Shown: one piece after another, positions 1-64,000 of the stretch
How the letters are laid out: each line of letters opens with the position of its first letter
Position numbering within the stretch: the first letter of the stretch is position 1
From: Methanobrevibacter sp.
Lineage (GTDB): Archaea > Methanobacteriota > Methanobacteria > Methanobacteriales > Methanobacteriaceae
DNA: 64,000 bases
Assembly (NCBI RefSeq): GCF_030539665.1
Contig: NZ_JAUNXR010000001.1
Location: forward strand, 226,767 to 290,766
Direction: 5' to 3'
Made by a program: the position numbers and the translations under genes
The notes under the pieces: generated by a model
The model's database searches: none
What the model was told of the DNA's origin: nothing
What the model saw: the letters and a program-made list of their open reading frames with translations, nothing else

Positions 1-1008
1 GGTATAGACGTCTTTACGTGTAGCTAATGATATTCTTGATGCAAGGGTTCTTGCTATTTTTCCCCTATTCCACCATTTTGAACCTCTTACTTTTGGATGT
101 TGGTATATCAAACCATATTTTGGAGGCCTATCTCCACTTTTAAGATGTCTGAACAATGCTTTTTCAGCACCCATTATCTGCACTGTACTTGATGGGTATG
201 TGGAAAGCCTTTTGATTCCTCCTGCATGGGATATTAGTTTTGCTCCAAGTGTTGGCCCTACAAGTGCCTTTAAGTTAGGGGCAATTGATTCCATTTTCAT
301 TTCAATATATTTTTCAATGCTTTTTCTAGTGTTTTGAAGTTCATATATTGAATTTGCATAGTTGTTTATAATGTCCAGGTCTTCCTGATTAATGTCCTCA
401 TCATCAAATTCATCAACATCAATCAGAAAAGCGTCAGGTTTCGCTTCAATGATTTTTGATTTTGTTTTATTTTCGGAGATTAGCTTTATGTAAGTCTCGT
501 TATTTCTAATCATGTCCATTTCGGGGAAGTATAGTGCATACCATTCCCTTATTCTTTCAATCAATTTGCTGATGGCTTCGTCAATATCATCAATACTGTT
601 GATGGCCTGTATCAGATGCTTGTCTTCTGATTTTGAAAGTTCCTTCATTTTATAGAGGCTTAGTTTCCTGTAATATTTGATAAATTCCTCTTTGGACATG
701 TCAAAATCATCCATGTATTTGTCAAGATTTTCACGTAGTGTTTCTCCACCCAAATTTGGTGTTTTTATCTCGACATTTTTAAAATCCTTAAAATCAGAAG
801 TTCTTTTGTTTGATTCTATTATGATGTTATCAAATTCATTTTCCAATTCTTCAATAATTTCTATCTCTTCAGCTACAAGCTCCTTATTTTCAAGAGAAAT
901 CATTCTAGAAACTATCTCGTCTTTTGGAAATGGTTTTATTTTAATTAAATCTTGGTTGTCTTTAAAAGCTAGAAAACCACCAATAAAATATGTTATATAG
1001 CAATCCAT
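1..1008 (-). CDS. nop5: Nop5/Nop56 C/D-box RNP core protein (3' end outside window)
   Basis: Minus-strand reading frame that starts at ATG 1008 and is open to base 1, giving the first 336 residues; the C-terminus lies outside the window. The last part shows the Nop-domain signature GAEKALFRHLKSG, followed by HPKVRGSKWWNRGKIARTLA. These are typical of archaeal Nop5, which bridges L7Ae-bound C/D-box guide RNA and fibrillarin in the 2'-O-methylation complex. The middle is acidic and probably helical, fitting the coiled-coil dimerisation region. Fibrillarin is usually the next gene downstream, so it is expected just outside the window. The family assignment is firm; the start is the first ATG of the frame. 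Confidence 0.93.
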   Translation of the reverse strand, partial: MDCYITYFIGGFLAFKDNQDLIKIKPFPKDEIVSRMISLENKELVAEEIEIIEELENEFDNIIIESNKRTSDFKDFKNVEIKTPNLGGETLRENLDKYMDDFDMSKEEFIKYYRKLSLYKMKELSKSEDKHLIQAINSIDDIDEAISKLIERIREWYALYFPEMDMIRNNETYIKLISENKTKSKIIEAKPDAFLIDVDEFDDEDINQEDLDIINNYANSIYELQNTRKSIEKYIEMKMESIAPNLKALVGPTLGAKLISHAGGIKRLSTYPSSTVQIMGAEKALFRHLKSGDRPPKYGLIYQHPKVRGSKWWNRGKIARTLASRISLATRKDVYT

Positions 1009-1106
1009 AGATTTATTATTAATTTTTATTTTTAAATATCTTTACATAATTATAAATGATTTAGCAAACAAAGTTATTATTTAATTAAATAATGTTGGTG
1101 TATTAA

Positions 1107-2027
1107 ATGTTGAAGACTAATGTTTGTGGTGTTGAATTGGAAAATCCTTTAATGTTAGCCGCAGGAATATTGGGAAGCAATTCATCTTCTCTTAATATGA
1201 TTTTAAACTCAGGAGCAGGTGGGGTTGTTACTAAATCTTTTTCAAAAGATCCTAATCCTGGTTACATAAACCCTACAACAGTAGGGGTTGATTGTGGAAT
1301 TATCAATGCGATTGGTTTGTCCAATCCAGGTGTTGATAACTTTTTAGAAGAAATTAAGAAAGTCAACGCTGATGAGGGAAAGGCAGTAATTGCTTCTATT
1401 TACGGATCCATGCCTGAGGAATTCAGTTATCTTGTTGAAGCAGTTCAGGAATATGTTGATATGATTGAATTAAATATTTCCTGTCCTCATGCAATGGCCG
1501 GTTGTGGGGCAGCTATTGGTCAGGACCCTAATCTTTCTCACAAAATAGTATCTGCTGCCAGTGAAGTGTCAGATGTTCCAATTTTAGCTAAATTAACTCC
1601 AAATGTTACAGACATCGCTGAAATTGCAAAGGCCTGTGAAGATGCAGGTGCAGATGGATTGACACTTATTAACTCATTAGGTCCTGGAATGGTAATAAAT
1701 ATTGATGTTGCAAAGCCTGTTTTGTCAAATAAGATGGGTGGAATGAGCGGTAAGGCCGTAAAGCCAATCGCTATTCGTGATGTGTTTGTAGTTTATGATG
1801 CGGTTGATATTCCAATTATAGGTGTTGGAGGAATTTCCAATTATCGTGATGTTGTTGAATTTATTTATGCTGGAGCAAGTGCAGTTCAAATAGGAACTTC
1901 TATTATGAATGAGGGCGTAGATGTTTTCAATAGGATTAACATTGGTTTAGAGGGATTCATGAAAGAAAAAGGATTTTCTTCAATTGAGGAAATGATTGGT
2001 TTAGCACATGGTGATATAAATGGTTAA
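1107..2027 (+). CDS. pyrD: Dihydroorotate dehydrogenase B, catalytic subunit
   Basis: A 306-residue FMN-dependent TIM barrel that oxidises dihydroorotate to orotate in pyrimidine synthesis. Visible family motifs are NPLMLAAGILGS at the N-terminus, ELNISCPHA near the middle with the catalytic cysteine of class 1B enzymes, and GVGGISNYRDVVEFI near the C-terminus for phosphate binding. GGTG at 1097-1100 is a plausible ribosome binding site for ATG 1107. It overlaps pyrK by 8 bases, so the two subunits are probably translationally coupled. A second pyrimidine gene, pyrC, lies at the far end of the window. Confidence 0.96.
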   Translation: MLKTNVCGVELENPLMLAAGILGSNSSSLNMILNSGAGGVVTKSFSKDPNPGYINPTTVGVDCGIINAIGLSNPGVDNFLEEIKKVNADEGKAVIASIYGSMPEEFSYLVEAVQEYVDMIELNISCPHAMAGCGAAIGQDPNLSHKIVSAASEVSDVPILAKLTPNVTDIAEIAKACEDAGADGLTLINSLGPGMVINIDVAKPVLSNKMGGMSGKAVKPIAIRDVFVVYDAVDIPIIGVGGISNYRDVVEFIYAGASAVQIGTSIMNEGVDVFNRINIGLEGFMKEKGFSSIEEMIGLAHGDING

Positions 2028-2826
2028 TGCTCCAGTTATTGTTAATATCGAGAAGATTGTAGAAGAAACACCAACTATTAAAACATTTTTATTTAATTGG
2101 GATATGGACAAATACGGAGTTCCTAATCCTGGGGAATTTGTAATGGTTTGGAATTTTGAAAATGAAAAGCCAATGTCCATTTCAGTTATTGACGAGCATA
2201 ATGGTCAATTGGGAATTTCTGTAAAAAATGTTGGTGAGTTTACTAACTCTCTTCATCAATTAGATGAGGGTGACCAGATAGGAATTCGCGGAAGTTATGG
2301 CCATGGATTCAAAACAGATTTTGAAGACAAAAGGATATTGGCTATTGGTGGCGGAGTTGGAATGGCCCCAATTAATGCAATAGCTAAGGATCTGCTCATT
2401 AAAGGAAATAATGTTGATGTTATAACTGCAGGAGTTACTTATGATGAGCTTTTATTCATGAACTCTTTGAAAGAGCTTGGCGCTACAATTCATGCTTGTA
2501 CTGATGATGGATCTTTTGGTTTTGAAGGATTTGCAACAGACTGCTGTTTGGAAGTTCTTAAAGAGAATGATTTTGACATGGTATTTGTTTGCGGGCCTGA
2601 AATCATGATGAAAGGTATTTATGATATCCTGAACGAGCATGAAATTGATTACGAATTTTCACTTGAAAGGTACATGAAATGCGCTATTGGAATATGTGGG
2701 CAATGTTGCCTTGACCCGACTGGATGGAGAGTATGTGCTGAAGGACCTATTTTCAATAAAGAGAACTTGGCCAAAATCGATGAGTTCGGAAAATATAAGA
2801 GAGACGCTTCAGGTATAAAGCTTTAA
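2020..2826 (+). CDS. pyrK: Dihydroorotate dehydrogenase B, electron transfer subunit
   Basis: A 268-residue ferredoxin-reductase-like protein carrying FAD and a [2Fe-2S] cluster; it passes electrons from PyrD to NAD or another acceptor. It has an N-terminal beta-barrel flavin domain, the nucleotide-binding stretch AIGGGVGMAPINA, and the C-terminal cysteine cluster CAIGICGQCCLDPTGWRVC that ligates the iron-sulfur centre. The start codon lies inside the pyrD end, preceded by GGTGA. Length and cysteine spacing are normal for the family. Confidence 0.95.
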   Translation: MVNAPVIVNIEKIVEETPTIKTFLFNWDMDKYGVPNPGEFVMVWNFENEKPMSISVIDEHNGQLGISVKNVGEFTNSLHQLDEGDQIGIRGSYGHGFKTDFEDKRILAIGGGVGMAPINAIAKDLLIKGNNVDVITAGVTYDELLFMNSLKELGATIHACTDDGSFGFEGFATDCCLEVLKENDFDMVFVCGPEIMMKGIYDILNEHEIDYEFSLERYMKCAIGICGQCCLDPTGWRVCAEGPIFNKENLAKIDEFGKYKRDASGIKL

Positions 2827-2838
2827 ATCGTGATATTG

Positions 2839-3867
2839 ATGGAAAAAGATATTAAGGAATACATAACTGCTCCTATTTTGCTTATTGCTGTACTTTTAGG
2901 ATTGTCTCTTTGTGTAATGGTTCCTGTTTTGGACATGGTTATTTTAGGAGCTATTTTAGCTTTTCTAATAAGGCCAATTTCACTTAAAATTCAATCTAGC
3001 TTAAAATATTCTTCAGTTTCAATTATAGTGGCCATTATTTTGGTTATTATTCCTTTAATTCTTTTACTGGCATATATGCTATCGGTCATTGTCGGTGTTA
3101 CTTCAGATTTCATAGCTGCAAATCAGATTTCGTCATTAAATTTGAATCAGAGCATTGCAACCTTTACAAATTATTTGCCGATTGATTATTCGGCAAGTAG
3201 CTTAATCGATTATGTTGACAATTCAATCAATCAGGGCGGAAGCATTGTTTTAAATTATATTATGGGATTGGCTAAGAAATTGCCTGACATTTCAATTAAG
3301 CTATTCGTACTGATCTGTTCTCTATTTTATTTTGCAAGAGATGGGAATAAAGCATATGATTTCGTTGAAGAGTTGGTGCCGGACAAACATAAAAATTTCT
3401 TCAAAGAAACCTGTTCTGAAGTCAAAAATGTTCTAAACAGTATTTTTTATGGTCATTTTTTAACAGCTTTAATTTTAGGTATCATTGCTGCTGTTGGCTA
3501 CTCTCTTTTAGGTTATCCTTATGGGATATTTTTAGGTATCTTGACTGGTATCTTTCAGCTGATTCCTGTAATCGGGCCTTGGCCGATATATTGGGTGCTG
3601 GCCATATGGGATTTCTTCAATGGAAATTATGTGCGGATGATCATAGTTTTGTTATTTGGATTTGGATTGAGTTTAAGTGATATGTACATAAGGCCTGCAT
3701 TATCAAGTCATTATGCTGAAGTTCCGCCTTTAATATTGTTAATTGGATTTTTGGCAGGTCCTTTGGTTTATGGAATTGTAGGATTTATTATGGGGCCTTT
3801 AATATTGGGAATTACTTATGCAGTATTGGTAAGCTATAAAAATGAGCAGAAAAGGGAAGTGGAGTAA
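2839..3867 (+). CDS. AI-2E family transporter-like membrane protein
   Basis: About 342 residues with six to eight hydrophobic segments. The order is paired N-terminal helices, a soluble loop around residues 90-140, then a dense C-terminal membrane block containing GIFQLIPVIGPWPIYW and the end PLILGITYAVLVSYK, as in the AI-2E/PerM/UPF0118 family. Members have been proposed as transporters or ion antiporters; the substrate here is unknown. A GTG at 2830 is an alternative start; ATG 2839 is preferred because GTGAT sits just before it. It follows pyrK by a few bases and runs into polB1, so it is probably co-transcribed with them. Confidence 0.8.
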   Translation: MEKDIKEYITAPILLIAVLLGLSLCVMVPVLDMVILGAILAFLIRPISLKIQSSLKYSSVSIIVAIILVIIPLILLLAYMLSVIVGVTSDFIAANQISSLNLNQSIATFTNYLPIDYSASSLIDYVDNSINQGGSIVLNYIMGLAKKLPDISIKLFVLICSLFYFARDGNKAYDFVEELVPDKHKNFFKETCSEVKNVLNSIFYGHFLTALILGIIAAVGYSLLGYPYGIFLGILTGIFQLIPVIGPWPIYWVLAIWDFFNGNYVRMIIVLLFGFGLSLSDMYIRPALSSHYAEVPPLILLIGFLAGPLVYGIVGFIMGPLILGITYAVLVSYKNEQKREVE

Positions 3868-3868
3868 A

Positions 3869-5665
3869 ATGGAAAAAGAGGTTGTGATTTTAGACATTGA
3901 TTATGTAACTGAAGATGATTCTCCGGTTATTCGTCTTTTTGCAAAGGAAAATGAAAATAATGTTGTTCTGATTGACGATTCATTTAAACCTTATTTATAT
4001 GTTCTTCCTGTGGGGCTTCCGGATGAGTGTGAAAAGGAGATTCTTGAAGAGATTTCCGATGTGGAAATTGAAAAGGTGGTTAGGAAAGATTTTCAGTATG
4101 AAACAGATTTTCTTAAAGTCACATTTAAAAATCCTCAGTCATTGGCTAAGCATAGGGATACTCTTAGGGGCTTAAGTGAAGTGGTTGAGATAAGGGAATT
4201 TGACATTCCTTTTTACAGAAGATATCTGATTAATAAGAATGTAATTCCGATGACTAAAGTCAAGGCTGTTGGGGAATCATTAGAATCATTTGGAACTTTA
4301 GATGCCGATAAGTTGGACATTGAAATTATTAAGCTAACAGAGCCTCTTGAAACCGTCAATGGGAATGTAACTGATTTCAGAATTCTTAGTTTTGATTTGG
4401 AAGTTAGAAATCCTAGGGGAATGCCGAATCCTGATGAGGATGAAATCATCATGATTGGTGTCTACAGCAATTTTGGTGTCAGAAAGGTTATCTCCACTAA
4501 GAACAAGACAACTGAAAATGATTTCGTTGAAACTGTTGGTTCGGAAAAGGAGATGATTGAAACTTTTGTAGATTTGATTAAGAAAAGCAATGTTGACATT
4601 ATTGTTGGATATAATTCAGATAATTTCGATTTCCCATATCTTAAAGACAGAGCAAAAATTTTAGACGTTGATATAGATATAGGTATGGATGGATCCACAG
4701 TTAAATTCATACGTCGCGGATATGCAAATGCAGCTTCAATTAAAGGATTGGTTCATGTTGATCTCTATCTTGTAATGAGGCGTTATATGTCTTTAGAGAG
4801 ATATACATTGGAACGGGTTTACGAGGAATTATTCGGCATAGAAAAAATAGACGTTCCCGGTGATAAGATATGGCAATATTGGGATAGCGATGGTGAAAAG
4901 CTCGACCTGCTTTTTGACTACTCACTGGATGATGTAGTGGCAACTCTTGAAATAGCTGAACAGACTTTGCCATTAAACCTAGAACTTACCCATATTGTAG
5001 GTCAGCCACTATTTGATTTAAGTCGTATGGCCACAGGTCAACAGGCAGAATGGTTTTTGGTAAAAGAGGCATATTTTGATGATGAGGTCATTCCTAACAA
5101 GTCAAATGCTAATTTTACAGATAGGCAAACTGCAGACAATAATGCAGGAGGTTACGTAAGGGAGCCAGATACAGGGTTGCATGAAAATCTCGTTCAGTTC
5201 GATTTCAGAAGTCTGTATCCAAGTATCATCATTTCAAAAAACATTTCTCCAGATGTCTTGGAATTTGGAGAGGTGGAAAACATTGACGACTACAATGTCG
5301 CACCAGAACATGAATTCAAATTTAAAAAAGAGCCAAAAGGTTTCATCCCGTCAGTTATAGCTAAAATTCTCAATGAAAGGTTCAAAATAAAACGTGCAAT
5401 GAAAGAAAGCACAGACCCAATCGAAAAAAGAACATTGGATGTGCAACAGCAGGCAATAAAAAGACTGGCCAACACAATGTATGGTATTTATGGATTCCCA
5501 CGTTTCAGATGGTATTCATTCGAATGTGCAAAAGCAATTACTGCATGGGGAAGGCAATATATTAAAAAATCAATAAAAGAAGCGGAAAAATACGGTTTTT
5601 ATGCAATATATGCAGATACCGATGGTTTTTATGCAAAATATAAAAAAAATAAGGATGAAGAATAA
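3869..5665 (+). CDS. polB1: B-family DNA polymerase, large fragment of the split enzyme
   Basis: A 598-residue replicative polymerase. In order it shows exonuclease motif I SFDLEV (about residue 182), exo II NSDNFDFPYL, exo III YSLDDV, polymerase motif A DFRSLYPSIII, motif B KRLANTMYGIYGF and motif C YADTDGFY. It stops about ten residues after motif C with a lysine-rich tail, where an unsplit PolB continues into the thumb. This matches the natural split described for Methanothermobacter thermautotrophicus PolB (MTH1208 plus MTH208), so the thumb polypeptide should be encoded elsewhere. ATG 3869 is chosen over the in-frame 3842 because GGAG lies 5-8 bases upstream and it clears the preceding gene. 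Confidence 0.94.
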   Translation: MEKEVVILDIDYVTEDDSPVIRLFAKENENNVVLIDDSFKPYLYVLPVGLPDECEKEILEEISDVEIEKVVRKDFQYETDFLKVTFKNPQSLAKHRDTLRGLSEVVEIREFDIPFYRRYLINKNVIPMTKVKAVGESLESFGTLDADKLDIEIIKLTEPLETVNGNVTDFRILSFDLEVRNPRGMPNPDEDEIIMIGVYSNFGVRKVISTKNKTTENDFVETVGSEKEMIETFVDLIKKSNVDIIVGYNSDNFDFPYLKDRAKILDVDIDIGMDGSTVKFIRRGYANAASIKGLVHVDLYLVMRRYMSLERYTLERVYEELFGIEKIDVPGDKIWQYWDSDGEKLDLLFDYSLDDVVATLEIAEQTLPLNLELTHIVGQPLFDLSRMATGQQAEWFLVKEAYFDDEVIPNKSNANFTDRQTADNNAGGYVREPDTGLHENLVQFDFRSLYPSIIISKNISPDVLEFGEVENIDDYNVAPEHEFKFKKEPKGFIPSVIAKILNERFKIKRAMKESTDPIEKRTLDVQQQAIKRLANTMYGIYGFPRFRWYSFECAKAITAWGRQYIKKSIKEAEKYGFYAIYADTDGFYAKYKKNKDEE

Positions 5666-5670
5666 TTAAA

Positions 5671-6696
5671 TTATTCTTCTAGATATGAATCTAAATCAAT
5701 ATCTAAATTAGAACAAATTTCGTTTAACTGTTCATATAATTTTTCATCAATTTGAATTCCATTAGCTTCTGCTTCAGCAACTCTTTTTGTTTCCAAATCT
5801 CCTGGAATGAAGGTATCACCAGTGGATCTTACTTGAGCACAGAAAGCTTCGGTTTCTTCTTTGAATTGTTCAGGGTCTACAAATTTAGAAGGATCAATTG
5901 CAACATACAAATCTCCTTTTGTACAGTCTTGAGTAGGATCAGCAGTTCCAGTTACTCCAAAACCCCAGCCTGCATTTACTAATGGTCCAGTTAATATTTC
6001 AATCATGAATGCAATTAAATAACCTTTAACTCCACCGAATGGTAAAATTGAACCTTCAAGTGCTGCATCAGGATCGTTGGTTGGTTTTCCATCTTTATCC
6101 AAAGCCCATCCGTCAGGAATGTCTAATCCTTTTCTTTTGGATTCTAATATTTTTCCACGAGCAGTAGCGGAAGTTGCCATATCTAATGCAATATAAGTAT
6201 CTGAAGGAACTCCTAATGCAATAGGGTTGGTTCCGATAAGCTTGTCTTTAGCACCAATTGGAGCAATTGCAGGTTCTGTATTTGCAAGTACAAGACCTAT
6301 GACGCCATCTCTAATAGCTAAATCTGAGTAAAAACCGGTTACACCAAAATGATTGGAATTGTGCACACCAACACAACCAATACCTACTTCTTTTGCTTTT
6401 TCAATAGCTAATTTCATAGCTTTGTATGCAACAGCTTGTCCAAATCCACTATTACCGTTAATTAAAGCGATTGCAGGTGTTTCTCTTTCAATAGTGATAT
6501 TGTCTTCTAAATTGATAGTTCCATGTTCAATACCGATAATGTATTGTGGGAATCTTCCAAGACCATGTGAAGTAAATCCTTTTAAATCAGCATCAACAGT
6601 TGCTTCAGCTACAAGTTCACTATCTTCTTCACTAGCACCTAACTTTTTTAAAATTTCTTCTACAAGAGCAATTTCATTATCTTTTGTTATTTTCAT
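5671..6696 (-). CDS. comC: Ldh2-type NAD(P)-dependent dehydrogenase, probable L-sulfolactate dehydrogenase
   Basis: A 341-residue member of the malate/L-lactate dehydrogenase (Ldh2) family. It carries the hallmark SHGLGRFPQY near residue 40, GVHNSNHFGVTG around residue 115 and ALDMATSATARGKI around residue 175. In methanogens the family includes ComC, which oxidises L-sulfolactate to sulfopyruvate in coenzyme M synthesis, and malate dehydrogenases; sequence alone does not fully separate them. A comB gene in the same window favours ComC. It starts 12 bases after purM with GGTGA before the ATG, so the two are likely one operon. It converges on polB1 with only 5 bases between the stops. Confidence 0.85.
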   Translation of the reverse strand: MKITKDNEIALVEEILKKLGASEEDSELVAEATVDADLKGFTSHGLGRFPQYIIGIEHGTINLEDNITIERETPAIALINGNSGFGQAVAYKAMKLAIEKAKEVGIGCVGVHNSNHFGVTGFYSDLAIRDGVIGLVLANTEPAIAPIGAKDKLIGTNPIALGVPSDTYIALDMATSATARGKILESKRKGLDIPDGWALDKDGKPTNDPDAALEGSILPFGGVKGYLIAFMIEILTGPLVNAGWGFGVTGTADPTQDCTKGDLYVAIDPSKFVDPEQFKEETEAFCAQVRSTGDTFIPGDLETKRVAEAEANGIQIDEKLYEQLNEICSNLDIDLDSYLEE

Positions 6697-6708
6697 TTTT
6701 TCACCGCC

Positions 6709-7728
6709 TTAATATTCAATTTCACTACCTTCAAAGGTTTTTATAGTAATTTTGTCATCGTCTGTAGCTTTTCCAATAATCTGACAATCACAATATGGTT
6801 TGATGATTTCCATAATTTTATCAGCCTCAGACTCGTCAGCTATTACGACAAAACCAGTTCCCATATTGAACACTCTATACATCTCTTCTAAAGGAACGTT
6901 TTGTTCATATATTAATTTGAAAATTTCTGGAACTTCTGGAAGATTGTTGATTTCATATCCTACGCCTTCTTTAAGACGTCTGAGGTTAGTAAATCCTCCT
7001 CCAGTAATATGCGCCAAACCATTTATTTTACAGTTTTCTTTAAATAATTTAACAATAGGCTCTACGTATAATCTTGTAGGTTTGAGCAATTCTTCACCAA
7101 TGGTTGTATCTCCATTAGGCATTTTGTCATTTATGGTTAATCCAGCATCTTCAAAAATGGCTTTTCTGGCTAAACTATAACCGTTACTGTGTATTCCACT
7201 ACTTTTAAGACCTATTAAAACGTCTCCGGTTTTAATATTTTCTCCAGTAATAATTTTATCAGTATCAACAAAACCAATACCGGTTCCAGCCAAATCAAAG
7301 TTTTCAATGATTCCTGGAAGTGATGCGGTTTCTCCACCAATGATAGCTATTTTAGATTCATGTGCTCCTTTTACAAGACCTTCAGCTATTTCTGCAGCCA
7401 TTTCTGGATTTGGTTTCTCAACAGCGAGATAATCTACTAATGCTATTGGTTCTGCTCCAATACATATGATGTCATTTACAACCATTGCAATACAGTCAAT
7501 ACCGACAGTATCGTATTTGTCCATCATTTCAGCGATTAAAATTTTACTACCAACACCATCAGTACTCATTGCTATTGCCTTATCGCCTAATCTTACTAAA
7601 GCTGCATAATGACCGCTATTGGTCATGATATCTCTATATTTAAGGGTTGATTTGAGTTTTGATGCAAGTTTATCAACTGTAACAGCTTCAAGGTCTATAT
7701 CAACACCAGATTCTGAATATGTAACCAT
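6709..7728 (-). CDS. purM: Phosphoribosylformylglycinamidine cyclo-ligase (AIR synthetase)
   Basis: A 339-residue enzyme of purine synthesis that closes the imidazole ring using ATP. Visible are [14 protein letters not shown], the metal and nucleotide loop [27 protein letters not shown] and [13 protein letters not shown], all diagnostic of PurM. The start is placed at ATG 7728 because AGGTG lies six bases upstream; an in-frame GTG at 7737 would overlap that site. It is the first gene of a two-gene unit with comC. The region upstream is almost pure A and T. Confidence 0.95.
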
Positions 7729-7816
7729 TAATAACACCTATCTATTATTAAATTTTTAAAGAATTTAACTTTCATTATTATTTTGTTTTAATTATTATTT
7801 AATTATTGTTTTTTTA

Positions 7817-9727
7817 TTATTGGATTCTAACACTGTCCAAATTCACAGGAGTTTTAGTGTCAATTTTATAACTTCTGTGGACACTGGATGCAAGGTCAAC
7901 TGCTTTATATGGGTCTCCGTGACAGGTTAAAATTAAATCAGGTCTTGGATTAAGTCTTTTTACATAATCCATCAGTTGATGCCTGTTGGAGTGACCACTG
8001 AATCCATTAATGGTTTTAACTTGCATTTTTATGTTGAACACTTTATTTTTACCGTCATCTTCAAGAGGGATTTCTTTCCATCCCTTTTGAACTCTTCTAC
8101 CTAGGGATCCTTCAGATTGGTATCCTACAAAGATTAAAGTATTTCTTTCGTCTTCACTTAACCATTTGAAGTATTCAACAGAGTTTCCACCAGTCAACAT
8201 ACCTGATGTTGAAAGAATGATTGCAGGTTCCGGACTTTCTACAATGTCCTTTCTTTGGTCAAGGTTGTGTACTTTTTTAAACATTTCTGACATGAATGGG
8301 TTTCTGCCCATATGGAATATTTGGTCTCTCAAATCTTTACTTAAGTATTCCGGTCTTGCGGTATGAATTGCAGTAGCTTCCCAAATCATACCGTCAATGT
8401 AAATCGGTACTTCGTCAATCATTCCATGTCTCATGTATTCTTCAAGTACTACCATAAGTTCCTGTGCTCTTCCTACTGCAAATACAGGTACTAAAACTTT
8501 TCCTCCGCGTTTTAAAGTTTTGTAAATGGTTTTCATCATTTCTTTTTCTGCAGAGTTTCTTGATGGTTGTACGTCTTCTCTTCCACCGTATGTACTTTCC
8601 ATAATTACGGTTTCAGAACGTGGGAATCTTGTAGTTGCAGGCTCTAATAATCTGCTTCTTTCGTATTTGAAATCCCCAGTGTATACCAGGTTGTGAGCAC
8701 CATCACCAATATGCATATGGGACATTGCAGAACCTAGGATATGTCCTGCATTGTGTAAAGTTAATCTGATGTCTGGAGAAATGTCGGTTACTTCCCCATA
8801 ATCAAGAGTAATGGTATTTTTAATAGCTTGCTGTACATGTTTTCTATTAAACGGTAAAGGATTATCTTCTCTATGAGCTATATCAATATGGTCTAACTGT
8901 AAAAGGGTCATCAAATCTCTAGTAGGTGTTGTACAATAGATTGGACCATCGTAGCCATAATGATATAAGTAAGGAACAAATCCACAGTGGTCAAGGTGAG
9001 CATGTGAAATGATGACCGCATCCAAATCCTCAATTGAAAATTCAGGTACGTTTAAATAAGGGAATGCATTTTTATTGTCATTAGCAGCTACATTCACACC
9101 ACAATCGAGTAAAACACGACTATTTGGTGTTTGTAAAAGCATTGAAGAACGTCCTACTTCTTTAAATCCTCCCATTGAGGTTACACGAGCCCAGTCATTT
9201 GGATATTTTCCATCCTGATGGATTCTTTGCCCTAAGTTCAAAAGGAATTTTTTACGTTCTTTTGTATGATTTTTCAATGTATTTCTTATTTTTCCGATTA
9301 TCTCTGAACTGATTGGAGGTGTTCTTAAGATTTTTGGAGCCCATCCAGTATTCTTTACGATATTTCTTGAAGTTGCTCCGTATTTTCCAATTACAAGTCC
9401 TGGTTTTTTAGCAGTGATAACTACTTCACGAGTTACGGTATCAAAGTAAATGTCTGTTATTTCAGCTCCTTCCGGAACAATTTCATGAACTTTGTCAATT
9501 GTTTTTTCCGGATCAAGTAAAACAGATTTATCAGAACGAATAATAATACGTTTTCTTAAGTCTTTTGCCAATTTTCTTATTGTATCTCCATGTTCGGTTA
9601 TAATTTGTGGATTTTTAGTGTAAGCAACTACTGCGGGGCCTTCATATTCTACTTTCGAAACCTCTGCATCTTTTGGCAAGTTACTTACAATAGTTTTTTT
9701 AATCTCCTTTATGCTCTCTGAAGTCAT
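7817..9727 (-). CDS. fttA: Transcription termination factor aCPSF1/FttA (KH + beta-CASP nuclease)
   Basis: A 636-residue protein with about 150 N-terminal residues of KH-type RNA-binding sequence, then a metallo-beta-lactamase core. It shows HAHLDHCG (about residue 241), [21 protein letters not shown] and ESTYGG, a beta-CASP domain with [13 protein letters not shown], and a final [11 protein letters not shown]. All zinc-ligand motifs are intact. Archaeal aCPSF1/FttA cleaves nascent RNA at U-rich 3' ends and drives transcription termination. The start is ATG 9727 with GAAGGGA upstream. The leader is unusual: nested inverted repeats and a U8 tract lie just before the ribosome binding site, described separately. 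Confidence 0.95.
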
Positions 9728-9738
9728 ATAATCCCTTC

Positions 9739-9828
9739 AAAAAAAAGTTATGTGTAAAGATAGAGTTATGAAAAGCCGCAGTGGCTATAATTAGTTTAAT
9801 TCATAACCTATTTACACTGTTATATAAA
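9739..9828 (-). promoter_or_regulatory. Nested inverted repeats, TATA box and U8 tract before fttA
   Basis: Three nested complementary pairs lie between psmB and fttA: GTGTAAA 9752-9758 with TTTACAC 9811-9817, GTTATGAA 9765-9772 with TTCATAAC 9800-9807, and AGCC 9774-9777 with GGCT 9783-9786. On the minus strand a TATA-like TTTATATA spans 9828-9821, which would place the start of transcription near 9800, at the edge of the second repeat. A run of eight T (minus strand) at 9746-9739 lies directly before the ribosome binding site. The repeats could act as a DNA operator or, on read-through transcripts from psmB, as an RNA structure. The role is inferred. Confidence 0.55.
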
Positions 9829-9851
9829 AAAATAGTTAGTATATGAAAAAA

Positions 9852-10472
9852 CTAGTTCTTGATTTCTTCTAATATTTTATTAACTTTTTCATCATCTAAC
9901 ATTTCAAAGCCATCTTTGTCTACTTTAGCGACAAGATATCCATTTCCTGAATATGTGTCACGTTCAGCAGCAGCTTTTATAGCTCTTACGGCTATTTCTA
10001 ATCCTTCGTCAACGTTAATGCCTTCTTGGTACCTGTCTTCTAATACTCCATATGCAACGATAGATCCAGATCCAGTTGATATGAATGTGTCTTTAATCAT
10101 ACCTCCTGCTGGGTCAAGTGAGTATAAGGAAGGTCCGTTATCATCTACTCCACCAAGTAATGTTTGAACCATCATTGGTCCGGAGCGTAAAATATTAGCA
10201 GTTAAGGAAGCAGCTGCTTTAATTGAAATTGGGGTATTGTTTCTCATTTCATATAAAGATACTTCAGCCTCAATAACTTTCATTAAACTCTGTGCATCTC
10301 CTACAGAACCTGCTATGGTTGTTACTATATGATCATTGATTTTGAATATTTTTTCAGCAACTTTGTGAGCAACAAGGTTTCCCATACTTGCTCTTCTTTC
10401 GCTTGCAAATACAACACCATCTTCACATGTAATTCCGACTGTTGTTGTACCTTCTAAAATTTTATCGTTCAT
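9852..10472 (-). CDS. psmB: 20S proteasome beta subunit
   Basis: A 206-residue N-terminal nucleophile hydrolase forming the proteolytic inner rings of the archaeal proteasome. A short propeptide of eight residues ends in Gly, followed by the catalytic Thr9 in TTTVGI. Further features are the conserved lysine region around ERRASMGNLVAHK, the loop IAGSVGDAQ and GSGSIVAYGVLE. AGGTG precedes ATG 10472. T-rich runs follow the stop on the minus strand and probably end the transcript before fttA. Confidence 0.96.
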   Translation of the reverse strand: MNDKILEGTTTVGITCEDGVVFASERRASMGNLVAHKVAEKIFKINDHIVTTIAGSVGDAQSLMKVIEAEVSLYEMRNNTPISIKAAASLTANILRSGPMMVQTLLGGVDDNGPSLYSLDPAGGMIKDTFISTGSGSIVAYGVLEDRYQEGINVDEGLEIAVRAIKAAAERDTYSGNGYLVAKVDKDGFEMLDDEKVNKILEEIKN

Positions 10473-10669
10473 TTCTACACCTCATATAAGTATTTAAAAT
10501 TTTATCTTATTTCAACTACTTCATAGGTTATATAAAAATAATCATAAATATATCTTTATAAATTATTTATAAAATCAGAATCAACATTAGTATATAAACT
10601 AACTACATATATATTATGTATTTACATATATAAAGTTTTGCATAGTTTAAAACTTGCGAGGTTTTTTCA
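10473..10669. promoter_or_regulatory. Divergent promoter region between psmB and taw2
   Basis: A 197-base AT-rich spacer between divergent genes. Several TATA-like stretches are present on both strands, including TTTATAAATT around 10555 and repeated TATATA blocks at 10590-10630. GAGGTTTTTTCA precedes the taw2 start. No inverted repeat stands out. Which TATA serves which gene cannot be decided by eye. Confidence 0.45.
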
Positions 10670-11398
10670 ATGAAATGGAAAAAAATAGGGGACATATTGG
10701 TTTTAGACAAATACGATGATTCCGCTAATTTTGAACAGTTGGCTAAAATGCACAATGTCAAATCAATAATAAAGATAGATAGGATTCACGGCCAAAAAAG
10801 AGAGCCCAAGATGGAATTGCTCTACGGCAGTGAAACAGAGACAATAAATAAGGAAAACAAATGTCTTTTCAAGTTGGATTTGTCAAAGGTGATGTGGTCT
10901 AAGGGAAACAACAACGAAAGGATAAGAATTGCCGGACTGGTGGAGGAAAACGAAACAGTAATTGATATGTTTGCAGGAATAGGTTATTTTTCAATTCCCA
11001 TAGGCAAATTCAGCAATGCAAAGGAGATTATCTCAACAGAAATTAACCCCAATTCATTTCATTTTTTAAAGGAAAATATAAGGCTAAATAAGATTGGCAA
11101 CATAACTCCGATTTTGGGAGACAATAGAGACATAGTTCCCAATTATAGTGCAGATAGGATAATTATGGGCTATGTTAAAACAACCCATCACTTTTTGGAT
11201 GTGGCTATTGGTTCTTTAAATAAGAACGGCATAATTCATTATCATGAAACGGTTCCGGACAAATTGATTGAAACCAGGCCTATAAAAAGGGTTCGGGAAG
11301 CTGCAAATGGAAGGTCTGTTGAATTGCTCAACATTCAAAAAATTAAAAGGTATGCACCTGGCGTGATGCATATTGTTGCCGATGTTCAATTTGACTAG
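10670..11398 (+). CDS. taw2: Wyosine-pathway aminocarboxypropyltransferase (Taw2-type, Trm5-like fold)
   Basis: A 242-residue Rossmann-fold enzyme of the Trm5/TYW2 family. The SAM-binding motif DMFAGIGYFSIP lies near residue 100, followed by STEINPNSF and GDNRDIVP. The catalytic-region motif reads GYVKTTHHFLD, as in Taw2; Trm5 methyltransferases usually have an N-L-P-type motif there. Taw2 transfers the aminocarboxypropyl group of SAM to 4-demethylwyosine at position 37 of tRNA-Phe. The family is certain, and Taw2 is preferred over Trm5 on this one motif. Strong ribosome binding site GAGGTTTTTTCAATG. Confidence 0.85.
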   Translation: MKWKKIGDILVLDKYDDSANFEQLAKMHNVKSIIKIDRIHGQKREPKMELLYGSETETINKENKCLFKLDLSKVMWSKGNNNERIRIAGLVEENETVIDMFAGIGYFSIPIGKFSNAKEIISTEINPNSFHFLKENIRLNKIGNITPILGDNRDIVPNYSADRIIMGYVKTTHHFLDVAIGSLNKNGIIHYHETVPDKLIETRPIKRVREAANGRSVELLNIQKIKRYAPGVMHIVADVQFD

Positions 11399-12052
11399 CT
11401 ACCAAAAGTCATAAATTCCCTTAGCTTCGTTAAATAGAAATTCCCTGATTTCACTTGCTGCTTCATAGCACTTCAAGTCAAATGTTATGAAATCCAATGC
11501 TTTGCAATAATTCATATTAAAATCATAGGCATCCAAAAGAATTTCATTGTCTGGGTAATGAACGCCTAATTCATTGATCTTATTCAATAGGTTTTCATAA
11601 CTTTCAATTCTTTTTGGAGTTGTTTTGATTATTTCTATCAATTTTTTCCTATTTTTATAGGGAATTATATTTAATTCAATTAATAGGTCTTCAACACTCC
11701 GTTTAACCATTTCAATTTGTGGAAAACGCTCTTCAATATAAATTTGCCAGAATAATATTAAGCTGGTTTTAAAATGTTTTAGACTTTTTTTACTCATTTT
11801 TAAAGAAGATATATATTCCTCGATTTGATGTTCATAAAAATGGCTGCATTTTTTCAAATGAATTAAAAATTCTGTATAAAATTTTCTTAAAGCATTCTTT
11901 TTATTATTCAATGTTTTTTTGAATTCATTCAGTACGGTGTTTGACCAATAAATGTTTTGATATTTTTTAAATATTGTTTCAGATTTCCTATTAAATGGGT
12001 CTAAGTTAAAGCAATATGAAATTGGCACATTCGTATCTACAAATGAGTTCAT
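11399..12052 (-). CDS. PIN-like domain protein, second gene of an accessory pair
   Basis: A 217-residue protein with acidic residues arranged as in PIN nucleases: FVDTNV at the N-terminus (Asp6, Asn8), YPDNEILLDA (Asp168, Glu170, Asp174) and ITFD (Asp192) near the C-terminus. It is longer than typical VapC toxins, with a lysine-rich helical insert between the first and later acidic motifs. Its ATG overlaps the upstream gene's stop in an ATGA junction, so the two are translationally coupled. The unit sits between conserved taw2 and cofG and ends one base from the taw2 stop. A toxin or defence role is plausible, but it could also be an RNA-processing PIN protein. The sequence shows only the likely nuclease fold. 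Confidence 0.62.
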   Translation of the reverse strand: MNSFVDTNVPISYCFNLDPFNRKSETIFKKYQNIYWSNTVLNEFKKTLNNKKNALRKFYTEFLIHLKKCSHFYEHQIEEYISSLKMSKKSLKHFKTSLILFWQIYIEERFPQIEMVKRSVEDLLIELNIIPYKNRKKLIEIIKTTPKRIESYENLLNKINELGVHYPDNEILLDAYDFNMNYCKALDFITFDLKCYEAASEIREFLFNEAKGIYDFW

Positions 12053-12591
12053 TCTCCCCCCATATTTAACAAGTTAGCTAATATTTCAGATAGGGCTTTT
12101 TCATTGTAGTTTTCCGATGGTTTGTAGATTTCATTATAAAATTTATCTTCACAATCATCAAAATTTATTATAAAGTCTATTAAGTAATTATCGTATTCTT
12201 TTTCAGTTCCATTAACCTTTAGGTGGATTAAATTTGAAAATAAGTTCACCATTTTATAAATTAATTCAATATTTTCCAATGTAAGAATATTATTATTTAC
12301 CATATATGAAAAGAATAATGATATGTCTTGAAAATACATGTATTCATTTTCATATTCTTCTAAACTTATGAATTCTTCATCCAACTCTTCAAATGAATTT
12401 TTAACTTCATCAATTAAAACTTCCAATGTTTTCTCTTTCTTTTTATAAGATATTTTTGGTATTTTATCTTCAACAAACTCTTTTAGAAGTTCAAATAAAT
12501 GATGGATTGATTCTTTGATGGAATCAATGGAAACTATGCTTTCGTTTATTGTCATGGTTATGGGGCTGCCTATTTGATTTAGGTTGTTCAT
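12049..12591 (-). CDS. Unknown protein coupled to the PIN-like gene
   Basis: A 180-residue, mostly helical, acidic protein with no motif I recognise. The start is put at ATG 12591, which has AGGAGG seven bases upstream; the longer frame from 12612 would bury that site. Its stop overlaps the start of the PIN-like gene by four bases. A TATA-like CTTATAAACC lies upstream on the minus strand near 12655. By position it could be an antitoxin or partner, but it has no ribbon-helix-helix, AbrB or Phd-like DNA-binding motif. The function is unknown. Confidence 0.55.
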   Translation of the reverse strand: MNNLNQIGSPITMTINESIVSIDSIKESIHHLFELLKEFVEDKIPKISYKKKEKTLEVLIDEVKNSFEELDEEFISLEEYENEYMYFQDISLFFSYMVNNNILTLENIELIYKMVNLFSNLIHLKVNGTEKEYDNYLIDFIINFDDCEDKFYNEIYKPSENYNEKALSEILANLLNMGGE

Positions 12592-12721
12592 TTTGAAACC
12601 TCCTAAACTCATCGATGAATTTGTTTTAGTAAATAATGATTGTACTTAATGGTTTATAAGGTTTCAGTTGTATTTGAAATCAATTTTTCATAAAAAAGTA
12701 AATTAATAGTTATTTTTAAAA

Positions 12722-13804
12722 TCAAAGCAATTTTTTACATTTTTCTAGCAATTCTTCATTTAACCATTGGGAGTTTATATAATGCTCATAAATGCACAAT
12801 CTTTCCCTCAACTCATAGCCTGCATTTTCAGTAATCTTTCTTAGTTCATCCAAAGTAGGCCATGGTGATGTAGGATTTACAAAATCGATTGAAACGGGTG
12901 AAACTCCTCCCCAATCGTCTGCTCCACAAAGAAGGAAGATCTGTGCAGTATCATAATTTAGGTTAGGTGGAATTTGAATTGAAACTGGAGTGTCTGCAAA
13001 TATTATTTTTCCAACCAGAACAGCTTTCATCATGTCAAATAGGCTGACGGTATCCTCATCTTCCATTTCGATTCCTGGTGATGGTGTGAAGTTTTGAATG
13101 ATAACTTCCTGAATATGTCCATACTTGTCATAAAGATCGCGAATGGTTAATAATGAGTCTACTATCTCCTCTTTAGTCTCACCGATTCCTATCAGGATTC
13201 CTGTAGTGTATGGAATTTTAAGTCTTCCAGCATTTGCTATTGTTTCAATTCTTCTTTTAGGATCCTTTCCAGGACTTTTATTATGTGCAGGAAGATTCAT
13301 CAGGCGAGGTGATGAGTTTTCAAGCATCATCCCCATTGATGCATTAACTTCCTTTAGCTTTTTCAAATCTTCATAGCTGTAATTTCCGCCGTTTGAATGT
13401 GGCAACAGGCTTGTTTCATCTAGGGTCATTCGGCAAATGTCAACTACATAATCGGTCATTGAATCGTAACCTAGCTGTGTCAGGCGTCGCTTTACAACTT
13501 CCTCCTCATCAGCATCTTCACCATATGTAAATAATGCTTCCTTACATCCGTATTTTTCAGCCTGTTTTAATTCGTAGAGCACTTCATCTTTGGTTTTTAA
13601 AATAATGACATCGTCGTCTTCTGGGGTTCTTTTGAAATTGCAGTAACCGCAATCGTTTTTGCAGATTTTGGTCAGCGGTATGAAGACATTTTTAGAATAA
13701 GTAATAAATTCCTCATCAAGTGTAATTTTGCTTAAAAGAGAAGTCAAATCTCCTTTCTCAGCTTTAAGAAAGGAAACAAGCTCTTCTTTAGAATAAGTGT
13801 TCAT
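12722..13804 (-). CDS. cofG: FO synthase subunit 1 (radical SAM)
   Basis: A 360-residue radical SAM enzyme. The cluster-binding motif CKNDCGYC follows VFIPLTKI near residue 45, and later conserved stretches are FTYGEDADEEEV, ASMGMMLENSSPRL and NLNYDTAQIFLLCGADDWGG. CofG works with CofH to build 7,8-didemethyl-8-hydroxy-5-deazariboflavin, the chromophore of coenzyme F420. It begins three bases after the preceding small gene, in an operon headed by mptA. cofH is not in the window. Confidence 0.95.
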   Translation of the reverse strand: MNTYSKEELVSFLKAEKGDLTSLLSKITLDEEFITYSKNVFIPLTKICKNDCGYCNFKRTPEDDDVIILKTKDEVLYELKQAEKYGCKEALFTYGEDADEEEVVKRRLTQLGYDSMTDYVVDICRMTLDETSLLPHSNGGNYSYEDLKKLKEVNASMGMMLENSSPRLMNLPAHNKSPGKDPKRRIETIANAGRLKIPYTTGILIGIGETKEEIVDSLLTIRDLYDKYGHIQEVIIQNFTPSPGIEMEDEDTVSLFDMMKAVLVGKIIFADTPVSIQIPPNLNYDTAQIFLLCGADDWGGVSPVSIDFVNPTSPWPTLDELRKITENAGYELRERLCIYEHYINSQWLNEELLEKCKKLL

Positions 13805-13807
13805 TAT

Positions 13808-14245
13808 CTATCCCTCAGTTCTAGAAACTGTTACTTCTACATATAATGGAGGGACTTCGTTTTTGTCTTCCCAGATAGCTATTACAATATTGCATCCTGG
13901 AACTTCAAAAACTTTATATGCAGCAACAAGGCCTAATGTCTCCAGTTCCTGTTTCATTTTCATAAAACCTGAACTGTCAATAACTCCTGTTACGGTTTCT
14001 GTACTTTGAATTTGTTTATCTCCAAGCTCTAATATATCTGATATTTTATCGGCATTGGTAACTTCGCTAGCTCCAAGTTCTTTTCCAACTTCTTCCAGCT
14101 TTTTATTTAAATCGTCAATAGGAATTACCTTTCTGGATCTTCCCCTTACGATTAAAATTTTTTTATTGTCTATAGCAGGTCTTGATCCTTTGAATGCATC
14201 AAAAAAACCCATTACGGTTCCCGCTATCTTGTATAGTTGGTCCAT
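13808..14245 (-). CDS. Conserved protein of unknown function between mptA and cofG
   Basis: About 145 residues with alternating beta and alpha segments. The visible stretches KKILIVRGRSRKVIPIDDLN, the loop VTGVIDSSGFMKMKQ and PGCNIVIAIWED suggest a small alpha/beta fold; I do not recognise a named family. ATG 14245 is preferred, with AGGTG six bases upstream. A GTG at 14254 directly abuts the mptA stop. Its position inside an operon of pterin (mptA) and deazaflavin (cofG) synthesis makes a role in cofactor metabolism possible, but this is inference from position only. Confidence 0.7.
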   Translation of the reverse strand: MDQLYKIAGTVMGFFDAFKGSRPAIDNKKILIVRGRSRKVIPIDDLNKKLEEVGKELGASEVTNADKISDILELGDKQIQSTETVTGVIDSSGFMKMKQELETLGLVAAYKVFEVPGCNIVIAIWEDKNEVPPLYVEVTVSRTEG

Positions 14246-14254
14246 AGTATGCAC

Positions 14255-15193
14255 CTAATTGATATTAAGTTCTTCTTTAAGTTCTCCAAGTGTAGTTACT
14301 TTTTCTGCATATGCATTATGTCTGTGTATACTTTCCTGGTTCTCTTGACGAGCTGTTATTAATGTGTCATCTGGGAAGTCCACATATTTTTTAGCTACTC
14401 TTTCCATCATGTTTCTAACACAATCTTCTACAAATACAGGATTTGAATGCGCATTCAATACAGTTGCGTTTTCGTCAGGTCTTTTTAATAATTCACAAAC
14501 TGGTGAACTCATTGATTGTTCGATAATTTCGATTATGTCGCTTCCTTTTACTTCTTTGTGTTCTGGAACTTCTATTAATAATGTTCCAACACCTCTTTGG
14601 TTGTGGGAAGCAAAACTAACGGTATCTAATACTTTTTGCACTGTTTCTTCATCTAAAAATTTAAGCAATTCTGTTTTGTTAGATTCTTTAACAGATTCTT
14701 GAGCACATGGGCAAACAGTCATACCGATTAATTCAATACCAACACTTTTTCTTATTTTTATTTCTCCATTTTTTCTTATACCGACGGCTTTAGCTATTAA
14801 TTTAGCCATTTCCTGTGTTTTATTTTTTGTAACTGGAGATTCTTTCATATACATGTAGTCTGTAATCATTGAAATTTCTACACGTTTTGCGTATTCGTGC
14901 TTGGTCATCATTGTATTTACAATTTCAGCACAAATATATTCTACTTCCATACTTTTATCGTTTGTTACACTTTCCAGTACTTCGCTGATTGCTTCAGGAC
15001 TTCTGGACATGTGCACTCCTTTTTGATCATTTGGCAAATCAACAAATGCATCAAAAGTTGGAACTAAAATAATTGGTCTTTTATCTTTTCTTTCAAGTTG
15101 TATTAATTTCTTAACTCCAGTAACTCCTACCCTTGTTAAACTAATTGGTATTTCAGGTGAGTCATCTTGAGTGTCGGGTAAACATATTGCCAA
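14255..15193 (-). CDS. mptA: GTP cyclohydrolase MptA (FolE2 type)
   Basis: A 312-residue iron-dependent GTP cyclohydrolase making 7,8-dihydro-D-neopterin 2',3'-cyclic phosphate, the first step of tetrahydromethanopterin synthesis. Family motifs are SLTRVGVTGVKK at the N-terminus, MTVCPCAQ in the middle with the metal-region cysteine, FASHNQRGVGTLLIEV, and EDCVRNMMERVAKK near the C-terminus. Translation appears to begin at a TTG (15193), because GAGGT lies seven bases upstream and no in-frame ATG fits. It is the first gene of a three-gene operon with cofG. Confidence 0.93.
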   Translation of the reverse strand: MAICLPDTQDDSPEIPISLTRVGVTGVKKLIQLERKDKRPIILVPTFDAFVDLPNDQKGVHMSRSPEAISEVLESVTNDKSMEVEYICAEIVNTMMTKHEYAKRVEISMITDYMYMKESPVTKNKTQEMAKLIAKAVGIRKNGEIKIRKSVGIELIGMTVCPCAQESVKESNKTELLKFLDEETVQKVLDTVSFASHNQRGVGTLLIEVPEHKEVKGSDIIEIIEQSMSSPVCELLKRPDENATVLNAHSNPVFVEDCVRNMMERVAKKYVDFPDDTLITARQENQESIHRHNAYAEKVTTLGELKEELNIN

Positions 15194-15633
15194 TTTTAAA
15201 ACCTCGATTTTAAATTCTTAATATATTATTTTTATTTTTAACTAATATATGTATTTTTTGAAATAACTTCATATTTGGGCTTTTTTCATGATATTTGTTA
15301 GTTTCACTTGTGTTTTATCAATTTCATTTGATTATTTGTTCTATTATTTTTTATAAAATTCTAATTTTTTATTGAAATATGGTCATTGATTTTAAAAAAT
15401 ATTAAATGATATTATAAAATTTTGATTTAATTTTATATATTATTGATTTTTTTATATGATTTTTTTGTCAATTTTCAATATTTTAATTATTTCTAAATTT
15501 ATAATTTTATATTATTGTTTTATTCAGTAAAAAAATATTTTTTTAAATATTTTTTAATTTATTTCTTAAATAATTGTATAATATTTCATTCAATTTTAAT
15601 TTAACTAAAAATATTTCAAATCAAATAGGAAGC
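15194..15633. other. Very AT-rich intergenic region upstream of mptA
   Basis: About 440 bases, almost only A and T, with no open reading frame of note on either strand. It must hold the mptA promoter on the minus strand; several TATA-like runs occur and none can be singled out. No repeat of significant length was seen. Confidence 0.5.
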
Positions 15634-15892
15634 TTTATATAGTAGTTCTTACTAAGTATTAGTAATTAGCTTTAAGTTTTGAAGTTAATTGGTATATGCT
15701 TTGATACATTGTAGGAGATGTGCAAAAACAAGAGCATTGGTGAGCACTATACTGGGAGATGAGATGGTATAGATATATGGTTGGTGTTTGTCAGTGTTTG
15801 GCAAGGTGGTTTTATCCTTTATTTGGAGATAAAAAAGGGTAATAGATATAGGTAAAGGTTAAAATCACCTCTGTTGTTTTTACTGTTTTTTT
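15634..15892 (+). ncRNA. Candidate structured small RNA with its own promoter
   Basis: A G-rich island of about 230 bases inside extremely AT-rich DNA, with no reading frame. A consensus-like TATA box, TTTATATA, lies at 15634-15641, predicting a start near 15663. Pairings visible by eye are GGTGGTTTTA 15805-15814 with TAAAATCACC 15860-15869 (ten pairs, one G-T), CTATAC 15747-15752 with GTATAG 15767-15772, and GTGC 15720-15723 with GCAC 15744-15747; a competing ATGCT/AGCAT pair spans 15696-15737. T-tracts at 15876-15892 would end it. It lacks the signatures of tRNA, RNase P RNA or SRP RNA as far as I can tell. It could instead be a leader of the adhesin pseudogene downstream. Confidence 0.5.
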
Positions 15893-16094
15893 AGATGCCT
15901 TTTTTTATTAACAATTTTATTGTCAATTTTCGATTTATAATCAATTACTTTCGATATTTTTGTTTGAGGAATAATTCTTATATAATCAATTCATTTAGAA
16001 AAAATAGCTTAATAAACGATATTTATTAATATTATATTCGATATATTAATAGTGACTAATGATTTTAGTCTTTTAATTGATATTTGGAGGAATT

Positions 16095-17904
16095 GTGATT
16101 ATAAGAAATAAAAAGTTTTTACTTTTATTGGTAATTTTTTGTTTTATTATAAGTCTATCAACAGTTTCAGCCGAATATACGGATAATGATATTCTATTGA
16201 TCCAACGGATTCTATAAATGATGCAGTAGATTCAGCTACAAAAGGAGATACCATTTATTTAAATGAAGGAACATATTATGCCAATGGAATTTTGGTAAAT
16301 AAGGATTTGACATTTATTGGAAATGGATCTGCTGATAAGGTCATAATTGACGGTAGCAAAAAAGGAGTCATGTTCCAAATCAGAGACAAAGCTAAAGTTA
16401 CCTTTGTAAACATTACCTTTATCAACGGTCAACATGCATACGGTGAAAGCGGAGCGGTAATTGACAGTAGGGGGTGTACTCTTAACATAGATAACTGCAG
16501 ATTCATAAACAATTCTGCAGGTTATAATGGAGGTGCAGTCTCCAATGCCCGTGAAGGTTCAACTGCAGGTAAGATGGTATTGACCAATTCTATTTTTATT
16601 GGAAATGATTGCGTTCATGATGGAGGTGCAGTTTCCACATATCTTTCAGAATCAGTAATTAAGAATTGTCAATTTTACAACAACACTGCTGGACGTGATG
16701 GTGGGGCCATTAGGGTAAAATTCTCTGATTATCATTTGATTGACAATTGTACTTTCATGTATAATTTAGCTTCCGGTGGAAATGGTTGGGGTGGAGCGAT
16801 TTACACTTGGACCGATGTGGATTCCTACATATATAACTGCTACATTGTCTGTAATTATGCAGATGAGGCAGGTGCAGGAATTACTTCAGCATCCAGATTG
16901 GTGGCTATCAACAATACCATTGTAAACAACACAGCTGGAATAATGGGTGGTGAATATACATCTACGAAGAAGGTGAAGAAAAATACTCCACTGCAGTTTT
17001 CCACGACAATGACATCTATGGAAATGTTATATTGCGTCCACATTTGCAGGGCAATGGCGGTATGGATGTGTATATCAGCGTTGTAGTCACTGAAGGCAAT
17101 CTTTTAAACTTCAATGACAACTATTGGGGAACTAACAATCCTTTAAATTCCACTGATTATCCTTATGTTTGGAAGGATCGTTTTGATACCAACGGCAAAA
17201 CAGTCATTCTCAATTCCTGGCTAGTTAAAAAAGTTGAAACAAAGTTAGTTGGAGAGGATATTTCACTATTTTATAAAAATGGAACTAAATATGAAGTTAT
17301 ATTATTGGATAATGATGGAAATCCGATTTCTAATCAGGATATTGACATAACTATTAAAAATGTTCATTATGTTCTTGTCAGTGACAAAAACGGTTCAGTT
17401 TCACTTCCTATTAATTTAATGCCTGGAAAATATGACGTGTCTGTTACTTATAAAGGAAATGATAATTATTACAATTCTACAACTCAAAATGTTATCACGG
17501 TACTTTCCCTCAATGATGATAATTCTTCTTCCGTTGACAAGAATGATTCTGCAGATGATGGGAACACTTCTTCCGTTGACAAGAATGATTCTGCAGATGA
17601 TGGGAACACTTCTTCTGTTGATAACAATGGTTCAGCAGGTAATGGTGCTGATTCTAGCATAAAGGTTCCCACTGTTGGAAACAAAAATTGGGCTGTAGGC
17701 AAAGGTGTATTTAAGAATAGTTTAAAGTTTAAGAATAATGTTAATTCAGCTTTTAAAGATATTTATGATGTCATCAAAATAATATTGGATGCCATTGATT
17801 CTGCTTATGCATCAATGTTTGCATATATTAATGAAACTTCAAAGGGCAATTCAACCAATTCGGTTCTATCATTTTTATGCTTGTTTGACTGGATTCTACA
17901 TTAG
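16095..17904 (+). pseudogene. Frameshifted adhesin-like surface protein
   Basis: Three adjoining frames together encode one adhesin-like protein. The first begins at GTG 16095 after GGAGG and gives a signal peptide ending in VSA|EY, but stops near 16217. A second frame carries beta-helix repeats with many Asn and Gly (NITFINGQHAYGESGAV, NNSAGYNGGAV, NNTAGRDGGAI) to about 16950. The sequence then continues in the third frame (YIYEEGEEKYSTAVF) into a WGTNNP motif, an Ig-like domain and a Ser/Asp-rich tail. Two frameshifts are therefore needed, around 16190-16205 and 16945-16960. Surface adhesin-like proteins of this type abound in Methanobrevibacter. The tail has no clear membrane anchor. A sequencing error could explain one shift, but two is more likely decay. 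Confidence 0.75.
17527..17645 (+). repeat. 42-base tandem repeat in the adhesin tail
   Basis: Two identical 42-base units, 17527-17568 and 17569-17610, are followed by a partial diverged third copy to about 17645. Each encodes a Ser/Asp-rich 14-residue unit reading SSVDKNDSADDGNT. Perfect identity of the first two copies points to recent duplication. Such low-complexity units probably act as a flexible stalk. Confidence 0.85.
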
Positions 17905-17913
17905 TTTTTTTTT

Positions 17914-17941
17914 GAAGAGAATGTTTTCTCTTCCTTTTTTT
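17914..17941 (+). terminator. Stem-loop and T-tract after the adhesin pseudogene
   Basis: GAAGAGAA 17914-17921 pairs perfectly with TTCTCTTC 17926-17933 around a TGTT loop and is followed by seven T. It lies ten bases after the stop of the adhesin frame. Confidence 0.75.
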
Positions 17942-18019
17942 AACGAACATTTAATAACGCTGTTATAATAATTTTTAAAAAATAAAACCATAATCTTTTT
18001 GATTATAGCTTCATTTTCA

Positions 18020-18493
18020 TTATAATATGTTTGATGAACCCATGTCCTCTTTGATTACGTCAAGTACTGTTTGTGTATAGGTCCTTTCTATAATAGGGTC
18101 TTTTAAAAGTTCCTTAATAAATGAATTTAATTCATCGGTGTCTTTGAATTTAGCTATTAAAAAAGCGTCATATTCTCCTGTAACATCATATATTCCAACA
18201 ACATTCTTATTGAAAAAGGTTTTTTCTTCCCAGTTTTTAAGTTTTCCACCTTTTACTCTTACTCCAATGATTGTTGTTAACACATAACCTAATTTCCTAT
18301 GATCAATGACTGGTGAGAACTTCTTGATAACTCCAGATTTTACCATTTTATCAATACGGTTATGTACGGTTCCTACAGAAACATCTAAACTACGGGATAT
18401 TTGCCTATATGATGTTCTTACATCTTCGTTTATTATTTTTAAAATATTGATGTCTGTTTCATCAAGTGTAATAATTTCATTATCTTTCGCCAT
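18020..18493 (-). CDS. Lrp/AsnC family transcriptional regulator
   Basis: A 157-residue regulator with an N-terminal winged helix-turn-helix (LDETDINILKIINEDVRTSYRQISRSLDVSVGTVHNRIDKM, in parts), then a RAM ligand-sensing domain with TTIIGVRV, VVGIYDVTGEYDAFLIAKF and a conserved acidic end. Family members bind amino acids or related metabolites and form octamers; the ligand here is unknown. AGGGATTT precedes the ATG. It lies divergently from the ABC exporter operon, with the duplicated palindromic promoter cassette between them, so it may regulate that operon, but the palindrome spacing does not prove this. Confidence 0.9.
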   Translation of the reverse strand: MAKDNEIITLDETDINILKIINEDVRTSYRQISRSLDVSVGTVHNRIDKMVKSGVIKKFSPVIDHRKLGYVLTTIIGVRVKGGKLKNWEEKTFFNKNVVGIYDVTGEYDAFLIAKFKDTDELNSFIKELLKDPIIERTYTQTVLDVIKEDMGSSNIL

Positions 18494-18675
18494 ATAAATC
18501 CCTATATAAAACTTTTATATAATTATTATTATTGTTGAAGATATATTTATAACTATACCTTTTTTTTAAATATTTGTACAATATTTTTCTAATTTTGTTA
18601 ATATTTATATAATTTTTATCGACTTTTTCAAATATTATTTATTCCACATTGGGAGGTCTGAAATATGCCGCATCA

Positions 18676-18932
18676 TGTTTTTCAAAAACATTTATATATA
18701 ATGTAATATAATCTTTACATATGTAAAATTTATTTTACATATTTGAGAGGTTTGAAGTAGCCAAATTAAATTAACATTCAAAATCTTACTCTAACTTATC
18801 TTTATTTTAAATTCCTTATTTGGCTATCTTCAAATTCACCTCTTTTTTCCTCCATTTCTCATTTTTCAAAAACATTTATATATGATGTAATATAATTTTT
18901 ACATATGTAATATATTTTTTACATATTGGTGA
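18676..18932 (+). promoter_or_regulatory. Duplicated promoter/operator cassette upstream of the ABC exporter
   Basis: A block of about 65 bases occurs twice in direct orientation, near 18676-18741 and 18867-18932. Each copy has a shared TTTTTCAAAAACATTTATAT core, a TATA box (18691-18698 and 18875-18882), and a palindromic TTTACATATGTAA motif about 15 bases further on (18714-18727 in the first copy, 18898-18910 in the second), then a second half-site reading TTTACATAT. The palindrome falls where transcription should start, as expected for a repressor operator. The second copy drives the ABC gene; the first would transcribe the hairpin region between the copies. Confidence 0.65.
18745..18847 (+). 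other. Long imperfect inverted repeat (small RNA or miniature element)
   Basis: GAGAGGTTTGAAGTAGCCAAAT at 18745-18766 (22 bases, quoted here only by its ends GAGAGG and CCAAAT) is complementary, with a few bulges, to the stretch 18818-18844 beginning ATTTGGCTA and ending ACCTCTT. A six-base T-run follows. The loop of about 50 bases is AT-rich and non-coding. It sits directly after the first copy of the promoter cassette, so it may be a short hairpin transcript with its own terminator. A miniature inverted-repeat element is the alternative. Confidence 0.5.
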
Positions 18933-18936
18933 TTTT

Positions 18937-19869
18937 ATGGAAGAAAATTATATTTTAAAAACTGAAAACTTAACCAAAGAATATGGTAAAAACAAGGTTG
19001 TAGATTCTGTAAATATTAAGATTAAAAAGGGCCAGATTTATGGTCTTTTAGGGAAAAATGGGGCTGGAAAAACAACTACAATGTGCATGATTTTAAAATT
19101 GGCAAATGCTAGCTCCGGCAATATTAACTTGTTTGGCAGAACTGTAAAAAGCTCAACAGATCCAGTTTATAAAAATATAGGATCCATAATTGAAATGCCT
19201 GGTTTCTACCATAATCTGACGGGTGAGGAAAACTTAAGACTTTTTTCAAAATTGGCTGGAGGATACAGTGAAGATAATGTTAAATCAGTTTTAGAAATGG
19301 TATCGTTAACTGAAAATAAGAATAAACTATATAAAAATTATTCTCTGGGCATGAAACAAAGATTAGGTATTGCATTAGCGCTGCTTAAAAACCCTGACCT
19401 GTTGATTTTAGATGAGCCAATCAATGGATTGGATCCTGTGGGAATTCAAGAAATCAGGGAAATTTTAAGAAGCCTGGCTGATGATTATGGTATGACAATA
19501 TTGATATCTAGCCACATCTTGAGTGAAATAGAGCATGTTGCTGACATGATTGGAATAATGGATAACGGAAAATTGATTGAGGAAATTTCTATCTCAAATC
19601 TTCAAAATAAAATAAGAAAACATGTTTTGTTTAGTGTAAGCGACCTTTCATTGGCTGAAAATCTTTTAGGTGAACTAGGATTGGTTGAAAACAGGGATTA
19701 TGTGGTGGATTCAGATGATAACATTATTCTGTTCACCCATTTGGACTCAAGGGGTTCAATTAACACTCTTTTTGTAAATGCGGGCATTGAAGTTACAAAC
19801 GTTAGCTTGGTAAAGGAAAATCTTGAGCAGTATTTTACAGATTTGATAGGTGGTGACGCCAATGCTTGA
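18937..19869 (+). CDS. ABC transporter ATP-binding protein (BcrA type)
   Basis: A 310-residue ATPase with Walker A GKNGAGKTT near residue 40, Q-loop IIEMPGFYHNLTGEENL, signature NYSLGMKQR, Walker B LLILDEPINGLDP and H-loop SSHILSE. The C-terminal extension of about 90 residues is typical of antibiotic or peptide exporter ATPases such as BcrA. It precedes an ABC-2 type permease with a short overlap, forming an exporter. GGTGA lies four bases before the ATG. The substrate is unknown. The promoter carries a palindrome likely to bind a repressor, which suggests inducible expression. Confidence 0.92.
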   Translation: MEENYILKTENLTKEYGKNKVVDSVNIKIKKGQIYGLLGKNGAGKTTTMCMILKLANASSGNINLFGRTVKSSTDPVYKNIGSIIEMPGFYHNLTGEENLRLFSKLAGGYSEDNVKSVLEMVSLTENKNKLYKNYSLGMKQRLGIALALLKNPDLLILDEPINGLDPVGIQEIREILRSLADDYGMTILISSHILSEIEHVADMIGIMDNGKLIEEISISNLQNKIRKHVLFSVSDLSLAENLLGELGLVENRDYVVDSDDNIILFTHLDSRGSINTLFVNAGIEVTNVSLVKENLEQYFTDLIGGDANA

Positions 19870-20590
19870 TTTCATCGAAATGGAATTTTTAAAGTTAAGG
19901 AGGTCCAAATTTTTCATCATATTGATATTGGGAATTTTAACTCCTTCATTTTTAATGTTTTTGGGTTTGATGATGGGAGCAATGGGTCCAATATCAATGA
20001 AATTCTTTTTGGATCAAATTGTTAGTGTTGGGATTGTTTTATTTAATGTAATAATCTATGCGCTACTTGCAGCCTACTTGATTGTAATGGAATATAATGA
20101 TCATACACTGAAATCAATTTTAACAACTCCAATTTCTAAAAACAAGTTTATATTGGGAAAATGGGTCATGGTTCTAATACTCGTATTTGCATTAACCTTA
20201 ATAACCTTCATAGTTTCAGTTGTCTTGGGATATGCGGGTGGAGCTACTGACATTGACTTCAATATGTTGTTTAATTACTTCATTCAATTTGTTGGTGCAA
20301 ATATTTTGCTCGCTGTTGTGATAACTCCATTCTTATTCATATCTTTAATATTTAAGAATATTGTTCCGGGAGTCATTGGGGGTGTTATTGTCGCAATCTC
20401 AAATTTCATAGTTTACAGCACTGATTACGCTCCGCTTTCACCATTTTGCAGTCCATTTTTAATTGTCTGCAATGAGTTGGCTCCTTATGGCTATGGGGTA
20501 GAGGTTCCCTTATTGATTATAGCTTTAACAGGAATTTTTGGACTGTTGCTAAGCATGATATATTTCAATAAAAGTGATGTGGCTCTATAA
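19862..20590 (+). CDS. ABC-2 type transporter permease
   Basis: About 242 residues with six hydrophobic segments in the usual ABC-2 arrangement. An N-terminal cytoplasmic stretch IEMEFLKLRRSKFF is followed by membrane helices, and TPISKNKFILGKW marks the coupling region after helix 2. The start is ATG 19862, overlapping the ATPase stop by eight bases, with GGTGGTGA upstream. The C-terminus ends shortly after the sixth helix. Together with the ATPase it forms a drug, peptide or lipid exporter whose substrate cannot be read from sequence. Confidence 0.88.
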   Translation: MLDFIEMEFLKLRRSKFFIILILGILTPSFLMFLGLMMGAMGPISMKFFLDQIVSVGIVLFNVIIYALLAAYLIVMEYNDHTLKSILTTPISKNKFILGKWVMVLILVFALTLITFIVSVVLGYAGGATDIDFNMLFNYFIQFVGANILLAVVITPFLFISLIFKNIVPGVIGGVIVAISNFIVYSTDYAPLSPFCSPFLIVCNELAPYGYGVEVPLLIIALTGIFGLLLSMIYFNKSDVAL

Positions 20591-20607
20591 AATTCACATC
20601 ATTTTTT
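20576..20607 (+). terminator. Stem-loop and T-tract ending the ABC exporter operon
   Basis: GATGTG 20576-20581, inside the last codons, pairs with CACATC 20595-20600, and seven T follow. Additional weak pairs extend the stem. The stop codon lies in the loop. Confidence 0.65.
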
Positions 20608-20647
20608 TAAGTAATTATAAATATGATTGTCCTTCTAAATGTAGAAT

Positions 20648-20893
20648 ATGGATTTTAAAATGGGAAACAGGCTAATGTTCGCTTTAATGATACTTTTATT
20701 GATTGCAAACATCTTTGAAGTGTCTAAGTCAATATTTCCTGTAAGTTATATTTTGGAGATGATGCTGTTTTTCATATCATTCCTATATCTGATTTTATGC
20801 TATCAGAATAAAAATGAGGTATATTTGGCCAGGCCAGGAATGATTTTCAGCATCTTCACAATAATCATGATAATTTGGGCGATGTTCATTTAA
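20648..20893 (+). CDS. Small membrane protein of unknown function
   Basis: 81 residues with three hydrophobic stretches (RLMFALMILLLIANIF, YILEMMLFFISFLYLILCY and MIFSIFTIIMIIWAMFI), almost entirely membrane-embedded. No family recognised. It lies 57 bases after the exporter operon terminator and its last codons overlap the convergent trm1 end by eight bases. A TATA-like AATTATAAATATG lies near 20615. A real gene is likely because of the clean hydrophobic pattern, but there is no homology evidence. Confidence 0.5.
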   Translation: MDFKMGNRLMFALMILLLIANIFEVSKSIFPVSYILEMMLFFISFLYLILCYQNKNEVYLARPGMIFSIFTIIMIIWAMFI

Positions 20894-22064
20894 CCAAGTC
20901 AGCAATCACTTCTTTTATTTCTCCAATCGGCATATTGGTTTTTATTCCTAATGGGCTGTAATGTGTTTTAACGACATCATATCCCTTTTCCTTTATTTTT
21001 TCAATTATCAAATCAAATTTTGGTGCGCTTATCTTCAAAACCCTGCATAATGTGTGGACATCATAGAATGTTGTTTCAGCTTCCGCCTCTTCCATGCAGC
21101 TATTTAGTAATTTAAGAATTTTGTCTTTGGTGTTCAGTTCTTTGTTTTCGGCCTCTTCAATCATTTCACTTATGAATTCCTTGTCTTGAATTGGTCCGAG
21201 CCATAACGGTCCTGCATGTATCAGTTTCCCGCCGCATTCAGGACAGGTTTCATTTAGGCTGGTGGCCATTCCTTTGTTTGTTTCACGGTATAGGCATTCC
21301 TTGCAATGGCTTACATATCCAATATTCTCCAGAGATTCGTCAGTGGCTTTGGATCCTTTCAAAACTTCAATATAGAGTCTCATGTAATGTTCTGTACTGT
21401 GTGATAGCTTCACGTCAATGTACTTTTTGTATTTGGCCAGAATGAGGGCTGTATAGCCTGCCAATATTCTTATCCCATTTTCATGACAGTATTCGCTTTT
21501 GTAAGGTTTAGCATTGTACTTTCGAATACAGGGTTCCTTGTAGGTTCCACATAGTGCTGATGTATCTGTAGCGGTAACACAAAGCAATGAATTCTTACGT
21601 GCACAATATCCTGCAGAATCCAAGAAAGGAGAAGGTGTTCCAAACGGATCAATGTCAATAATATCGAATCTTCCTCTATTATTTCTTAGGAATAAACTGG
21701 CGTCGTTTTGTGAGATTGTAATGTCCTCCAAACCATTCAGCTCAACATTGATTCTTTCAAACTCGTTGGCGGTTTCGCTGATGTCATTGATGGCTACCTG
21801 ATCAATGCCATCAATCTCGTTTTTATAGCGAACCCCACGTATTCCACTTCCTCCAAACAAATCACAGACATTCAGGTCTCTATTTTCCCTTTTTTGAAAT
21901 ACCTGGAGGGCCAAAATGGAAATGTCCCTGTTCAATTCCATTTTAGGATTATAAAAAACAGGTGCATCAGATGAAACTTTATCAAATTTTGGAAATTGTA
22001 TGTCTGTAGTTCCTTCTCTAATAGTTTCAAGTTCATAATTTTCAATCTTATTTGTTTCATCCAT
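20886..22064 (-). CDS. trm1: tRNA (guanine26-N2)-dimethyltransferase
   Basis: A 392-residue SAM-dependent enzyme that dimethylates G26 of tRNA. It shows DLFGGSGIRGVRYKNEI for SAM binding, NDISETANEFERI, the catalytic-region DIDPFGTPSPFLDSAG, and a C-terminal zinc ribbon with CKEC and CPECGGKL. The ATG at 22064 is preferred to GTG 22073 because GGTGA is then correctly spaced. Length and domain order are normal for archaeal Trm1. Confidence 0.94.
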   Translation of the reverse strand: MDETNKIENYELETIREGTTDIQFPKFDKVSSDAPVFYNPKMELNRDISILALQVFQKRENRDLNVCDLFGGSGIRGVRYKNEIDGIDQVAINDISETANEFERINVELNGLEDITISQNDASLFLRNNRGRFDIIDIDPFGTPSPFLDSAGYCARKNSLLCVTATDTSALCGTYKEPCIRKYNAKPYKSEYCHENGIRILAGYTALILAKYKKYIDVKLSHSTEHYMRLYIEVLKGSKATDESLENIGYVSHCKECLYRETNKGMATSLNETCPECGGKLIHAGPLWLGPIQDKEFISEMIEEAENKELNTKDKILKLLNSCMEEAEAETTFYDVHTLCRVLKISAPKFDLIIEKIKEKGYDVVKTHYSPLGIKTNMPIGEIKEVIADLVK

Positions 22065-22165
22065 TGCAATCACCTTTTTTTAAGTAATTAATAGTTTTGT
22101 TATAATGTTTTAAATATTATTAGATTATAATATAAATATTAGTTTAGAGATTAATTGGTGATACG

Positions 22166-23272
22166 ATGGTAGATATTAAAGTTTCAATTGCAAAACCCAT
22201 CATAGGTGAAGAAGAAATTGCAAATGTTGTAGAAGTATTAAAATCAGGAATGATAGCACAAGGTCCTAAAGTAGCTGAATTTGAAGAAAAATTTGCAGAA
22301 TGGGTAGGTGCTAAGTATGCAATAGCTACTAATTCAGGAACCGCCGCATTACACGTGGCATTATTGGCTGCTGGAATCGGAGAAGGGGATGAAGTAATAA
22401 CAACACCATTCACATTCATAGCAAGCGGAAACGCAATAGTATATACCGGTGCAACCCCTGTTTTTGCAGACATCGACTTGGAAACTTACGATATCGATCC
22501 GGATACAATAGAAGACCTAATCACTGACAAGACAAAGGCAATCATGCCGGTACAGCTATACGGTCAGGCTGCAGACATGGATAAAATAAGAGAAATAGCT
22601 GAAAAACATGACTTGCTGGTTATTGAGGATGCTGCACAGGCACATGGTGCAATGTACAACGATGAAATGGTTGGAAGCATGGGAGACTTGGCATGTTTCA
22701 GCTTTTACCCAACAAAAAACATGACAACAAGCGAAGGTGGAATGATCACCACCGACGATGAAGAATTGGCAGAAAAGGCTAGAGTATTCAGGGCACACGG
22801 TTCCAACATCAAATACAAGCATGATGAAATAGGATACAACTTCAGAAGCAGCGACATTGCGGCAGCAATAGGTCTTGCACAATTAGATAAAATCGACGGA
22901 TTCAACGAACAAAGAATAGCTAATGCAGCATACCTTAACGAAGGATTGAAAGATGTTGATGGAGTAATAACTCCAGTATCACCAGAAAACAGAAAACATG
23001 TTTACCATCAATACACAATCCGTGTTACCAAAGGAAATAGGGATGACTGGGTTGAAATCCTGACTGAAAAAGGAATAGGAACTGGAATTCACTACCCAAT
23101 ACCATTGTACAACCAACCAATCTATAAAGAATTAGGATTTGAAGGTTCATCTCCAAAAGCCGAAATCGCTGCGGATACTGTGATATCCTTGCCGGTACAT
23201 CCTTCATTAACTGAAGAGGATTTGGATCTTGTTATTGAAGCTGTAAAGGAAGCTTCCAGTAAAATTGAATAG
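22166..23272 (+). CDS. DegT/DnrJ/EryC1/StrS family sugar aminotransferase
   Basis: A 368-residue PLP-dependent aminotransferase acting on nucleotide-sugar keto groups. Visible are [35 protein letters not shown] and the PLP lysine in [14 protein letters not shown], plus [17 protein letters not shown] and [10 protein letters not shown] near the C-terminus. It resembles perosamine-type synthases, which supply amino sugars for glycans, but it stands alone without other sugar genes, so the product is unknown. GGTGATACG precedes the ATG. The codon choice is richer in A-ending and C-ending codons than its neighbours. Confidence 0.9.
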
Positions 23273-23276
23273 TTTC

Positions 23277-23305
23277 ATGGATTTTCATAAAATCCATTCT
23301 TTTTT
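23277..23305 (+). terminator. Perfect stem-loop and T-tract after the DegT gene
   Basis: ATGGATTTT 23277-23285 pairs perfectly with AAAATCCAT 23289-23297 around a three-base loop and is followed by a T-run. It starts four bases after the stop codon. Confidence 0.75.
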
Positions 23306-23356
23306 TGTTTTTATCTTGTAGAATTGCTTTTTAATCTTTTGGTGATTTAAAAAAAA

Positions 23357-23791
23357 TTACTTCAGGCTTTCAAAAGAGTCAAAAATTTTATTTGCTAAAT
23401 CAAAAGCATCATTGACATTAGTAAAATTCCAATGATTATATGCATTGTTTCCTTTTTTTGGTATTTTTAAATCATAATCAGATTGTTGTCTTAATTTTTT
23501 TAGGGTTCTTAAAGAACCTGCAATATCCTGATTTAATGATTCGCAAAAGGGTCCTTTTCTTGCTATAAAATTTGGCAATTGTTTGTGGTCTTTATATGGT
23601 TTTGATTCATATCCCAAATATTGTTTTGCCTATTCTCGAACATAGAGAAAAGTGGAATAATAAATTCTACTCATAATGGTTCGAGTAACTGCAGAATTGC
23701 TTTCAACAAATTGATTTTGCATTTCCTTCAATTTTTGACCAAGTTTTTGAAAATCATTTGGTTTAAAATTGTTGAATTGTTCTAAATGCAT
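23357..23791 (-). pseudogene. HEPN-like protein interrupted by one in-frame TAG
   Basis: Reading from ATG 23791 to the stop at 23357 gives 144 codons broken only by TAG at codon 54 (23632-23630). Both sides read as one protein: SRIYYSTFLYVRE before the stop, then AKQYLGYESKPYKDHKQLPNF and LKKLRQQSDYDL, a pattern like HEPN-domain proteins (R-x-x-x-D-Y near the end). The TAG most simply arose from a TGG tryptophan codon. The start overlaps the stop of the upstream 87-residue gene by one base, as in two-gene toxin-antitoxin or defence units. A remaining short product from an internal start is possible. HEPN assignment is by pattern only. Confidence 0.6.
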
Positions 23792-24054
23792 TAGATTAAC
23801 CTATCCATTAATATCGCACTATGATTTAATGCATCTTTGTATCCATTTTTATTGCAAAATTCACAAATTTCTTCTATGATTGTGTAATATAACTTCACTA
23901 AGTTTTCTGATGATAAGTGATTTTTAAATTTCAGGTAATATTCCTTGTATCTGTTGTCTTCTTCATCATCAAACATATAACATTCGCCTAATTCGGGATA
24001 TTTGCCTTTTAGTTCAGTTATAATGAAGTTGTATATTTCAGCAAATGGATTCAT
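23791..24054 (-). CDS. Small partner protein of the HEPN-like gene
   Basis: An 87-residue acidic protein (FAEIYNFIITELKGKYP, MFDDEEDNRYKEYY) that I do not recognise. It has a very strong ribosome binding site, AGGAGGTGA, before ATG 24054, and its TAA overlaps the next ATG by one base. It is not a MNT-type nucleotidyltransferase, the usual HEPN partner, because no GSxxxG motif is present. It could be an antitoxin or substrate adaptor. The upstream region is AT-rich. Confidence 0.55.
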   Translation of the reverse strand: MNPFAEIYNFIITELKGKYPELGECYMFDDEEDNRYKEYYLKFKNHLSSENLVKLYYTIIEEICEFCNKNGYKDALNHSAILMDRLI

Positions 24055-24456
24055 GATTCACCTCCTTTTAGTGGATGTTTGATGTTTCGTTTTAAAAATG
24101 ATATTTGTTTTTGAAGTGTGCAGTTGTGCAAACTCGCTTGGATGCTATTGTGCATTCATTGATTTAAATGGCCATATGCGGTGTTGTGTCTTAATAAACT
24201 AATTTGAAATTAAATTAATTTTTATTTATTATTTTTTAGTTTTAAGACCTATATGATACTTATTTATATATTCATAAATATTTATAGATTTGCTTGGAAA
24301 TTAAAGCAATATTTCAGGATTATACAACTTTTTCTTTATTTTGCTTATGGTTTATTGTAGGTCCTGCTTTTTAAATTTGAAAGTGTTTTTATTAGTTATA
24401 AAACAAAATATAATATCAATAATAAAATTGAGATTGCAGTACAAATGGGGATTCGT
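24055..24456. other. AT-rich intergenic spacer with divergent promoters
   Basis: About 400 bases separating the HEPN-like pair from the MazG-like gene. It holds TATA-like runs such as TTTATATATTC near 24263, enough for promoters in both directions. No reading frame, strong inverted repeat or RNA-like island was found. GGGGATT just before 24457 is the likely ribosome binding site of the next gene. Confidence 0.4.
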
Positions 24457-25392
24457 ATGGTCGTTTACAACAAGTTAGTTAGGGACAAAATACCGCAAAT
24501 AATTTCCAATGATGATAAAATAGCTATAACCAAATTATTGGATGATGAGCAATATTTAGTGGAGCTTAATAAAAAATTACATGAGGAAATATTGGAATAC
24601 TTGGAAGATGGTGATGTTGAAGAATTGGTGGATATTATTGAAGTTATTCGCGCAATTTTAAAGGCTAAAGATATTTATTTGGAAGAATTTGAACAAATGC
24701 GACAGGAAAAAGCAAATAGCAAGGGAGTTTTTAAAAATAAAATCTTTTTAGAGGAAGTGATATCTGATGATGAATCAGAATTCTATTCAGATTTTATTAA
24801 AATAATAAAGGGATGTAAATACAGCAACACTTACAAATTTGCATGGGCTAAAAGTTTGGTTGAATTGGCCAGTGAAAATGATTATCCTGAGGGTAGGATT
24901 CCATTAAATGAAATTGCCGTTAAATTCATTAAATATTATTGGAACATTTCATTAAAACACGATTTTAGGCAAGGAACAAGATCTCCTAAAATAATAGGTG
25001 AAGTTAAAGTTTTAATGGATGAATATTCAAGGTTTCATGATTTATATAGGTTTGAAGAAATCGAAAACAATCTTAAAAACAATTTACCGGCCGATTTCGA
25101 AAAATCCATTAAACAAATTGTCAACACTTTAAAAAAGGATGTGAGTTGGAGATTTTTAATTCTTAATGATTATACTTATGATAATATCTATCAATATAAT
25201 AAGGGCGATAATCAGATTATTATGGATATTTCTAATTTAAATATTCTAAAAGAAAACAAAGAATTTTTAATAGATTTGATTGATTATCGTTGGGGTTTGG
25301 TTTTAGATAAATTTAATGGATTAGGTACTTCTGATATTGTTGATGATGAATTAGATTCTAATCTATTATTGAAATTCAAAAGCTATTTTTAA
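24457..25392 (+). CDS. MazG-like NTP pyrophosphohydrolase domain fused to an unknown C-terminal domain
   Basis: About 311 residues. Residues 1-95 match the phosphoribosyl-ATP pyrophosphohydrolase-like branch of the MazG superfamily: YNKLVRDKIPQII, KLHEEILEYLED and the metal-binding helix EELVDIIEVIRAIL. Family members of this size are normally only about 100 residues. Here about 215 residues follow, with YKFAWAKSLVELA, IAVKFIKYYWNISLKHDFRQ and IKQIVNTLKKDVSWRFLI. From memory this second part resembles the helical region that precedes the HNH nuclease domain in some restriction-type proteins, but no HNH motif is present. ATG 24457 is preferred over 24445 for ribosome-site spacing. A nucleotide-sensing defence protein is possible but unproven. 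Confidence 0.65.
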   Translation: MVVYNKLVRDKIPQIISNDDKIAITKLLDDEQYLVELNKKLHEEILEYLEDGDVEELVDIIEVIRAILKAKDIYLEEFEQMRQEKANSKGVFKNKIFLEEVISDDESEFYSDFIKIIKGCKYSNTYKFAWAKSLVELASENDYPEGRIPLNEIAVKFIKYYWNISLKHDFRQGTRSPKIIGEVKVLMDEYSRFHDLYRFEEIENNLKNNLPADFEKSIKQIVNTLKKDVSWRFLILNDYTYDNIYQYNKGDNQIIMDISNLNILKENKEFLIDLIDYRWGLVLDKFNGLGTSDIVDDELDSNLLLKFKSYF

Positions 25393-25405
25393 AAAAAGAA
25401 TATTA

Positions 25406-25422
25406 AAGGGTTTTTAGCCCTT
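25406..25422. terminator. Bidirectional stem between convergent genes
   Basis: AAGGG 25406-25410 pairs with CCCTT 25418-25422 between the MazG-like and telA stops. A-rich and T-rich runs on both sides could serve either strand. The stem is short. Confidence 0.4.
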
Positions 25423-25424
25423 AT

Positions 25425-26555
25425 TTATTTTTCCACAGTTTCTATTTTGTCAACTACTCTTTGACCTTCAGCAGCCATTTCTCCAAATGTGTTTATTGTA
25501 TCTTGCATTTGGGATAGTGCTTCTCTTTTGAAGGTGCTGATTTCTTCAATTGCGGTCAATGCTTCGTTAAATGAGTTTTGAAGAACTTCTGGAGAAATCA
25601 TGCTTTTTGTTGAGATTTCCTTGATTTCGTTGGTTTGCTGGCTTATCATTTTGCTGGTTGCAGTAATGACTTCTTCTGTTGTTTTGTTAACATCATTTAC
25701 TAATTCAATAGCTCTTTTTTGGTCATATAATGCTTTTGCCATCATTATTCCAGTTCTAAGGGCTGTTACAGTTACTGTTCTTGCACGGGTTATTCCTCTA
25801 ATGAGCTCCTTGTTGTTTCTTCTTATGATGTTTAGTGAGATTATTCCTTGCTGGTTTACTGTAATCATTGTTCCCATGTCCATTATTCTTTGTCTTAATG
25901 GGTATAGGATTTCTTCCTGGACAAACTGAATTTTTTCCTCTTCTATTCCTTGAATCTGTGCTTCCTGTATTTGTGCTTCTATTGATGCATCCATCTGTTT
26001 TGCAAGTTCGATGTCTGTCATGAGCTTTTTGGTTAGCTCTCTTAGGTTGGCTTCTTCCATGTTTAGGGTTACATTGTCGTTTTGGAGAACTTTACTGTTT
26101 TCATCAAGGGATTGGACGATGTTGTTTATGACAACTTCTGCTTTTTCATATTTTTCGAAGTATTTTCTCACTGGGTCCATGAATTTTCCAAACAGTCCAT
26201 GTCTGTTGAAGTTGACTTTTGAGGGGTTTAGGTCTTTTACTTGCTTGTCTAATTCTGCTAGTTGTGATCCTATACTTCCGGCTTCATCTCCGGATTCGTT
26301 CAGGTCTTTCAAACGTCCTGTTAGTAGGTTGTTTCTTTGTGCTGATCTGTTCATTTCGGCCAATCCAAAGTCATCCAAAGGCTTTATTATGGATTCTCTT
26401 TCAGCTATGTTGTTCATATCCATGTTGAATATGGCAATTGCATTTTGGTTTGCTTGTTCATCAATTTTTTCTGTTGGTAGATTCTTTTTTTCCTCTTCCA
26501 AGCTTTTTTCAACAGTTTCTTCAATTTCGTCTATGTTTAATGAGAATTCGGCCAT
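25425..26555 (-). CDS. TelA family (toxic anion resistance) protein
   Basis: A 376-residue, nearly all-helical protein of the TelA/KlaA family (PF05816). Typical features are LLTGRLKDLNE near residue 70, the basic stretch GLFGKFMDPVRKYFEKYEKAE, and a long C-terminal coiled coil with RTVTVTALRTGIMMAKALYDQKRAIELV. TelA was named for tellurite resistance, but its general role seems to be in the cell envelope stress response. It is the last gene of a three-gene unit with a zinc-ribbon coiled-coil protein and a membrane coiled-coil protein. AGAGGAGAT precedes the ATG. Confidence 0.88.
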   Translation of the reverse strand: MAEFSLNIDEIEETVEKSLEEEKKNLPTEKIDEQANQNAIAIFNMDMNNIAERESIIKPLDDFGLAEMNRSAQRNNLLTGRLKDLNESGDEAGSIGSQLAELDKQVKDLNPSKVNFNRHGLFGKFMDPVRKYFEKYEKAEVVINNIVQSLDENSKVLQNDNVTLNMEEANLRELTKKLMTDIELAKQMDASIEAQIQEAQIQGIEEEKIQFVQEEILYPLRQRIMDMGTMITVNQQGIISLNIIRRNNKELIRGITRARTVTVTALRTGIMMAKALYDQKRAIELVNDVNKTTEEVITATSKMISQQTNEIKEISTKSMISPEVLQNSFNEALTAIEEISTFKREALSQMQDTINTFGEMAAEGQRVVDKIETVEK

Positions 26556-26606
26556 GTTATCTCCTCTAGTATATGTTATTATTATGTTAATATAATGTAT
26601 TTAAAG

Positions 26607-27152
26607 TTATTGATATTTTTTCACGGAATCTATAAGGTCGTCCATGTTCTTAAACATGTCTTCCAGGTCTTTATCGTCCTTTTCATCTGAACTGGAACTG
26701 ATGATGAATTCGCTGATCAATTCGTTTACCCTTTCGATGATCAGTTCAAGCTTTCCAATAATGGATTCTATTTTCTCCTTAACGTTTGCGGCATTTTCAT
26801 CAAGAATGCCGTCATTTATAGCTTCAACTATTTCATTCGCATTCTCCAATTTCTTGTAGAAAAGCACTCTGCTGTCATCCAATTCATTTGCAAACTTATA
26901 ATATGTCATTTGCGGAGGTTGAAAACGCTTTTCAACCAATCTGCGAGCTTCCTTCTCATTGTATTCATATTTGTCCTTCAATTCAGAAAGCCTGGCTTCA
27001 TACTTGCTTTTACGTTTTACCTTTTTCAGCTTGACTTTGATTTCTTCACGCTTTATGACCATGTCTGCGACTTTAGCTCCGCAATTGGAACAGAAATCGT
27101 CATCAGGACCTAACTTAAATCCGCACCATACGCAAAAATTTGAATCTTTCAT
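26607..27152 (-). CDS. Zinc-ribbon coiled-coil protein, paralogue of the upstream gene
   Basis: 181 residues. The N-terminus is a rubredoxin-like double CxxC zinc ribbon (CVWCG, CSNCGAK), and the rest is charged coiled coil. Its C-terminal 120 residues share a pattern with the upstream membrane protein: KEARRLVEKRF versus KVRNIVNNRF, then a helix pair and the ending DLEDMFKNMDDLIDSVKKY versus DLETMVNDMEDLINSVKNY. The two genes therefore look like a duplication with exchanged N-termini. No membrane segment is visible. It begins ten bases after the upstream gene, in one operon with telA. The function is unknown. Confidence 0.75.
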   Translation of the reverse strand: MKDSNFCVWCGFKLGPDDDFCSNCGAKVADMVIKREEIKVKLKKVKRKSKYEARLSELKDKYEYNEKEARRLVEKRFQPPQMTYYKFANELDDSRVLFYKKLENANEIVEAINDGILDENAANVKEKIESIIGKLELIIERVNELISEFIISSSSDEKDDKDLEDMFKNMDDLIDSVKKYQ

Positions 27153-27162
27153 TTTCCATCTC

Positions 27163-28257
27163 TTAGTTGTAATTTTTCACTGAATTTATCAGATCTTCCA
27201 TGTCATTAACCATTGTTTCCAGGTCTTCATCGGTTTTTCTTTCGCTGCTGTCGTTAAGTATCATTTCCATTATCAGTTCATCCATTTTTCCATTGATCAT
27301 TTCAAGGATGCTGATTTTCTTTTGAAGCTCACCATCGATTTTTGGGGATTTTTCACCGCTCAAATCAATGATGTTGTTTGCGGTTTCCATCTGTGAATAG
27401 AAATTGTCATGGGAATTGCTGATGATTGTCATAAAACGCCCATGTGTAAGTTCGGAACTTTTGAAACGGTTATTGACAATGTTTCTAACCTTTTCCTCTT
27501 TCTTATCGAAGTTTTCCTTCAATTCTTTGATTTTTGGCTTGTAATCCACATATGCAGATTCTCTGACATTGTTTTTAGGTTTTTCCATTTTCGCCTTTTC
27601 CTTATATTCGGCATTGGCTGGCTCGTCCCTTTTAAGATTCTCTTCCCGGTTGTCATTTAGGTTTCCAAGTGTTTTGTAGAACCTTGAATCTGTGTAGTTG
27701 ATGTGGATATAGCGGAACAGTGAAACTATTTGAAGCGCCATCCCTATATAGAAGAATGCTCCTCCAAGGGGTGTAAATACAAAAATGATGGATAAAATCC
27801 AAGGAAGTTCATAAATGGTCCCTTCATATAGGAGCTTCCTATCCTCCATTTTGCCTCCCAAATAGAGGAAGGTCATTCCATTTATACATGGAATCAATGT
27901 CACAATCAATCCCGCCAAGCTTCTTGTCTTGCTTTCTGACTTCTTGTAATTTCCATTGTTCAGTATTTTCTGGTATTTGGAATTTGCAATTATGGATCTG
28001 ACGATTCCAACTATCATCATGATTATTCCAACCACGATGAATATGTAGTTTATAGGTTTAACTTCATAGACAATCAGTGATAGGATCCATGGAATCTCAT
28101 AGGCCATTCCTTCCTTTATCCAGTTGCCCTTTGAAGTTTTATTTCCAATGTATATCAATCCAAAACCATTCAAATAAGGTATGAAAGCAACTAGTATCCA
28201 CAAGGAACTTAAAATTTCATCCAATTTAGAACGTCTTCTTATTTTAGAATTTGCCAT
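27163..28257 (-). CDS. Membrane protein with two duplicated TM modules and a coiled-coil tail
   Basis: 364 residues. The N-terminal 190 residues carry two related modules, each with two or three membrane helices and a copy of a phrase like GLIYIGNKTSKGNWIKEG and TFLYLGGKMEDRKLLYEG, each followed by YE(I/L)PWILS. A basic linker leads to a cytoplasmic coiled coil related to the next protein. In Firmicutes, telA is often paired with xpaC, which encodes a membrane coiled-coil protein; this gene has the same architecture and context, though I see no direct XpaC signature. It is the promoter-proximal gene of the telA operon. Confidence 0.72.
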   Translation of the reverse strand: MANSKIRRRSKLDEILSSLWILVAFIPYLNGFGLIYIGNKTSKGNWIKEGMAYEIPWILSLIVYEVKPINYIFIVVGIIMMIVGIVRSIIANSKYQKILNNGNYKKSESKTRSLAGLIVTLIPCINGMTFLYLGGKMEDRKLLYEGTIYELPWILSIIFVFTPLGGAFFYIGMALQIVSLFRYIHINYTDSRFYKTLGNLNDNREENLKRDEPANAEYKEKAKMEKPKNNVRESAYVDYKPKIKELKENFDKKEEKVRNIVNNRFKSSELTHGRFMTIISNSHDNFYSQMETANNIIDLSGEKSPKIDGELQKKISILEMINGKMDELIMEMILNDSSERKTDEDLETMVNDMEDLINSVKNYN

Positions 28258-28356
28258 TATGATTTGTCTCCCAAAATAATGTTATTGTTTTATTAGTTAA
28301 TAATAATATAAAGTTGTATTTATATTATGTTATTATTTCCATCCAAGAAAAACATC

Positions 28357-28662
28357 CTAATCCAGCATGTTTTCAACTGTCTCTATTTTAACGTCAAGGC
28401 CACGGTCATCCAGATCCCGTCTGTCATCCACCTTTATAACAGTATAAACGCGGCCAATTCCAGCTTTAAACACTGCTTCCTGAGCTTTGGCAATTGCTGA
28501 ATAGAGTTCTTCCAAGGTTTCAGCTTCTATTTGGGTTCCCATGCCGGTCAATTGGTAGCTGAGACCGGAATCCTTAATTGCCTGAACGGCGGCTGCTACA
28601 AAATCCTTGCACTCGGTAGTGTCATTTCCAACAGGTAAAATTGCAAAATCTGCAGTTATCAT
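28357..28662 (-). CDS. MTH1187-family thiamine-binding protein
   Basis: A 101-residue ferredoxin-like fold protein of the Thiamine_BP/YkoF-like family, whose archetype is MTH1187. Conserved stretches are ITADFAILPVGNDTT, the GMGTQIEAETLEELYSAI segment and RVYTVIKVDDRRD. The family binds thiamine or related ligands and forms tetramers; the physiological role is unclear. AAAGGATGTG precedes ATG 28662. It is divergent from the ATP-pyrophosphatase gene, with under 50 bases between the starts. Confidence 0.88.
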   Translation of the reverse strand: MITADFAILPVGNDTTECKDFVAAAVQAIKDSGLSYQLTGMGTQIEAETLEELYSAIAKAQEAVFKAGIGRVYTVIKVDDRRDLDDRGLDVKIETVENMLD

Positions 28663-28708
28663 AATTTCACATCCTTTAATTTTATATTATGTTTCAAATA
28701 AAATAAGT

Positions 28709-29563
28709 ATGATGGCAGTTATAGACAAAGATGAATTCAATGAAAAAATTTTCACAAGAATCAATAATCTGATAAGCGAACATGGCCTTATTAAAGAAGG
28801 GGAGTTGATAGCGTTGGCATTGTCCGGGGGAAAGGACAGTGTCTTGACATTGCATGCTCTCAAGAATTATCAGGACATATTGGATTTTGATCTGGTTGCA
28901 ATAGCTGTAGATGAGGGAATTGAAGGATACAGGTCCCACGGCGTTGAGGCGGCCATTTCCAATGCAGAGGATATGGGCGTAAAATTGCATTTGAAATCCT
29001 TTAAGGAAGAGGAAGGATTTGCCTTGGATGACATTTACGAAAACTTCAAAAGTGCATGCATCCCTTGCGGGGTATTCAGAAGAAACATTTTAAATAAAAC
29101 AGCCTATGAGATTGGTGCAAACAAGATAGCCACAGGCCATAATCTGGATGATGAGATACAGTCATTCCTGATGAGCTTTGCAAGGGGAGATACAATCAAG
29201 TTCTCCAAATTCGGCCCGGAATTGGACGTCATCCATCCAAAGCTAGTTCCAAGAATCAAGCCATTGTGGAACACTCCTGAAAAGGAAGTTGGAATGTGGG
29301 CAGTGCTGAACGACATTGATATTCATTTGGAGGAATGCCCCTACTCAAAACTATCATTAAGGGCTAAAATCAAGGGATTTTTGAATGATGCTGAAGACAG
29401 GAATACTGGAGTAAAAAGGAACATCATGAAATCATTCCAACAGATATTGACATTTGACAATGATATCAACACCCATCTTAACGAATGCGTTATCTGCGGT
29501 GAACCAACATCTTCTGAAATCTGCAAGGCCTGTGAAATAAAAAGGGATATTGAAGGGAATTAG
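28709..29563 (+). CDS. Ncs6/TtuA-type tRNA thiolation ATPase lacking the N-terminal zinc finger
   Basis: About 284 residues of the PP-loop family that adenylates tRNA uridine for 2-thiolation. The PP-loop is LSGGKDSVL near residue 40; CIPCGVFRR and GHNLDDEIQSFLM hold the catalytic cysteine region, ECPYSKLSLRAKI the second, and the C-terminal zinc finger CVICGEPTSSEICKAC is present. Most relatives start with another CxxC zinc finger; here the sequence opens directly with MMAVIDKDEFNEKIF and no cysteines lie upstream in frame. ATG 28709 and 28712 are equivalent options and no ribosome site is visible, so the message may be leaderless. Which tRNA position is modified is unknown. Confidence 0.82.
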   Translation: MMAVIDKDEFNEKIFTRINNLISEHGLIKEGELIALALSGGKDSVLTLHALKNYQDILDFDLVAIAVDEGIEGYRSHGVEAAISNAEDMGVKLHLKSFKEEEGFALDDIYENFKSACIPCGVFRRNILNKTAYEIGANKIATGHNLDDEIQSFLMSFARGDTIKFSKFGPELDVIHPKLVPRIKPLWNTPEKEVGMWAVLNDIDIHLEECPYSKLSLRAKIKGFLNDAEDRNTGVKRNIMKSFQQILTFDNDINTHLNECVICGEPTSSEICKACEIKRDIEGN

Positions 29564-29622
29564 TTTTTTATATTTTTAATTTCAGAATATTACATGTTGT
29601 CTTATTTTTAACGGAGGATTTT

Positions 29623-30143
29623 ATGGCTGAAGATGAAAATATTAATAAAATAGAAAAGGCTTCTGAAAGAATACTGTTCTCTCCAGATGGCTGCTGGCTC
29701 CAATCTATTTGGGATTAATCGTTGTTTTGGCAATTATCCTGTATAAGTTCATATATGCAGTAATCCTGTTCATTCCAAGTTCGGTGGAAATGGATTTTCA
29801 TGAAGTGACAATGAATGTGTTGAATCTTTTGGATTTGTCATTGCTCGCTAATCTGGTCCTGATTGTTACTTTCTCAGGATACGAAAATTTCATATCCAAA
29901 ATCGATATTGCGAACAAGCATATTGACCGTCCTTCTTGGATGGGAACCCTTGACTTTTCAGGATTAAAACTTAAAATAATCGGTTCTGTAGTAGTTATAT
30001 CATTAATAGAACTTCTTAGGGACTTCTTGGATGTTGCATCTGTAAGCGAAACTGTAATTTTCTGGAGAATCATGTTGCATTTGACATTTCTGTTTTCAGG
30101 ATTGATCTTTGCGGTTATGGAACATATTGCCGATAAAGATTAA
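29623..30143 (+). pseudogene. Frameshifted UPF0114 (YqhA-like) membrane protein
   Basis: Starts at ATG 29623 after GGAGG and reads MAEDENINKIEKASERILF, the usual start of UPF0114 proteins, then hits a stop at about 29718. From about 29680 the protein resumes in another frame as RWLLAPIYLGL, three more membrane helices and an end typical of the family. A single missing base in the TTCTCTCC run near 29680 explains everything, since one extra T restores the expected SSRWLLAP. It may be a recent mutation or a sequence error. The full-length protein would be about 172 residues with four membrane helices. Family function unknown. Confidence 0.8.
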
Positions 30144-30592
30144 TTCACATTATTTTTTTTTATTTGGGAAATTAGCTTAATTTTATTAATTCCTAATAAT
30201 TTTTATTATTATTCGATATTTATTATTTTTAAATCACTATTGCTTATTTTAAGCAATATTTACTTGTAAAATTATCAAAAAACTTATAAATAAGCTTTAA
30301 CAATATTTTAATTGGCATTTGTAATGGGAAATTAATGGTCCTACTTGCGTGTGATGTTTGTCTATTCATTGAAAACATTTTTTTCTCCAACTTTTATGTT
30401 TTTCCTAAATGATTTGCATTTTGTAATGGGAAATTAATATTCATACTTGCAATAGGATGTTTAATTATTTGTTGGAAAACATTTTTTTCTCCAACTTCAA
30501 TGTTTTCATAAAAGCTATAAAAAAAAGTTAAATTGCTCAAGACAATTTTTTAAGGAATTCCAAAGATAAAAAATTAATAAAAAATTAGGCAT
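30144..30592. other. Non-coding region carrying a tandem repeat
   Basis: About 450 bases between convergent genes with no reading frame. It contains the two-copy repeat at 30315-30507, preceded by a TATA-like CTTATAAATAAGC near 30290 on the plus strand. The rest is AT-rich. The repeat blocks may be small RNAs; see the repeat entry. Confidence 0.5.
30315..30507 (+). repeat. Two-copy direct repeat, about 102-base period, with T-tracts
   Basis: Copy 1 (30315-30403) and copy 2 (30416-30507) share GCATTTGTAATGGGAAATTA at the start, an ACTTGC in the middle and AAAACATTTTTTTCTCCAAC at the end, with about 75-80 percent identity by eye between these blocks. In copy 2 the end block can form a stem GTTGGA with TCCAAC around the T7 run. 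Only two copies exist and they are adjacent, so this is not a CRISPR. Possible tandem small RNA genes or a duplicated regulatory element. Confidence 0.7.
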
Positions 30593-31534
30593 TTAATTTC
30601 TCATTATAGCAAATGCCATATAGACTATAAATATCACAAGAAGAAGGATTCCTTCCTTTTTATCAAACTTGTCCTGTGTTCTTGCAAATATGTAACAAAG
30701 AACGGTTACAAACAACATCAGAATCAAATCAATTAGGATGTTTGGTTGAAGCACAATAGGGCTGATTGTTGCACTTGCTGCAAGCACAAACACTATGTTG
30801 AACAGGTTGCTTCCGATTACGTTACCTATTACAAGCTCGTTTTCCTCCCTTTTCAAAGCGGTCAATGAAGTGGCAACTTCAGGAAGGGAAGTTCCTATTG
30901 AAACGATTGTCAAACCAACTAGGGTTTCACTCATTCCAAAGCTAATTGCAATTGAGGATGCGCTGTTCACTACCAGTTCTCCTCCGATTATAATTCCAGC
31001 AAGACCTGCTATTATGAAGAGAATGCTTTTAGGAAGTGATAACTTTGGCTTTTCAACATATTGGGCATCTTTTGATTTTTTGGATGTATATATCAAATAG
31101 ACCAGGTATACAATTAGCAATATCAAAAGGATTATTCCTTCAACTCTTATTATGTTCCATCCGATTAGTATGAATGCAACAATTGCAACTGTGGCCACAA
31201 TAAGAAAAGGGAAGTCCTTTTCAAGCATCTGGCGACCTATGCTCAATTCTCCTAAAGCAGCACAAAGTCCTATAATGAAAAGCAGGTTAAAAATGTTACT
31301 TCCAATAACATTACTTACTGCCATTGCATTGCTTCCTGTTATTGAAGCGGTAATTGAAACAGCCGCTTCCGGAGCACTTGTTCCCAATGCTACGATAGTT
31401 AAACCGACGATGATTGTGGGAATCTTTAAAAGGGCAGCAATGCTGCTTGATCCGCTTACAAAGTAGTCTGCACCCTTTATTAAAAATACAAATCCGAGAA
31501 TGAGCAGGACAATCTGAATAATCAAGTCAAGCAT
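30593..31534 (-). CDS. Calcium/sodium antiporter (CaCA family, YrbG type)
   Basis: About 313 residues with ten membrane helices and the two inverted alpha repeats of the family: GTSAPEAAVSITASITGSN with NVIGSNIFNLLFI in the first half, and GTSLPEVATSLTA with NVIGSNLFNIVFV in the second. These residues coordinate the transported cations, and all key acids are present. ATG 31534 is preferred, with GAGG nine bases upstream; earlier in-frame ATGs exist at 31540 and 31543. It overlaps the stop of the CBS-domain gene upstream by eight bases, so they are co-transcribed. Confidence 0.93.
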   Translation of the reverse strand: MLDLIIQIVLLILGFVFLIKGADYFVSGSSSIAALLKIPTIIVGLTIVALGTSAPEAAVSITASITGSNAMAVSNVIGSNIFNLLFIIGLCAALGELSIGRQMLEKDFPFLIVATVAIVAFILIGWNIIRVEGIILLILLIVYLVYLIYTSKKSKDAQYVEKPKLSLPKSILFIIAGLAGIIIGGELVVNSASSIAISFGMSETLVGLTIVSIGTSLPEVATSLTALKREENELVIGNVIGSNLFNIVFVLAASATISPIVLQPNILIDLILMLFVTVLCYIFARTQDKFDKKEGILLLVIFIVYMAFAIMRN

Positions 31535-32867
31535 TTTCATCATCCTCTTGTATTTCTTCCTTATGTTCCGGACCTAAATCGGTTACAAGGATTTTATCTA
31601 TCTTATTTCCATCCATGTCGATGATTTCAAAACAGAACCTATCGTAATTGAACTTTTCACCCTCATCAGGGATTTTTCCACAGAAACTTAAAACAAATCC
31701 TGCAATTGTAGTAAAGTTGTCCTCTTTTTCATCTGGGAATTCTTTGGAATACTCAAACAGTTCCTTGAATCTGTCGATTTGATATCTTCCGTCAATCAAC
31801 CATGAATCTTCAGTTTTTTGAGTAGCTACTGGATCATCGGTTTCATCAATTCCAGGAATGTCTCCGACAATTCCTTCCAGCAGGTCGTTTAATGTAATTA
31901 AACCGACTACGCTTCCGAATTCATCAACAACTAAAGACATATGAACATATTCTTTATTTTCCTTATATTCTCTAAGCAACTCTAATGATTCCAGATTTTC
32001 AGGAACTACGATAGGATTTCTTACAATTTCCTCAAGGTCCATATTTCTTTCATTAAAGAGAACTGCAAGAATGTCCTTTGCCTGAACCACTCCAATAAAA
32101 TCATCCAATTCTCCTTTAGCTATTGGGAAGATTGAACGCTTACTTTCAATAATTTTTTGCTTGTTTTCCTCATCGTCATCTTCCAAGTCAATCCAGATAA
32201 TCTCGTTTCTTGGAGTCATTATTGTGTCAACTTTTTGTTCATCCATTTTAAAGACACGTTTAATAATGTCCTCTTCCTCTTTCTCGATGTTTCCTTCAAC
32301 CCTACTTTCCTCAACCATTAAAGCCAATTCTTCTTCTGTGATTGCTGTTTCGGGATTTTCCTTAATTCTAAGAATAGCTAAAACCGCATGTGTTGACTTT
32401 GTTAAAAAGGTAGCTATAGGTCCACATACCTTTGTAAGTATTTTCATTGCGGTAGCTACTTTGACAGATACCTTTTCGGGATTGTTCAAAGCAATTACTT
32501 TCGGAACGAGTTCCCCAATAACAAGGGAGAAGTAAGTGGTAATTACTACAACAATTAGAATACTTACCAATCCAGGGTATGGAACATAATTTTTAATAAT
32601 TGCTGCTAATGGATTGGATAATGCTGCACCACCAAAAGCCCCGCTCAATACTCCAATAAGGGTAATTCCCATTTGGACTGCAGATAAAAATTGATTAGAA
32701 TCATCAAGTAAATCAGAAACAATTTTTGCTTGCTTGTTGCCTTCTTTAATCATCTTTTGAAGTTTTACTTTTCTTGAAGATACAACAGCTAATTCCGCAC
32801 CGGATAAAATTCCAGTTAAAATCACGAGTATTGCAATTATAATTATATAAAATATCGTCTCATACAT
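31527..32867 (-). CDS. CNNM/CorC-type transporter-associated protein (DUF21 + CBS + CorC_HlyC)
   Basis: 446 residues. An N-terminal DUF21 membrane domain of about 180 residues (GILSGAELAVVSSRKVKLQK, several helices) is followed by a CBS-domain pair from MTPRNEIIWIDLED to VDEFGSVVGLITLNDLLEGIVGDI, and a C-terminal CorC_HlyC domain with WLIDGRYQIDRFKE. The family is linked to magnesium and cobalt efflux. It is the first gene of an operon with the calcium/sodium antiporter, suggesting joint divalent-cation homeostasis. AGGTCAGA precedes the ATG. Confidence 0.92.
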   Translation of the reverse strand: MYETIFYIIIIAILVILTGILSGAELAVVSSRKVKLQKMIKEGNKQAKIVSDLLDDSNQFLSAVQMGITLIGVLSGAFGGAALSNPLAAIIKNYVPYPGLVSILIVVVITTYFSLVIGELVPKVIALNNPEKVSVKVATAMKILTKVCGPIATFLTKSTHAVLAILRIKENPETAITEEELALMVEESRVEGNIEKEEEDIIKRVFKMDEQKVDTIMTPRNEIIWIDLEDDDEENKQKIIESKRSIFPIAKGELDDFIGVVQAKDILAVLFNERNMDLEEIVRNPIVVPENLESLELLREYKENKEYVHMSLVVDEFGSVVGLITLNDLLEGIVGDIPGIDETDDPVATQKTEDSWLIDGRYQIDRFKELFEYSKEFPDEKEDNFTTIAGFVLSFCGKIPDEGEKFNYDRFCFEIIDMDGNKIDKILVTDLGPEHKEEIQEDDENA

Positions 32868-32885
32868 TTTTGATCTGACCTATTA

Positions 32886-33098
32886 TTATAAATCACTTGC
32901 TAATTTAAAATCGGTGTTTCCATAAATCTCATCTTGCATTTCCTGAACTGCTTCTGAAGCTTCTTCACGAGTAGCAACCTTTCTAAAGATTCTTCTGGAT
33001 TTCACTTTCAATGTTTTTCCGCATACGCATTTGCGGGTAGCTACTCCTTCCTTTCCATATAGGACTCTTCCACAGTCACAGCGAAATATGAGATACAT
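32886..33098 (-). CDS. DUF1922 zinc-binding small protein
   Basis: 70 residues with two CxC motifs, CDCGR and CVCGK, forming a small zinc site, then a basic strand VKSRRIFRKV and a helical tail. It matches the archaeal DUF1922 family represented by MTH1184. The function is unknown, though the fold suggests nucleic acid or protein binding. It lies between the TraB-like gene and the cation operon, on the same strand, and TGTTACACCTAAAAT upstream holds AGGTGT as ribosome site. Confidence 0.85.
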   Translation of the reverse strand: MYLIFRCDCGRVLYGKEGVATRKCVCGKTLKVKSRRIFRKVATREEASEAVQEMQDEIYGNTDFKLASDL

Positions 33099-33155
33099 TG
33101 TTACACCTAAAATTTAGTATATAATATTATTGGTTCCACATATTTATACTATTTG

Positions 33156-34328
33156 TTATCCGCCAAATAATTTCATAAACAATGGTATAAAAACTTTTGA
33201 TGGGAGTATAAAAAGTGTAGCTATGCTAACTCCAATGTTGGTTCCAATAACCACAAGCAGTATTCTAAAAATGTTGTTGTGCCAAAGGTCTTTTAAATGT
33301 TCTATGTTGCTTAAATTTTTAATGTCCCTTTGACGAACCTTTCTTAATTTGGCTTCAGTAAGGCCGGAAAACCATCCTGCAGCAAGTAACGGATGGATAA
33401 TGGTTAAAGGTGCTACAAGGCCCCCAACTATTGCTGACAATAATTTTGATCCTGATAGGATTGATCCTAAAAAACCCATTATCATGCTTATCGCTAAAAA
33501 TTCGATAAGATTGCCGGTTATGTTTATCCCGCTAAAAAATGCCAGAAAAAATATCACAACAAAAAGAATGGGAATCAGTGCGAGAAATATTTTAACCCAG
33601 GGGATTCCGTTTTTATCATCAGTTACCCGTAAGCTGTCTAATGTTGGCAATGTTTCGGGATTGTCAAGATATCTGTAAATTCCAGGCTTATGTCCAGCTC
33701 CAACGACGGCCACTATTTTTTCCTGTGGGAGGTTTAAAATGTTTCCAGCAAGATATGCGTCTCTTTCCTTTACTAGCACTTCGTATGCTCCAGGGGAGAT
33801 TTCTTGAAACATTTCCATTATTTCATCAAGGTTTTCGGGATTTTTAAGTTCTTCAATGTCGATTTCATCTTCAAGCTCATCCTTCTTAAAGAAAGAAACA
33901 ATAGAATCCCAAACAAAGCTGGCCTTTTCCTTAAATGTCATCTTATTGAGGGCTCTTTGAAGTGTGATGTTAATGTCCCTATCGATTAGGGCTATTGGAA
34001 TTCCAAGATCTTCTGCAGCTTCTATTGCTCCAACCATTTCTGATCCTGGTTTTACATCCACATCTTCACCTATCTTTGATTGGAAATAGCTTAGGAAGGT
34101 ACTTGCAAGAAATACTCCTATCTTGTTCTGTTTTATTATTTCAGTTACGGATATTGCATCATCTTCTTCAATACCCATCATTTCATTCTTAATGCGAGTA
34201 TATCTTCCTTTATCTAATTCAATAGCCACTATATCGGGGTGCTGTTCATATATTGCATCTTTAACTTCATCAACGCTTTCTTCAGATACATGAGCAGTAC
34301 CGATAATAGTTAAGTATTCTCTATTCAT
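33156..34328 (-). CDS. TraB/PrgY family membrane protein
   Basis: About 390 residues. The N-terminal soluble domain has the TraB signature IIGTAHVSEESVDEV, AIELDKGRY, LIDRDINITLQRAL and VVGAGHKPGI. The C-terminal 150 residues carry four or five membrane helices. Bacterial members shut down peptide pheromone production, and the fold is related to metal-dependent proteases of the Tiki/TraB/EreA group. The conserved GxxH and GHKPG residues are present. ATG 34328 is preferred to TTG 34331. The archaeal role is unknown. Confidence 0.9.
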   Translation of the reverse strand: MNREYLTIIGTAHVSEESVDEVKDAIYEQHPDIVAIELDKGRYTRIKNEMMGIEEDDAISVTEIIKQNKIGVFLASTFLSYFQSKIGEDVDVKPGSEMVGAIEAAEDLGIPIALIDRDINITLQRALNKMTFKEKASFVWDSIVSFFKKDELEDEIDIEELKNPENLDEIMEMFQEISPGAYEVLVKERDAYLAGNILNLPQEKIVAVVGAGHKPGIYRYLDNPETLPTLDSLRVTDDKNGIPWVKIFLALIPILFVVIFFLAFFSGINITGNLIEFLAISMIMGFLGSILSGSKLLSAIVGGLVAPLTIIHPLLAAGWFSGLTEAKLRKVRQRDIKNLSNIEHLKDLWHNNIFRILLVVIGTNIGVSIATLFILPSKVFIPLFMKLFGG

Positions 34329-34374
34329 CAATCACACTTCTTATAAAATAATTATTATTAATTTATAATTTCTA

Positions 34375-35067
34375 TTATAAAAGTTTAATTTTATTATCGA
34401 TGTATATACCAACATTGTTGGTAATGTTCTTCAGAATACAGCAGTCAACATCCTTTTCATTGCCTATCTTTCTAAGTTTTTTCCCCGAATTTGAATTATA
34501 GATTCCTTTACATAGATTATCGTAATTTCTGCTGGCAAGGATGCTGGCTTTCGCATAATCAGTAAATTCACAGTCTTTACAAATTTCATAGATCCAATAT
34601 ATGATTTCTCCACTTACCAGAAAATCCTCAAGTGCAAAGTTTCCCCTATATCCGGCCATAACAACATCGATTTCATCGGAACTTAATTCAAGGGCTTTTT
34701 CAGCGACAGCCTTTGCATTAACCATTGAACCGATCAAAACGGTTGATTCCATATCCTTAAGGATTCTGGTTCCATTGCTTGTAGTCAAAATCAATGTTTT
34801 TGATTTGTCTGACGGTATTTCAAAAGATTCAACTTCCTGTGGTGAATTTCCAACATCAAATCCTTCGACTTTTATTCCGGATCTTTCCCCTGCCACAATT
34901 GAGTTGTATTTTTCACTTAATGCAATAGCTTCTTCTGGGGTAAAACAAGGAATTATTTCTTCAAAATTATTCAAAGCCAATGTTATTGTGGTGCTGGCTC
35001 TTAGGGCATCCACCATTATTGATACGTCATTGGTAGTGGTTTTTTCCAAAGATAAAGAAACTTTCAT
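34375..35067 (-). CDS. comB: 2-phosphosulfolactate phosphatase
   Basis: About 230 residues matching ComB, which dephosphorylates 2-phosphosulfolactate in coenzyme M synthesis. Conserved stretches are the metal-binding VDALRASTTI, GERSGIKVEGFDVGNSP, LTTSNGTRIL and AGYRGNFALEDFL. The start is placed at ATG 35067; the longer frame reading to 35121 would overlap the divergent gene. Together with comC at 5671-6696 it gives two coenzyme M genes in the window; comA, comD and comE were not found. Confidence 0.93.
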   Translation of the reverse strand: MKVSLSLEKTTTNDVSIMVDALRASTTITLALNNFEEIIPCFTPEEAIALSEKYNSIVAGERSGIKVEGFDVGNSPQEVESFEIPSDKSKTLILTTSNGTRILKDMESTVLIGSMVNAKAVAEKALELSSDEIDVVMAGYRGNFALEDFLVSGEIIYWIYEICKDCEFTDYAKASILASRNYDNLCKGIYNSNSGKKLRKIGNEKDVDCCILKNITNNVGIYIDNKIKLL

Positions 35068-35104
35068 AATATTTAATATTGTACTTATTTTATAAATATA
35101 ATTT

Positions 35105-35617
35105 ATGAGAATTGTTACCACTCCAATGTGTGAAGAAATAGTGAAACTTGCAGGAATTGACGATTATGCTATAAATAAATTTCCAACATCAGACGATGGG
35201 GATTTAGCCATATTGCTGTCTGAAAGCAAAACAGATATGGATTCTATTTATTTAAAATTAAATACTTTTAACCAGATAGTGGAGTCAATAGAAAAGGTTG
35301 CAGACAGATGTGGAACAGAATGCATAATCGATTTTAATGAATGTGAAATGGCTGGCAAATACCTAAACTGCACTCCTGAAAATTCAACAAAAGTGAAGGT
35401 CTATTCTAATTTTCTTAAAGATATTGTTGAGGATATGGGATTTGAAATTTCAGAGGAAGATTATGATTATATAGTGGCTCCCGATTATTTGATTCCAAAA
35501 ATTGAAGAAAATCAGGAAGTAATTATTGAAATTCCTTCCCATGGTTCTGTTTCACCTAATCCTATTAAAAGGGCCTGTCAAAGATATGCCATTCTAGAAG
35601 ATTTTATTAATAAGTAA
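35105..35617 (+). CDS. Unknown conserved-looking protein upstream of mmp7
   Basis: 170 residues. Visible parts are MRIVTTPMCEEIVKLAGI, a DGDLAILLSESKTD segment, a cysteine-containing middle (RCGTECIIDFNECEMAG) and an end SPNPIKRACQRYAILEDFI. No family recognised. The message is probably leaderless or nearly so, because a TATA-rich stretch directly precedes the ATG. It lies 43 bases before mmp7 on the same strand, so it may share that transcript. A link to methyl-coenzyme M reductase maturation is possible by position alone. Confidence 0.7.
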   Translation: MRIVTTPMCEEIVKLAGIDDYAINKFPTSDDGDLAILLSESKTDMDSIYLKLNTFNQIVESIEKVADRCGTECIIDFNECEMAGKYLNCTPENSTKVKVYSNFLKDIVEDMGFEISEEDYDYIVAPDYLIPKIEENQEVIIEIPSHGSVSPNPIKRACQRYAILEDFINK

Positions 35618-35660
35618 AAGTAAAAATAATTATGTATAATTTATAGTATGGGGATCAAAT

Positions 35661-36599
35661 ATGTTTGAAACATTGACTTTTACAGGTGGAGTTCATAAAA
35701 GTGAAGAAATCAAGGAACTTATTGAGGATTTAGGAGGGTTCATTCTCCAAGAAAATGTTTTACAGATGGACTTGGTCTTAAATATGGCAGTTCCTTTAGA
35801 AGATGTTGATAAAATTGAAAAGAAATCAAAGGAATTATTGGCAAAGCTTACTGTAGCTCCAATGGCAGGTAGTGAAATAGCTATTGTATCACCAACTCTT
35901 GCAAGACATCACCTTCCTCATGCTGCTTGTGACATATCTGAGTTTTTACGTGAGTATGGTGCAAAAGACAATATGATAGGTCTTGCCCGTGGAGATGGTA
36001 AAGGAACTTCAGGAATTACTGAAGAAGAAAAAAAATTAATAAACGAGCATGATGTGGCCGTTTTTGCCCTTGGAAGTTTTAAGGATTGCATTATTGAAAA
36101 ATCATTCCTATATGATGACATTGATATTCCAGTTGTGGTAACTGGAGCGCCGGAAATTCCTTTAGAAGAGCTTCCTGGAGCTGACGCTTATGTTCCGGGG
36201 CTTGGTAGAATTCCAAGAAGATTAAGAAGAGGTCCTGATGTGCGTGCTTTGGAAAAGCTTGCAGAAACTGTTGAAGATATTTTGAACAACAAAAAAAGAG
36301 AAATGGTTCACGATCCGCCTTTGGTTCCTTCAATTGTTGTTAAAAACGCAATCGAAAATCAGGTTCCAGCTATTAAGGAAGTTATTTCTCCTCTCCCTGT
36401 TACCGGACAGCTTGATGGTGTTCGTATAAAATTGGATTATGACAAATATCATGAAGAAATTGAAAATGTTGTTATTGACAACAAGAAATTGTCTGAACTT
36501 GCAGAGATCAGACGTTCTGCTATGTATAATTACATTTTAGTTAAAATTTACTCTGAAAGTCAACTTGTTGAAGATATTATTGTTAAGGATGCTTTATAA
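35661..36599 (+). CDS. mmp7: Methanogenesis marker protein 7
   Basis: A 312-residue protein restricted to methanogens. It shows the family pattern [20 protein letters not shown], the well-kept block [32 protein letters not shown] and VTGAPEIP. Methanogenesis markers co-occur with methyl-coenzyme M reductase and several act in its modification or activation; the exact role of marker 7 is not known to me. Its stop overlaps the start of the phosphoesterase gene by one base. mmp10 lies just beyond on the opposite strand. Confidence 0.88.
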
Positions 36600-37654
36600 T
36601 GAGTTTTCCTAAAAAAAGATTCATATTTAAACTTTCTCAACAATTTTTATTTTTTATTTTTTATTTCTGCTTATTGAAGTTCACATCTTATCTATTCTAT
36701 CCTTTGAATGATTTAGAATGTTTGGCCGTAAGCCTGACATTATCGGTTCTCAATGTTGTTTGCGTTTATATCGAGTTTGTAAATTCTAATGGGATTACCC
36801 GATTCATTGTTGAGGTTTTGGATTCTCTAAATTGGGTTGCACTGATGTACTTGTTTTTGGCTATAGCTATTTTATTGTTTAATTACTTTGTATGTACAAC
36901 ATCGTTATTTTGCAATAGGCTTTCCTTACTTTTGATTGTTGGACTTTTTATCTATGGGTATTATAATGCACATACTCCTAAAATAACTGAACGAACTTTG
37001 TATTTAAAAAATCTTCAAGAAGAAATTGATATAATTCACCTATCTGATATACATGTAGGTTCTATAAGAAGGCAAGGTTTGCTTAAAAAATTATCTAAGA
37101 AAATCAACTCAATAAATTCTGACGCAGTCATAATTTCAGGGGACCTGGCAGACGGAAGCAACAGGATTCAACCAGATGATTTTAAGGAACTTGGAAAAAT
37201 AAAGTCTCCAGTAATATTCACTCCAGGAAATCATGACTATTATACTGGAATCGAAAACGTATTCCAGGCATGTGAAAATGCAGGAATAATCATATTGGAT
37301 AATGAAAAAACAGAAATCAAAGGCCTCAACATATACGGCATAGGATTTGGAAGCGAAGAGCCGGATTTTGAAATCAGCAAAGAGGAAAACAATCTCCTGA
37401 TTTATCATCTCCCTGCAAACTGGGATGAGTTCATAGAAAGGGGATTCAACATAATGCTGTCAGGACACACGCATGGAGGACAATTCTATCCTGCAAACCT
37501 CTGGGTAAAGGCAGTTTTTCCACTTTTAAGGGGATTATATGAAAAGGAAGGAAACTACATAAACGTAAGCGATGGGGCAGGAACCATAGGACCTCCAATA
37601 AGAATAGGAACAAAAGCGGAAATCGGAATTTTAAAATTAAGAAAAAGGGATTAA
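36599..37654 (+). CDS. Membrane-anchored metallophosphoesterase
   Basis: 351 residues. About 130 N-terminal residues hold four or so hydrophobic helices, followed by a calcineurin-like phosphoesterase domain with all metal-ligand motifs: LSDIHVGSIR, SGDLADG, PGNHDYY and SGHTHGGQFYPANLW. This is the layout of YkuE/YaeI-type enzymes that act on lipids or the cell surface. It is translationally coupled to mmp7 by TAATG. The codon use shifts from T-ending in the membrane part to A- and C-ending in the catalytic part. Confidence 0.9.
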   Translation: MSFPKKRFIFKLSQQFLFFIFYFCLLKFTSYLFYPLNDLECLAVSLTLSVLNVVCVYIEFVNSNGITRFIVEVLDSLNWVALMYLFLAIAILLFNYFVCTTSLFCNRLSLLLIVGLFIYGYYNAHTPKITERTLYLKNLQEEIDIIHLSDIHVGSIRRQGLLKKLSKKINSINSDAVIISGDLADGSNRIQPDDFKELGKIKSPVIFTPGNHDYYTGIENVFQACENAGIIILDNEKTEIKGLNIYGIGFGSEEPDFEISKEENNLLIYHLPANWDEFIERGFNIMLSGHTHGGQFYPANLWVKAVFPLLRGLYEKEGNYINVSDGAGTIGPPIRIGTKAEIGILKLRKRD

Positions 37655-38898
37655 AATCTCCTTTTCATTCCATAAAAATTAATGGCATCAACCAAATCGT
37701 TAAATTGCTCAAGCTCACGTTCAATTACATTTTCATCAATCATGTCAAAACTAAGCTCTCCATCAACACTTAAGGTATCTGGACCATAACCGACGATTCT
37801 TTCCACACCATCGGAACTTAAGATTCTCTCAGCATCAAGCAAATGAACAAAGGCCCGTCCTGGAATAATAACAGACTCCTGAACCTCGCTCAAATCAATA
37901 TTTTCAAGGTCCTCCTTTGTAATCAAACAGGCAATCTCTTTTTCAACAGGGATCACATTAACGCTATCCGCTCCAATTTTTTCAAATATCCTCTCAATAA
38001 ATGGGGCCGCTATTTTTGATGTTATGATTGTGGCTTCCCCTGTAACCTCTTTAATGAATTGCAGGAATATCTCATTTTCATCTTTGGCTATTGCAAATGG
38101 CCCTCCAGTAGTCGGATCGCCCAAAGGTGTTCCACTGACTCTAAAACCATATTCTTTATCAATGCTTTCAACCAGCTCCTGAAAACTTTCTACACTTTGA
38201 GATTCGAAATCCTTTAAGATAGGTTCATTTCCCAAAATCAAACCTTCATTAAATGTGTTTGCAAAGCGCATTAAAATAATTCCCTTGGCTCCCCATTCTT
38301 CCAAGCTATTGCATGTTTGCCTTAAGACATCACCGTCATTGACTCCAGGCACTATAACGGAAGCAGCAGTTAAATCTATATTTTCAGCAAACATCTTACA
38401 TGCATCTAAGGAAGCTTCAGGTGTTCTGTCCTTCACCCATTCTCTTCTTAGTTCTGGATTATCTGCGAATACTGTAAATGTGACTTCATCAACACCGTTG
38501 TCAATAAGCTTGCTAGCCATTGAAACGTCTTTTATTCCTTTTCCGGAAGTATAGCCCAAATGTGATTTTAAAGACATCTGATTAAGGGCTGCAGTGAGAT
38601 CTTCTAGATATGGATAACAGCTTATGTCTCCTCCACCACTAATATTAGCCTTTATTTCTCCTCTGATTGGTTGCATCATTAATGTAGTTTGTATATTAGT
38701 GATGACTTCAAATGGATTTTTAAATTCACTCTGTGTTTCACTTACTCCCTTACTACATCTTTCACATCCAATTGTATTTGGAAGACAATGTGCACATCCA
38801 AATGCTTTTACGTCTTTTACCTTTCTAAAGTAACAGTATTTACAGAAACCGTCACAATCCTTTCCAGGTATTCCTCCAACATCAGCTACAATTTGCAT
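37651..38898 (-). CDS. mmp10: Methyl-coenzyme M reductase arginine methyltransferase
   Basis: 415 residues. The N-terminal region has cysteines in CDGFCKYCYF, the radical SAM cluster, followed by the cysteine-rich insertion GCAHCLPNTIGCERC characteristic of Mmp10. Mmp10 is a cobalamin-dependent radical SAM enzyme that places the 5-methyl group on a conserved McrA arginine (Arg271 here). The start is ATG 38898; the extended frame to 38994 is not needed. It is convergent with the phosphoesterase, overlapping by four bases, and divergent from the mcr operon it serves, with about 510 bases between. Confidence 0.93.
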   Translation of the reverse strand: MQIVADVGGIPGKDCDGFCKYCYFRKVKDVKAFGCAHCLPNTIGCERCSKGVSETQSEFKNPFEVITNIQTTLMMQPIRGEIKANISGGGDISCYPYLEDLTAALNQMSLKSHLGYTSGKGIKDVSMASKLIDNGVDEVTFTVFADNPELRREWVKDRTPEASLDACKMFAENIDLTAASVIVPGVNDGDVLRQTCNSLEEWGAKGIILMRFANTFNEGLILGNEPILKDFESQSVESFQELVESIDKEYGFRVSGTPLGDPTTGGPFAIAKDENEIFLQFIKEVTGEATIITSKIAAPFIERIFEKIGADSVNVIPVEKEIACLITKEDLENIDLSEVQESVIIPGRAFVHLLDAERILSSDGVERIVGYGPDTLSVDGELSFDMIDENVIERELEQFNDLVDAINFYGMKRRF

Positions 38899-39411
38899 AA
38901 AAATTAGTTTGTATATTATTATATTTAATAAAATCCCTATTTTCAAAAAATTCATGAAAAGCAGATTTATTAACTTATTTCTATAAAAATTCAATTTAAT
39001 TGTCTTATAATCATGCAGTCAAATATTGTTATTTTTTTATAATGCTTCATATTAAGAAATGAATACTTACAATATAGGGTCATCATTGTTTCTAGATATA
39101 AACCATTATTTTAATTTTTAAATGATTTTTAAGTAAAAATGCCTAAAATAAATTATAATTCTAATTTTTTAAAAGTAATACTTTTTTAAGTCTTTATCTT
39201 AAATTAATCAATTTTTATTATTCTTTATAAATCTTTCTAAAAAGGATTAAGGATAATATTTATATTATATTTTAGATAAAATAAAATTTGTATACCAAAT
39301 GGCTGGCTATTGCAAAAACTTGCTTTGTAGCTTACGAAGATAAATAAAAAAAATTTGTTTATTTTTGTGGTATATTAAATATTTAAACTCTATTTAATTA
39401 GGAGGGAAAAA
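38899..39411. promoter_or_regulatory. Promoter and leader region of the mcr operon
   Basis: 513 AT-rich bases. For mcrB the best TATA element is TTTATATTA at 39259-39267, predicting a start near 39290 and a leader of about 120 bases. In that leader, nested pairs GCTA 39306-39309 with TAGC 39328-39331 and GCAA/TTGC inside form a small hairpin. A second TATA-like stretch, GGTATATTAAATATT, lies at 39369-39383 and overlaps the palindrome TTAAATATTTAA. GGAGG at 39401-39405 is the ribosome site. The upstream half must contain the mmp10 promoter. No reading frame is present. Confidence 0.55.
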
Positions 39412-40728
39412 ATGGCAAAGTTTGATGATAAAGTCGATTTATACGACGAAAGAGGCAACGAAATTGCATCTGACATTCCAATCGAAGCTATCAGTCCACT
39501 CAGAAACCCTGCAATTAAAGACATCGTACAAGGTGTTAAAAGAACTGTTGCAGTAAACTTAGAAGGACTCGAAAAATCTATTAAAACAGGTGCAGTCGGT
39601 GGAGACAAATCTAGAATTTTAGGAAGAGAATTAGATCTTGATATCGTAGGCAGTGCAGAAGCAATTGCTGAAAGTATGAAAAAAATGATCCAAGTTTCTG
39701 AAGATGACGATACTAAAATTGAACCTATTTCTGGAGGAAAAAGGTTATTAGTACAAATCCCATCTACTAGAATTGAAGTAGCAGCTGAATACTCTGTTGC
39801 ACCATTATCTACCGCAACTACTTTAGTACAATCTATTATTGACATCTTCGATGTAGACATATACGATGCTAACTACCTTAAAGCAGCAGTATTAGGAAGA
39901 TACCCACAATCTGTAGATTACAAAGGTTCCAACATTGCTACTATGTTAGACATTCCACAAAAACTCGAAGGTGCAGGATACGCTTTAAGAGCAATTAAAG
40001 CAAACGATTTCGCTGCAGCAACTTTGAAAAACTCATTACAAGCTACTGCATTAGCATCAATCTTCGAACAAACTGCTATGTTTGAAATGGGAGATGCATT
40101 AGGTGCTTACGAAAGATTACACTTATTAGGTTTAGCTTACCAAGGTTTAAACGCAAACAACATGGTATTAGACTTAGTTAAAGAAAACGCTGATGGTACT
40201 GTAGGTTCATTAGTACAAGCTACTATCGAAAAAGCAGAAGCTGACGGAATCATCGCAAAAGAAGATGGATACATTTACAGTACTTCTGATGCTGCTAAAT
40301 GGAACGCATACACCGCAGCTGGTGCTGTTGCAGCTACTATGGTTAACGTAGGTGCTGCTCGTGCTGCTCAAGGTATTCCTTCAACTTTATTATACTACAA
40401 TGATAACATTGAATTCGCAACTGGTTTACCAGGTCTTGACTATGGTAGAGCAGAAGGTGTAGCTGTAGGATTCTCATTCTTTAGTCACTCCATTTACGGT
40501 GGAGGAGGTCCTGGTCTCTTTAACGGTAACCACGTAGTAACCAGACACAGTAAAGGATTCTGTATCCCTTGTGTAGCTGCTGCAATGTCATTAGACGCAG
40601 GAACACAACTCTTCTCTCCAGAAGCAACCTCTGGATTAATTAAAGAAGTATACAGTAAGATTGACGAATTTAGAGAACCTCTCGAAGCTGTTGCAACCGC
40701 AGCTGAAGAAATTAAAGGTGACATCTAA
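39412..40728 (+). CDS. mcrB: Methyl-coenzyme M reductase, beta subunit
   Basis: 438 residues, standard length. The beta subunit contributes to the F430 active site; the conserved [30 protein letters not shown] block is intact (given here in the parts [11 protein letters not shown] and [11 protein letters not shown]). The codon choice is strongly biased to TAC, AAC, TTC and GGT, as for very highly expressed genes. It is the first gene of mcrBDCGA, the enzyme that releases methane from methyl-coenzyme M with coenzyme B. Confidence 0.98.
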
Positions 40729-40770
40729 TTAATTTGATTCAAATCTAATTTTTCAGAAGAAGGTTAAGAA

Positions 40771-41226
40771 ATGGATATTGAAATATTTCCTCATAGAGTT
40801 CTTGGAAGTGACACAACAGAAAAGCTCTTGAACGACATCGAACGTCTTGAAGATGTTAAAAGAACTGTTATTCATGGACCAAGATTTCCAAAAACAGAAG
40901 AATCTTTACCTCCTCAATACAGGGAACGTAGAGTTATTACTGTAAATGGTGAACCTGTAGTTCTTAAAGTTAAAACTGGTAGGATTTTCATAGAAATTAC
41001 CTTGGAGTCCACTATTGATTTAATTAGAGAAATTTGTGAGAAACATATTCCTCATGGTTTTGAAATTAATCAAAGTAGAGCTCAATACATTAGAAAAGAA
41101 AGAACTGTTTCCGATAGAATTAAATATGGGGAAGCAGATTTACCAGATGAATTAGTAGGTTTAACAGATCAATATTCAAGTTTTGATGACCACGTAAACA
41201 TTTTAAGAAAAGATCAATACGATTAA
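40771..41226 (+). CDS. mcrD: Methyl-coenzyme M reductase operon protein D
   Basis: 151 residues: [20 protein letters not shown], the conserved HGPRFP and PPQYRERR, and a C-terminal [18 protein letters not shown]. McrD is not part of the purified enzyme. Family knowledge points to a chaperone-like role in handling McrA or delivering cofactor F430. The codon use is clearly less biased than in mcrB, mcrG and mcrA. It lies 42 bases after mcrB. Confidence 0.96.
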
Positions 41227-41227
41227 T

Positions 41228-41827
41228 ATGATAGGACGCTGTACTCACGTAGTAGATTGTAGGGAAACAAGTGGTATGGGTAAAGGTGGAAGCCTAGCTC
41301 AAAGAGGCACATTCGCTGAATGTGGTTCTGATGTTTTAGCTGTCGCTATGTCTCCAGGACGTAGACATATCACTAAGCCTGTTTGTGAAATTACATTTGG
41401 TTTGCGTGAAGCAAATCTTTTAACCAGTACAATGGTATTAAATGCTGGTGCTGGTGTTCCTCATGATGCTCCTGCTTCTGGAGGTACCTTATTCGGTCTC
41501 ACTGATAAAGAAGTGGAACAAATGGATAAATTCAAATTGTTGGTTATTCATTTGGGTGGAGTTAAGAATCATATTATTTACAAAGCAAGGTTAATTCTAA
41601 GAAATGTTAACAAACATTGTATTATCATCTGCGAATCACCAGTAGATTGTGAAGATTTCGCAAAAATAGGTGTTAAAACTTCTACTGTAATGCCTACTGA
41701 GGATAATATTAAAACAAAAGGTACAATTGATGATATAGTTACCGGCGTTATTCGTGGTGAAACAGTTAATCAAGAAAAGTTAGATGAAATTATTAGAAAA
41801 GTTAAATTAGCATTAGGAGATGCATAA
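41228..41827 (+). CDS. mcrC: Methyl-coenzyme M reductase operon protein C
   Basis: 199 residues starting one base after the mcrD stop. Conserved parts are [47 protein letters not shown] and [20 protein letters not shown] (in parts). McrC belongs to the ATP-dependent complex that activates methyl-coenzyme M reductase. Codon use resembles mcrD rather than the structural genes, consistent with lower expression. No separate ribosome site beyond coupling is visible. Confidence 0.96.
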
Positions 41828-41829
41828 TT

Positions 41830-42588
41830 ATGGCACAATTATATCCAGGTACATCTCAAGTTGCAGAAAACAGAAGAAACTTTACTAACCCAGAATACGA
41901 GTTAGAAAAGCTCAGAGAAATTTCTGACGAAGATGTAGTAAAAATATTAGGTCACAGAGCTCCAGGTGAAGAATACAAAAGCGTACACCCACCATTAGAT
42001 GAAATGGATGAGCCAGACGACATTGTAAGAGAATTAGTAGCACCAATCGATGGTGCAAAAGCAGGAGACAGAATTAGATACATCCAATTCGTAGACTCCA
42101 TGTACTTCGCTCCAGCTCAACCTTTCTTAAGAGCTAGATCATACTTATACAGATACAGAGGAATCGATACCGGTACCTTATCCGGAAGACAAGTAATCGA
42201 AGCAAGAGAAAGAGACATCGAACGTATTTCCAAAAACCTCTTAGAAACCGAATACTTCGATACCGCAAGAACCGGTATTAGAGGTGCAGGGGTACACGGT
42301 CACTCTTTAAGACTCGATGAAAACGGTTTAATGTTTGATATGCTTAGAAGACAAGTATTCAACAAATCAACCGGTAACGTAGAAATGGTAAGAGACCAAG
42401 TAGGTCTTGACTTAGACGAACCTGTTGTTTTAGGTGAACCATTAGACGAAGAAACATTAAAAGCAAAAACAACAATCTACAGATGCGACGGAGAAGCATA
42501 CAAAGATGATAAAGAAGCTGTTGAAGTATGTCAAAACATACACGTAAGCAGATCCTTCGGTGCATTCAACCCAATTAAAGGATGGTAG
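41830..42588 (+). CDS. mcrG: Methyl-coenzyme M reductase, gamma subunit
   Basis: 252 residues: [42 protein letters not shown] and [16 protein letters not shown]. The gamma subunit completes the F430-binding cavity and contacts coenzyme B and methyl-coenzyme M. The codon bias returns to the highly expressed pattern. It begins two bases after mcrC and ends just before mcrA, five bases apart. Confidence 0.97.
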
Positions 42589-42593
42589 AAAAC

Positions 42594-44249
42594 ATGGCTG
42601 ATAAGAAATTTTTACATGCAATGAATGAAAAATTCAGAGAAGATCCTACTGATAAAAGGACTACTTTTTATAACATGGACGGTTGGAAACAATCCCCAAG
42701 AAAAAGTGAATTTGTAGCAGAAGCTAAAGAAATCGCTGAAAAAAGAGGAATCCCAATGTACAACCCAGACATTGGTACTCCTTTAGGTCAAAGAGCTTTA
42801 ATGTCCTACCAATTATCCACTACCGATACTTTTGTTGAAGGTGACGATTTACACTTTATTAACAACGCAGCTATCCAACAAGCTTGGGACGACATCAGAA
42901 AAACCGTAATTGTAGGTTTAAACACTGCTCACAACGTTCTCGAAAAAAGATTAGGTATTGAAGTAACTCCAGAAACCATTACTGAATACTTAGAAACTGT
43001 AAACCACGCTATGCCTGGTGCAGCAGTAGTTCAAGAACACATGGTAGAAACTGACCCATTAGTAGTTTCAGACAGTTACGTAAAAGTATTTACTGGTGAC
43101 GATGAATTAGCAGATGAAATTGATTCCGCATTCGTTTTAGACATCAACAAAGAGTTCAACGAAGAACAAGCTGAAGCTTTAAAAGCTGAAGTAGGTGGAA
43201 GTGTATGGCAAGCTGTAAGAATTCCTGGTATCGTAGGAAGAGTTTGTGACGGAGGTACCACCTCAAGATGGTCTGCTATGCAAATCGGTATGTCCATGAT
43301 TTCCGCATACAACCAATGTGCTGGTGAAGGAGCTACTGGTGACTTCGCATACGCATCCAAACACGCAGAAGTTATTCACATGGGTACTTACTTACCTGTA
43401 AGAAGAGCAAGAGCAGAAAACGAGCTTGGTGGAGTTCCATTCGGATTCATGGCAGATATCTGTCAATCTTCCAGAGTTAACCCTGACGACCCAGTACGTA
43501 CTACCTTAGATGTAGTAGCTTTAGGTGCTGCATTATACGACCAAATCTGGTTAGGTTCTTACATGTCTGGTGGTGTAGGATTCACTCAATACGCAACCGC
43601 AGCTTACACTGACGATGTATTAGATGACTTCACTTACTACGGTAAAGATTACGTAGAAGACAAATACGGTGGATTAACCGAAGCACCTAACACCATGGAC
43701 ACTGTTCTTGATGTAGGTACTGAAGTTACTTTCTACTCCTTAGAACAATACGAAGAATACCCAGCATTACTCGAAACTCACTTCGGTGGATCTCAAAGAG
43801 CTTCCGTTGTATCCGCAGCTGCAGGTTGTTCAACCGCATTCGCTACCGGTAACGCTCAAACTGGTTTAAGCGCATGGTACTTAGGTATGTACTTACACAA
43901 AGAACAACACTCCAGATTAGGATTCTACGGTTTCGATTTACAAGATCAATGTGGTGCAGCTAACACCTTCTCCATCAGAAACGATGAAGGTTTACCACTC
44001 GAAATGAGAGGTCCTAACTACCCTAACTACGCAATGAACGTAGGTCACCAAGGTGAATATGCAGGTATCGCACAAGCACCTCACGCAGCTCGTGGAGACG
44101 CTTGGGCTTTCAACCCATTAGTAAAAATTGCATTTGCTGACAAAAACTTAATCTTTGACTTCAGTAAACCTCGTGCAGAATTTGCTAAAGGTGCATTAAG
44201 AGAGTTCGAACCATCCGGTGAAAGAACTGCAATCACCCCAGCAAAATAG
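42594..44249 (+). CDS. mcrA: Methyl-coenzyme M reductase, alpha subunit
   Basis: 551 residues from ATG 42594 (MADKKFLH). All sites that carry post-translational changes in the characterised enzymes are present: His257 in KHAEV, Arg271 in LPVRRAR, Gln401 in GGSQRAS, Gly446 in [11 protein letters not shown] (thioglycine), Asp451 and Cys453 in the same block. Numbers after residue 350 are one higher than in Methanothermobacter. An in-frame ATG at 42582 lies within mcrG and is not used. The operon ends in a strong stem-loop at 44263-44287. The single mcrA in this window matches the form usually found with mtr. Confidence 0.98.
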
Positions 44250-44262
44250 ATTCAAACTTTGT

Positions 44263-44293
44263 AAATAGGTGATTCTTTCACCTATTTATTTTT
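44263..44293 (+). terminator. Stem-loop and T-tract ending the mcr operon
   Basis: AAATAGGTG 44263-44271 pairs perfectly with CACCTATTT 44279-44287 around a seven-base loop, followed by ATTTTTC. It lies 14 bases after the mcrA stop. Confidence 0.78.
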
Positions 44294-44335
44294 CATAAAT
44301 TAGTAACATGCATTAAAAGATTAATTAGCAAACTT

Positions 44336-44435
44336 TTTATATTAATATTAAGAAAAATTAATTATATCAATTTTAATTGATATTGTAAAAATATATTTTT
44401 TTACATTAATGTAATAATATTGGAGTAATATTATT
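44336..44435 (+). promoter_or_regulatory. mtr promoter with three consecutive inverted repeats
   Basis: TTTATATT at 44336-44343 is the likely TATA box, predicting a start near 44366 and a leader of about 125 bases. Three inverted repeats follow: ATATCAAT/ATTGATAT at 44364-44383, the 14-base palindrome TTACATTAATGTAA at 44401-44414, and AATAATATT/AATATTATT at 44413-44435 around GGAGT. They may be operators at the start site or structures in the leader RNA. The AT-rich context makes chance repeats more likely than usual, but three in a row is striking. Confidence 0.5.
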
Positions 44436-44489
44436 ATTTTCACGTTTATTAAATGGTTAATTTAATAAAAAATATGGAGGAAAAAATTT

Positions 44490-45368
44490 ATGGACCCTGT
44501 AACATTAGGTGTTGTTGCATTAATGGGTGCAGTTGCAACTATTGGTGGGGCTGCTGAGGACCTTGAATCTGACATAGGATCTCAAAGTAACCCAAACTCA
44601 CAAGTTCAACTTGCTCCACAAATGGGACATTTACACCGTATGATTAACAAAGCGGCTTCTGGTGAACCAGTCGCTTATGGTACTTGGTGTGGTATTGCGG
44701 GTGCTGTTGCATTTATTTTAATTACCTTTGGTTTAATGCCTATTGTATCTATTGCAATCGGTGCTTGTGTTGCTGCATTAGTTCACGGAATTTATACAGT
44801 AACAGCTCACTTTGGTAGGATTGTTGGTCAATCACAATTCGAACAACCATTGTTTATGGATGTTGTAACTGAGTCATTAGGACCTATCGTAGGTCACGGA
44901 TTTATAACTACTTTTTGTATTGTTGGAATTTCTTACTTAATGGTTATTCCAATTAATGGAACTGCTTTACATGTATTCCCATTACCTTTATTAGCAATGC
45001 TTTGGGGTATTGCTCTCGGTGCTATCGGTTCTTCTACCGGGGATGTACACTATGGTGCAGAAAGCGAATATCAAAAGTTCCCATTCGGAGGAGGTACTCC
45101 TGTAGCTATCCAAGGGGATATTGTAACCAAAGCTCCATTAGGTGCTAAAAACTCTATTGATGTTGGTAACTTCTGTGCTAAATTTGGTGGTCCAATTACT
45201 GGATTCTGTTTCGGTCTTGTTGTATTCTTCAGTTTCTGGAACACTGTTGTATTTGGAGTATATGGTGGAATTATTTCAGGTATTATTCTTATTATTATTT
45301 TAATCATCTTAAATGATAGAGTTGAAGTATTTGCAAGAAATACCTATGGACCATATGAGGAAGATTAA
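44490..45368 (+). CDS. mtrE: Tetrahydromethanopterin S-methyltransferase, subunit E
   Basis: 292 residues with six or so membrane helices and the conserved ends MDPVTLGVVALMGAVATIGG and VEVFARNTYGPYEED. MtrE is one of the membrane subunits (C, D, E) that form the sodium path of the Mtr complex, which moves the methyl group from tetrahydromethanopterin to coenzyme M while pumping sodium. GGAGG precedes the ATG. First gene of the eight-gene mtr operon. Confidence 0.97.
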   Translation: MDPVTLGVVALMGAVATIGGAAEDLESDIGSQSNPNSQVQLAPQMGHLHRMINKAASGEPVAYGTWCGIAGAVAFILITFGLMPIVSIAIGACVAALVHGIYTVTAHFGRIVGQSQFEQPLFMDVVTESLGPIVGHGFITTFCIVGISYLMVIPINGTALHVFPLPLLAMLWGIALGAIGSSTGDVHYGAESEYQKFPFGGGTPVAIQGDIVTKAPLGAKNSIDVGNFCAKFGGPITGFCFGLVVFFSFWNTVVFGVYGGIISGIILIIILIILNDRVEVFARNTYGPYEED

Positions 45369-45380
45369 GGAGGTTTCATT

Positions 45381-46082
45381 ATGGATCCAATTACTTTAAT
45401 TATATTTGTCGCAATCGGTGGAGTACTCATCGGTGCTGGTGTACACTTCATTCCTGTAGGAGGAGCTCCTGCAGCAATGGCAACAGCTACTGGTGTAGGT
45501 ACTGGTACTGCTATGTTAGCAGCTGGTGCTGGTTTAACCGGTCTTATTACTGCTGCTACTATGACAGGTGAACCTTGGTATATTATTGGTATTGGTGGTG
45601 CAATCGGTGCAATGATTATGATGGGTATTACCATGCTTATTGCTAACTACATATATGTATATGGTGTAGGTGTTGTACCTGCAGCTGCAAAAGTAGAAGT
45701 TGACCCATTCACTGGCCGTAACCAAGAAAAATACAAAACTCCTGGTACTGAAGGTCACGGTGTACCATTCGCATCTTACATTAGTGGTTTAATCGGTGGT
45801 CTCTTCGGTGGTTTCGGTGGAGGTATGGTTTACTATGCTATTAATACTGCTGCTACTGAAGGTAATTTTGTAACCGACCCTATCATCACTGTAGGTTTAG
45901 CTGCAATTCTTGGTGTAACTGTTTTCTTCATCAACTCTGTAATTGCATCTTACAACATTGGTGGTACTATTGAAGGTTTCACTGATCCTAAGTTTAAAAG
46001 AATAGGTACTGGTGCAGTAGCATGTCTTATTGCTTCTATTGTATTAGGAATATTCTGTGTATTATTAACAGGAGGTATCTAA
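45381..46082 (+). CDS. mtrD: Tetrahydromethanopterin S-methyltransferase, subunit D
   Basis: 233 residues, glycine-rich with six membrane segments (GGVLIGAGVHFIPVGGAPAA, GGLFGGFGGGMVYYAI). It is a membrane subunit paired with MtrC and MtrE in the sodium-translocating part. AAGGAGG precedes the ATG by a short gap, 12 bases after mtrE. The order E-D-C-B-A-F-G-H is that of other Methanobacteriales. Confidence 0.97.
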   Translation: MDPITLIIFVAIGGVLIGAGVHFIPVGGAPAAMATATGVGTGTAMLAAGAGLTGLITAATMTGEPWYIIGIGGAIGAMIMMGITMLIANYIYVYGVGVVPAAAKVEVDPFTGRNQEKYKTPGTEGHGVPFASYISGLIGGLFGGFGGGMVYYAINTAATEGNFVTDPIITVGLAAILGVTVFFINSVIASYNIGGTIEGFTDPKFKRIGTGAVACLIASIVLGIFCVLLTGGI

Positions 46083-46083
46083 G

Positions 46084-46893
46084 ATGTCTGTCGCTGGAAG
46101 TGGAGAAGCTCATGGTGATATTAACTCAGTACATTTACTTATTGTAGGTATCATCGGTGGACTTATCGGAATTTATTTAAGTGGTGTTGAATCAACTATC
46201 GGACCTGTAATAGCATGTCTCGGTGCTGTATGTGCTATTGTATGGGGAGCAGATGCTATTCGTAGAGTAGCAAGTTACGGTTTAGGTACTGGTGTACCAT
46301 CTATTGGTTACATGAGTTTATCTATCGGTGTAATCGGTTCCTTAGCAGGTATTGGTGTTGCTTACACTATTGCAATGGACATTATTGGTCCTATTTTAGC
46401 ATTAATCTTTGCAATGATTATCGGTCTTATTGTTGCAGTAATCGCTAAAAAAATCGTTGGAATGAAAATCCCAATTATGGAAAGATGTACTGTTGAAATT
46501 GCAGGTGCTGCATCCTTATCTATCTTAGCATTTTCCGCAGCTGTAACCGGAACTTATGCTATTGAAGAAATTTTAGCATCTGTTGTTGGTACTGGTTTTA
46601 TTGCAGTATTCTTCATTATGAATACTATGGCTATCCAACACCCATTCAACGCATGTTTAGGTCCTAACGAAGATCAAGCAAGAACCCTTAAATGTGCATG
46701 TTCAACTGCATTCTTAGCTATGGTAATCACTGGTATCTTATCTGTTGTTGCTGGTGGTGAATACGCATGGTTTGCAATTGTAATTATTGGATTAATCGGA
46801 TGGGTTATTTCATTTAGAAGTTTCGTAAAAGCTTCATTCGAAGCTGCTGCATCTGTAAAATGGGCTGGTCTTTGGCCTAAAGTAGAGGAATAA
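46084..46893 (+). CDS. mtrC: Tetrahydromethanopterin S-methyltransferase, subunit C
   Basis: 269 residues with seven or eight membrane helices. Conserved parts are DINSVHLLIVGIIGGLIGIY, the AIQHPFNACLGPNEDQ loop and a C-terminal KASFEAAASVKWAGLWPK. It starts one base after the mtrD stop. Its repeated CACSTAFLAMVITG-type segments resemble those in MtrD and MtrE, in line with a common membrane core. Confidence 0.97.
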   Translation: MSVAGSGEAHGDINSVHLLIVGIIGGLIGIYLSGVESTIGPVIACLGAVCAIVWGADAIRRVASYGLGTGVPSIGYMSLSIGVIGSLAGIGVAYTIAMDIIGPILALIFAMIIGLIVAVIAKKIVGMKIPIMERCTVEIAGAASLSILAFSAAVTGTYAIEEILASVVGTGFIAVFFIMNTMAIQHPFNACLGPNEDQARTLKCACSTAFLAMVITGILSVVAGGEYAWFAIVIIGLIGWVISFRSFVKASFEAAASVKWAGLWPKVEE

Positions 46894-46905
46894 GGAGGTA
46901 TAATT

Positions 46906-47235
46906 ATGGTTGAAATGTTACCAATGGTTCAAATTGTACCTGAAATGAATTTAGCTCTTGATCCTGCAAGTGGTATTTTAGGAGCTTCTTTAGGTTCAGG
47001 CGTAGTTATATTATCTATGGATGATGTAAACGAAGCAGTCACAAAAATTGAACAAGCAGCTGATGATTTAATAGATTCATTAGATCCTTATACTAGTCCT
47101 TCAGGTTCTTACCCAGGTAGGGCAGGATCTTATGTAACTGCAGGTATGTTAACAAACACTGTATACGGATTTATATTAGCAATTATCATCATATTTGCTG
47201 CAATGCCTGTTTTAATCGGATTGGGGGTATTATAG
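46906..47235 (+). CDS. mtrB: Tetrahydromethanopterin S-methyltransferase, subunit B
   Basis: 109 residues: a soluble N-terminal part with [17 protein letters not shown] and a [17 protein letters not shown] helix, and one C-terminal membrane helix [20 protein letters not shown]. The subunit is a small stalk protein associated with MtrA, F and G. GGAGGT precedes the ATG. Its stop is directly followed by the mtrA start. Confidence 0.96.
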
Positions 47236-47952
47236 ATGGCAGATAAAAAGGCACCAGCTGAAGGCTGGCCGGTTATCAGTGGGGACTACATTGTAGGAGA
47301 CCCAGAAAGTCCAGTTGCTGTAACTACCTTAGCTTCACACATTGAAGGAGAATTATCAGGTGCAGCAATTGCAGGACCATGTAAAACTGAAAACTTAGGA
47401 GTAGAAAAAGTAGTTGCAAACATCATTTCAAATCCTAACATTAGATTTTTAATTTTATCTGGTGCTGAAGTACAAGGTCACATTACTGGTCAAAGTATTG
47501 TAGCATTACATGAAAATGGATGTGACCCAGAGAAGAAAAGTATTAATGGTGCTGTAGGTGCTATTCCTTTCGTAGAAAACATTCCATTAGACGGAATAGA
47601 AAGATTCCAACAACAATTAGAAATTGTAGATATGATTGATGTTGAAGACAGTGGCGCTATTAACGCAAAAATCAGTGAATGTGTAGAAAAAGATCCAGGT
47701 GCATTCGAAGAAGAAGCAATGGTTATCTCTGTAGATGATGATGGTGACGATGAGGATTCAGGAGAAGAAATGAGAGTTGTTTCTGCTGAAACCGCTATGA
47801 TCGAAGCTAGAATGAGAGATATAGACACCAAAATGAAAATGATTGGTGCTGTACAGAAAAACATGGCAGGTAACTATGCAGGTAAAGTTCAAGGTATTAT
47901 GCTTGGATTAATCTTTACATTAGTAATTGGTGCTTTATTCATATTATTCTAG
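47236..47952 (+). CDS. mtrA: Tetrahydromethanopterin S-methyltransferase, corrinoid subunit A
   Basis: 238 residues. The soluble domain binds the corrinoid through a histidine in [12 protein letters not shown] (His82 here, the counterpart of His84 in the Methanothermobacter protein). A very acidic linker ([13 protein letters not shown]) follows, then a helix and one C-terminal membrane anchor. The methyl group passes from MtrH to the cobalt of MtrA and then to coenzyme M. It starts immediately at the end of mtrB without a gap. Confidence 0.97.
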
Positions 47953-47964
47953 GGGGATTAAGTT

Positions 47965-48171
47965 ATGGTAAGAATTTCTAATAAACCAAACATGTCAGGT
48001 ATTAAAAATGTCTCTGATGATATGGAATACGGTTCTAAACTTATTGCTAGAGAAGGAAAACTTTTTGCAGGTTTAATAACTACTAGGGTAAAAGGATTCG
48101 CTATTGGAATTTTATTAGCTATTCTTTTAGTAATTATTATACCATTCATTGCAAAAGCATGTGGAGTATAG
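47965..48171 (+). CDS. mtrF: Tetrahydromethanopterin S-methyltransferase, subunit F
   Basis: 68 residues with a soluble N-terminal stretch SGIKNVSDDMEYGSKLIARE, followed by one membrane helix IGILLAILLVIIIPFIA. It resembles the N-terminus of MtrA-type helices and is a small stalk subunit. GGGGG precedes the ATG. Twelve bases separate it from mtrA. Confidence 0.95.
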   Translation: MVRISNKPNMSGIKNVSDDMEYGSKLIAREGKLFAGLITTRVKGFAIGILLAILLVIIIPFIAKACGV

Positions 48172-48182
48172 AGGTGTTATAA

Positions 48183-48422
48183 ATGAGTGAAGATAATTCA
48201 ATACCTCAAGTAATGGTATCAGCAGACGATTACAACGCTATCATCGCTAAATTAGATGATGCTGAAGAAAAAGTAGATTTTACTGCTGGTGAATACTACC
48301 AACGTTTAGGCCAACAAACTGGAAGAGATGTTGGAATTTTATATGGAATGATATTAGGTCTTATAATTTTAGCTGTAATGCTCAAATATAATTTATTACA
48401 AGCTATGTTAATGTTATTATAG
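48183..48422 (+). CDS. mtrG: Tetrahydromethanopterin S-methyltransferase, subunit G
   Basis: 79 residues: [22 protein letters not shown] helix, [20 protein letters not shown] and one membrane helix near the C-terminus. A small single-span subunit of the Mtr stalk. GAGGTG lies before the ATG. It sits between mtrF and mtrH in the usual order. Confidence 0.95.
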
Positions 48423-48445
48423 GATGTACTTAAGGAGGATTTTTA

Positions 48446-49378
48446 ATGTTTAGGTTTGATAAAGAACAAACAGTATACGATATTGCTGGTGTAAAAATTG
48501 GGGGACAACCAGGTGAATACCCAACAGTATTAGCAGGAACCATCTTTTATGGTGGACACAACATCATCAATGATGAATTAACTGGTGATTTTGACAAAGA
48601 TAGAGCAGAAAAATTAATTAAAGATATGGAAGAAATGACTGATGTTACAGGTAATCCATGTATTGTACAAGTATTCGGACAAACTCCAGAAGCTCTTACT
48701 AAATACATTGAATTTGTAGGGGATATTTGTGACAAACCTTTCCTTATCGATTCTACTTCTGGTGAAGCTAGAGTAGCTGGTGCACAGTTAGCTGACGAAA
48801 TTGGATTAACCGAAAGAGCTATTTACAACTCCATTAACATGGCTGCTGAACAATCTGAATTAGATGCAATTGCAGAAACCGATATTTCCGCTTCCATCGT
48901 TTTAGGATTCAACCCAATGAACGCTACCATCGATGGTAAAATCGGTATTTGGGATCACGGTGACGGTGCAGTAGACAAAGGTTTACTCGACATCGCAGCT
49001 GACTGTGGTATTGACAAATTCTTAATGGATACTGCTGTAACTCCTTTAGGACAAGGTGCAGGTATTGCTGCTAGAGCATCCTTCGCAGAAAAAGCTAAAT
49101 GGGGATACCCAGTAGGTTCCGGTATTCACAACGTACCTTCCGCATGGGACTGGTTAAGAGACTACAAAAAAGAAAACAAAGAAGCTTTCACTGTATGTGA
49201 TATTGGAGCAAACATTATCCAAGTTATGTGTGGAGGAGACTTCGTACTCTTTGGACCTATCGAAAACGCAACTATCGCTTTCCCTGCAGTAGCACAAACT
49301 GATATGTTTATTGCAGAAGCAGCAAAAGATATGGGAACTGAAGCAGTAGAGTTCCACCCAATGAACAATTTATTATAG
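48446..49378 (+). CDS. mtrH: Tetrahydromethanopterin S-methyltransferase, subunit H
   Basis: 310 residues, soluble TIM-barrel methyltransferase that moves the methyl group from methyl-tetrahydromethanopterin to the corrinoid of MtrA. Conserved are FRFDKEQTVYDIAGVKIGGQ, AGTIFYGGHNII, IDSTSGEARVAGA and GSGIHNVPSAWDW. AAGGAGGA precedes the ATG. It ends the operon; its TAG is part of the terminator stem. Confidence 0.97.
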   Translation: MFRFDKEQTVYDIAGVKIGGQPGEYPTVLAGTIFYGGHNIINDELTGDFDKDRAEKLIKDMEEMTDVTGNPCIVQVFGQTPEALTKYIEFVGDICDKPFLIDSTSGEARVAGAQLADEIGLTERAIYNSINMAAEQSELDAIAETDISASIVLGFNPMNATIDGKIGIWDHGDGAVDKGLLDIAADCGIDKFLMDTAVTPLGQGAGIAARASFAEKAKWGYPVGSGIHNVPSAWDWLRDYKKENKEAFTVCDIGANIIQVMCGGDFVLFGPIENATIAFPAVAQTDMFIAEAAKDMGTEAVEFHPMNNLL

Positions 49379-49416
49379 ATTAGTTTATTTCTAATCTACT
49401 TTTTTTACTTTTTTTT
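49376..49416 (+). terminator. Stem-loop and T-tracts ending the mtr operon
   Basis: TAGATTAG 49376-49383, including the mtrH stop, pairs perfectly with CTAATCTA 49391-49398, followed by seven T and then eight T. Confidence 0.78.
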
Positions 49417-49493
49417 CAACTAAAATTTTTTAATAAAACTTATATTATTTTAAAAAGATATTATAAACTAACTTAATTTTTGAGGTTTATTCA

Positions 49494-50957
49494 ATGTCTT
49501 TTTTAGATAAAATTTTTAAAAGAGGTCCTAAGCCTATTATAGCTAAATCTCATGAAAGCAAATTGGATGCTTTAAGAGCTCAAAAGGCGGGTCCTGCAAG
49601 TCCTGGTGTTGTTAAAAAGCCCGACACTTTTTATGTAACTGCATCTGTTGAACTTGGTAACACTACTACTAAATCTATTGTAACTGCTACTAATTTAAAT
49701 AATAGTGAATGTTATTTGCTTAATAAAACTGTTAAGATGACAAGGGATATCAGACCACCTAAACCGTCTGAAGAGGTTTTCGGTAAAACTGTTTGGGGTA
49801 TTGAACTTTCTAAAGAGGCTGTAGCCGAACTAATTAAAGATACTGTTTTGGAATCCCTTAAAAAAGCTAATGTCGATAAGGATGAGGATCTTGATTTTGT
49901 TGTAAGATCCACTGGTGTTACTGCTGGTTTTGCAACTGCTGAAGAGGCAGGTAAACTTGTTATTGCTTTGGCTGACGGTTGTTTGGATGCGGGTATTCCT
50001 CCAAGAAAGATGTCTCCTGCTATGAGTCCTTCCCAACTGCCTGAAAGACTTAGAAAACATACTCTTTTGGAAAATGTAATGTTTGATGGTGCGGTTGTAA
50101 GTGTTGTACCTCCTAAAGGTAAGGAGTCTGTTGCTAACGAAATGGAAGGTGAACTTGTTACTGCAGGTATCAAGTTAGGTGCTAAATGGACTGAAGTTGA
50201 CTATAGGAATCCTTGTGTAAGTCTTGATTTCGGTTCTACCTTGGCTGGAAGGATTGTTAATGATGATGAGCCTTATGCTAGTACTGTTGGTAACTTTTTA
50301 GGTTTGGCAGGTGTTATTTCTGACTCTTTAGCTCGTGGTTCTGGTCAGGTTGACAAAAACGGTGGGGCTGCTCTTGATTTATATTCCGATAAGTTGGTTA
50401 AGAAGGCTAACACCAAAAAAGCTAAGGCTAATGCGGAGGAAGCTCATAAGCTTATTGATATCAGAAAAGTTCCTGAAGGTTACTCCCGTTTCGGTACCGT
50501 CCCTATTGATGTTGAGGCTGCAAAAGAGGCGGGTAACATTTTGATTGGTTGTGATGTTGGTACTAATGGTGATGGCATACCTGAATTGATGGAATTGGGT
50601 CAGCAATTCTATGATGCTGATGGTCTTCCAACCTTGCTTGCTACTATGGATTATGTAAGTGCCAATATAGTTTATCGTGTTTTGGATGTTGCTTTTGAGA
50701 ATAATGTGATTACTGAAGGTTCTGTTTTAGGGGTTACCGGTAGGGCAGGTATTACTGGACGTAAGCCTGAATTAATTTTAGAATATTCTCAGGATAAATT
50801 TAAAGACACAGTATTTGTTGAGGATGGTCTTGCTTTGGGTTCTGCTATTATGGCTCGTTGTATGAATTCCATGGGTACTGTTAAAAACCCTGTTGGTGGA
50901 CATCAAGGTGGGAAATGTATTCTTAAACAAAGAATGAAAATGCAAGGAAAAATTTAA
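49494..50957 (+). CDS. mmp14: Methanogenesis marker protein 14
   Basis: 487 residues of a methanogen-specific protein with an ASKHA-like look: ASVELGNTTTKSIVTATNL near residue 50, VSLDFGSTLAGRIV in the middle and IGCDVGTNGDGIPEL further on, resembling phosphate-binding loops of actin-like ATPases. A reactivating or cofactor-loading ATPase role is possible, for example for the corrinoid of Mtr, but no experiment is known to me. It directly follows the mtr operon on the same strand. The codon use is T-ending, unlike mtr, suggesting separate and lower expression. GAGGTT precedes the ATG. Confidence 0.9.
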   Translation: MSFLDKIFKRGPKPIIAKSHESKLDALRAQKAGPASPGVVKKPDTFYVTASVELGNTTTKSIVTATNLNNSECYLLNKTVKMTRDIRPPKPSEEVFGKTVWGIELSKEAVAELIKDTVLESLKKANVDKDEDLDFVVRSTGVTAGFATAEEAGKLVIALADGCLDAGIPPRKMSPAMSPSQLPERLRKHTLLENVMFDGAVVSVVPPKGKESVANEMEGELVTAGIKLGAKWTEVDYRNPCVSLDFGSTLAGRIVNDDEPYASTVGNFLGLAGVISDSLARGSGQVDKNGGAALDLYSDKLVKKANTKKAKANAEEAHKLIDIRKVPEGYSRFGTVPIDVEAAKEAGNILIGCDVGTNGDGIPELMELGQQFYDADGLPTLLATMDYVSANIVYRVLDVAFENNVITEGSVLGVTGRAGITGRKPELILEYSQDKFKDTVFVEDGLALGSAIMARCMNSMGTVKNPVGGHQGGKCILKQRMKMQGKI

Positions 50958-50984
50958 TTTTTCTCTTTTCTTTTTTTGATTTGT

Positions 50985-51587
50985 ATGATTTATGCTATTG
51001 TCATGTCTGGAGGTAGAGGGACAAGGCTAAATTCGCCAGTTGAGAAACCTCTTTTTAATTTATGTAACAAACCTTTGATTAAACATACACTTGATAATTT
51101 AAACGCATCTAAATATATTGATAAATTATTTATTGCCACCAGTCCAAACACTCCAAAAACTAGGGAATATGTTGAAGGGTTATCTCATGATTTTTTAATA
51201 TTCGATACTCCAGGAATTAGCTATCTGAATGATTTGAGTTTTATTTTGGAAAGTTTTGAAAAAAATTCCAAAAACGATTCGTTATTGTTTATTAATGCTG
51301 ATTTGCCATTCATTTCTACGGATTTAATTGATTATACAATCGAAAAATATAATTCAGTTAGCGAAGATGCATTGTCTGTTTTGGTTCCTGTAGAAATTTT
51401 CAAAGAATTGGATCTCCCATATTCTTATGAGTTTGAAGGTTTGGTTCCTTCAGGACTAAATATCCTTAGAAGCGAAAACATTGTCCAGGACGAATATAAA
51501 TTCACAATTCCCAAAAAAGAATTAGCTCTCAATGTAAACACATTAAAGGATGCAAAAATTGCTGAGGAAGTTCATAGAGACTTATAA
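50985..51587 (+). CDS. cobY: Adenosylcobinamide-phosphate guanylyltransferase
   Basis: About 200 residues of the archaeal nucleotidyltransferase family, with AIVMSGGRGTRLNSPVEKPL at the N-terminus (signature SGGRGTR) and FINADLPFISTDLID for metal binding. CobY adds GMP to cobinamide phosphate in corrinoid synthesis, so it provides cofactor for MtrA encoded nearby. ATG 50985 is preferred to TTG 50976. It lies 27 bases after mmp14. Molybdopterin guanylyltransferases are related, but the short length and context favour CobY. Confidence 0.87.
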   Translation: MIYAIVMSGGRGTRLNSPVEKPLFNLCNKPLIKHTLDNLNASKYIDKLFIATSPNTPKTREYVEGLSHDFLIFDTPGISYLNDLSFILESFEKNSKNDSLLFINADLPFISTDLIDYTIEKYNSVSEDALSVLVPVEIFKELDLPYSYEFEGLVPSGLNILRSENIVQDEYKFTIPKKELALNVNTLKDAKIAEEVHRDL

Positions 51588-51649
51588 TTAATAAATTTAA
51601 ATATGATGAAGTTAAGATAAATATAATATTATATTAATCAGGTGATTCT

Positions 51650-51916
51650 ATGGAAAATAAAAAAGTTCCTAAAAGAGAAGAAAAGTTATGGAGTGAAATT
51701 AAAAATTATCAAGTAGCTACTAATAATGCTCGTATTTTAGGAGTGTTAGATGAGTTAATCATCAATGAAAAAACTGGTAAAATTGTAGATATTGCTATTA
51801 AGGTAGAGCCAGGACGCAATATTCATGTTAAAGGTGCTAAAAGATCAGATGATGTATTGTTAGTTCCTTTTGCTAAAGTAGAAAAAGTTGGAGAATTTAT
51901 TATAGTCTCCGAATAA
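51650..51916 (+). CDS. PRC-barrel domain protein
   Basis: 88 residues with the PRC-barrel pattern: ARILGVLDELIINEKTGKIVDIAIKV, then VLLVPFAKVEKVGEFIIVSE. Stand-alone archaeal PRC-barrel proteins have been implicated in RNA processing and in cell division (CdpB); this copy is of the size of such proteins, but which role applies is not decidable. GGTGATTC precedes the ATG. It has its own TATA-like stretch near 51625. Confidence 0.85.
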   Translation: MENKKVPKREEKLWSEIKNYQVATNNARILGVLDELIINEKTGKIVDIAIKVEPGRNIHVKGAKRSDDVLLVPFAKVEKVGEFIIVSE

Positions 51917-51995
51917 TTTTTTTTCTTTTTTTTAAAATTTCATTTATTGATAACATTTATTAATGAGAAGTTTATATTTTAATATGGTGATAAAT

Positions 51996-52754
51996 ATGTT
52001 GCTCGAAATTAAAGATTTAGCTGTTGAAGTAGCAGGTAAACTTGTTCTTAAAGATGTTAATCTTTCCATTGCTGAAGGAGAAACACATGTTCTTTTAGGA
52101 CCAAATGGAGCTGGAAAAAGTACTTTATTCTTAACAATATTGGGCTTCCCTCAATATAAGGTCGTTAACGGTTCCATTTTCTTTAAAGGAAAGGACATTA
52201 CAAATTTATCTACTACTGAACGTGTTCAATTAGGTATAGGTGTTAGTTTCCAAACCCCACCTCCAATTAGGGGTGTTACTGTAAGGGATTTAATTAAGAT
52301 AGAATCTCATCAGGACGTTAACGAACCTTTAAATCCAAGGATGGAAAAATTGGCTAAAAAATTAAAATTTAGCGATGAGTTTTTAGATAGGGATGTTAAC
52401 TTTGGATTTTCCGGAGGGGAAGTTAAAAGATCAGAAATATTACAACTTTTAGCTCAAATGCCTGATTTTACTATGTTTGACGAACCAGATTCTGGTGTGG
52501 ATATTGAAAATGTGGAATTGATTGCTGGCGAGATTGGAACTTTATTGGATAAAGGATTAAAACATGATCAAAGAAAAAGAAGCGGTCTATTGATTACTCA
52601 TTTAGGTTATATCTTAAACTTTGTAACTGCTGACAAGGCTCATGTTTTGATGAATGGTGTAATTGCTTGTTCAGGTAATCCGAAAGAGATTATCGACGAT
52701 ATTAGAGAAAACGGTTTTAAGGGATGTGTTGAGTGTGCGCAATGTTCTTCATGA
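51996..52754 (+). CDS. sufC: Iron-sulfur cluster assembly ATPase
   Basis: About 252 residues of the SufC ABC-type ATPase: Walker A GPNGAGKSTLF, Q-loop SFQTPPPIRG, signature FSGGEVKRSE, Walker B FTMFDEPDSGVDIE and a switch histidine in LLITHLGYIL. It ends with a cysteine pair CVECAQCSS. ATG 51996 fits GGTGAT upstream; the longer frame is not supported. With SufB it makes the minimal archaeal Suf scaffold that supplies clusters for the many Fe-S enzymes encoded here. Confidence 0.94.
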   Translation: MLLEIKDLAVEVAGKLVLKDVNLSIAEGETHVLLGPNGAGKSTLFLTILGFPQYKVVNGSIFFKGKDITNLSTTERVQLGIGVSFQTPPPIRGVTVRDLIKIESHQDVNEPLNPRMEKLAKKLKFSDEFLDRDVNFGFSGGEVKRSEILQLLAQMPDFTMFDEPDSGVDIENVELIAGEIGTLLDKGLKHDQRKRSGLLITHLGYILNFVTADKAHVLMNGVIACSGNPKEIIDDIRENGFKGCVECAQCSS

Positions 52755-53970
52755 TGCTGAAAAAGCTAAAGATAAAAAGGCTCCTTTGGGAGTGGATGTA
52801 ACCATCGAAAATTTTACTGATGAAGATATCGATGCTAAAGAGATTTTAGATGATTTAGGTGACTTATCTAAGAAAACTAAGGATTCTCTTTTGAAAGTAG
52901 GTGTAGATGCTGAAGAGAATGGAAGGGCAGGTTCATTTATTCAAGTTGACCAAAGTAATATTTTCACTAATAATTCCATATCCAATTCTGTAGAAATCAT
53001 GAATATTGGTGTAGCTTTAGAGAAATATCACTGGTTAAAAGATTATATGTGGCAAGTCGTTAAGCCTGACGCTGATAAGTATACTGCTAAGACCGCTTTA
53101 CGTGAAGAAAAGGATGGTGCAAAAAGTGGTTACTTTATTAGATCACTTCCAGGTACCAAAGAGGTTTTCCCGGTTCAGGCATGCATGTTTATCAGTGATG
53201 AGGATATTATGCAGACAGCGCATAACATAATCATTGCTGAAGAGAATTCTGAGCTTCATTTGATTACCGGTTGTGCAACTGGTGATGATGTTTCATCAGC
53301 TATGCATGTAGGTGTTTCTGAGATGTATCTCAAACCAGGATCTAAAATAACATTTACCATGATTCACAATTGGGCTGAACAGGTTGAAGTTCGTCCTAGA
53401 ACTGGTGTCAAGTTAGCTGAAAATGCTACTTATTTAAACAATTATATATTGACAAGTCCTGTAAGTACTTTACAATCATATCCTACTGCTTACTGTGATG
53501 GTGCTAATTCAAGAGCAATCTTCCAAAGTATTCAAGGGGGTAAAAAGGATTCCATAATTGACGTAGGTTCAAGGGCTATTTTAAATGCTCCTGGAGCTCG
53601 TTCAGAGATTATTTCTCGTGCTGTTTCACAGGATGAATCTCAAATTTACTCAAGAGGTCACTTGGCTGGAACAGTTCCTGGAGTAAGGGGACATTTGGAA
53701 TGTCATGGGTTAGTGCTATCTGATGATAGTTTGATTTATGCGGTTCCTGAATTGGAAGCTAGCTCTGCAAATCTTGAAATGTCTCACGAAGCGGCTGTTG
53801 GTAAAATCGATGAAGATGAAATCAATTATTTAACAGCAAGAGGAATTTCCGAAGAGGATGCTGCTTCTATGATTGTAAGAGGATTTTTAAGCATGGATAT
53901 TACTGGATTGCCTGATGAACTCGCTCAAGAGACACAATCCATGATTGATATGAGTTTAGATGGGATGTAA
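52735..53970 (+). CDS. sufB: SufB/SufD family Fe-S cluster scaffold
   Basis: About 411 residues, beta-helix scaffold of the Suf system. Conserved parts are ITGCATGDDVSSAMHVGVSEMYL, IIDVGSRAILNAPGARSE and RGHLECHGLVLSD, and the final helical region with LTARGISEEDAASMIVRGFL. The start overlaps sufC. GTG 52735 or GTG 52726 fits best; an ATG at 52663 would require 92 bases of overlap and is unlikely. The two form a tight operon. Confidence 0.92.
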   Translation: MRNVLHDAEKAKDKKAPLGVDVTIENFTDEDIDAKEILDDLGDLSKKTKDSLLKVGVDAEENGRAGSFIQVDQSNIFTNNSISNSVEIMNIGVALEKYHWLKDYMWQVVKPDADKYTAKTALREEKDGAKSGYFIRSLPGTKEVFPVQACMFISDEDIMQTAHNIIIAEENSELHLITGCATGDDVSSAMHVGVSEMYLKPGSKITFTMIHNWAEQVEVRPRTGVKLAENATYLNNYILTSPVSTLQSYPTAYCDGANSRAIFQSIQGGKKDSIIDVGSRAILNAPGARSEIISRAVSQDESQIYSRGHLAGTVPGVRGHLECHGLVLSDDSLIYAVPELEASSANLEMSHEAAVGKIDEDEINYLTARGISEEDAASMIVRGFLSMDITGLPDELAQETQSMIDMSLDGM

Positions 53971-54267
53971 TCCCTTTATTCTTCTTTTTTTCTTTTTTTG
54001 TTTTATTACAAACGAATTTTTATAAGCCTCAATGTTTTAGTATATAAACTTTTTGGCTTGGTATTCTAAGTAACCTTTATATTAATTATTCATATAAATA
54101 ATATACAGTACGTAATGTTATGCTGAGCTAGCTCATTAAGTACATTAAATTTGATTAGGGCATTATGCAAATTTTGTCTTAAAACAACGAATTTAAAAAA
54201 TTTTTTAAAAAAACAAATTATATTTTGGAAATTTTCAAAATGTAAATTATAGAGGAGGAAAAACTCT
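53971..54267 (+). promoter_or_regulatory. Promoter and leader region of the mvh operon
   Basis: 297 bases with no reading frame. TTTATATTAAT at 54076-54086 is the likely TATA box, predicting a start near 54107 and a leader of about 160 bases. The palindrome TGAGCTAGCTCA at 54124-54135 lies just after that start, in otherwise AT-rich DNA, and could be an operator. Another TATA-like stretch, AGTATATAAAC, occurs near 54043. GGAGG precedes mvhD. Confidence 0.5.
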
Positions 54268-54693
54268 ATGGCTGATGATATAAAAATTGTAATGTTTTGT
54301 TGTAACTGGTGTTCCTATGGAGGAGCGGACACAGCAGGTACTGCACGTATGCAATACCCACCGAATATTAGAGTTATTCGTGTAATGTGTTCTGGAAGAA
54401 TTGACCCACAATTTATATTGAAAGCATTCCAAGAAGGTGCTGACGGTGTATTTGTAGCTGGATGTCACATGGGTGACTGCCACTACGATGCAGGTAACTA
54501 TAAATTAGATCGTCGTATGAGATTAGTTTATAAATTAGTTGAAGATATGGGAATCGGTAAAGAAAGAGTCCATCACGACTGGATTTCCGCATCTGAAGGT
54601 GAAAAATTCTCTGAAGCTGTTAAAATGATGGTTAACAGAATCAAAGAATTAGGACCTGCACCATTAAAAGGTCAAATCCAAGCTGAAAACTAA
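54268..54693 (+). CDS. mvhD: F420-nonreducing hydrogenase, subunit D
   Basis: 141 residues with a [2Fe-2S] site: [25 protein letters not shown] and [15 protein letters not shown] hold the conserved cysteines. MvhD passes electrons from the hydrogenase to HdrA of heterodisulfide reductase, the bifurcation complex. The strong ribosome site GAGGAGG precedes ATG 54268. First gene of mvhDGAB. Codon bias is of the highly expressed type. Confidence 0.96.
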
Positions 54694-54709
54694 ATCGGAG
54701 GAGTTAATT

Positions 54710-55636
54710 ATGGCAGATAAAGTTAAGATAGGAACTATGTGGTTAGGTGGATGTTCTGGTTGTCACTTATCTATTGCAGATTTCCACGAATCATTATTAG
54801 ATGTTATGGAATTAGCTGATTTCAAATTCTCACCTGTTCTTATGGATACCAAATATGATGAAGTACCTGAATTAGATATTCTCATTGTAGAAGGTGGAAT
54901 TAGAAACGATGAAAACAGAGAATTAGCTGAAATGTTAAAAGAAAAAGCTAACATGGTAATCGCTTACGGAACTTGCGCATGTTACGGTGGTATTCCAGGT
55001 CTCGGAAACTTATGGACCGTTGAAGAATTAGAACAAGAAGCTTACGTAAACTCAGTTTCCACTGTAAACCCAGAAGGTATTATTCCACACGAAGATGTAC
55101 CACATCTCGAAAGCAGAGTAAGACCTTTAGATTCTGTAATGGATATCGATTTAATGATTCCAGGTTGCCCACCACGTTCTGATGTTGTTGCTCAAGCAGT
55201 ATTAGCATTATTAAATGGTGAAACTATTGAATTACCAGCTACCAACCTTTGTGAAGTTTGTCCTAGAGAAAAACCACCTGAAGGTTTAGCTATGGATTTC
55301 ATTAAAAGACAATTCGAACTCGGAGCTCCTGCACCAGATTTATGTTTAATTAGTCAAGGATTAATCTGTTTGGGTCCTGCTACTGTTTCATTATGTGGAG
55401 CAGAATGTCCAAGTATTGCTATCCAATGTAGAGGATGTTACGGACCTACTTCTAAAGTATTAGATCAAGGAGCAAAAATGATTAGTGCAATCGCTTCTGA
55501 CTACGGTGTAGACGAAGATAAAACTGTCGACCCAGAAGCAGTAGCTGATCAATTAGATGATATTGTAGGTACTTTCTACACTTACACCTTACCTGCAGCT
55601 TTAGTACCTGTTAAAATGCAAAAAGGAGGAGAATAA
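54710..55636 (+). CDS. mvhG: F420-nonreducing hydrogenase, small subunit
   Basis: 308 residues: proximal cluster cysteines in [29 protein letters not shown] and [10 protein letters not shown], and further cysteines in [27 protein letters not shown] for the medial and distal clusters. The subunit conducts electrons from the nickel-iron site to MvhD. CGGAGG precedes the ATG. Length is normal. Confidence 0.97.
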
Positions 55637-55638
55637 TT

Positions 55639-57063
55639 ATGGTAAAACTTACTATGGAACCTGTAACCCGTATTGAAGGACACGCAAAAATTACTGTACA
55701 CCTCGACGACGCTGGAGAAGTTGTTGACACAAGATTACATGTTATGGAATTCAGAGGATTCGAAAAATTCTTACAAGGTCGTCCTATTGAAGAAATTGCA
55801 AGAATCGTTCCTAGAATCTGTGGTATTTGTGATGTACAACACCACTTAGCTGCTGCAAAAGCTGCTGACCAAATCTTCGGATTCAAAGATGATGATATTT
55901 TACCTGCAGCATACAAAATGAGAGAAATTATGAACTGGGGTTCATTCATGCACTCTCACGCACTTCACTTCTACTTCTTAGCTGCACCAGATTTCATTAT
56001 TCCTGACGCAAACAGAACTAACAGAAACGTTTTCCAAATCATCAAAGACCAACCTGACATTGCACTTCAAGCAATTGAAATCAGAAGAAACGGTTTAGAA
56101 ATGGTTAGAAAAATCGGTGGTCGTCCAATTCACCCAACTTCATCCACCCCTGGTGGTATTTCAACCGAATTAGACGCTGAAACCCAAAAAGATTTATTAA
56201 ACAGAGCTAAAAGAAACATTGAGTTAGCACAAGCTACCTTAGACTTAGCAGTACCTATTTTAGAAAGTAAAATGGATTTAGTCGAAACCTTAGGTAACTT
56301 TGGTGACACCAGACACTGTGGTCTCGTAAACAATGGTGTATGGGATGTTTACAACGGTGACGTAAGAATAAAAGACAAAGATGGTAATATCTACTGCGAA
56401 TACAACAACTTAGAATACAAAGATGTTGTTGCTGAACACGTAAAACCATACTCCTGGTTAAAATTCCCTTACATTAAAGAATTAGGTTACCCAGAAGGTA
56501 TCTACAGAGTAGCACCATTATCAAGGATTAACGTTTGTGACAAAATGCCAGATGCTGCACCATTAGCACAAGCTGCATTAGAAGACTTCCGTGACAGATT
56601 CGGATATGCTCAAGCTCCATTATTATTCCACTGGGCTAGACTTATCGAATTATTAGCTGCTGCTGAATGTGCTGCTGACACATTAGACCAAGACTTATCT
56701 GGTCAAAAATTCCCAGATGAATTAGAAAGAACTGCTGGTGAAGGTGCAGGTATTGTAGAAGCTGCTCGTGGTACTTTAATCCACAACTATAAAACTGATG
56801 ATCAAGGTTTAGTAACCGAAGCTAACATTGTTGTAGCTACTATCCAAAACAACCCTGCTATGGAAAAAGGTATCCAAAAAGTAGCTAAAGATTACATCAA
56901 ACCTGGTGTAGAAGTGGATGATAAAATCTTCAATTTAATGGAAATGGTTATTAGAGCTTACGACCCATGTTTATCCTGTGCTACCCACACCATGGATAGT
57001 CAAATGAGATTAGCTGAAGTAGAAATTGTAGACAGCGAAGGAAACATCATTAAAAAATTCTAA
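55639..57063 (+). CDS. mvhA: F420-nonreducing hydrogenase, large subunit
   Basis: 474 residues, nickel-iron hydrogenase large subunit. The metal-binding cysteines are in the N-terminal [11 protein letters not shown] and the C-terminal DPCLSCATH, with all four cysteines present. The residues that follow the last histidine (about 25) form a tail beginning [10 protein letters not shown]. It starts two bases after mvhG. Oxidises hydrogen to feed the heterodisulfide reductase complex. Selenocysteine is not used: the codons at the four sites are TGT. Confidence 0.97.
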
Positions 57064-57079
57064 ATAAAGGGGATTAATA

Positions 57080-58321
57080 ATGATTGTATTTAATGAAGAT
57101 GGATGTATTAAATGTGGAGCATGTCAAGGTACATGTCCAACTTCATCCATCACTGTAACTCCAACTTATATCCAACACTGTGACATGTGTGGAGAAGATC
57201 CAAAATGTGCAGAAGTTTGTCCAGAAGGAGCATTAAAAGTAGAAATGTTCACTGTTGATGAAAATGCACTTGACCAACCAAGATTAACTTTCAACTCCTC
57301 ATTATGTACCAGTTGTGGTAAATGTGAAGAAGTCTGTCCACAAAAAACCTGTGTAGTTGTAGATAACCCAAACATGGAAGTAGAAGGTTTCTGTGTAATG
57401 TGTAAACAATGTGTAGAAATCTGTCCTGTTGAAGTTATCGGTATTCCAGGTATTATTGAACCTAAAGATTGCGGTATCGATCTTGAAGGTAAAGGTGTAG
57501 TTTACATCGTAAATTGTGTAGGATGTGGAACTTGTGTAGAACCTTGTCCTGTTGATGCAATTACTCTTGATAAAATCGGTGGAACCATCTCTATCGATGA
57601 ATCAGTATGTATCAAATGTGGTGTATGTTCCCAAACTTGTCCTTGGAACGCTGTATTTATCTCAGAAAAATACCCAATTAAACGTGAAAAAGAAATCATT
57701 GACTTTACCTTTGATGCAAGCAGATGTATCGGATGTAACACTTGTGTAGAAGCATGTCCTGGTGACTTCATTAAGAAAGTTTCAGGTAACTTAACTATTG
57801 AGCTTCCTTCAATCTGTGCTGCTTGTGGTTTATGTGTAAAGGTATGTCCAACTGATTCTTTAGACTTAGTAGTTGAATGGGGAGAAGCACACCCTGTAAA
57901 TGCAGAAGGTTTAGGTTATGACCCAGAAAAATGTGAATTTATTGGTGCTTGTGCTAATAAATGTCCAACCGAAGCTATTCGTGTTGTAACCAAAACCGGT
58001 ATGGCTTGCCCATCTTTAGTACAAACTGATGAAGACCCTTCATTTGTAAACTGTATTAGATGTGGAGCTTGTGCTGCAGTATGTCCTGAAGATGCTTTAG
58101 TTGTCGGTTCTATCGAAAAAATGATTGACGGCAAACTCCAACTCAGAGACAGAATCGAGTTCAACCCTTCAAAATGTACTAAATGTGGTGACTGTGTCGT
58201 TGCATGTCCATATAACATGATTCATTTAACTGATGATGATAAATTACCAATTAAAGGATTCTGTACTTTATGTGGTCAATGTATCGAAGTATGTCCTGAA
58301 CACGCATTATATGATAAATAG
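57080..58321 (+). CDS. mvhB: Polyferredoxin
   Basis: 413 residues composed of repeated CxxCxxCxxxCP modules from the N-terminus (CIKCGACQGTCP, CTSCGKCEEVCP) to the end (CTLCGQCIEVCP), around a dozen 4Fe-4S clusters in total. It carries electrons in the methanogenic hydrogenase system. One repeat (CEFIGACANKCP) departs from the usual spacing. Last gene of mvhDGAB, ended by a stem-loop that includes its TAG. Confidence 0.96.
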   Translation: MIVFNEDGCIKCGACQGTCPTSSITVTPTYIQHCDMCGEDPKCAEVCPEGALKVEMFTVDENALDQPRLTFNSSLCTSCGKCEEVCPQKTCVVVDNPNMEVEGFCVMCKQCVEICPVEVIGIPGIIEPKDCGIDLEGKGVVYIVNCVGCGTCVEPCPVDAITLDKIGGTISIDESVCIKCGVCSQTCPWNAVFISEKYPIKREKEIIDFTFDASRCIGCNTCVEACPGDFIKKVSGNLTIELPSICAACGLCVKVCPTDSLDLVVEWGEAHPVNAEGLGYDPEKCEFIGACANKCPTEAIRVVTKTGMACPSLVQTDEDPSFVNCIRCGACAAVCPEDALVVGSIEKMIDGKLQLRDRIEFNPSKCTKCGDCVVACPYNMIHLTDDDKLPIKGFCTLCGQCIEVCPEHALYDK

Positions 58322-58354
58322 GTGGATTAATTCCCACCTAAATATTTTTTTTTT
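58319..58354 (+). terminator. Stem-loop and T10 ending the mvh operon
   Basis: TAGGTGG 58319-58325, including the mvhB stop, pairs perfectly with CCACCTA 58334-58340, followed by ten T. The A-run beyond it may serve the convergent pyrC transcript. Confidence 0.8.
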
Positions 58355-58372
58355 AAAAAAAAAGTTTTTTAA

Positions 58373-59623
58373 TTATATTTTATTCATTACTGTTTTTCCA
58401 TTTACTATTGTTAGTATTGGTTCGCCTTTGTATTTGAAACCGTCAAATGGTGAATATTCTGCTTTTGTTTTGAATTTTTCAATATTTATAGTGCCTTCTC
58501 TATTTAGATCGATAGCTGTAAAGTCTGCATCTTTTCCAATAGCTATTTCTCCTTTATTTTCAAGTCCAAATACTTTTGCAGCATTTTCTGATAGGATTTT
58601 AGGTATTAATTCTAGTTTTATGTTTCCTTTGTTAACTTCATTCAGCAATAGGGGCACTACTGTTTCAAGATTTGGTATTCCTGGTGATGAATTCCATGTT
58701 CCCTGATTCTTTTCTTCAAGTGTGTGTGGGGCATGGTCTGTTCCTATTATTGAATTTTCATCCAGATTTGCTATTTGTATGCTTTTTTCATTTTCCCTTA
58801 GTGGAGGATTGGTTTTTACTATTGTACCATATGTATTATATGAATCATTATTCAATAACAAATGGTGTGGTGTAAATTCCGTACTTATGTCTACAAAATT
58901 TTTAGCAGTTGTTGCTAAATCTAATGATTTAATTGTACTTAGATGGCAGATATGCAATCTTAAATTATTTCTATACGCAAGGTCTATTGCTTGCTTTACT
59001 GAAACGTCCTCGGCAACATCAGGTCTTCCGTAACTGTAGTCAATAGGATTGGTACTGTCTTTTAATTTTTCACTTTCAGCTCTAACAATGGCCTGGTTTT
59101 CTGCATGGACTGCAACAAGCCCATTATAATCGCTTCTTACTCTAAGTTCTCCTAAATCATGAAATATTTTTTCCAGCTCCTCATCAGTTTCCAGATCCAT
59201 GAATATTTTAAATGAAGCAGGTTCAAGTCCGACTATTTTTTCCATTTCTTCATATGTATTCACTCCTGCCTGCAATTTGAAGTTCACGATACTTTTCTTT
59301 TCAGCGATAGCTAGCTTATCTTTAAAATCTTTGTATGTATTGGTTTTTGGCAATGTGTTGGGCATATCAATTACGGTTGCAAATCCTCCGTTTGCAGCAC
59401 TTTCACTGCCTGTTCTAAAATCCTCTTTTTTTGTTAGGCCCGGATCTCTAAAATGCACATGCGGATCGATAAATCCGGGTAGCAAGATATTTCCTTTCAA
59501 ATCAATTTTTTCTTCTCCATTCAATGGTTGTTTTGAAATTTCAGCTATTTTCCCATTTTCAATGCCTATGTTGCTTTCCCAAGGATGGTTTATCAGTTTT
59601 GCATTTTTGATTATCAAATCCAT
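58373..59623 (-). CDS. pyrC: Dihydroorotase
   Basis: 416 residues, amidohydrolase fold, closing the dihydroorotate ring in pyrimidine synthesis. Metal-binding FIDPHVHFRDPG lies near residue 55, with a GFATVIDMPNT block, LHICHLSTI, and the aspartate region IIGTDHAPHTLEEK near the C-terminus. GAGGGTC precedes the ATG. It is convergent with mvhB and belongs to the same pathway as pyrD and pyrK at the other end of the window. Confidence 0.95.
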   Translation of the reverse strand: MDLIIKNAKLINHPWESNIGIENGKIAEISKQPLNGEEKIDLKGNILLPGFIDPHVHFRDPGLTKKEDFRTGSESAANGGFATVIDMPNTLPKTNTYKDFKDKLAIAEKKSIVNFKLQAGVNTYEEMEKIVGLEPASFKIFMDLETDEELEKIFHDLGELRVRSDYNGLVAVHAENQAIVRAESEKLKDSTNPIDYSYGRPDVAEDVSVKQAIDLAYRNNLRLHICHLSTIKSLDLATTAKNFVDISTEFTPHHLLLNNDSYNTYGTIVKTNPPLRENEKSIQIANLDENSIIGTDHAPHTLEEKNQGTWNSSPGIPNLETVVPLLLNEVNKGNIKLELIPKILSENAAKVFGLENKGEIAIGKDADFTAIDLNREGTINIEKFKTKAEYSPFDGFKYKGEPILTIVNGKTVMNKI

Positions 59624-59706
59624 TTTTGACCCTCATTAATTCTTTATTGATGTTATGTCTTTTTTAAAAGAAAAGATTATTTATGCTTAAAATAAATTTT
59701 ATTTAT

Positions 59707-60813
59707 ATGTATTTTAATGATTTTGTAAAATCCATCAATGAAAGGGACATGAGTATTTTTTCAAATGATTTTGAGAACCGAAAAAACGATTGTTTTAAAG
59801 AGGGAAATGATAATGTTAAATTGATCGCCGACTTTACTGAATATTCTCCTTTACATAACGGTCATTTTCATTGCATGAATGTTGCAAAGTCACAGTTTCC
59901 TGATGCGTTGTTTGTAGCTATTGTGCCGGGTTTATTTGAAAGAAGTGGGAGGGGCCTTCCATATATATTGCCTCGTGAAGTTAGGGCTGAAATAGCAATT
60001 TCTGTAGGTGCCGACATTGTTGTTGAAGGCCCTCCCATGGGAATAATGGGTTCAGGCCAATATTCTTTAGCTCTTTCTAAAATGTTCAAAGCCCTGAATA
60101 CGGATATTATTCCCAGGGGATATAATCCAGTAGATGGCTTTGATAAAATTCTGGAAAGAATAAGTTTAGGTCATGGAATTGCTCCCAAACCCTATAAAAT
60201 TGTAGATATGGAAACAAAGGAAGTTCTTCTTAAGGACAAGTTGGCTGAAGACAATTATGTCATTGTAAGTTTTTCAAAATCCCTTAGAAAAATAGGATTT
60301 GATTTTAAAGATAAGTTTTTATTCGTTGAAAGAATTTCAGGAGTTTCCGGAAGTAAAATTCGAGAAAGTGTTTCAAACAATGATTTTGAATTGGTAAGGG
60401 ACATGATGCCTGCAGAAACAATAGAAATTCTAAAAAGGGAAATTGACGGCAATAGGGCACCTTTACATGATTTAAGGTATGATGAAAGAATAATTGATAA
60501 TGCCAACAATTTAAGTTTTGAGCAATTGTCCAATTTAAATTTGTTCAATGATAATTTGGCTCAAAAAATTCTTGATAATCGCCCATTCAACAGCATTGAT
60601 GAAATATATGATATTTTGGATCAGGGATTTTCAAGATTTTTCAAAACACGTATCCTAAGCGTATTGGAAGCGAATGTCTCCAAAGAAGATATTTCCAGCT
60701 ATATTGATTATTATCCATCTGTAATCAGGGTACTGGGTTATAAAAACGAGGATGTTTTACAAAAATTCAAAGAGAAAATAAATCATAAAAATGTTGTTTT
60801 AGCTAATTTTTAA
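59707..60813 (+). CDS. Cytidylyltransferase-fold protein (TmcAL/YlbM-like) with a C-terminal helical domain
   Basis: About 368 residues. The N-terminal half has the nucleotidyltransferase signature FTEYSPLHNGHFHCM (HxGH), then SVGADIVVEGPPMGIMGSGQYSLAL and SGVSGSKIRESV as the second ATP-binding motif. Bacterial relatives of this type (TmcAL) acetylate the elongator tRNA-Met anticodon. The C-terminal 140 residues form a helical region specific to archaeal relatives. The role is not established here. The start is uncertain: ATG 59707 is taken, with alternatives at 59683 and 59749. It is divergent from pyrC. Confidence 0.72.
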   Translation: MYFNDFVKSINERDMSIFSNDFENRKNDCFKEGNDNVKLIADFTEYSPLHNGHFHCMNVAKSQFPDALFVAIVPGLFERSGRGLPYILPREVRAEIAISVGADIVVEGPPMGIMGSGQYSLALSKMFKALNTDIIPRGYNPVDGFDKILERISLGHGIAPKPYKIVDMETKEVLLKDKLAEDNYVIVSFSKSLRKIGFDFKDKFLFVERISGVSGSKIRESVSNNDFELVRDMMPAETIEILKREIDGNRAPLHDLRYDERIIDNANNLSFEQLSNLNLFNDNLAQKILDNRPFNSIDEIYDILDQGFSRFFKTRILSVLEANVSKEDISSYIDYYPSVIRVLGYKNEDVLQKFKEKINHKNVVLANF

Positions 60814-60820
60814 AAAAAAA

Positions 60821-60850
60821 GTTTTAAGAGTAAATAGTTCTTATTTACTC
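60821..60850 (-). terminator. Stem-loop and T-tract after the zinc-ribbon membrane protein
   Basis: GAGTAAATA 60828-60836 pairs perfectly with TATTTACTC 60842-60850 around a five-base loop. On the minus strand a run of nine T at 60820-60812 follows closely. It sits between convergent stops. Confidence 0.7.
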
Positions 60851-60860
60851 ATCATAAATT

Positions 60861-62078
60861 TTATTTGCCTATTAAGTTACTAAAGAATGCGCTTGGGTTT
60901 GATAATCCGTAAATCGCATCTAGGAATGTCGGATATGATGAACTTAATAGGAATATATAAACAATGTAGAACACTACAACAATTATTAAAATTATTAATA
61001 TTATAGTCAAAAGAATGTCTACTGCTCCAATCGGTTCTTTTTGCTTTTCGGTTGGAATATTACGGATTGATCTTGTTGACGGCCTCATTCCAGCATCGTT
61101 TGGTCCTTGTCTAATGGATGGTTGTCCATAGTGTTCATTTTGCTGAGGATAATGTTGTCTTGGAGGTATGTAATCTCCTTGAGGGTTGTTGTATGTGACA
61201 TTATTTATATCTAAGAAACTTTCCCTTTGCAATTCTCCAGGTTGTTGTTGATATGGACTATTTGGAGCATATGGGTCATTTTGAACATATTGTTGTTCAT
61301 ACATGTTTTCAGTGTATTTTGATTTGTCAACAGGTTCATAAATGGTTTCTGCGTATTGTGTTCTTTCAACAGGTTCATATGGATTTTTTGTTAGGGAACC
61401 GAAGTTTTCTTCATCTTTGGCCAATTGTTCGCTTAAAGGAATATTTGGCTCGTCAAAGTATAAGTCATCTAGATAACTGTCATAATTTGGTTCGTTATGG
61501 TAACCCTGAATTTCAGGAGGTTCATAAGTGTGATCAGGATATATGAATCCGTCGTCGAAGTTGTTTTGTTGCACATTTTCTTGATATGGGTTAATTTGTG
61601 TATCTTTTGGTGCATAGTAACTTTCTTCAACCTTTGGATTTATGTCATAAGGATTACTGTTTATAGGTTCATTAAAGTCAAATTGTGTTTGTGGTTCACT
61701 ATAACTTTGAGAAGCGAATTGTGGTTCGTCATATTGGGAATACATTGATTTCTGACTGTCATTTCCCAAAACATCTTCAAGAATGTTTTCTCTGTTTGGA
61801 ATCTCTGATTTAAATGAAGGTGCTTGGGGTTCTTCAAAGTAATCATGTTCATTGTTTGCATATGCATTGTCCATTTCCTGTATTGTTTCTGAAATGCTTT
61901 GCTCTTTCACAATAGGTTCTGGAGTGCTTTCTTTTTTACTTCCTCCAACAATATTTTCTAAACAATCCTTACAATATGTTTGGCCAGCTAATTCAATACT
62001 ACATTCGTCACAAATAGATTTTCCACATATATCACATGTTTTTGTACTTTCTCTTCCCGGATGGTTTTGACATTCCAT
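60861..62078 (-). CDS. Zinc-ribbon protein with disordered linker and C-terminal membrane anchor
   Basis: About 405 residues. The N-terminal 45 residues hold a cysteine-rich B-box-like or double zinc site: MECQNHPGRESTKTCDICGK, CDECSI and YCKDCLENI. Then about 290 residues of low-complexity sequence rich in Pro, Tyr, Gln, Asn and Glu follow, with repeats such as NPYEPVERTQYAETIYEPVDKS. The C-terminus has one strong membrane helix (GAVDILLTIILIILIIVVVFYIVYIF, in parts) and a short tail. The ATG at 62078 is preferred. Probably a membrane-tethered adaptor facing the cytoplasm; the function is unknown. Confidence 0.65.
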   Translation of the reverse strand: MECQNHPGRESTKTCDICGKSICDECSIELAGQTYCKDCLENIVGGSKKESTPEPIVKEQSISETIQEMDNAYANNEHDYFEEPQAPSFKSEIPNRENILEDVLGNDSQKSMYSQYDEPQFASQSYSEPQTQFDFNEPINSNPYDINPKVEESYYAPKDTQINPYQENVQQNNFDDGFIYPDHTYEPPEIQGYHNEPNYDSYLDDLYFDEPNIPLSEQLAKDEENFGSLTKNPYEPVERTQYAETIYEPVDKSKYTENMYEQQYVQNDPYAPNSPYQQQPGELQRESFLDINNVTYNNPQGDYIPPRQHYPQQNEHYGQPSIRQGPNDAGMRPSTRSIRNIPTEKQKEPIGAVDILLTIILIILIIVVVFYIVYIFLLSSSYPTFLDAIYGLSNPSAFFSNLIGK

Positions 62079-62237
62079 ATGTTTCACACTTCTTTTAGTT
62101 AATAAACACAAATTTTTATTTTATGATATTTTTAATTTTCAGATTATATATAATTTTTCTTTATAATCGATTTTGTTTCAAATTATATTTGTTTTTGCTG
62201 AAAAATCATCAAAAAAATTTAAAAGGACCAATATTAA

Positions 62238-63800
62238 TCATGGCCAAGTTAATACTTTTGGGGATTTTGCTTCTTTAAGCTTATCCTTTACAAGTTGTGG
62301 CCAGTTTTCCTTATCGAATCCTTTTTGTGAGATAAATCCGAATACCCATCTTGTAATTCCAAATCCGGTACATCCTGTCCAAATTTTATGACCATGAGCT
62401 TCTTTAATTGAAAAACCTTCAATAAAGTGTGTTCCATGGACATTTGCTGAAACAACTGCCACACCTTTTTCCTGACCAGGTATCTTTAATCTCATTTCAT
62501 ATTTTGCAACATCAGGATATTCAATTCCTCTGTCGTCTTGTTTTCTTCCTTCAAGATAGAATGGGTCGTCTCCAATTTCAGTATACCATTCAAGTTCAAG
62601 TTCGTTTGCAAGTTCATGTGATAAATCACGGGTTGCATCCCTGATTTTTGTTACTTCCTCTGGACTTCCCATCCATACACATTCTATCCTTTGGAATTCA
62701 TGAACACGGTCAAGGCCTTTTGCACCTCCACCTTCCCATCTGTAGGTCCATCCGCTTTTATCATAGAACTTGATTGGCAATTCGCTTTCGTCTATGACTT
62801 CATGTGAGAAGAATTGGTAGAATGGTTCACATTGAGCAGCTGCATTCACGTAACCTGGATCTTTAAGCCCTTCTTTTAATAAGTCTATAGGGACCTCTTT
62901 ATTCACTATTAACTCGTTTTTGAATTGGGTAAATGTTTCAGGATCTCTTTTTGGAGCACTTACATAATACATTCCTTCAGGCAATCCTTCAAGATATTTC
63001 ATTTTTTCCATAACGTTAATCGGGATAAGTTTTGGGAATAAACATTCTTGGAATCCTATTTTTTCAATGACTCTTTCTACAATAATTTCTTCTAAAGCAC
63101 GTTCAAGGGCGGTTATTTCAGGACCGTAGAACCATTGTCCTTTTCCAGGGAATGGTTTTACCCATCCACGTTTCATTGATTCTTCAGTCATATCCCCTTC
63201 GAAATATGTTTCAAATTCTTCACTTTCAGCTATAATTTCTCCAGGAGTTGCATTTAATTTGTATGTGATGTCTAATTCCTCACCATCTTCACCAATTGCA
63301 ATTTCTTCCTGTTTTTTAGCTACTTGTTTGATGATCCTGTTTACACTTTGTTTTTTAATGATTGATTCATCCAAGTCTTTAATTAAAAAGGATACTGCAC
63401 CATCTTTTATTTTTATATCTTCTAATTGTGTAAACTGTTTAGCGGAATCTAAATCAAAACTATATTCTCCTTCCCCTATTGGAATTGTAACTTCATATTC
63501 ATCAATATGGAGTTTTCTTACACCCAAATGATATTTTTTTCCTAACAGTTGGCTCAAAGGATTTTTGATTCTAAGCAATCCGTCGTGAGCTCTAATTTTA
63601 TAACCTGATTCAATGGTAAGATTTAATTTATCTCCATCAAGTTCCCATTCTGTTATTCTTGCAGCTTCGGATTCATCTGCACTTCCAAGTCCTTTCAAAA
63701 GTATTTCGCTATTTGCCTGATTAATAAATTCGCTAATGTCTGATTCAGCGTCTTTAGCATCTTTACTAAATGTCACTGATCCGTTTAATCTAAATTTCAT
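62238..63800 (-). CDS. serS: Seryl-tRNA synthetase, methanogen-type
   Basis: 520 residues of the rare type found in methanogens, which differs from the common bacterial SerRS. It has an N-terminal tRNA-binding domain (MKFRLNGSVTFSKDAKDAES, ending around residue 165), then a class II core with ECLFPKLIPINVMEKMKYLEGLPEG and CEPFYQFFSHE, containing the cysteine and glutamate that bind the active-site zinc. The final SYK-like GFGITRWVFGFI block is present. GGAGC precedes the ATG. The 3' end of another gene lies immediately upstream. Confidence 0.95.
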   Translation of the reverse strand: MKFRLNGSVTFSKDAKDAESDISEFINQANSEILLKGLGSADESEAARITEWELDGDKLNLTIESGYKIRAHDGLLRIKNPLSQLLGKKYHLGVRKLHIDEYEVTIPIGEGEYSFDLDSAKQFTQLEDIKIKDGAVSFLIKDLDESIIKKQSVNRIIKQVAKKQEEIAIGEDGEELDITYKLNATPGEIIAESEEFETYFEGDMTEESMKRGWVKPFPGKGQWFYGPEITALERALEEIIVERVIEKIGFQECLFPKLIPINVMEKMKYLEGLPEGMYYVSAPKRDPETFTQFKNELIVNKEVPIDLLKEGLKDPGYVNAAAQCEPFYQFFSHEVIDESELPIKFYDKSGWTYRWEGGGAKGLDRVHEFQRIECVWMGSPEEVTKIRDATRDLSHELANELELEWYTEIGDDPFYLEGRKQDDRGIEYPDVAKYEMRLKIPGQEKGVAVVSANVHGTHFIEGFSIKEAHGHKIWTGCTGFGITRWVFGFISQKGFDKENWPQLVKDKLKEAKSPKVLTWP

Positions 63801-63834
63801 ATTTTTGCTCCTTTTTTTTATTTTTCCGTATAAA

Positions 63835-64000
63835 TTAATTATCGTTAGTAGAGACTATTATTTTTTCAACAACAATTTCTGATGCAATCAAATCGTCAAC
63901 AGTCGATAGAAAGCTGCCAAGTGATTCGCTCGAAATGTTATATGTTATTTCATTTTCATTGTATTCCGATTCAATGAAATTTTTATTGTCGATTTCCAAA
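63835..64000 (-). CDS. 3' end of a gene, possibly KEOPS subunit Pcc1
   Basis: The last 55 codons of a minus-strand frame, ending with TAA at 63835; the start is outside the window. The visible end reads ITYNISSESLGSFLSTVDDLI and ASEIVVEKIIVSTNDN. The pattern of a beta strand, a serine-rich turn and a long helix resembles the C-terminal half of Pcc1, the small dimerising subunit of the KEOPS tRNA-modification complex. The match is by eye only, and other small proteins are possible. Confidence 0.4.
   Translation of the reverse strand, partial: LEIDNKNFIESEYNENEITYNISSESLGSFLSTVDDLIASEIVVEKIIVSTNDN

Follow-up and report, generated by a model that had tools for sequence, protein, structure and literature searches.

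The window is the whole stretch of 64,000 nt from Methanobrevibacter sp. that was analysed. The genes psmB (10472-9852), fttA (9727-7817), and purM lie on its minus strand in that order, with a gap of 124 nt between psmB and fttA. The product of fttA (aCPSF1) exhibits the Pfam domains KH_TffA, Lactamase_B_6, Beta-Casp, and RMMBL. The fttA leader is the 124-nt gap (minus strand, 9851-9728) that is bounded by the stop codon of psmB (9854-9852, minus strand) and the ATG of fttA (9727). The features of the locus are shown in Table 1.

Table 1. Features of the psmB-fttA locus in the window and the basis on which each was assigned.
Feature	Position	Strand	Basis
psmB, proteasome beta subunit, directly upstream of fttA	9852..10472	-	ORF; Pfam Proteasome PF00227, 193.9 bits
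Distal U-tracts U6 (9851-9846) and U7 (9832-9826), just past the psmB stop; terminator-like	9826..9851	-	Sequence; genome 3'-flank statistics
TATA-like TTTATATA, overlaps the end of the U7 tract; putative promoter	9821..9828	-	Exact in 51/60 genus leaders
Long hairpin, 5' arm GTGTAAATAGGTTATGAA	9800..9817	-	Repeat search, folding, covariation
Hairpin apical region: conserved ACTAATTATAGC and 4-bp mini-hairpin	9773..9799	-	Folding, alignment
Hairpin 3' arm, TTCATAAC.CTAT..TTTACAC	9752..9772	-	Repeat search, folding, covariation
Proximal U8 tract	9739..9746	-	Own-genome T-run scan; genus alignment
Shine-Dalgarno-like GAAGGGAT, directly 3' of the proximal U-tract	9731..9738	-	Sequence, alignment
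fttA (aCPSF1), downstream gene	7817..9727	-	TIGR03675 996.7 bits, cut-off 580.2

The leader contains nested inverted repeats of 7 and 8 nt around a third pair, and a T8 tract (9746-9739) that abuts the ribosome-binding site GAAGGGAT (9738-9731), as the first-pass annotation had described. The outer arms GTGTAAA (9817-9811) and TTTACAC (9758-9752) pair perfectly over 7 nt and the inner arms GTTATGAA (9807-9800) and TTCATAAC (9772-9765) pair perfectly over 8 nt, while the innermost pair consists of 4 bp between AGCC and GGCT (9786-9783 and 9777-9774). In the predicted fold, the arms are separated by about 27 nt and the bulges are unequal. The minimum free energy of the leader is -20.4 kcal/mol with a folding z of -3.2, and the hairpin taken alone has a folding z of -4.6. 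The hairpin ends at 9752 and the U8 tract starts at 9746, which is the order of a bacterial intrinsic terminator where a hairpin is followed by a U-run within a few bases. However, the stem here is A+T-rich, its loop is large, and the U-run abuts the ribosome-binding site. Two near-copies of ACTAAYTA that are conserved in the genus are also present on the minus strand, namely ACTAACTA (9840-9833) before the U7 tract and ACTAATTA (9795-9788) in the hairpin loop; a KH protein such as FttA might conceivably recognise them.

The fttA leader was compared with those leaders of its own genome that carry a Shine-Dalgarno site and have intergenic sequence upstream (117 leaders from 464 kb). The T-run near the start is the longest in fttA, with a run of 8 in 1 of the 117 leaders and runs of at least 7 in 5 of them, and the folding z of fttA is the second-strongest. 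The loose combination of an inverted repeat and at least U6 occurs in 9 of the 117 leaders, so the repeat and U-run evidence from a single genome is weak and the case rests on the related genomes. Downstream of stop codons, at least U6 was found within 60 nt in 89 of 173 genes of this genome and at least A6 in 22 of 173. The U6 and U7 tracts after the psmB stop match this usual 3' flank and appear terminator-like by this statistic. The genome is A+T-rich, and U-tracts are common in it.

The gap DNA was found before fttA across the genus, and 60 distinct fttA leaders were aligned. In the alignment, the start region and the blocks of U-tracts hardly change, while the hairpin arms vary together. 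The proximal tract is a U7 at -18 to -12 from the ATG in 51 of the 60 leaders and is reduced to U5 in two leaders. With the covariance model, 62 of the 67 genus genomes gave a single sense-strand site each, in every case before fttA; the three remaining rows are weak antisense matches to these fttA sites. Four of the five genomes without a site (G012, G032, G037, and G046) have no match covering the fttA start, and the fifth (G061) has a diverged leader (L013) that is still foldable (-14.9 kcal/mol). The Rfam search of the leader returned no described family, with best E values of 0.4 to 2.6 that are all far below the gathering score. Conservation of the psmB leader (10473-10592, minus strand) across the genus is almost as high, with a mean column identity of 0.86 compared to 0.89 for the fttA leader. 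It exhibits a nearly fixed TTGATTCTGATTTTAAATAAAA-like block and a predicted hairpin of just 5 bp beside its ribosome-binding site.

The pairing of the hairpin was analysed over the 60 leaders in a structure-aware alignment. The 16 modelled pairs are paired in 99.7% of cells, a value that is favoured by construction since the alignment was fitted to the structure, and slid control structures are paired in 23-64% of cells. Changes on both sides were found in 6 pairs (25 cells), which none of 500 shuffles reached. Double changes are still present in seven hairpin pairs in the plain MAFFT alignment. One pair has six A-C cells in that alignment, which vanish in the structure-aware alignment and are attributed to a shift of TTACACA by one column. 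An equivalent test gave 5 pairs without any double change for the psmB leader and no pairs for the 3' flank of fttA. The hairpin pairs are thus kept by compensatory change beyond chance and beyond the controls, as is expected of a cis-acting structured RNA. The first-pass annotation had proposed a comparison with related genomes, and that comparison found the repeats retained with compensatory changes and the U-tract retained.

The pair changes were then placed on a tree that was built from psmB and fttA coding DNA. Among the 42 inferred changes, 10 are compensatory doubles, 29 are one-sided with the pair kept, and 3 are breaks. The one-sided changes on the fttA-sense strand comprise 26 that create G-U and 3 that revert from G-U, and none creates A-C. 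A G-U pair on the fttA strand would read A-C on the other strand, so selection acts on the fttA-sense RNA. The aligned leaders show that the hairpin is real and that selection has maintained it as fttA-strand RNA in which both arms belong to a single molecule. The comparison also argues against the loop as the only place where fttA transcription starts, because both arms must be transcribed together.

The comparison was extended to the order Methanobacteriales outside the genus. A U-tract of at least U5 before the start was found in 56 of 59 leaders, a count that does not include the group g12, where no U-tract was found before the start in 12 leaders. As judged from these leaders, most of the order retains the proximal U-tract beside the ribosome-binding site. 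Hairpins of changed sequence were also identified. One leader of another genus (L122, z -4.2) has kept the outer arms GTGTAAAA and TTTTACAC and has a wholly different inner arm (ATTAGATTA/TGATCTAAT). The arms are ATGTAAAG/CTTTACAT in g13, TGTGAAC/GTTCACA in g14, AGTAAAC/GTTTACT in g15 and g16, and GTTGTAAG/TTTACAAC in g17. The hairpin p-values of single leaders in g13 to g17 are weak by themselves (0.01-0.2 where the leader has one of these hairpins), so the argument is the recurrence of a hairpin with changed sequence. The g4 leader contains GTAAAC/GTTTAC, and the stem scan preferred a different stem there.

The f3/g19 group has a psmB-fttA gap of 69-73 nt that carries a palindrome, then CTGTTTTTT or CTATTTTTT (U6), and then GAAGTGAT. 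The palindrome CAGTAAAC-N4-5-GTTTACTG occurs once per genome in 8 of 8 genomes. Its arms are invariant and its loop varies in sequence and length (L226-L233); the arms covary in the genus of the window. At least U6 before a start also occurs in 7 of 113 leaders of f3/g19. A repeat family or regulon was considered and rejected, since the covariance model gives only the fttA site in each genome and the f3/g19 palindrome is likewise found once per genome.

The psmB-fttA gap is shorter than 150 nt in 9 of 10 groups with the hairpin and in 2 of 8 groups without it (Fisher p 0.013, 18 groups, with the presence of the hairpin scored by the analyst's own judgement). Several genera, most of them with long gaps, lack the hairpin. 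These comparisons suggest a modest association in which the hairpin goes with a short gap and hairpins of changed sequence recur mainly there. In other Methanobacteriaceae genera (g6 to g9, g11, and g12; L144-L201), the gap widens to 200-700 nt and the hairpin is missing, and the U-tract beside the ribosome-binding site stays in all of them except g12.

Several explanations that give the hairpin little or no role as RNA have been weighed against these results. An ordinary A+T-rich spacer with chance repeats would fit the 9 own-genome leaders that also combine a repeat and a U-run, but all of the comparative results oppose it, and it is refuted by the covariation and the controls. The first-pass annotation had held a DNA operator, in which a regulator binds inverted repeats around the start site, to be equally possible. 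The invariant arms and variable loop of f3/g19 do look operator-like on their own, but even there the length of the spacer varies (4 or 5 nt), and in the leader of the window the arms are far apart with unequal bulges. An operator would also keep its repeat as sequence and show wobble without strand preference, whereas the genus exhibits double changes and wobbles that are polar to one strand (26 to G-U, none to A-C). RNA is what has been selected, and the operator is now very unlikely. It is improbable, to a lesser degree, that the leader is only a psmB terminator and a separate fttA promoter at TTTATATA, with the fttA start in the loop and repeats that matter little. The U6 and U7 tracts past the psmB stop do resemble the usual terminator of the genome, and TTTATATA (9828-9821) is exact in 51 of the 60 genus leaders and in 13 of the 117 own-genome leaders. 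From its sequence and conservation, TTTATATA could be a genuine promoter from which fttA transcription starts in the loop. However, the copy has a T-run where several tRNA promoters of the genome have A/G-rich sequence, and TTTATATA is absent from the other hairpin-bearing leaders inspected, e.g., those of f3/g19. The polarity of the G-U changes also needs both arms in one RNA. An RNA that starts in the loop lacks the 5' arm, so the selected hairpin belongs to the psmB readthrough RNA or to an RNA that starts upstream of 9817. A promoter motif derived by EM for this analysis was set aside, as it had drifted towards a G+C-rich motif resembling coding sequence.

We tentatively favour the reading that the leader is a structured intercistronic element of a psmB-fttA readthrough RNA that limits the expression of fttA, plausibly through FttA acting on the U-runs. 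The order of parts on the readthrough RNA would be the psmB stop, a U-tract terminator, the long hairpin, a second U-tract, the Shine-Dalgarno site, and the fttA start. The RNA structure, its strand, its conservation, and this order are what the analysis shows, and the readthrough, the termination or cleavage at these tracts, the feedback, and the job of the hairpin are inferred. The distal U-tracts may stop much of the transcription, and the remainder would read through. FttA, whose KH domains bind U-tracts, would end transcription at the U-tracts of its own message or cut them, and its expression would be limited in this way. The RNA ends formed in this way may be set or protected by the hairpin. 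A shortage of FttA would lead to more readthrough and more fttA expression. The autoregulatory attenuation that the first-pass annotation had suggested is compatible with the leader, and it is attractive. A wider claim is possible, with somewhat less confidence, namely that in most Methanobacteriales FttA governs its own production through the U-tracts of its message, where the hairpin gates the psmB-fttA readthrough RNA. This would be the archaeal equivalent of the attenuation of rho by Rho. As in rho-type autoregulation, a candidate signal for termination by FttA is present in the fttA leader of the genus and in the 56 of 59 other leaders, and it is absent in g12. Points that weigh against the favoured reading are the abundance of U-tracts in the genome, the U-runs in 7 of 113 f3/g19 leaders, the lack of a U-tract in g12, the genera without a hairpin, the modest link of hairpin and gap length, and the possible promoter at TTTATATA.

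A processing or stability element without feedback is nearly as likely as the feedback reading. The hairpin would then protect an RNA end, either the 3' end of the psmB mRNA or, in a processed fttA mRNA, the 5' end, and would set the ratio of psmB to fttA, and the U-tract would aid the landing of the ribosome or be tolerated. The hairpin is found mostly where psmB and fttA are close, and genera that lack the hairpin still have the U-tract by the ribosome-binding site, which indicates that the two parts can have separate jobs. Bacterial stem-loops that set operon stoichiometry are also known (PMC8219983). However, the placement before the gene of a U-tract-binding factor is left unexplained by such an element, although it could be a coincidence of a conserved gene pair.

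The feedback reading is consistent with several reported properties of aCPSF1. In M. maripaludis, the terminator U-tracts are bound by the KH domains of aCPSF1 (PMC8716108), and poly-U termination sites inside operons (ioTTS) reduce the expression of the genes that follow, an effect that depends on aCPSF1 (PMC10450193). In S. solfataricus, aCPSF1 also accumulates close to promoters, and a higher load is accompanied by less RNA (PMC8448881). The fttA leader resembles the ioTTS in having poly-U tracts (U6, U7, and U8) between two same-strand genes. It differs in that the downstream gene would be aCPSF1 itself and that a conserved hairpin lies between two U-tracts; the main text of PMC10450193 has no mention of a stem-loop or hairpin. 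A hairpin is not known to be required in archaeal termination (PMC7515710). Hairpins are thought dispensable at the U-tract sites of archaea, and the element suggests that they may play a part there.

A close bacterial likeness is the rho gene of B. subtilis, where Rho-dependent attenuation (PMC12350095) limits the gene of a termination factor by premature termination in its leader. However, FttA is a metallo-beta-lactamase ribonuclease and Rho is a helicase, the signal here is a U-tract and a hairpin instead of rut sites, and the feedback here is proposed. The E. coli RNase E is likewise a ribonuclease that is feedback-regulated in cis via the 5' UTR of its own message, rne (PMC10989929), but the enzyme and the RNA are unrelated, and cleavage of the fttA leader is hypothetical. 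The operons with selective RNA processing and stabilization (PMC8219983) are similar in that an intercistronic hairpin could set the stoichiometry of two genes; they were described for Clostridium, whereas processing of a psmB-fttA RNA is hypothetical. Autoregulation of a termination factor is already known for Rho. The open literature searched, which mostly leaves out subscription papers, contained no account of autoregulation by FttA. No explanation of the steady level of a general termination factor in archaea was found in the literature searched either. The conserved covarying RNA element before fttA is a small and defined target (about 120 nt) for tests of autoregulation.

Another observation in the window concerns two adjacent small ORFs of 217 and 187 aa (11399-12612, minus strand), whose ends overlap. 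The first of them has no Pfam match; it begins with MNSFVDTNVPISYC and appears PIN-like by eye.
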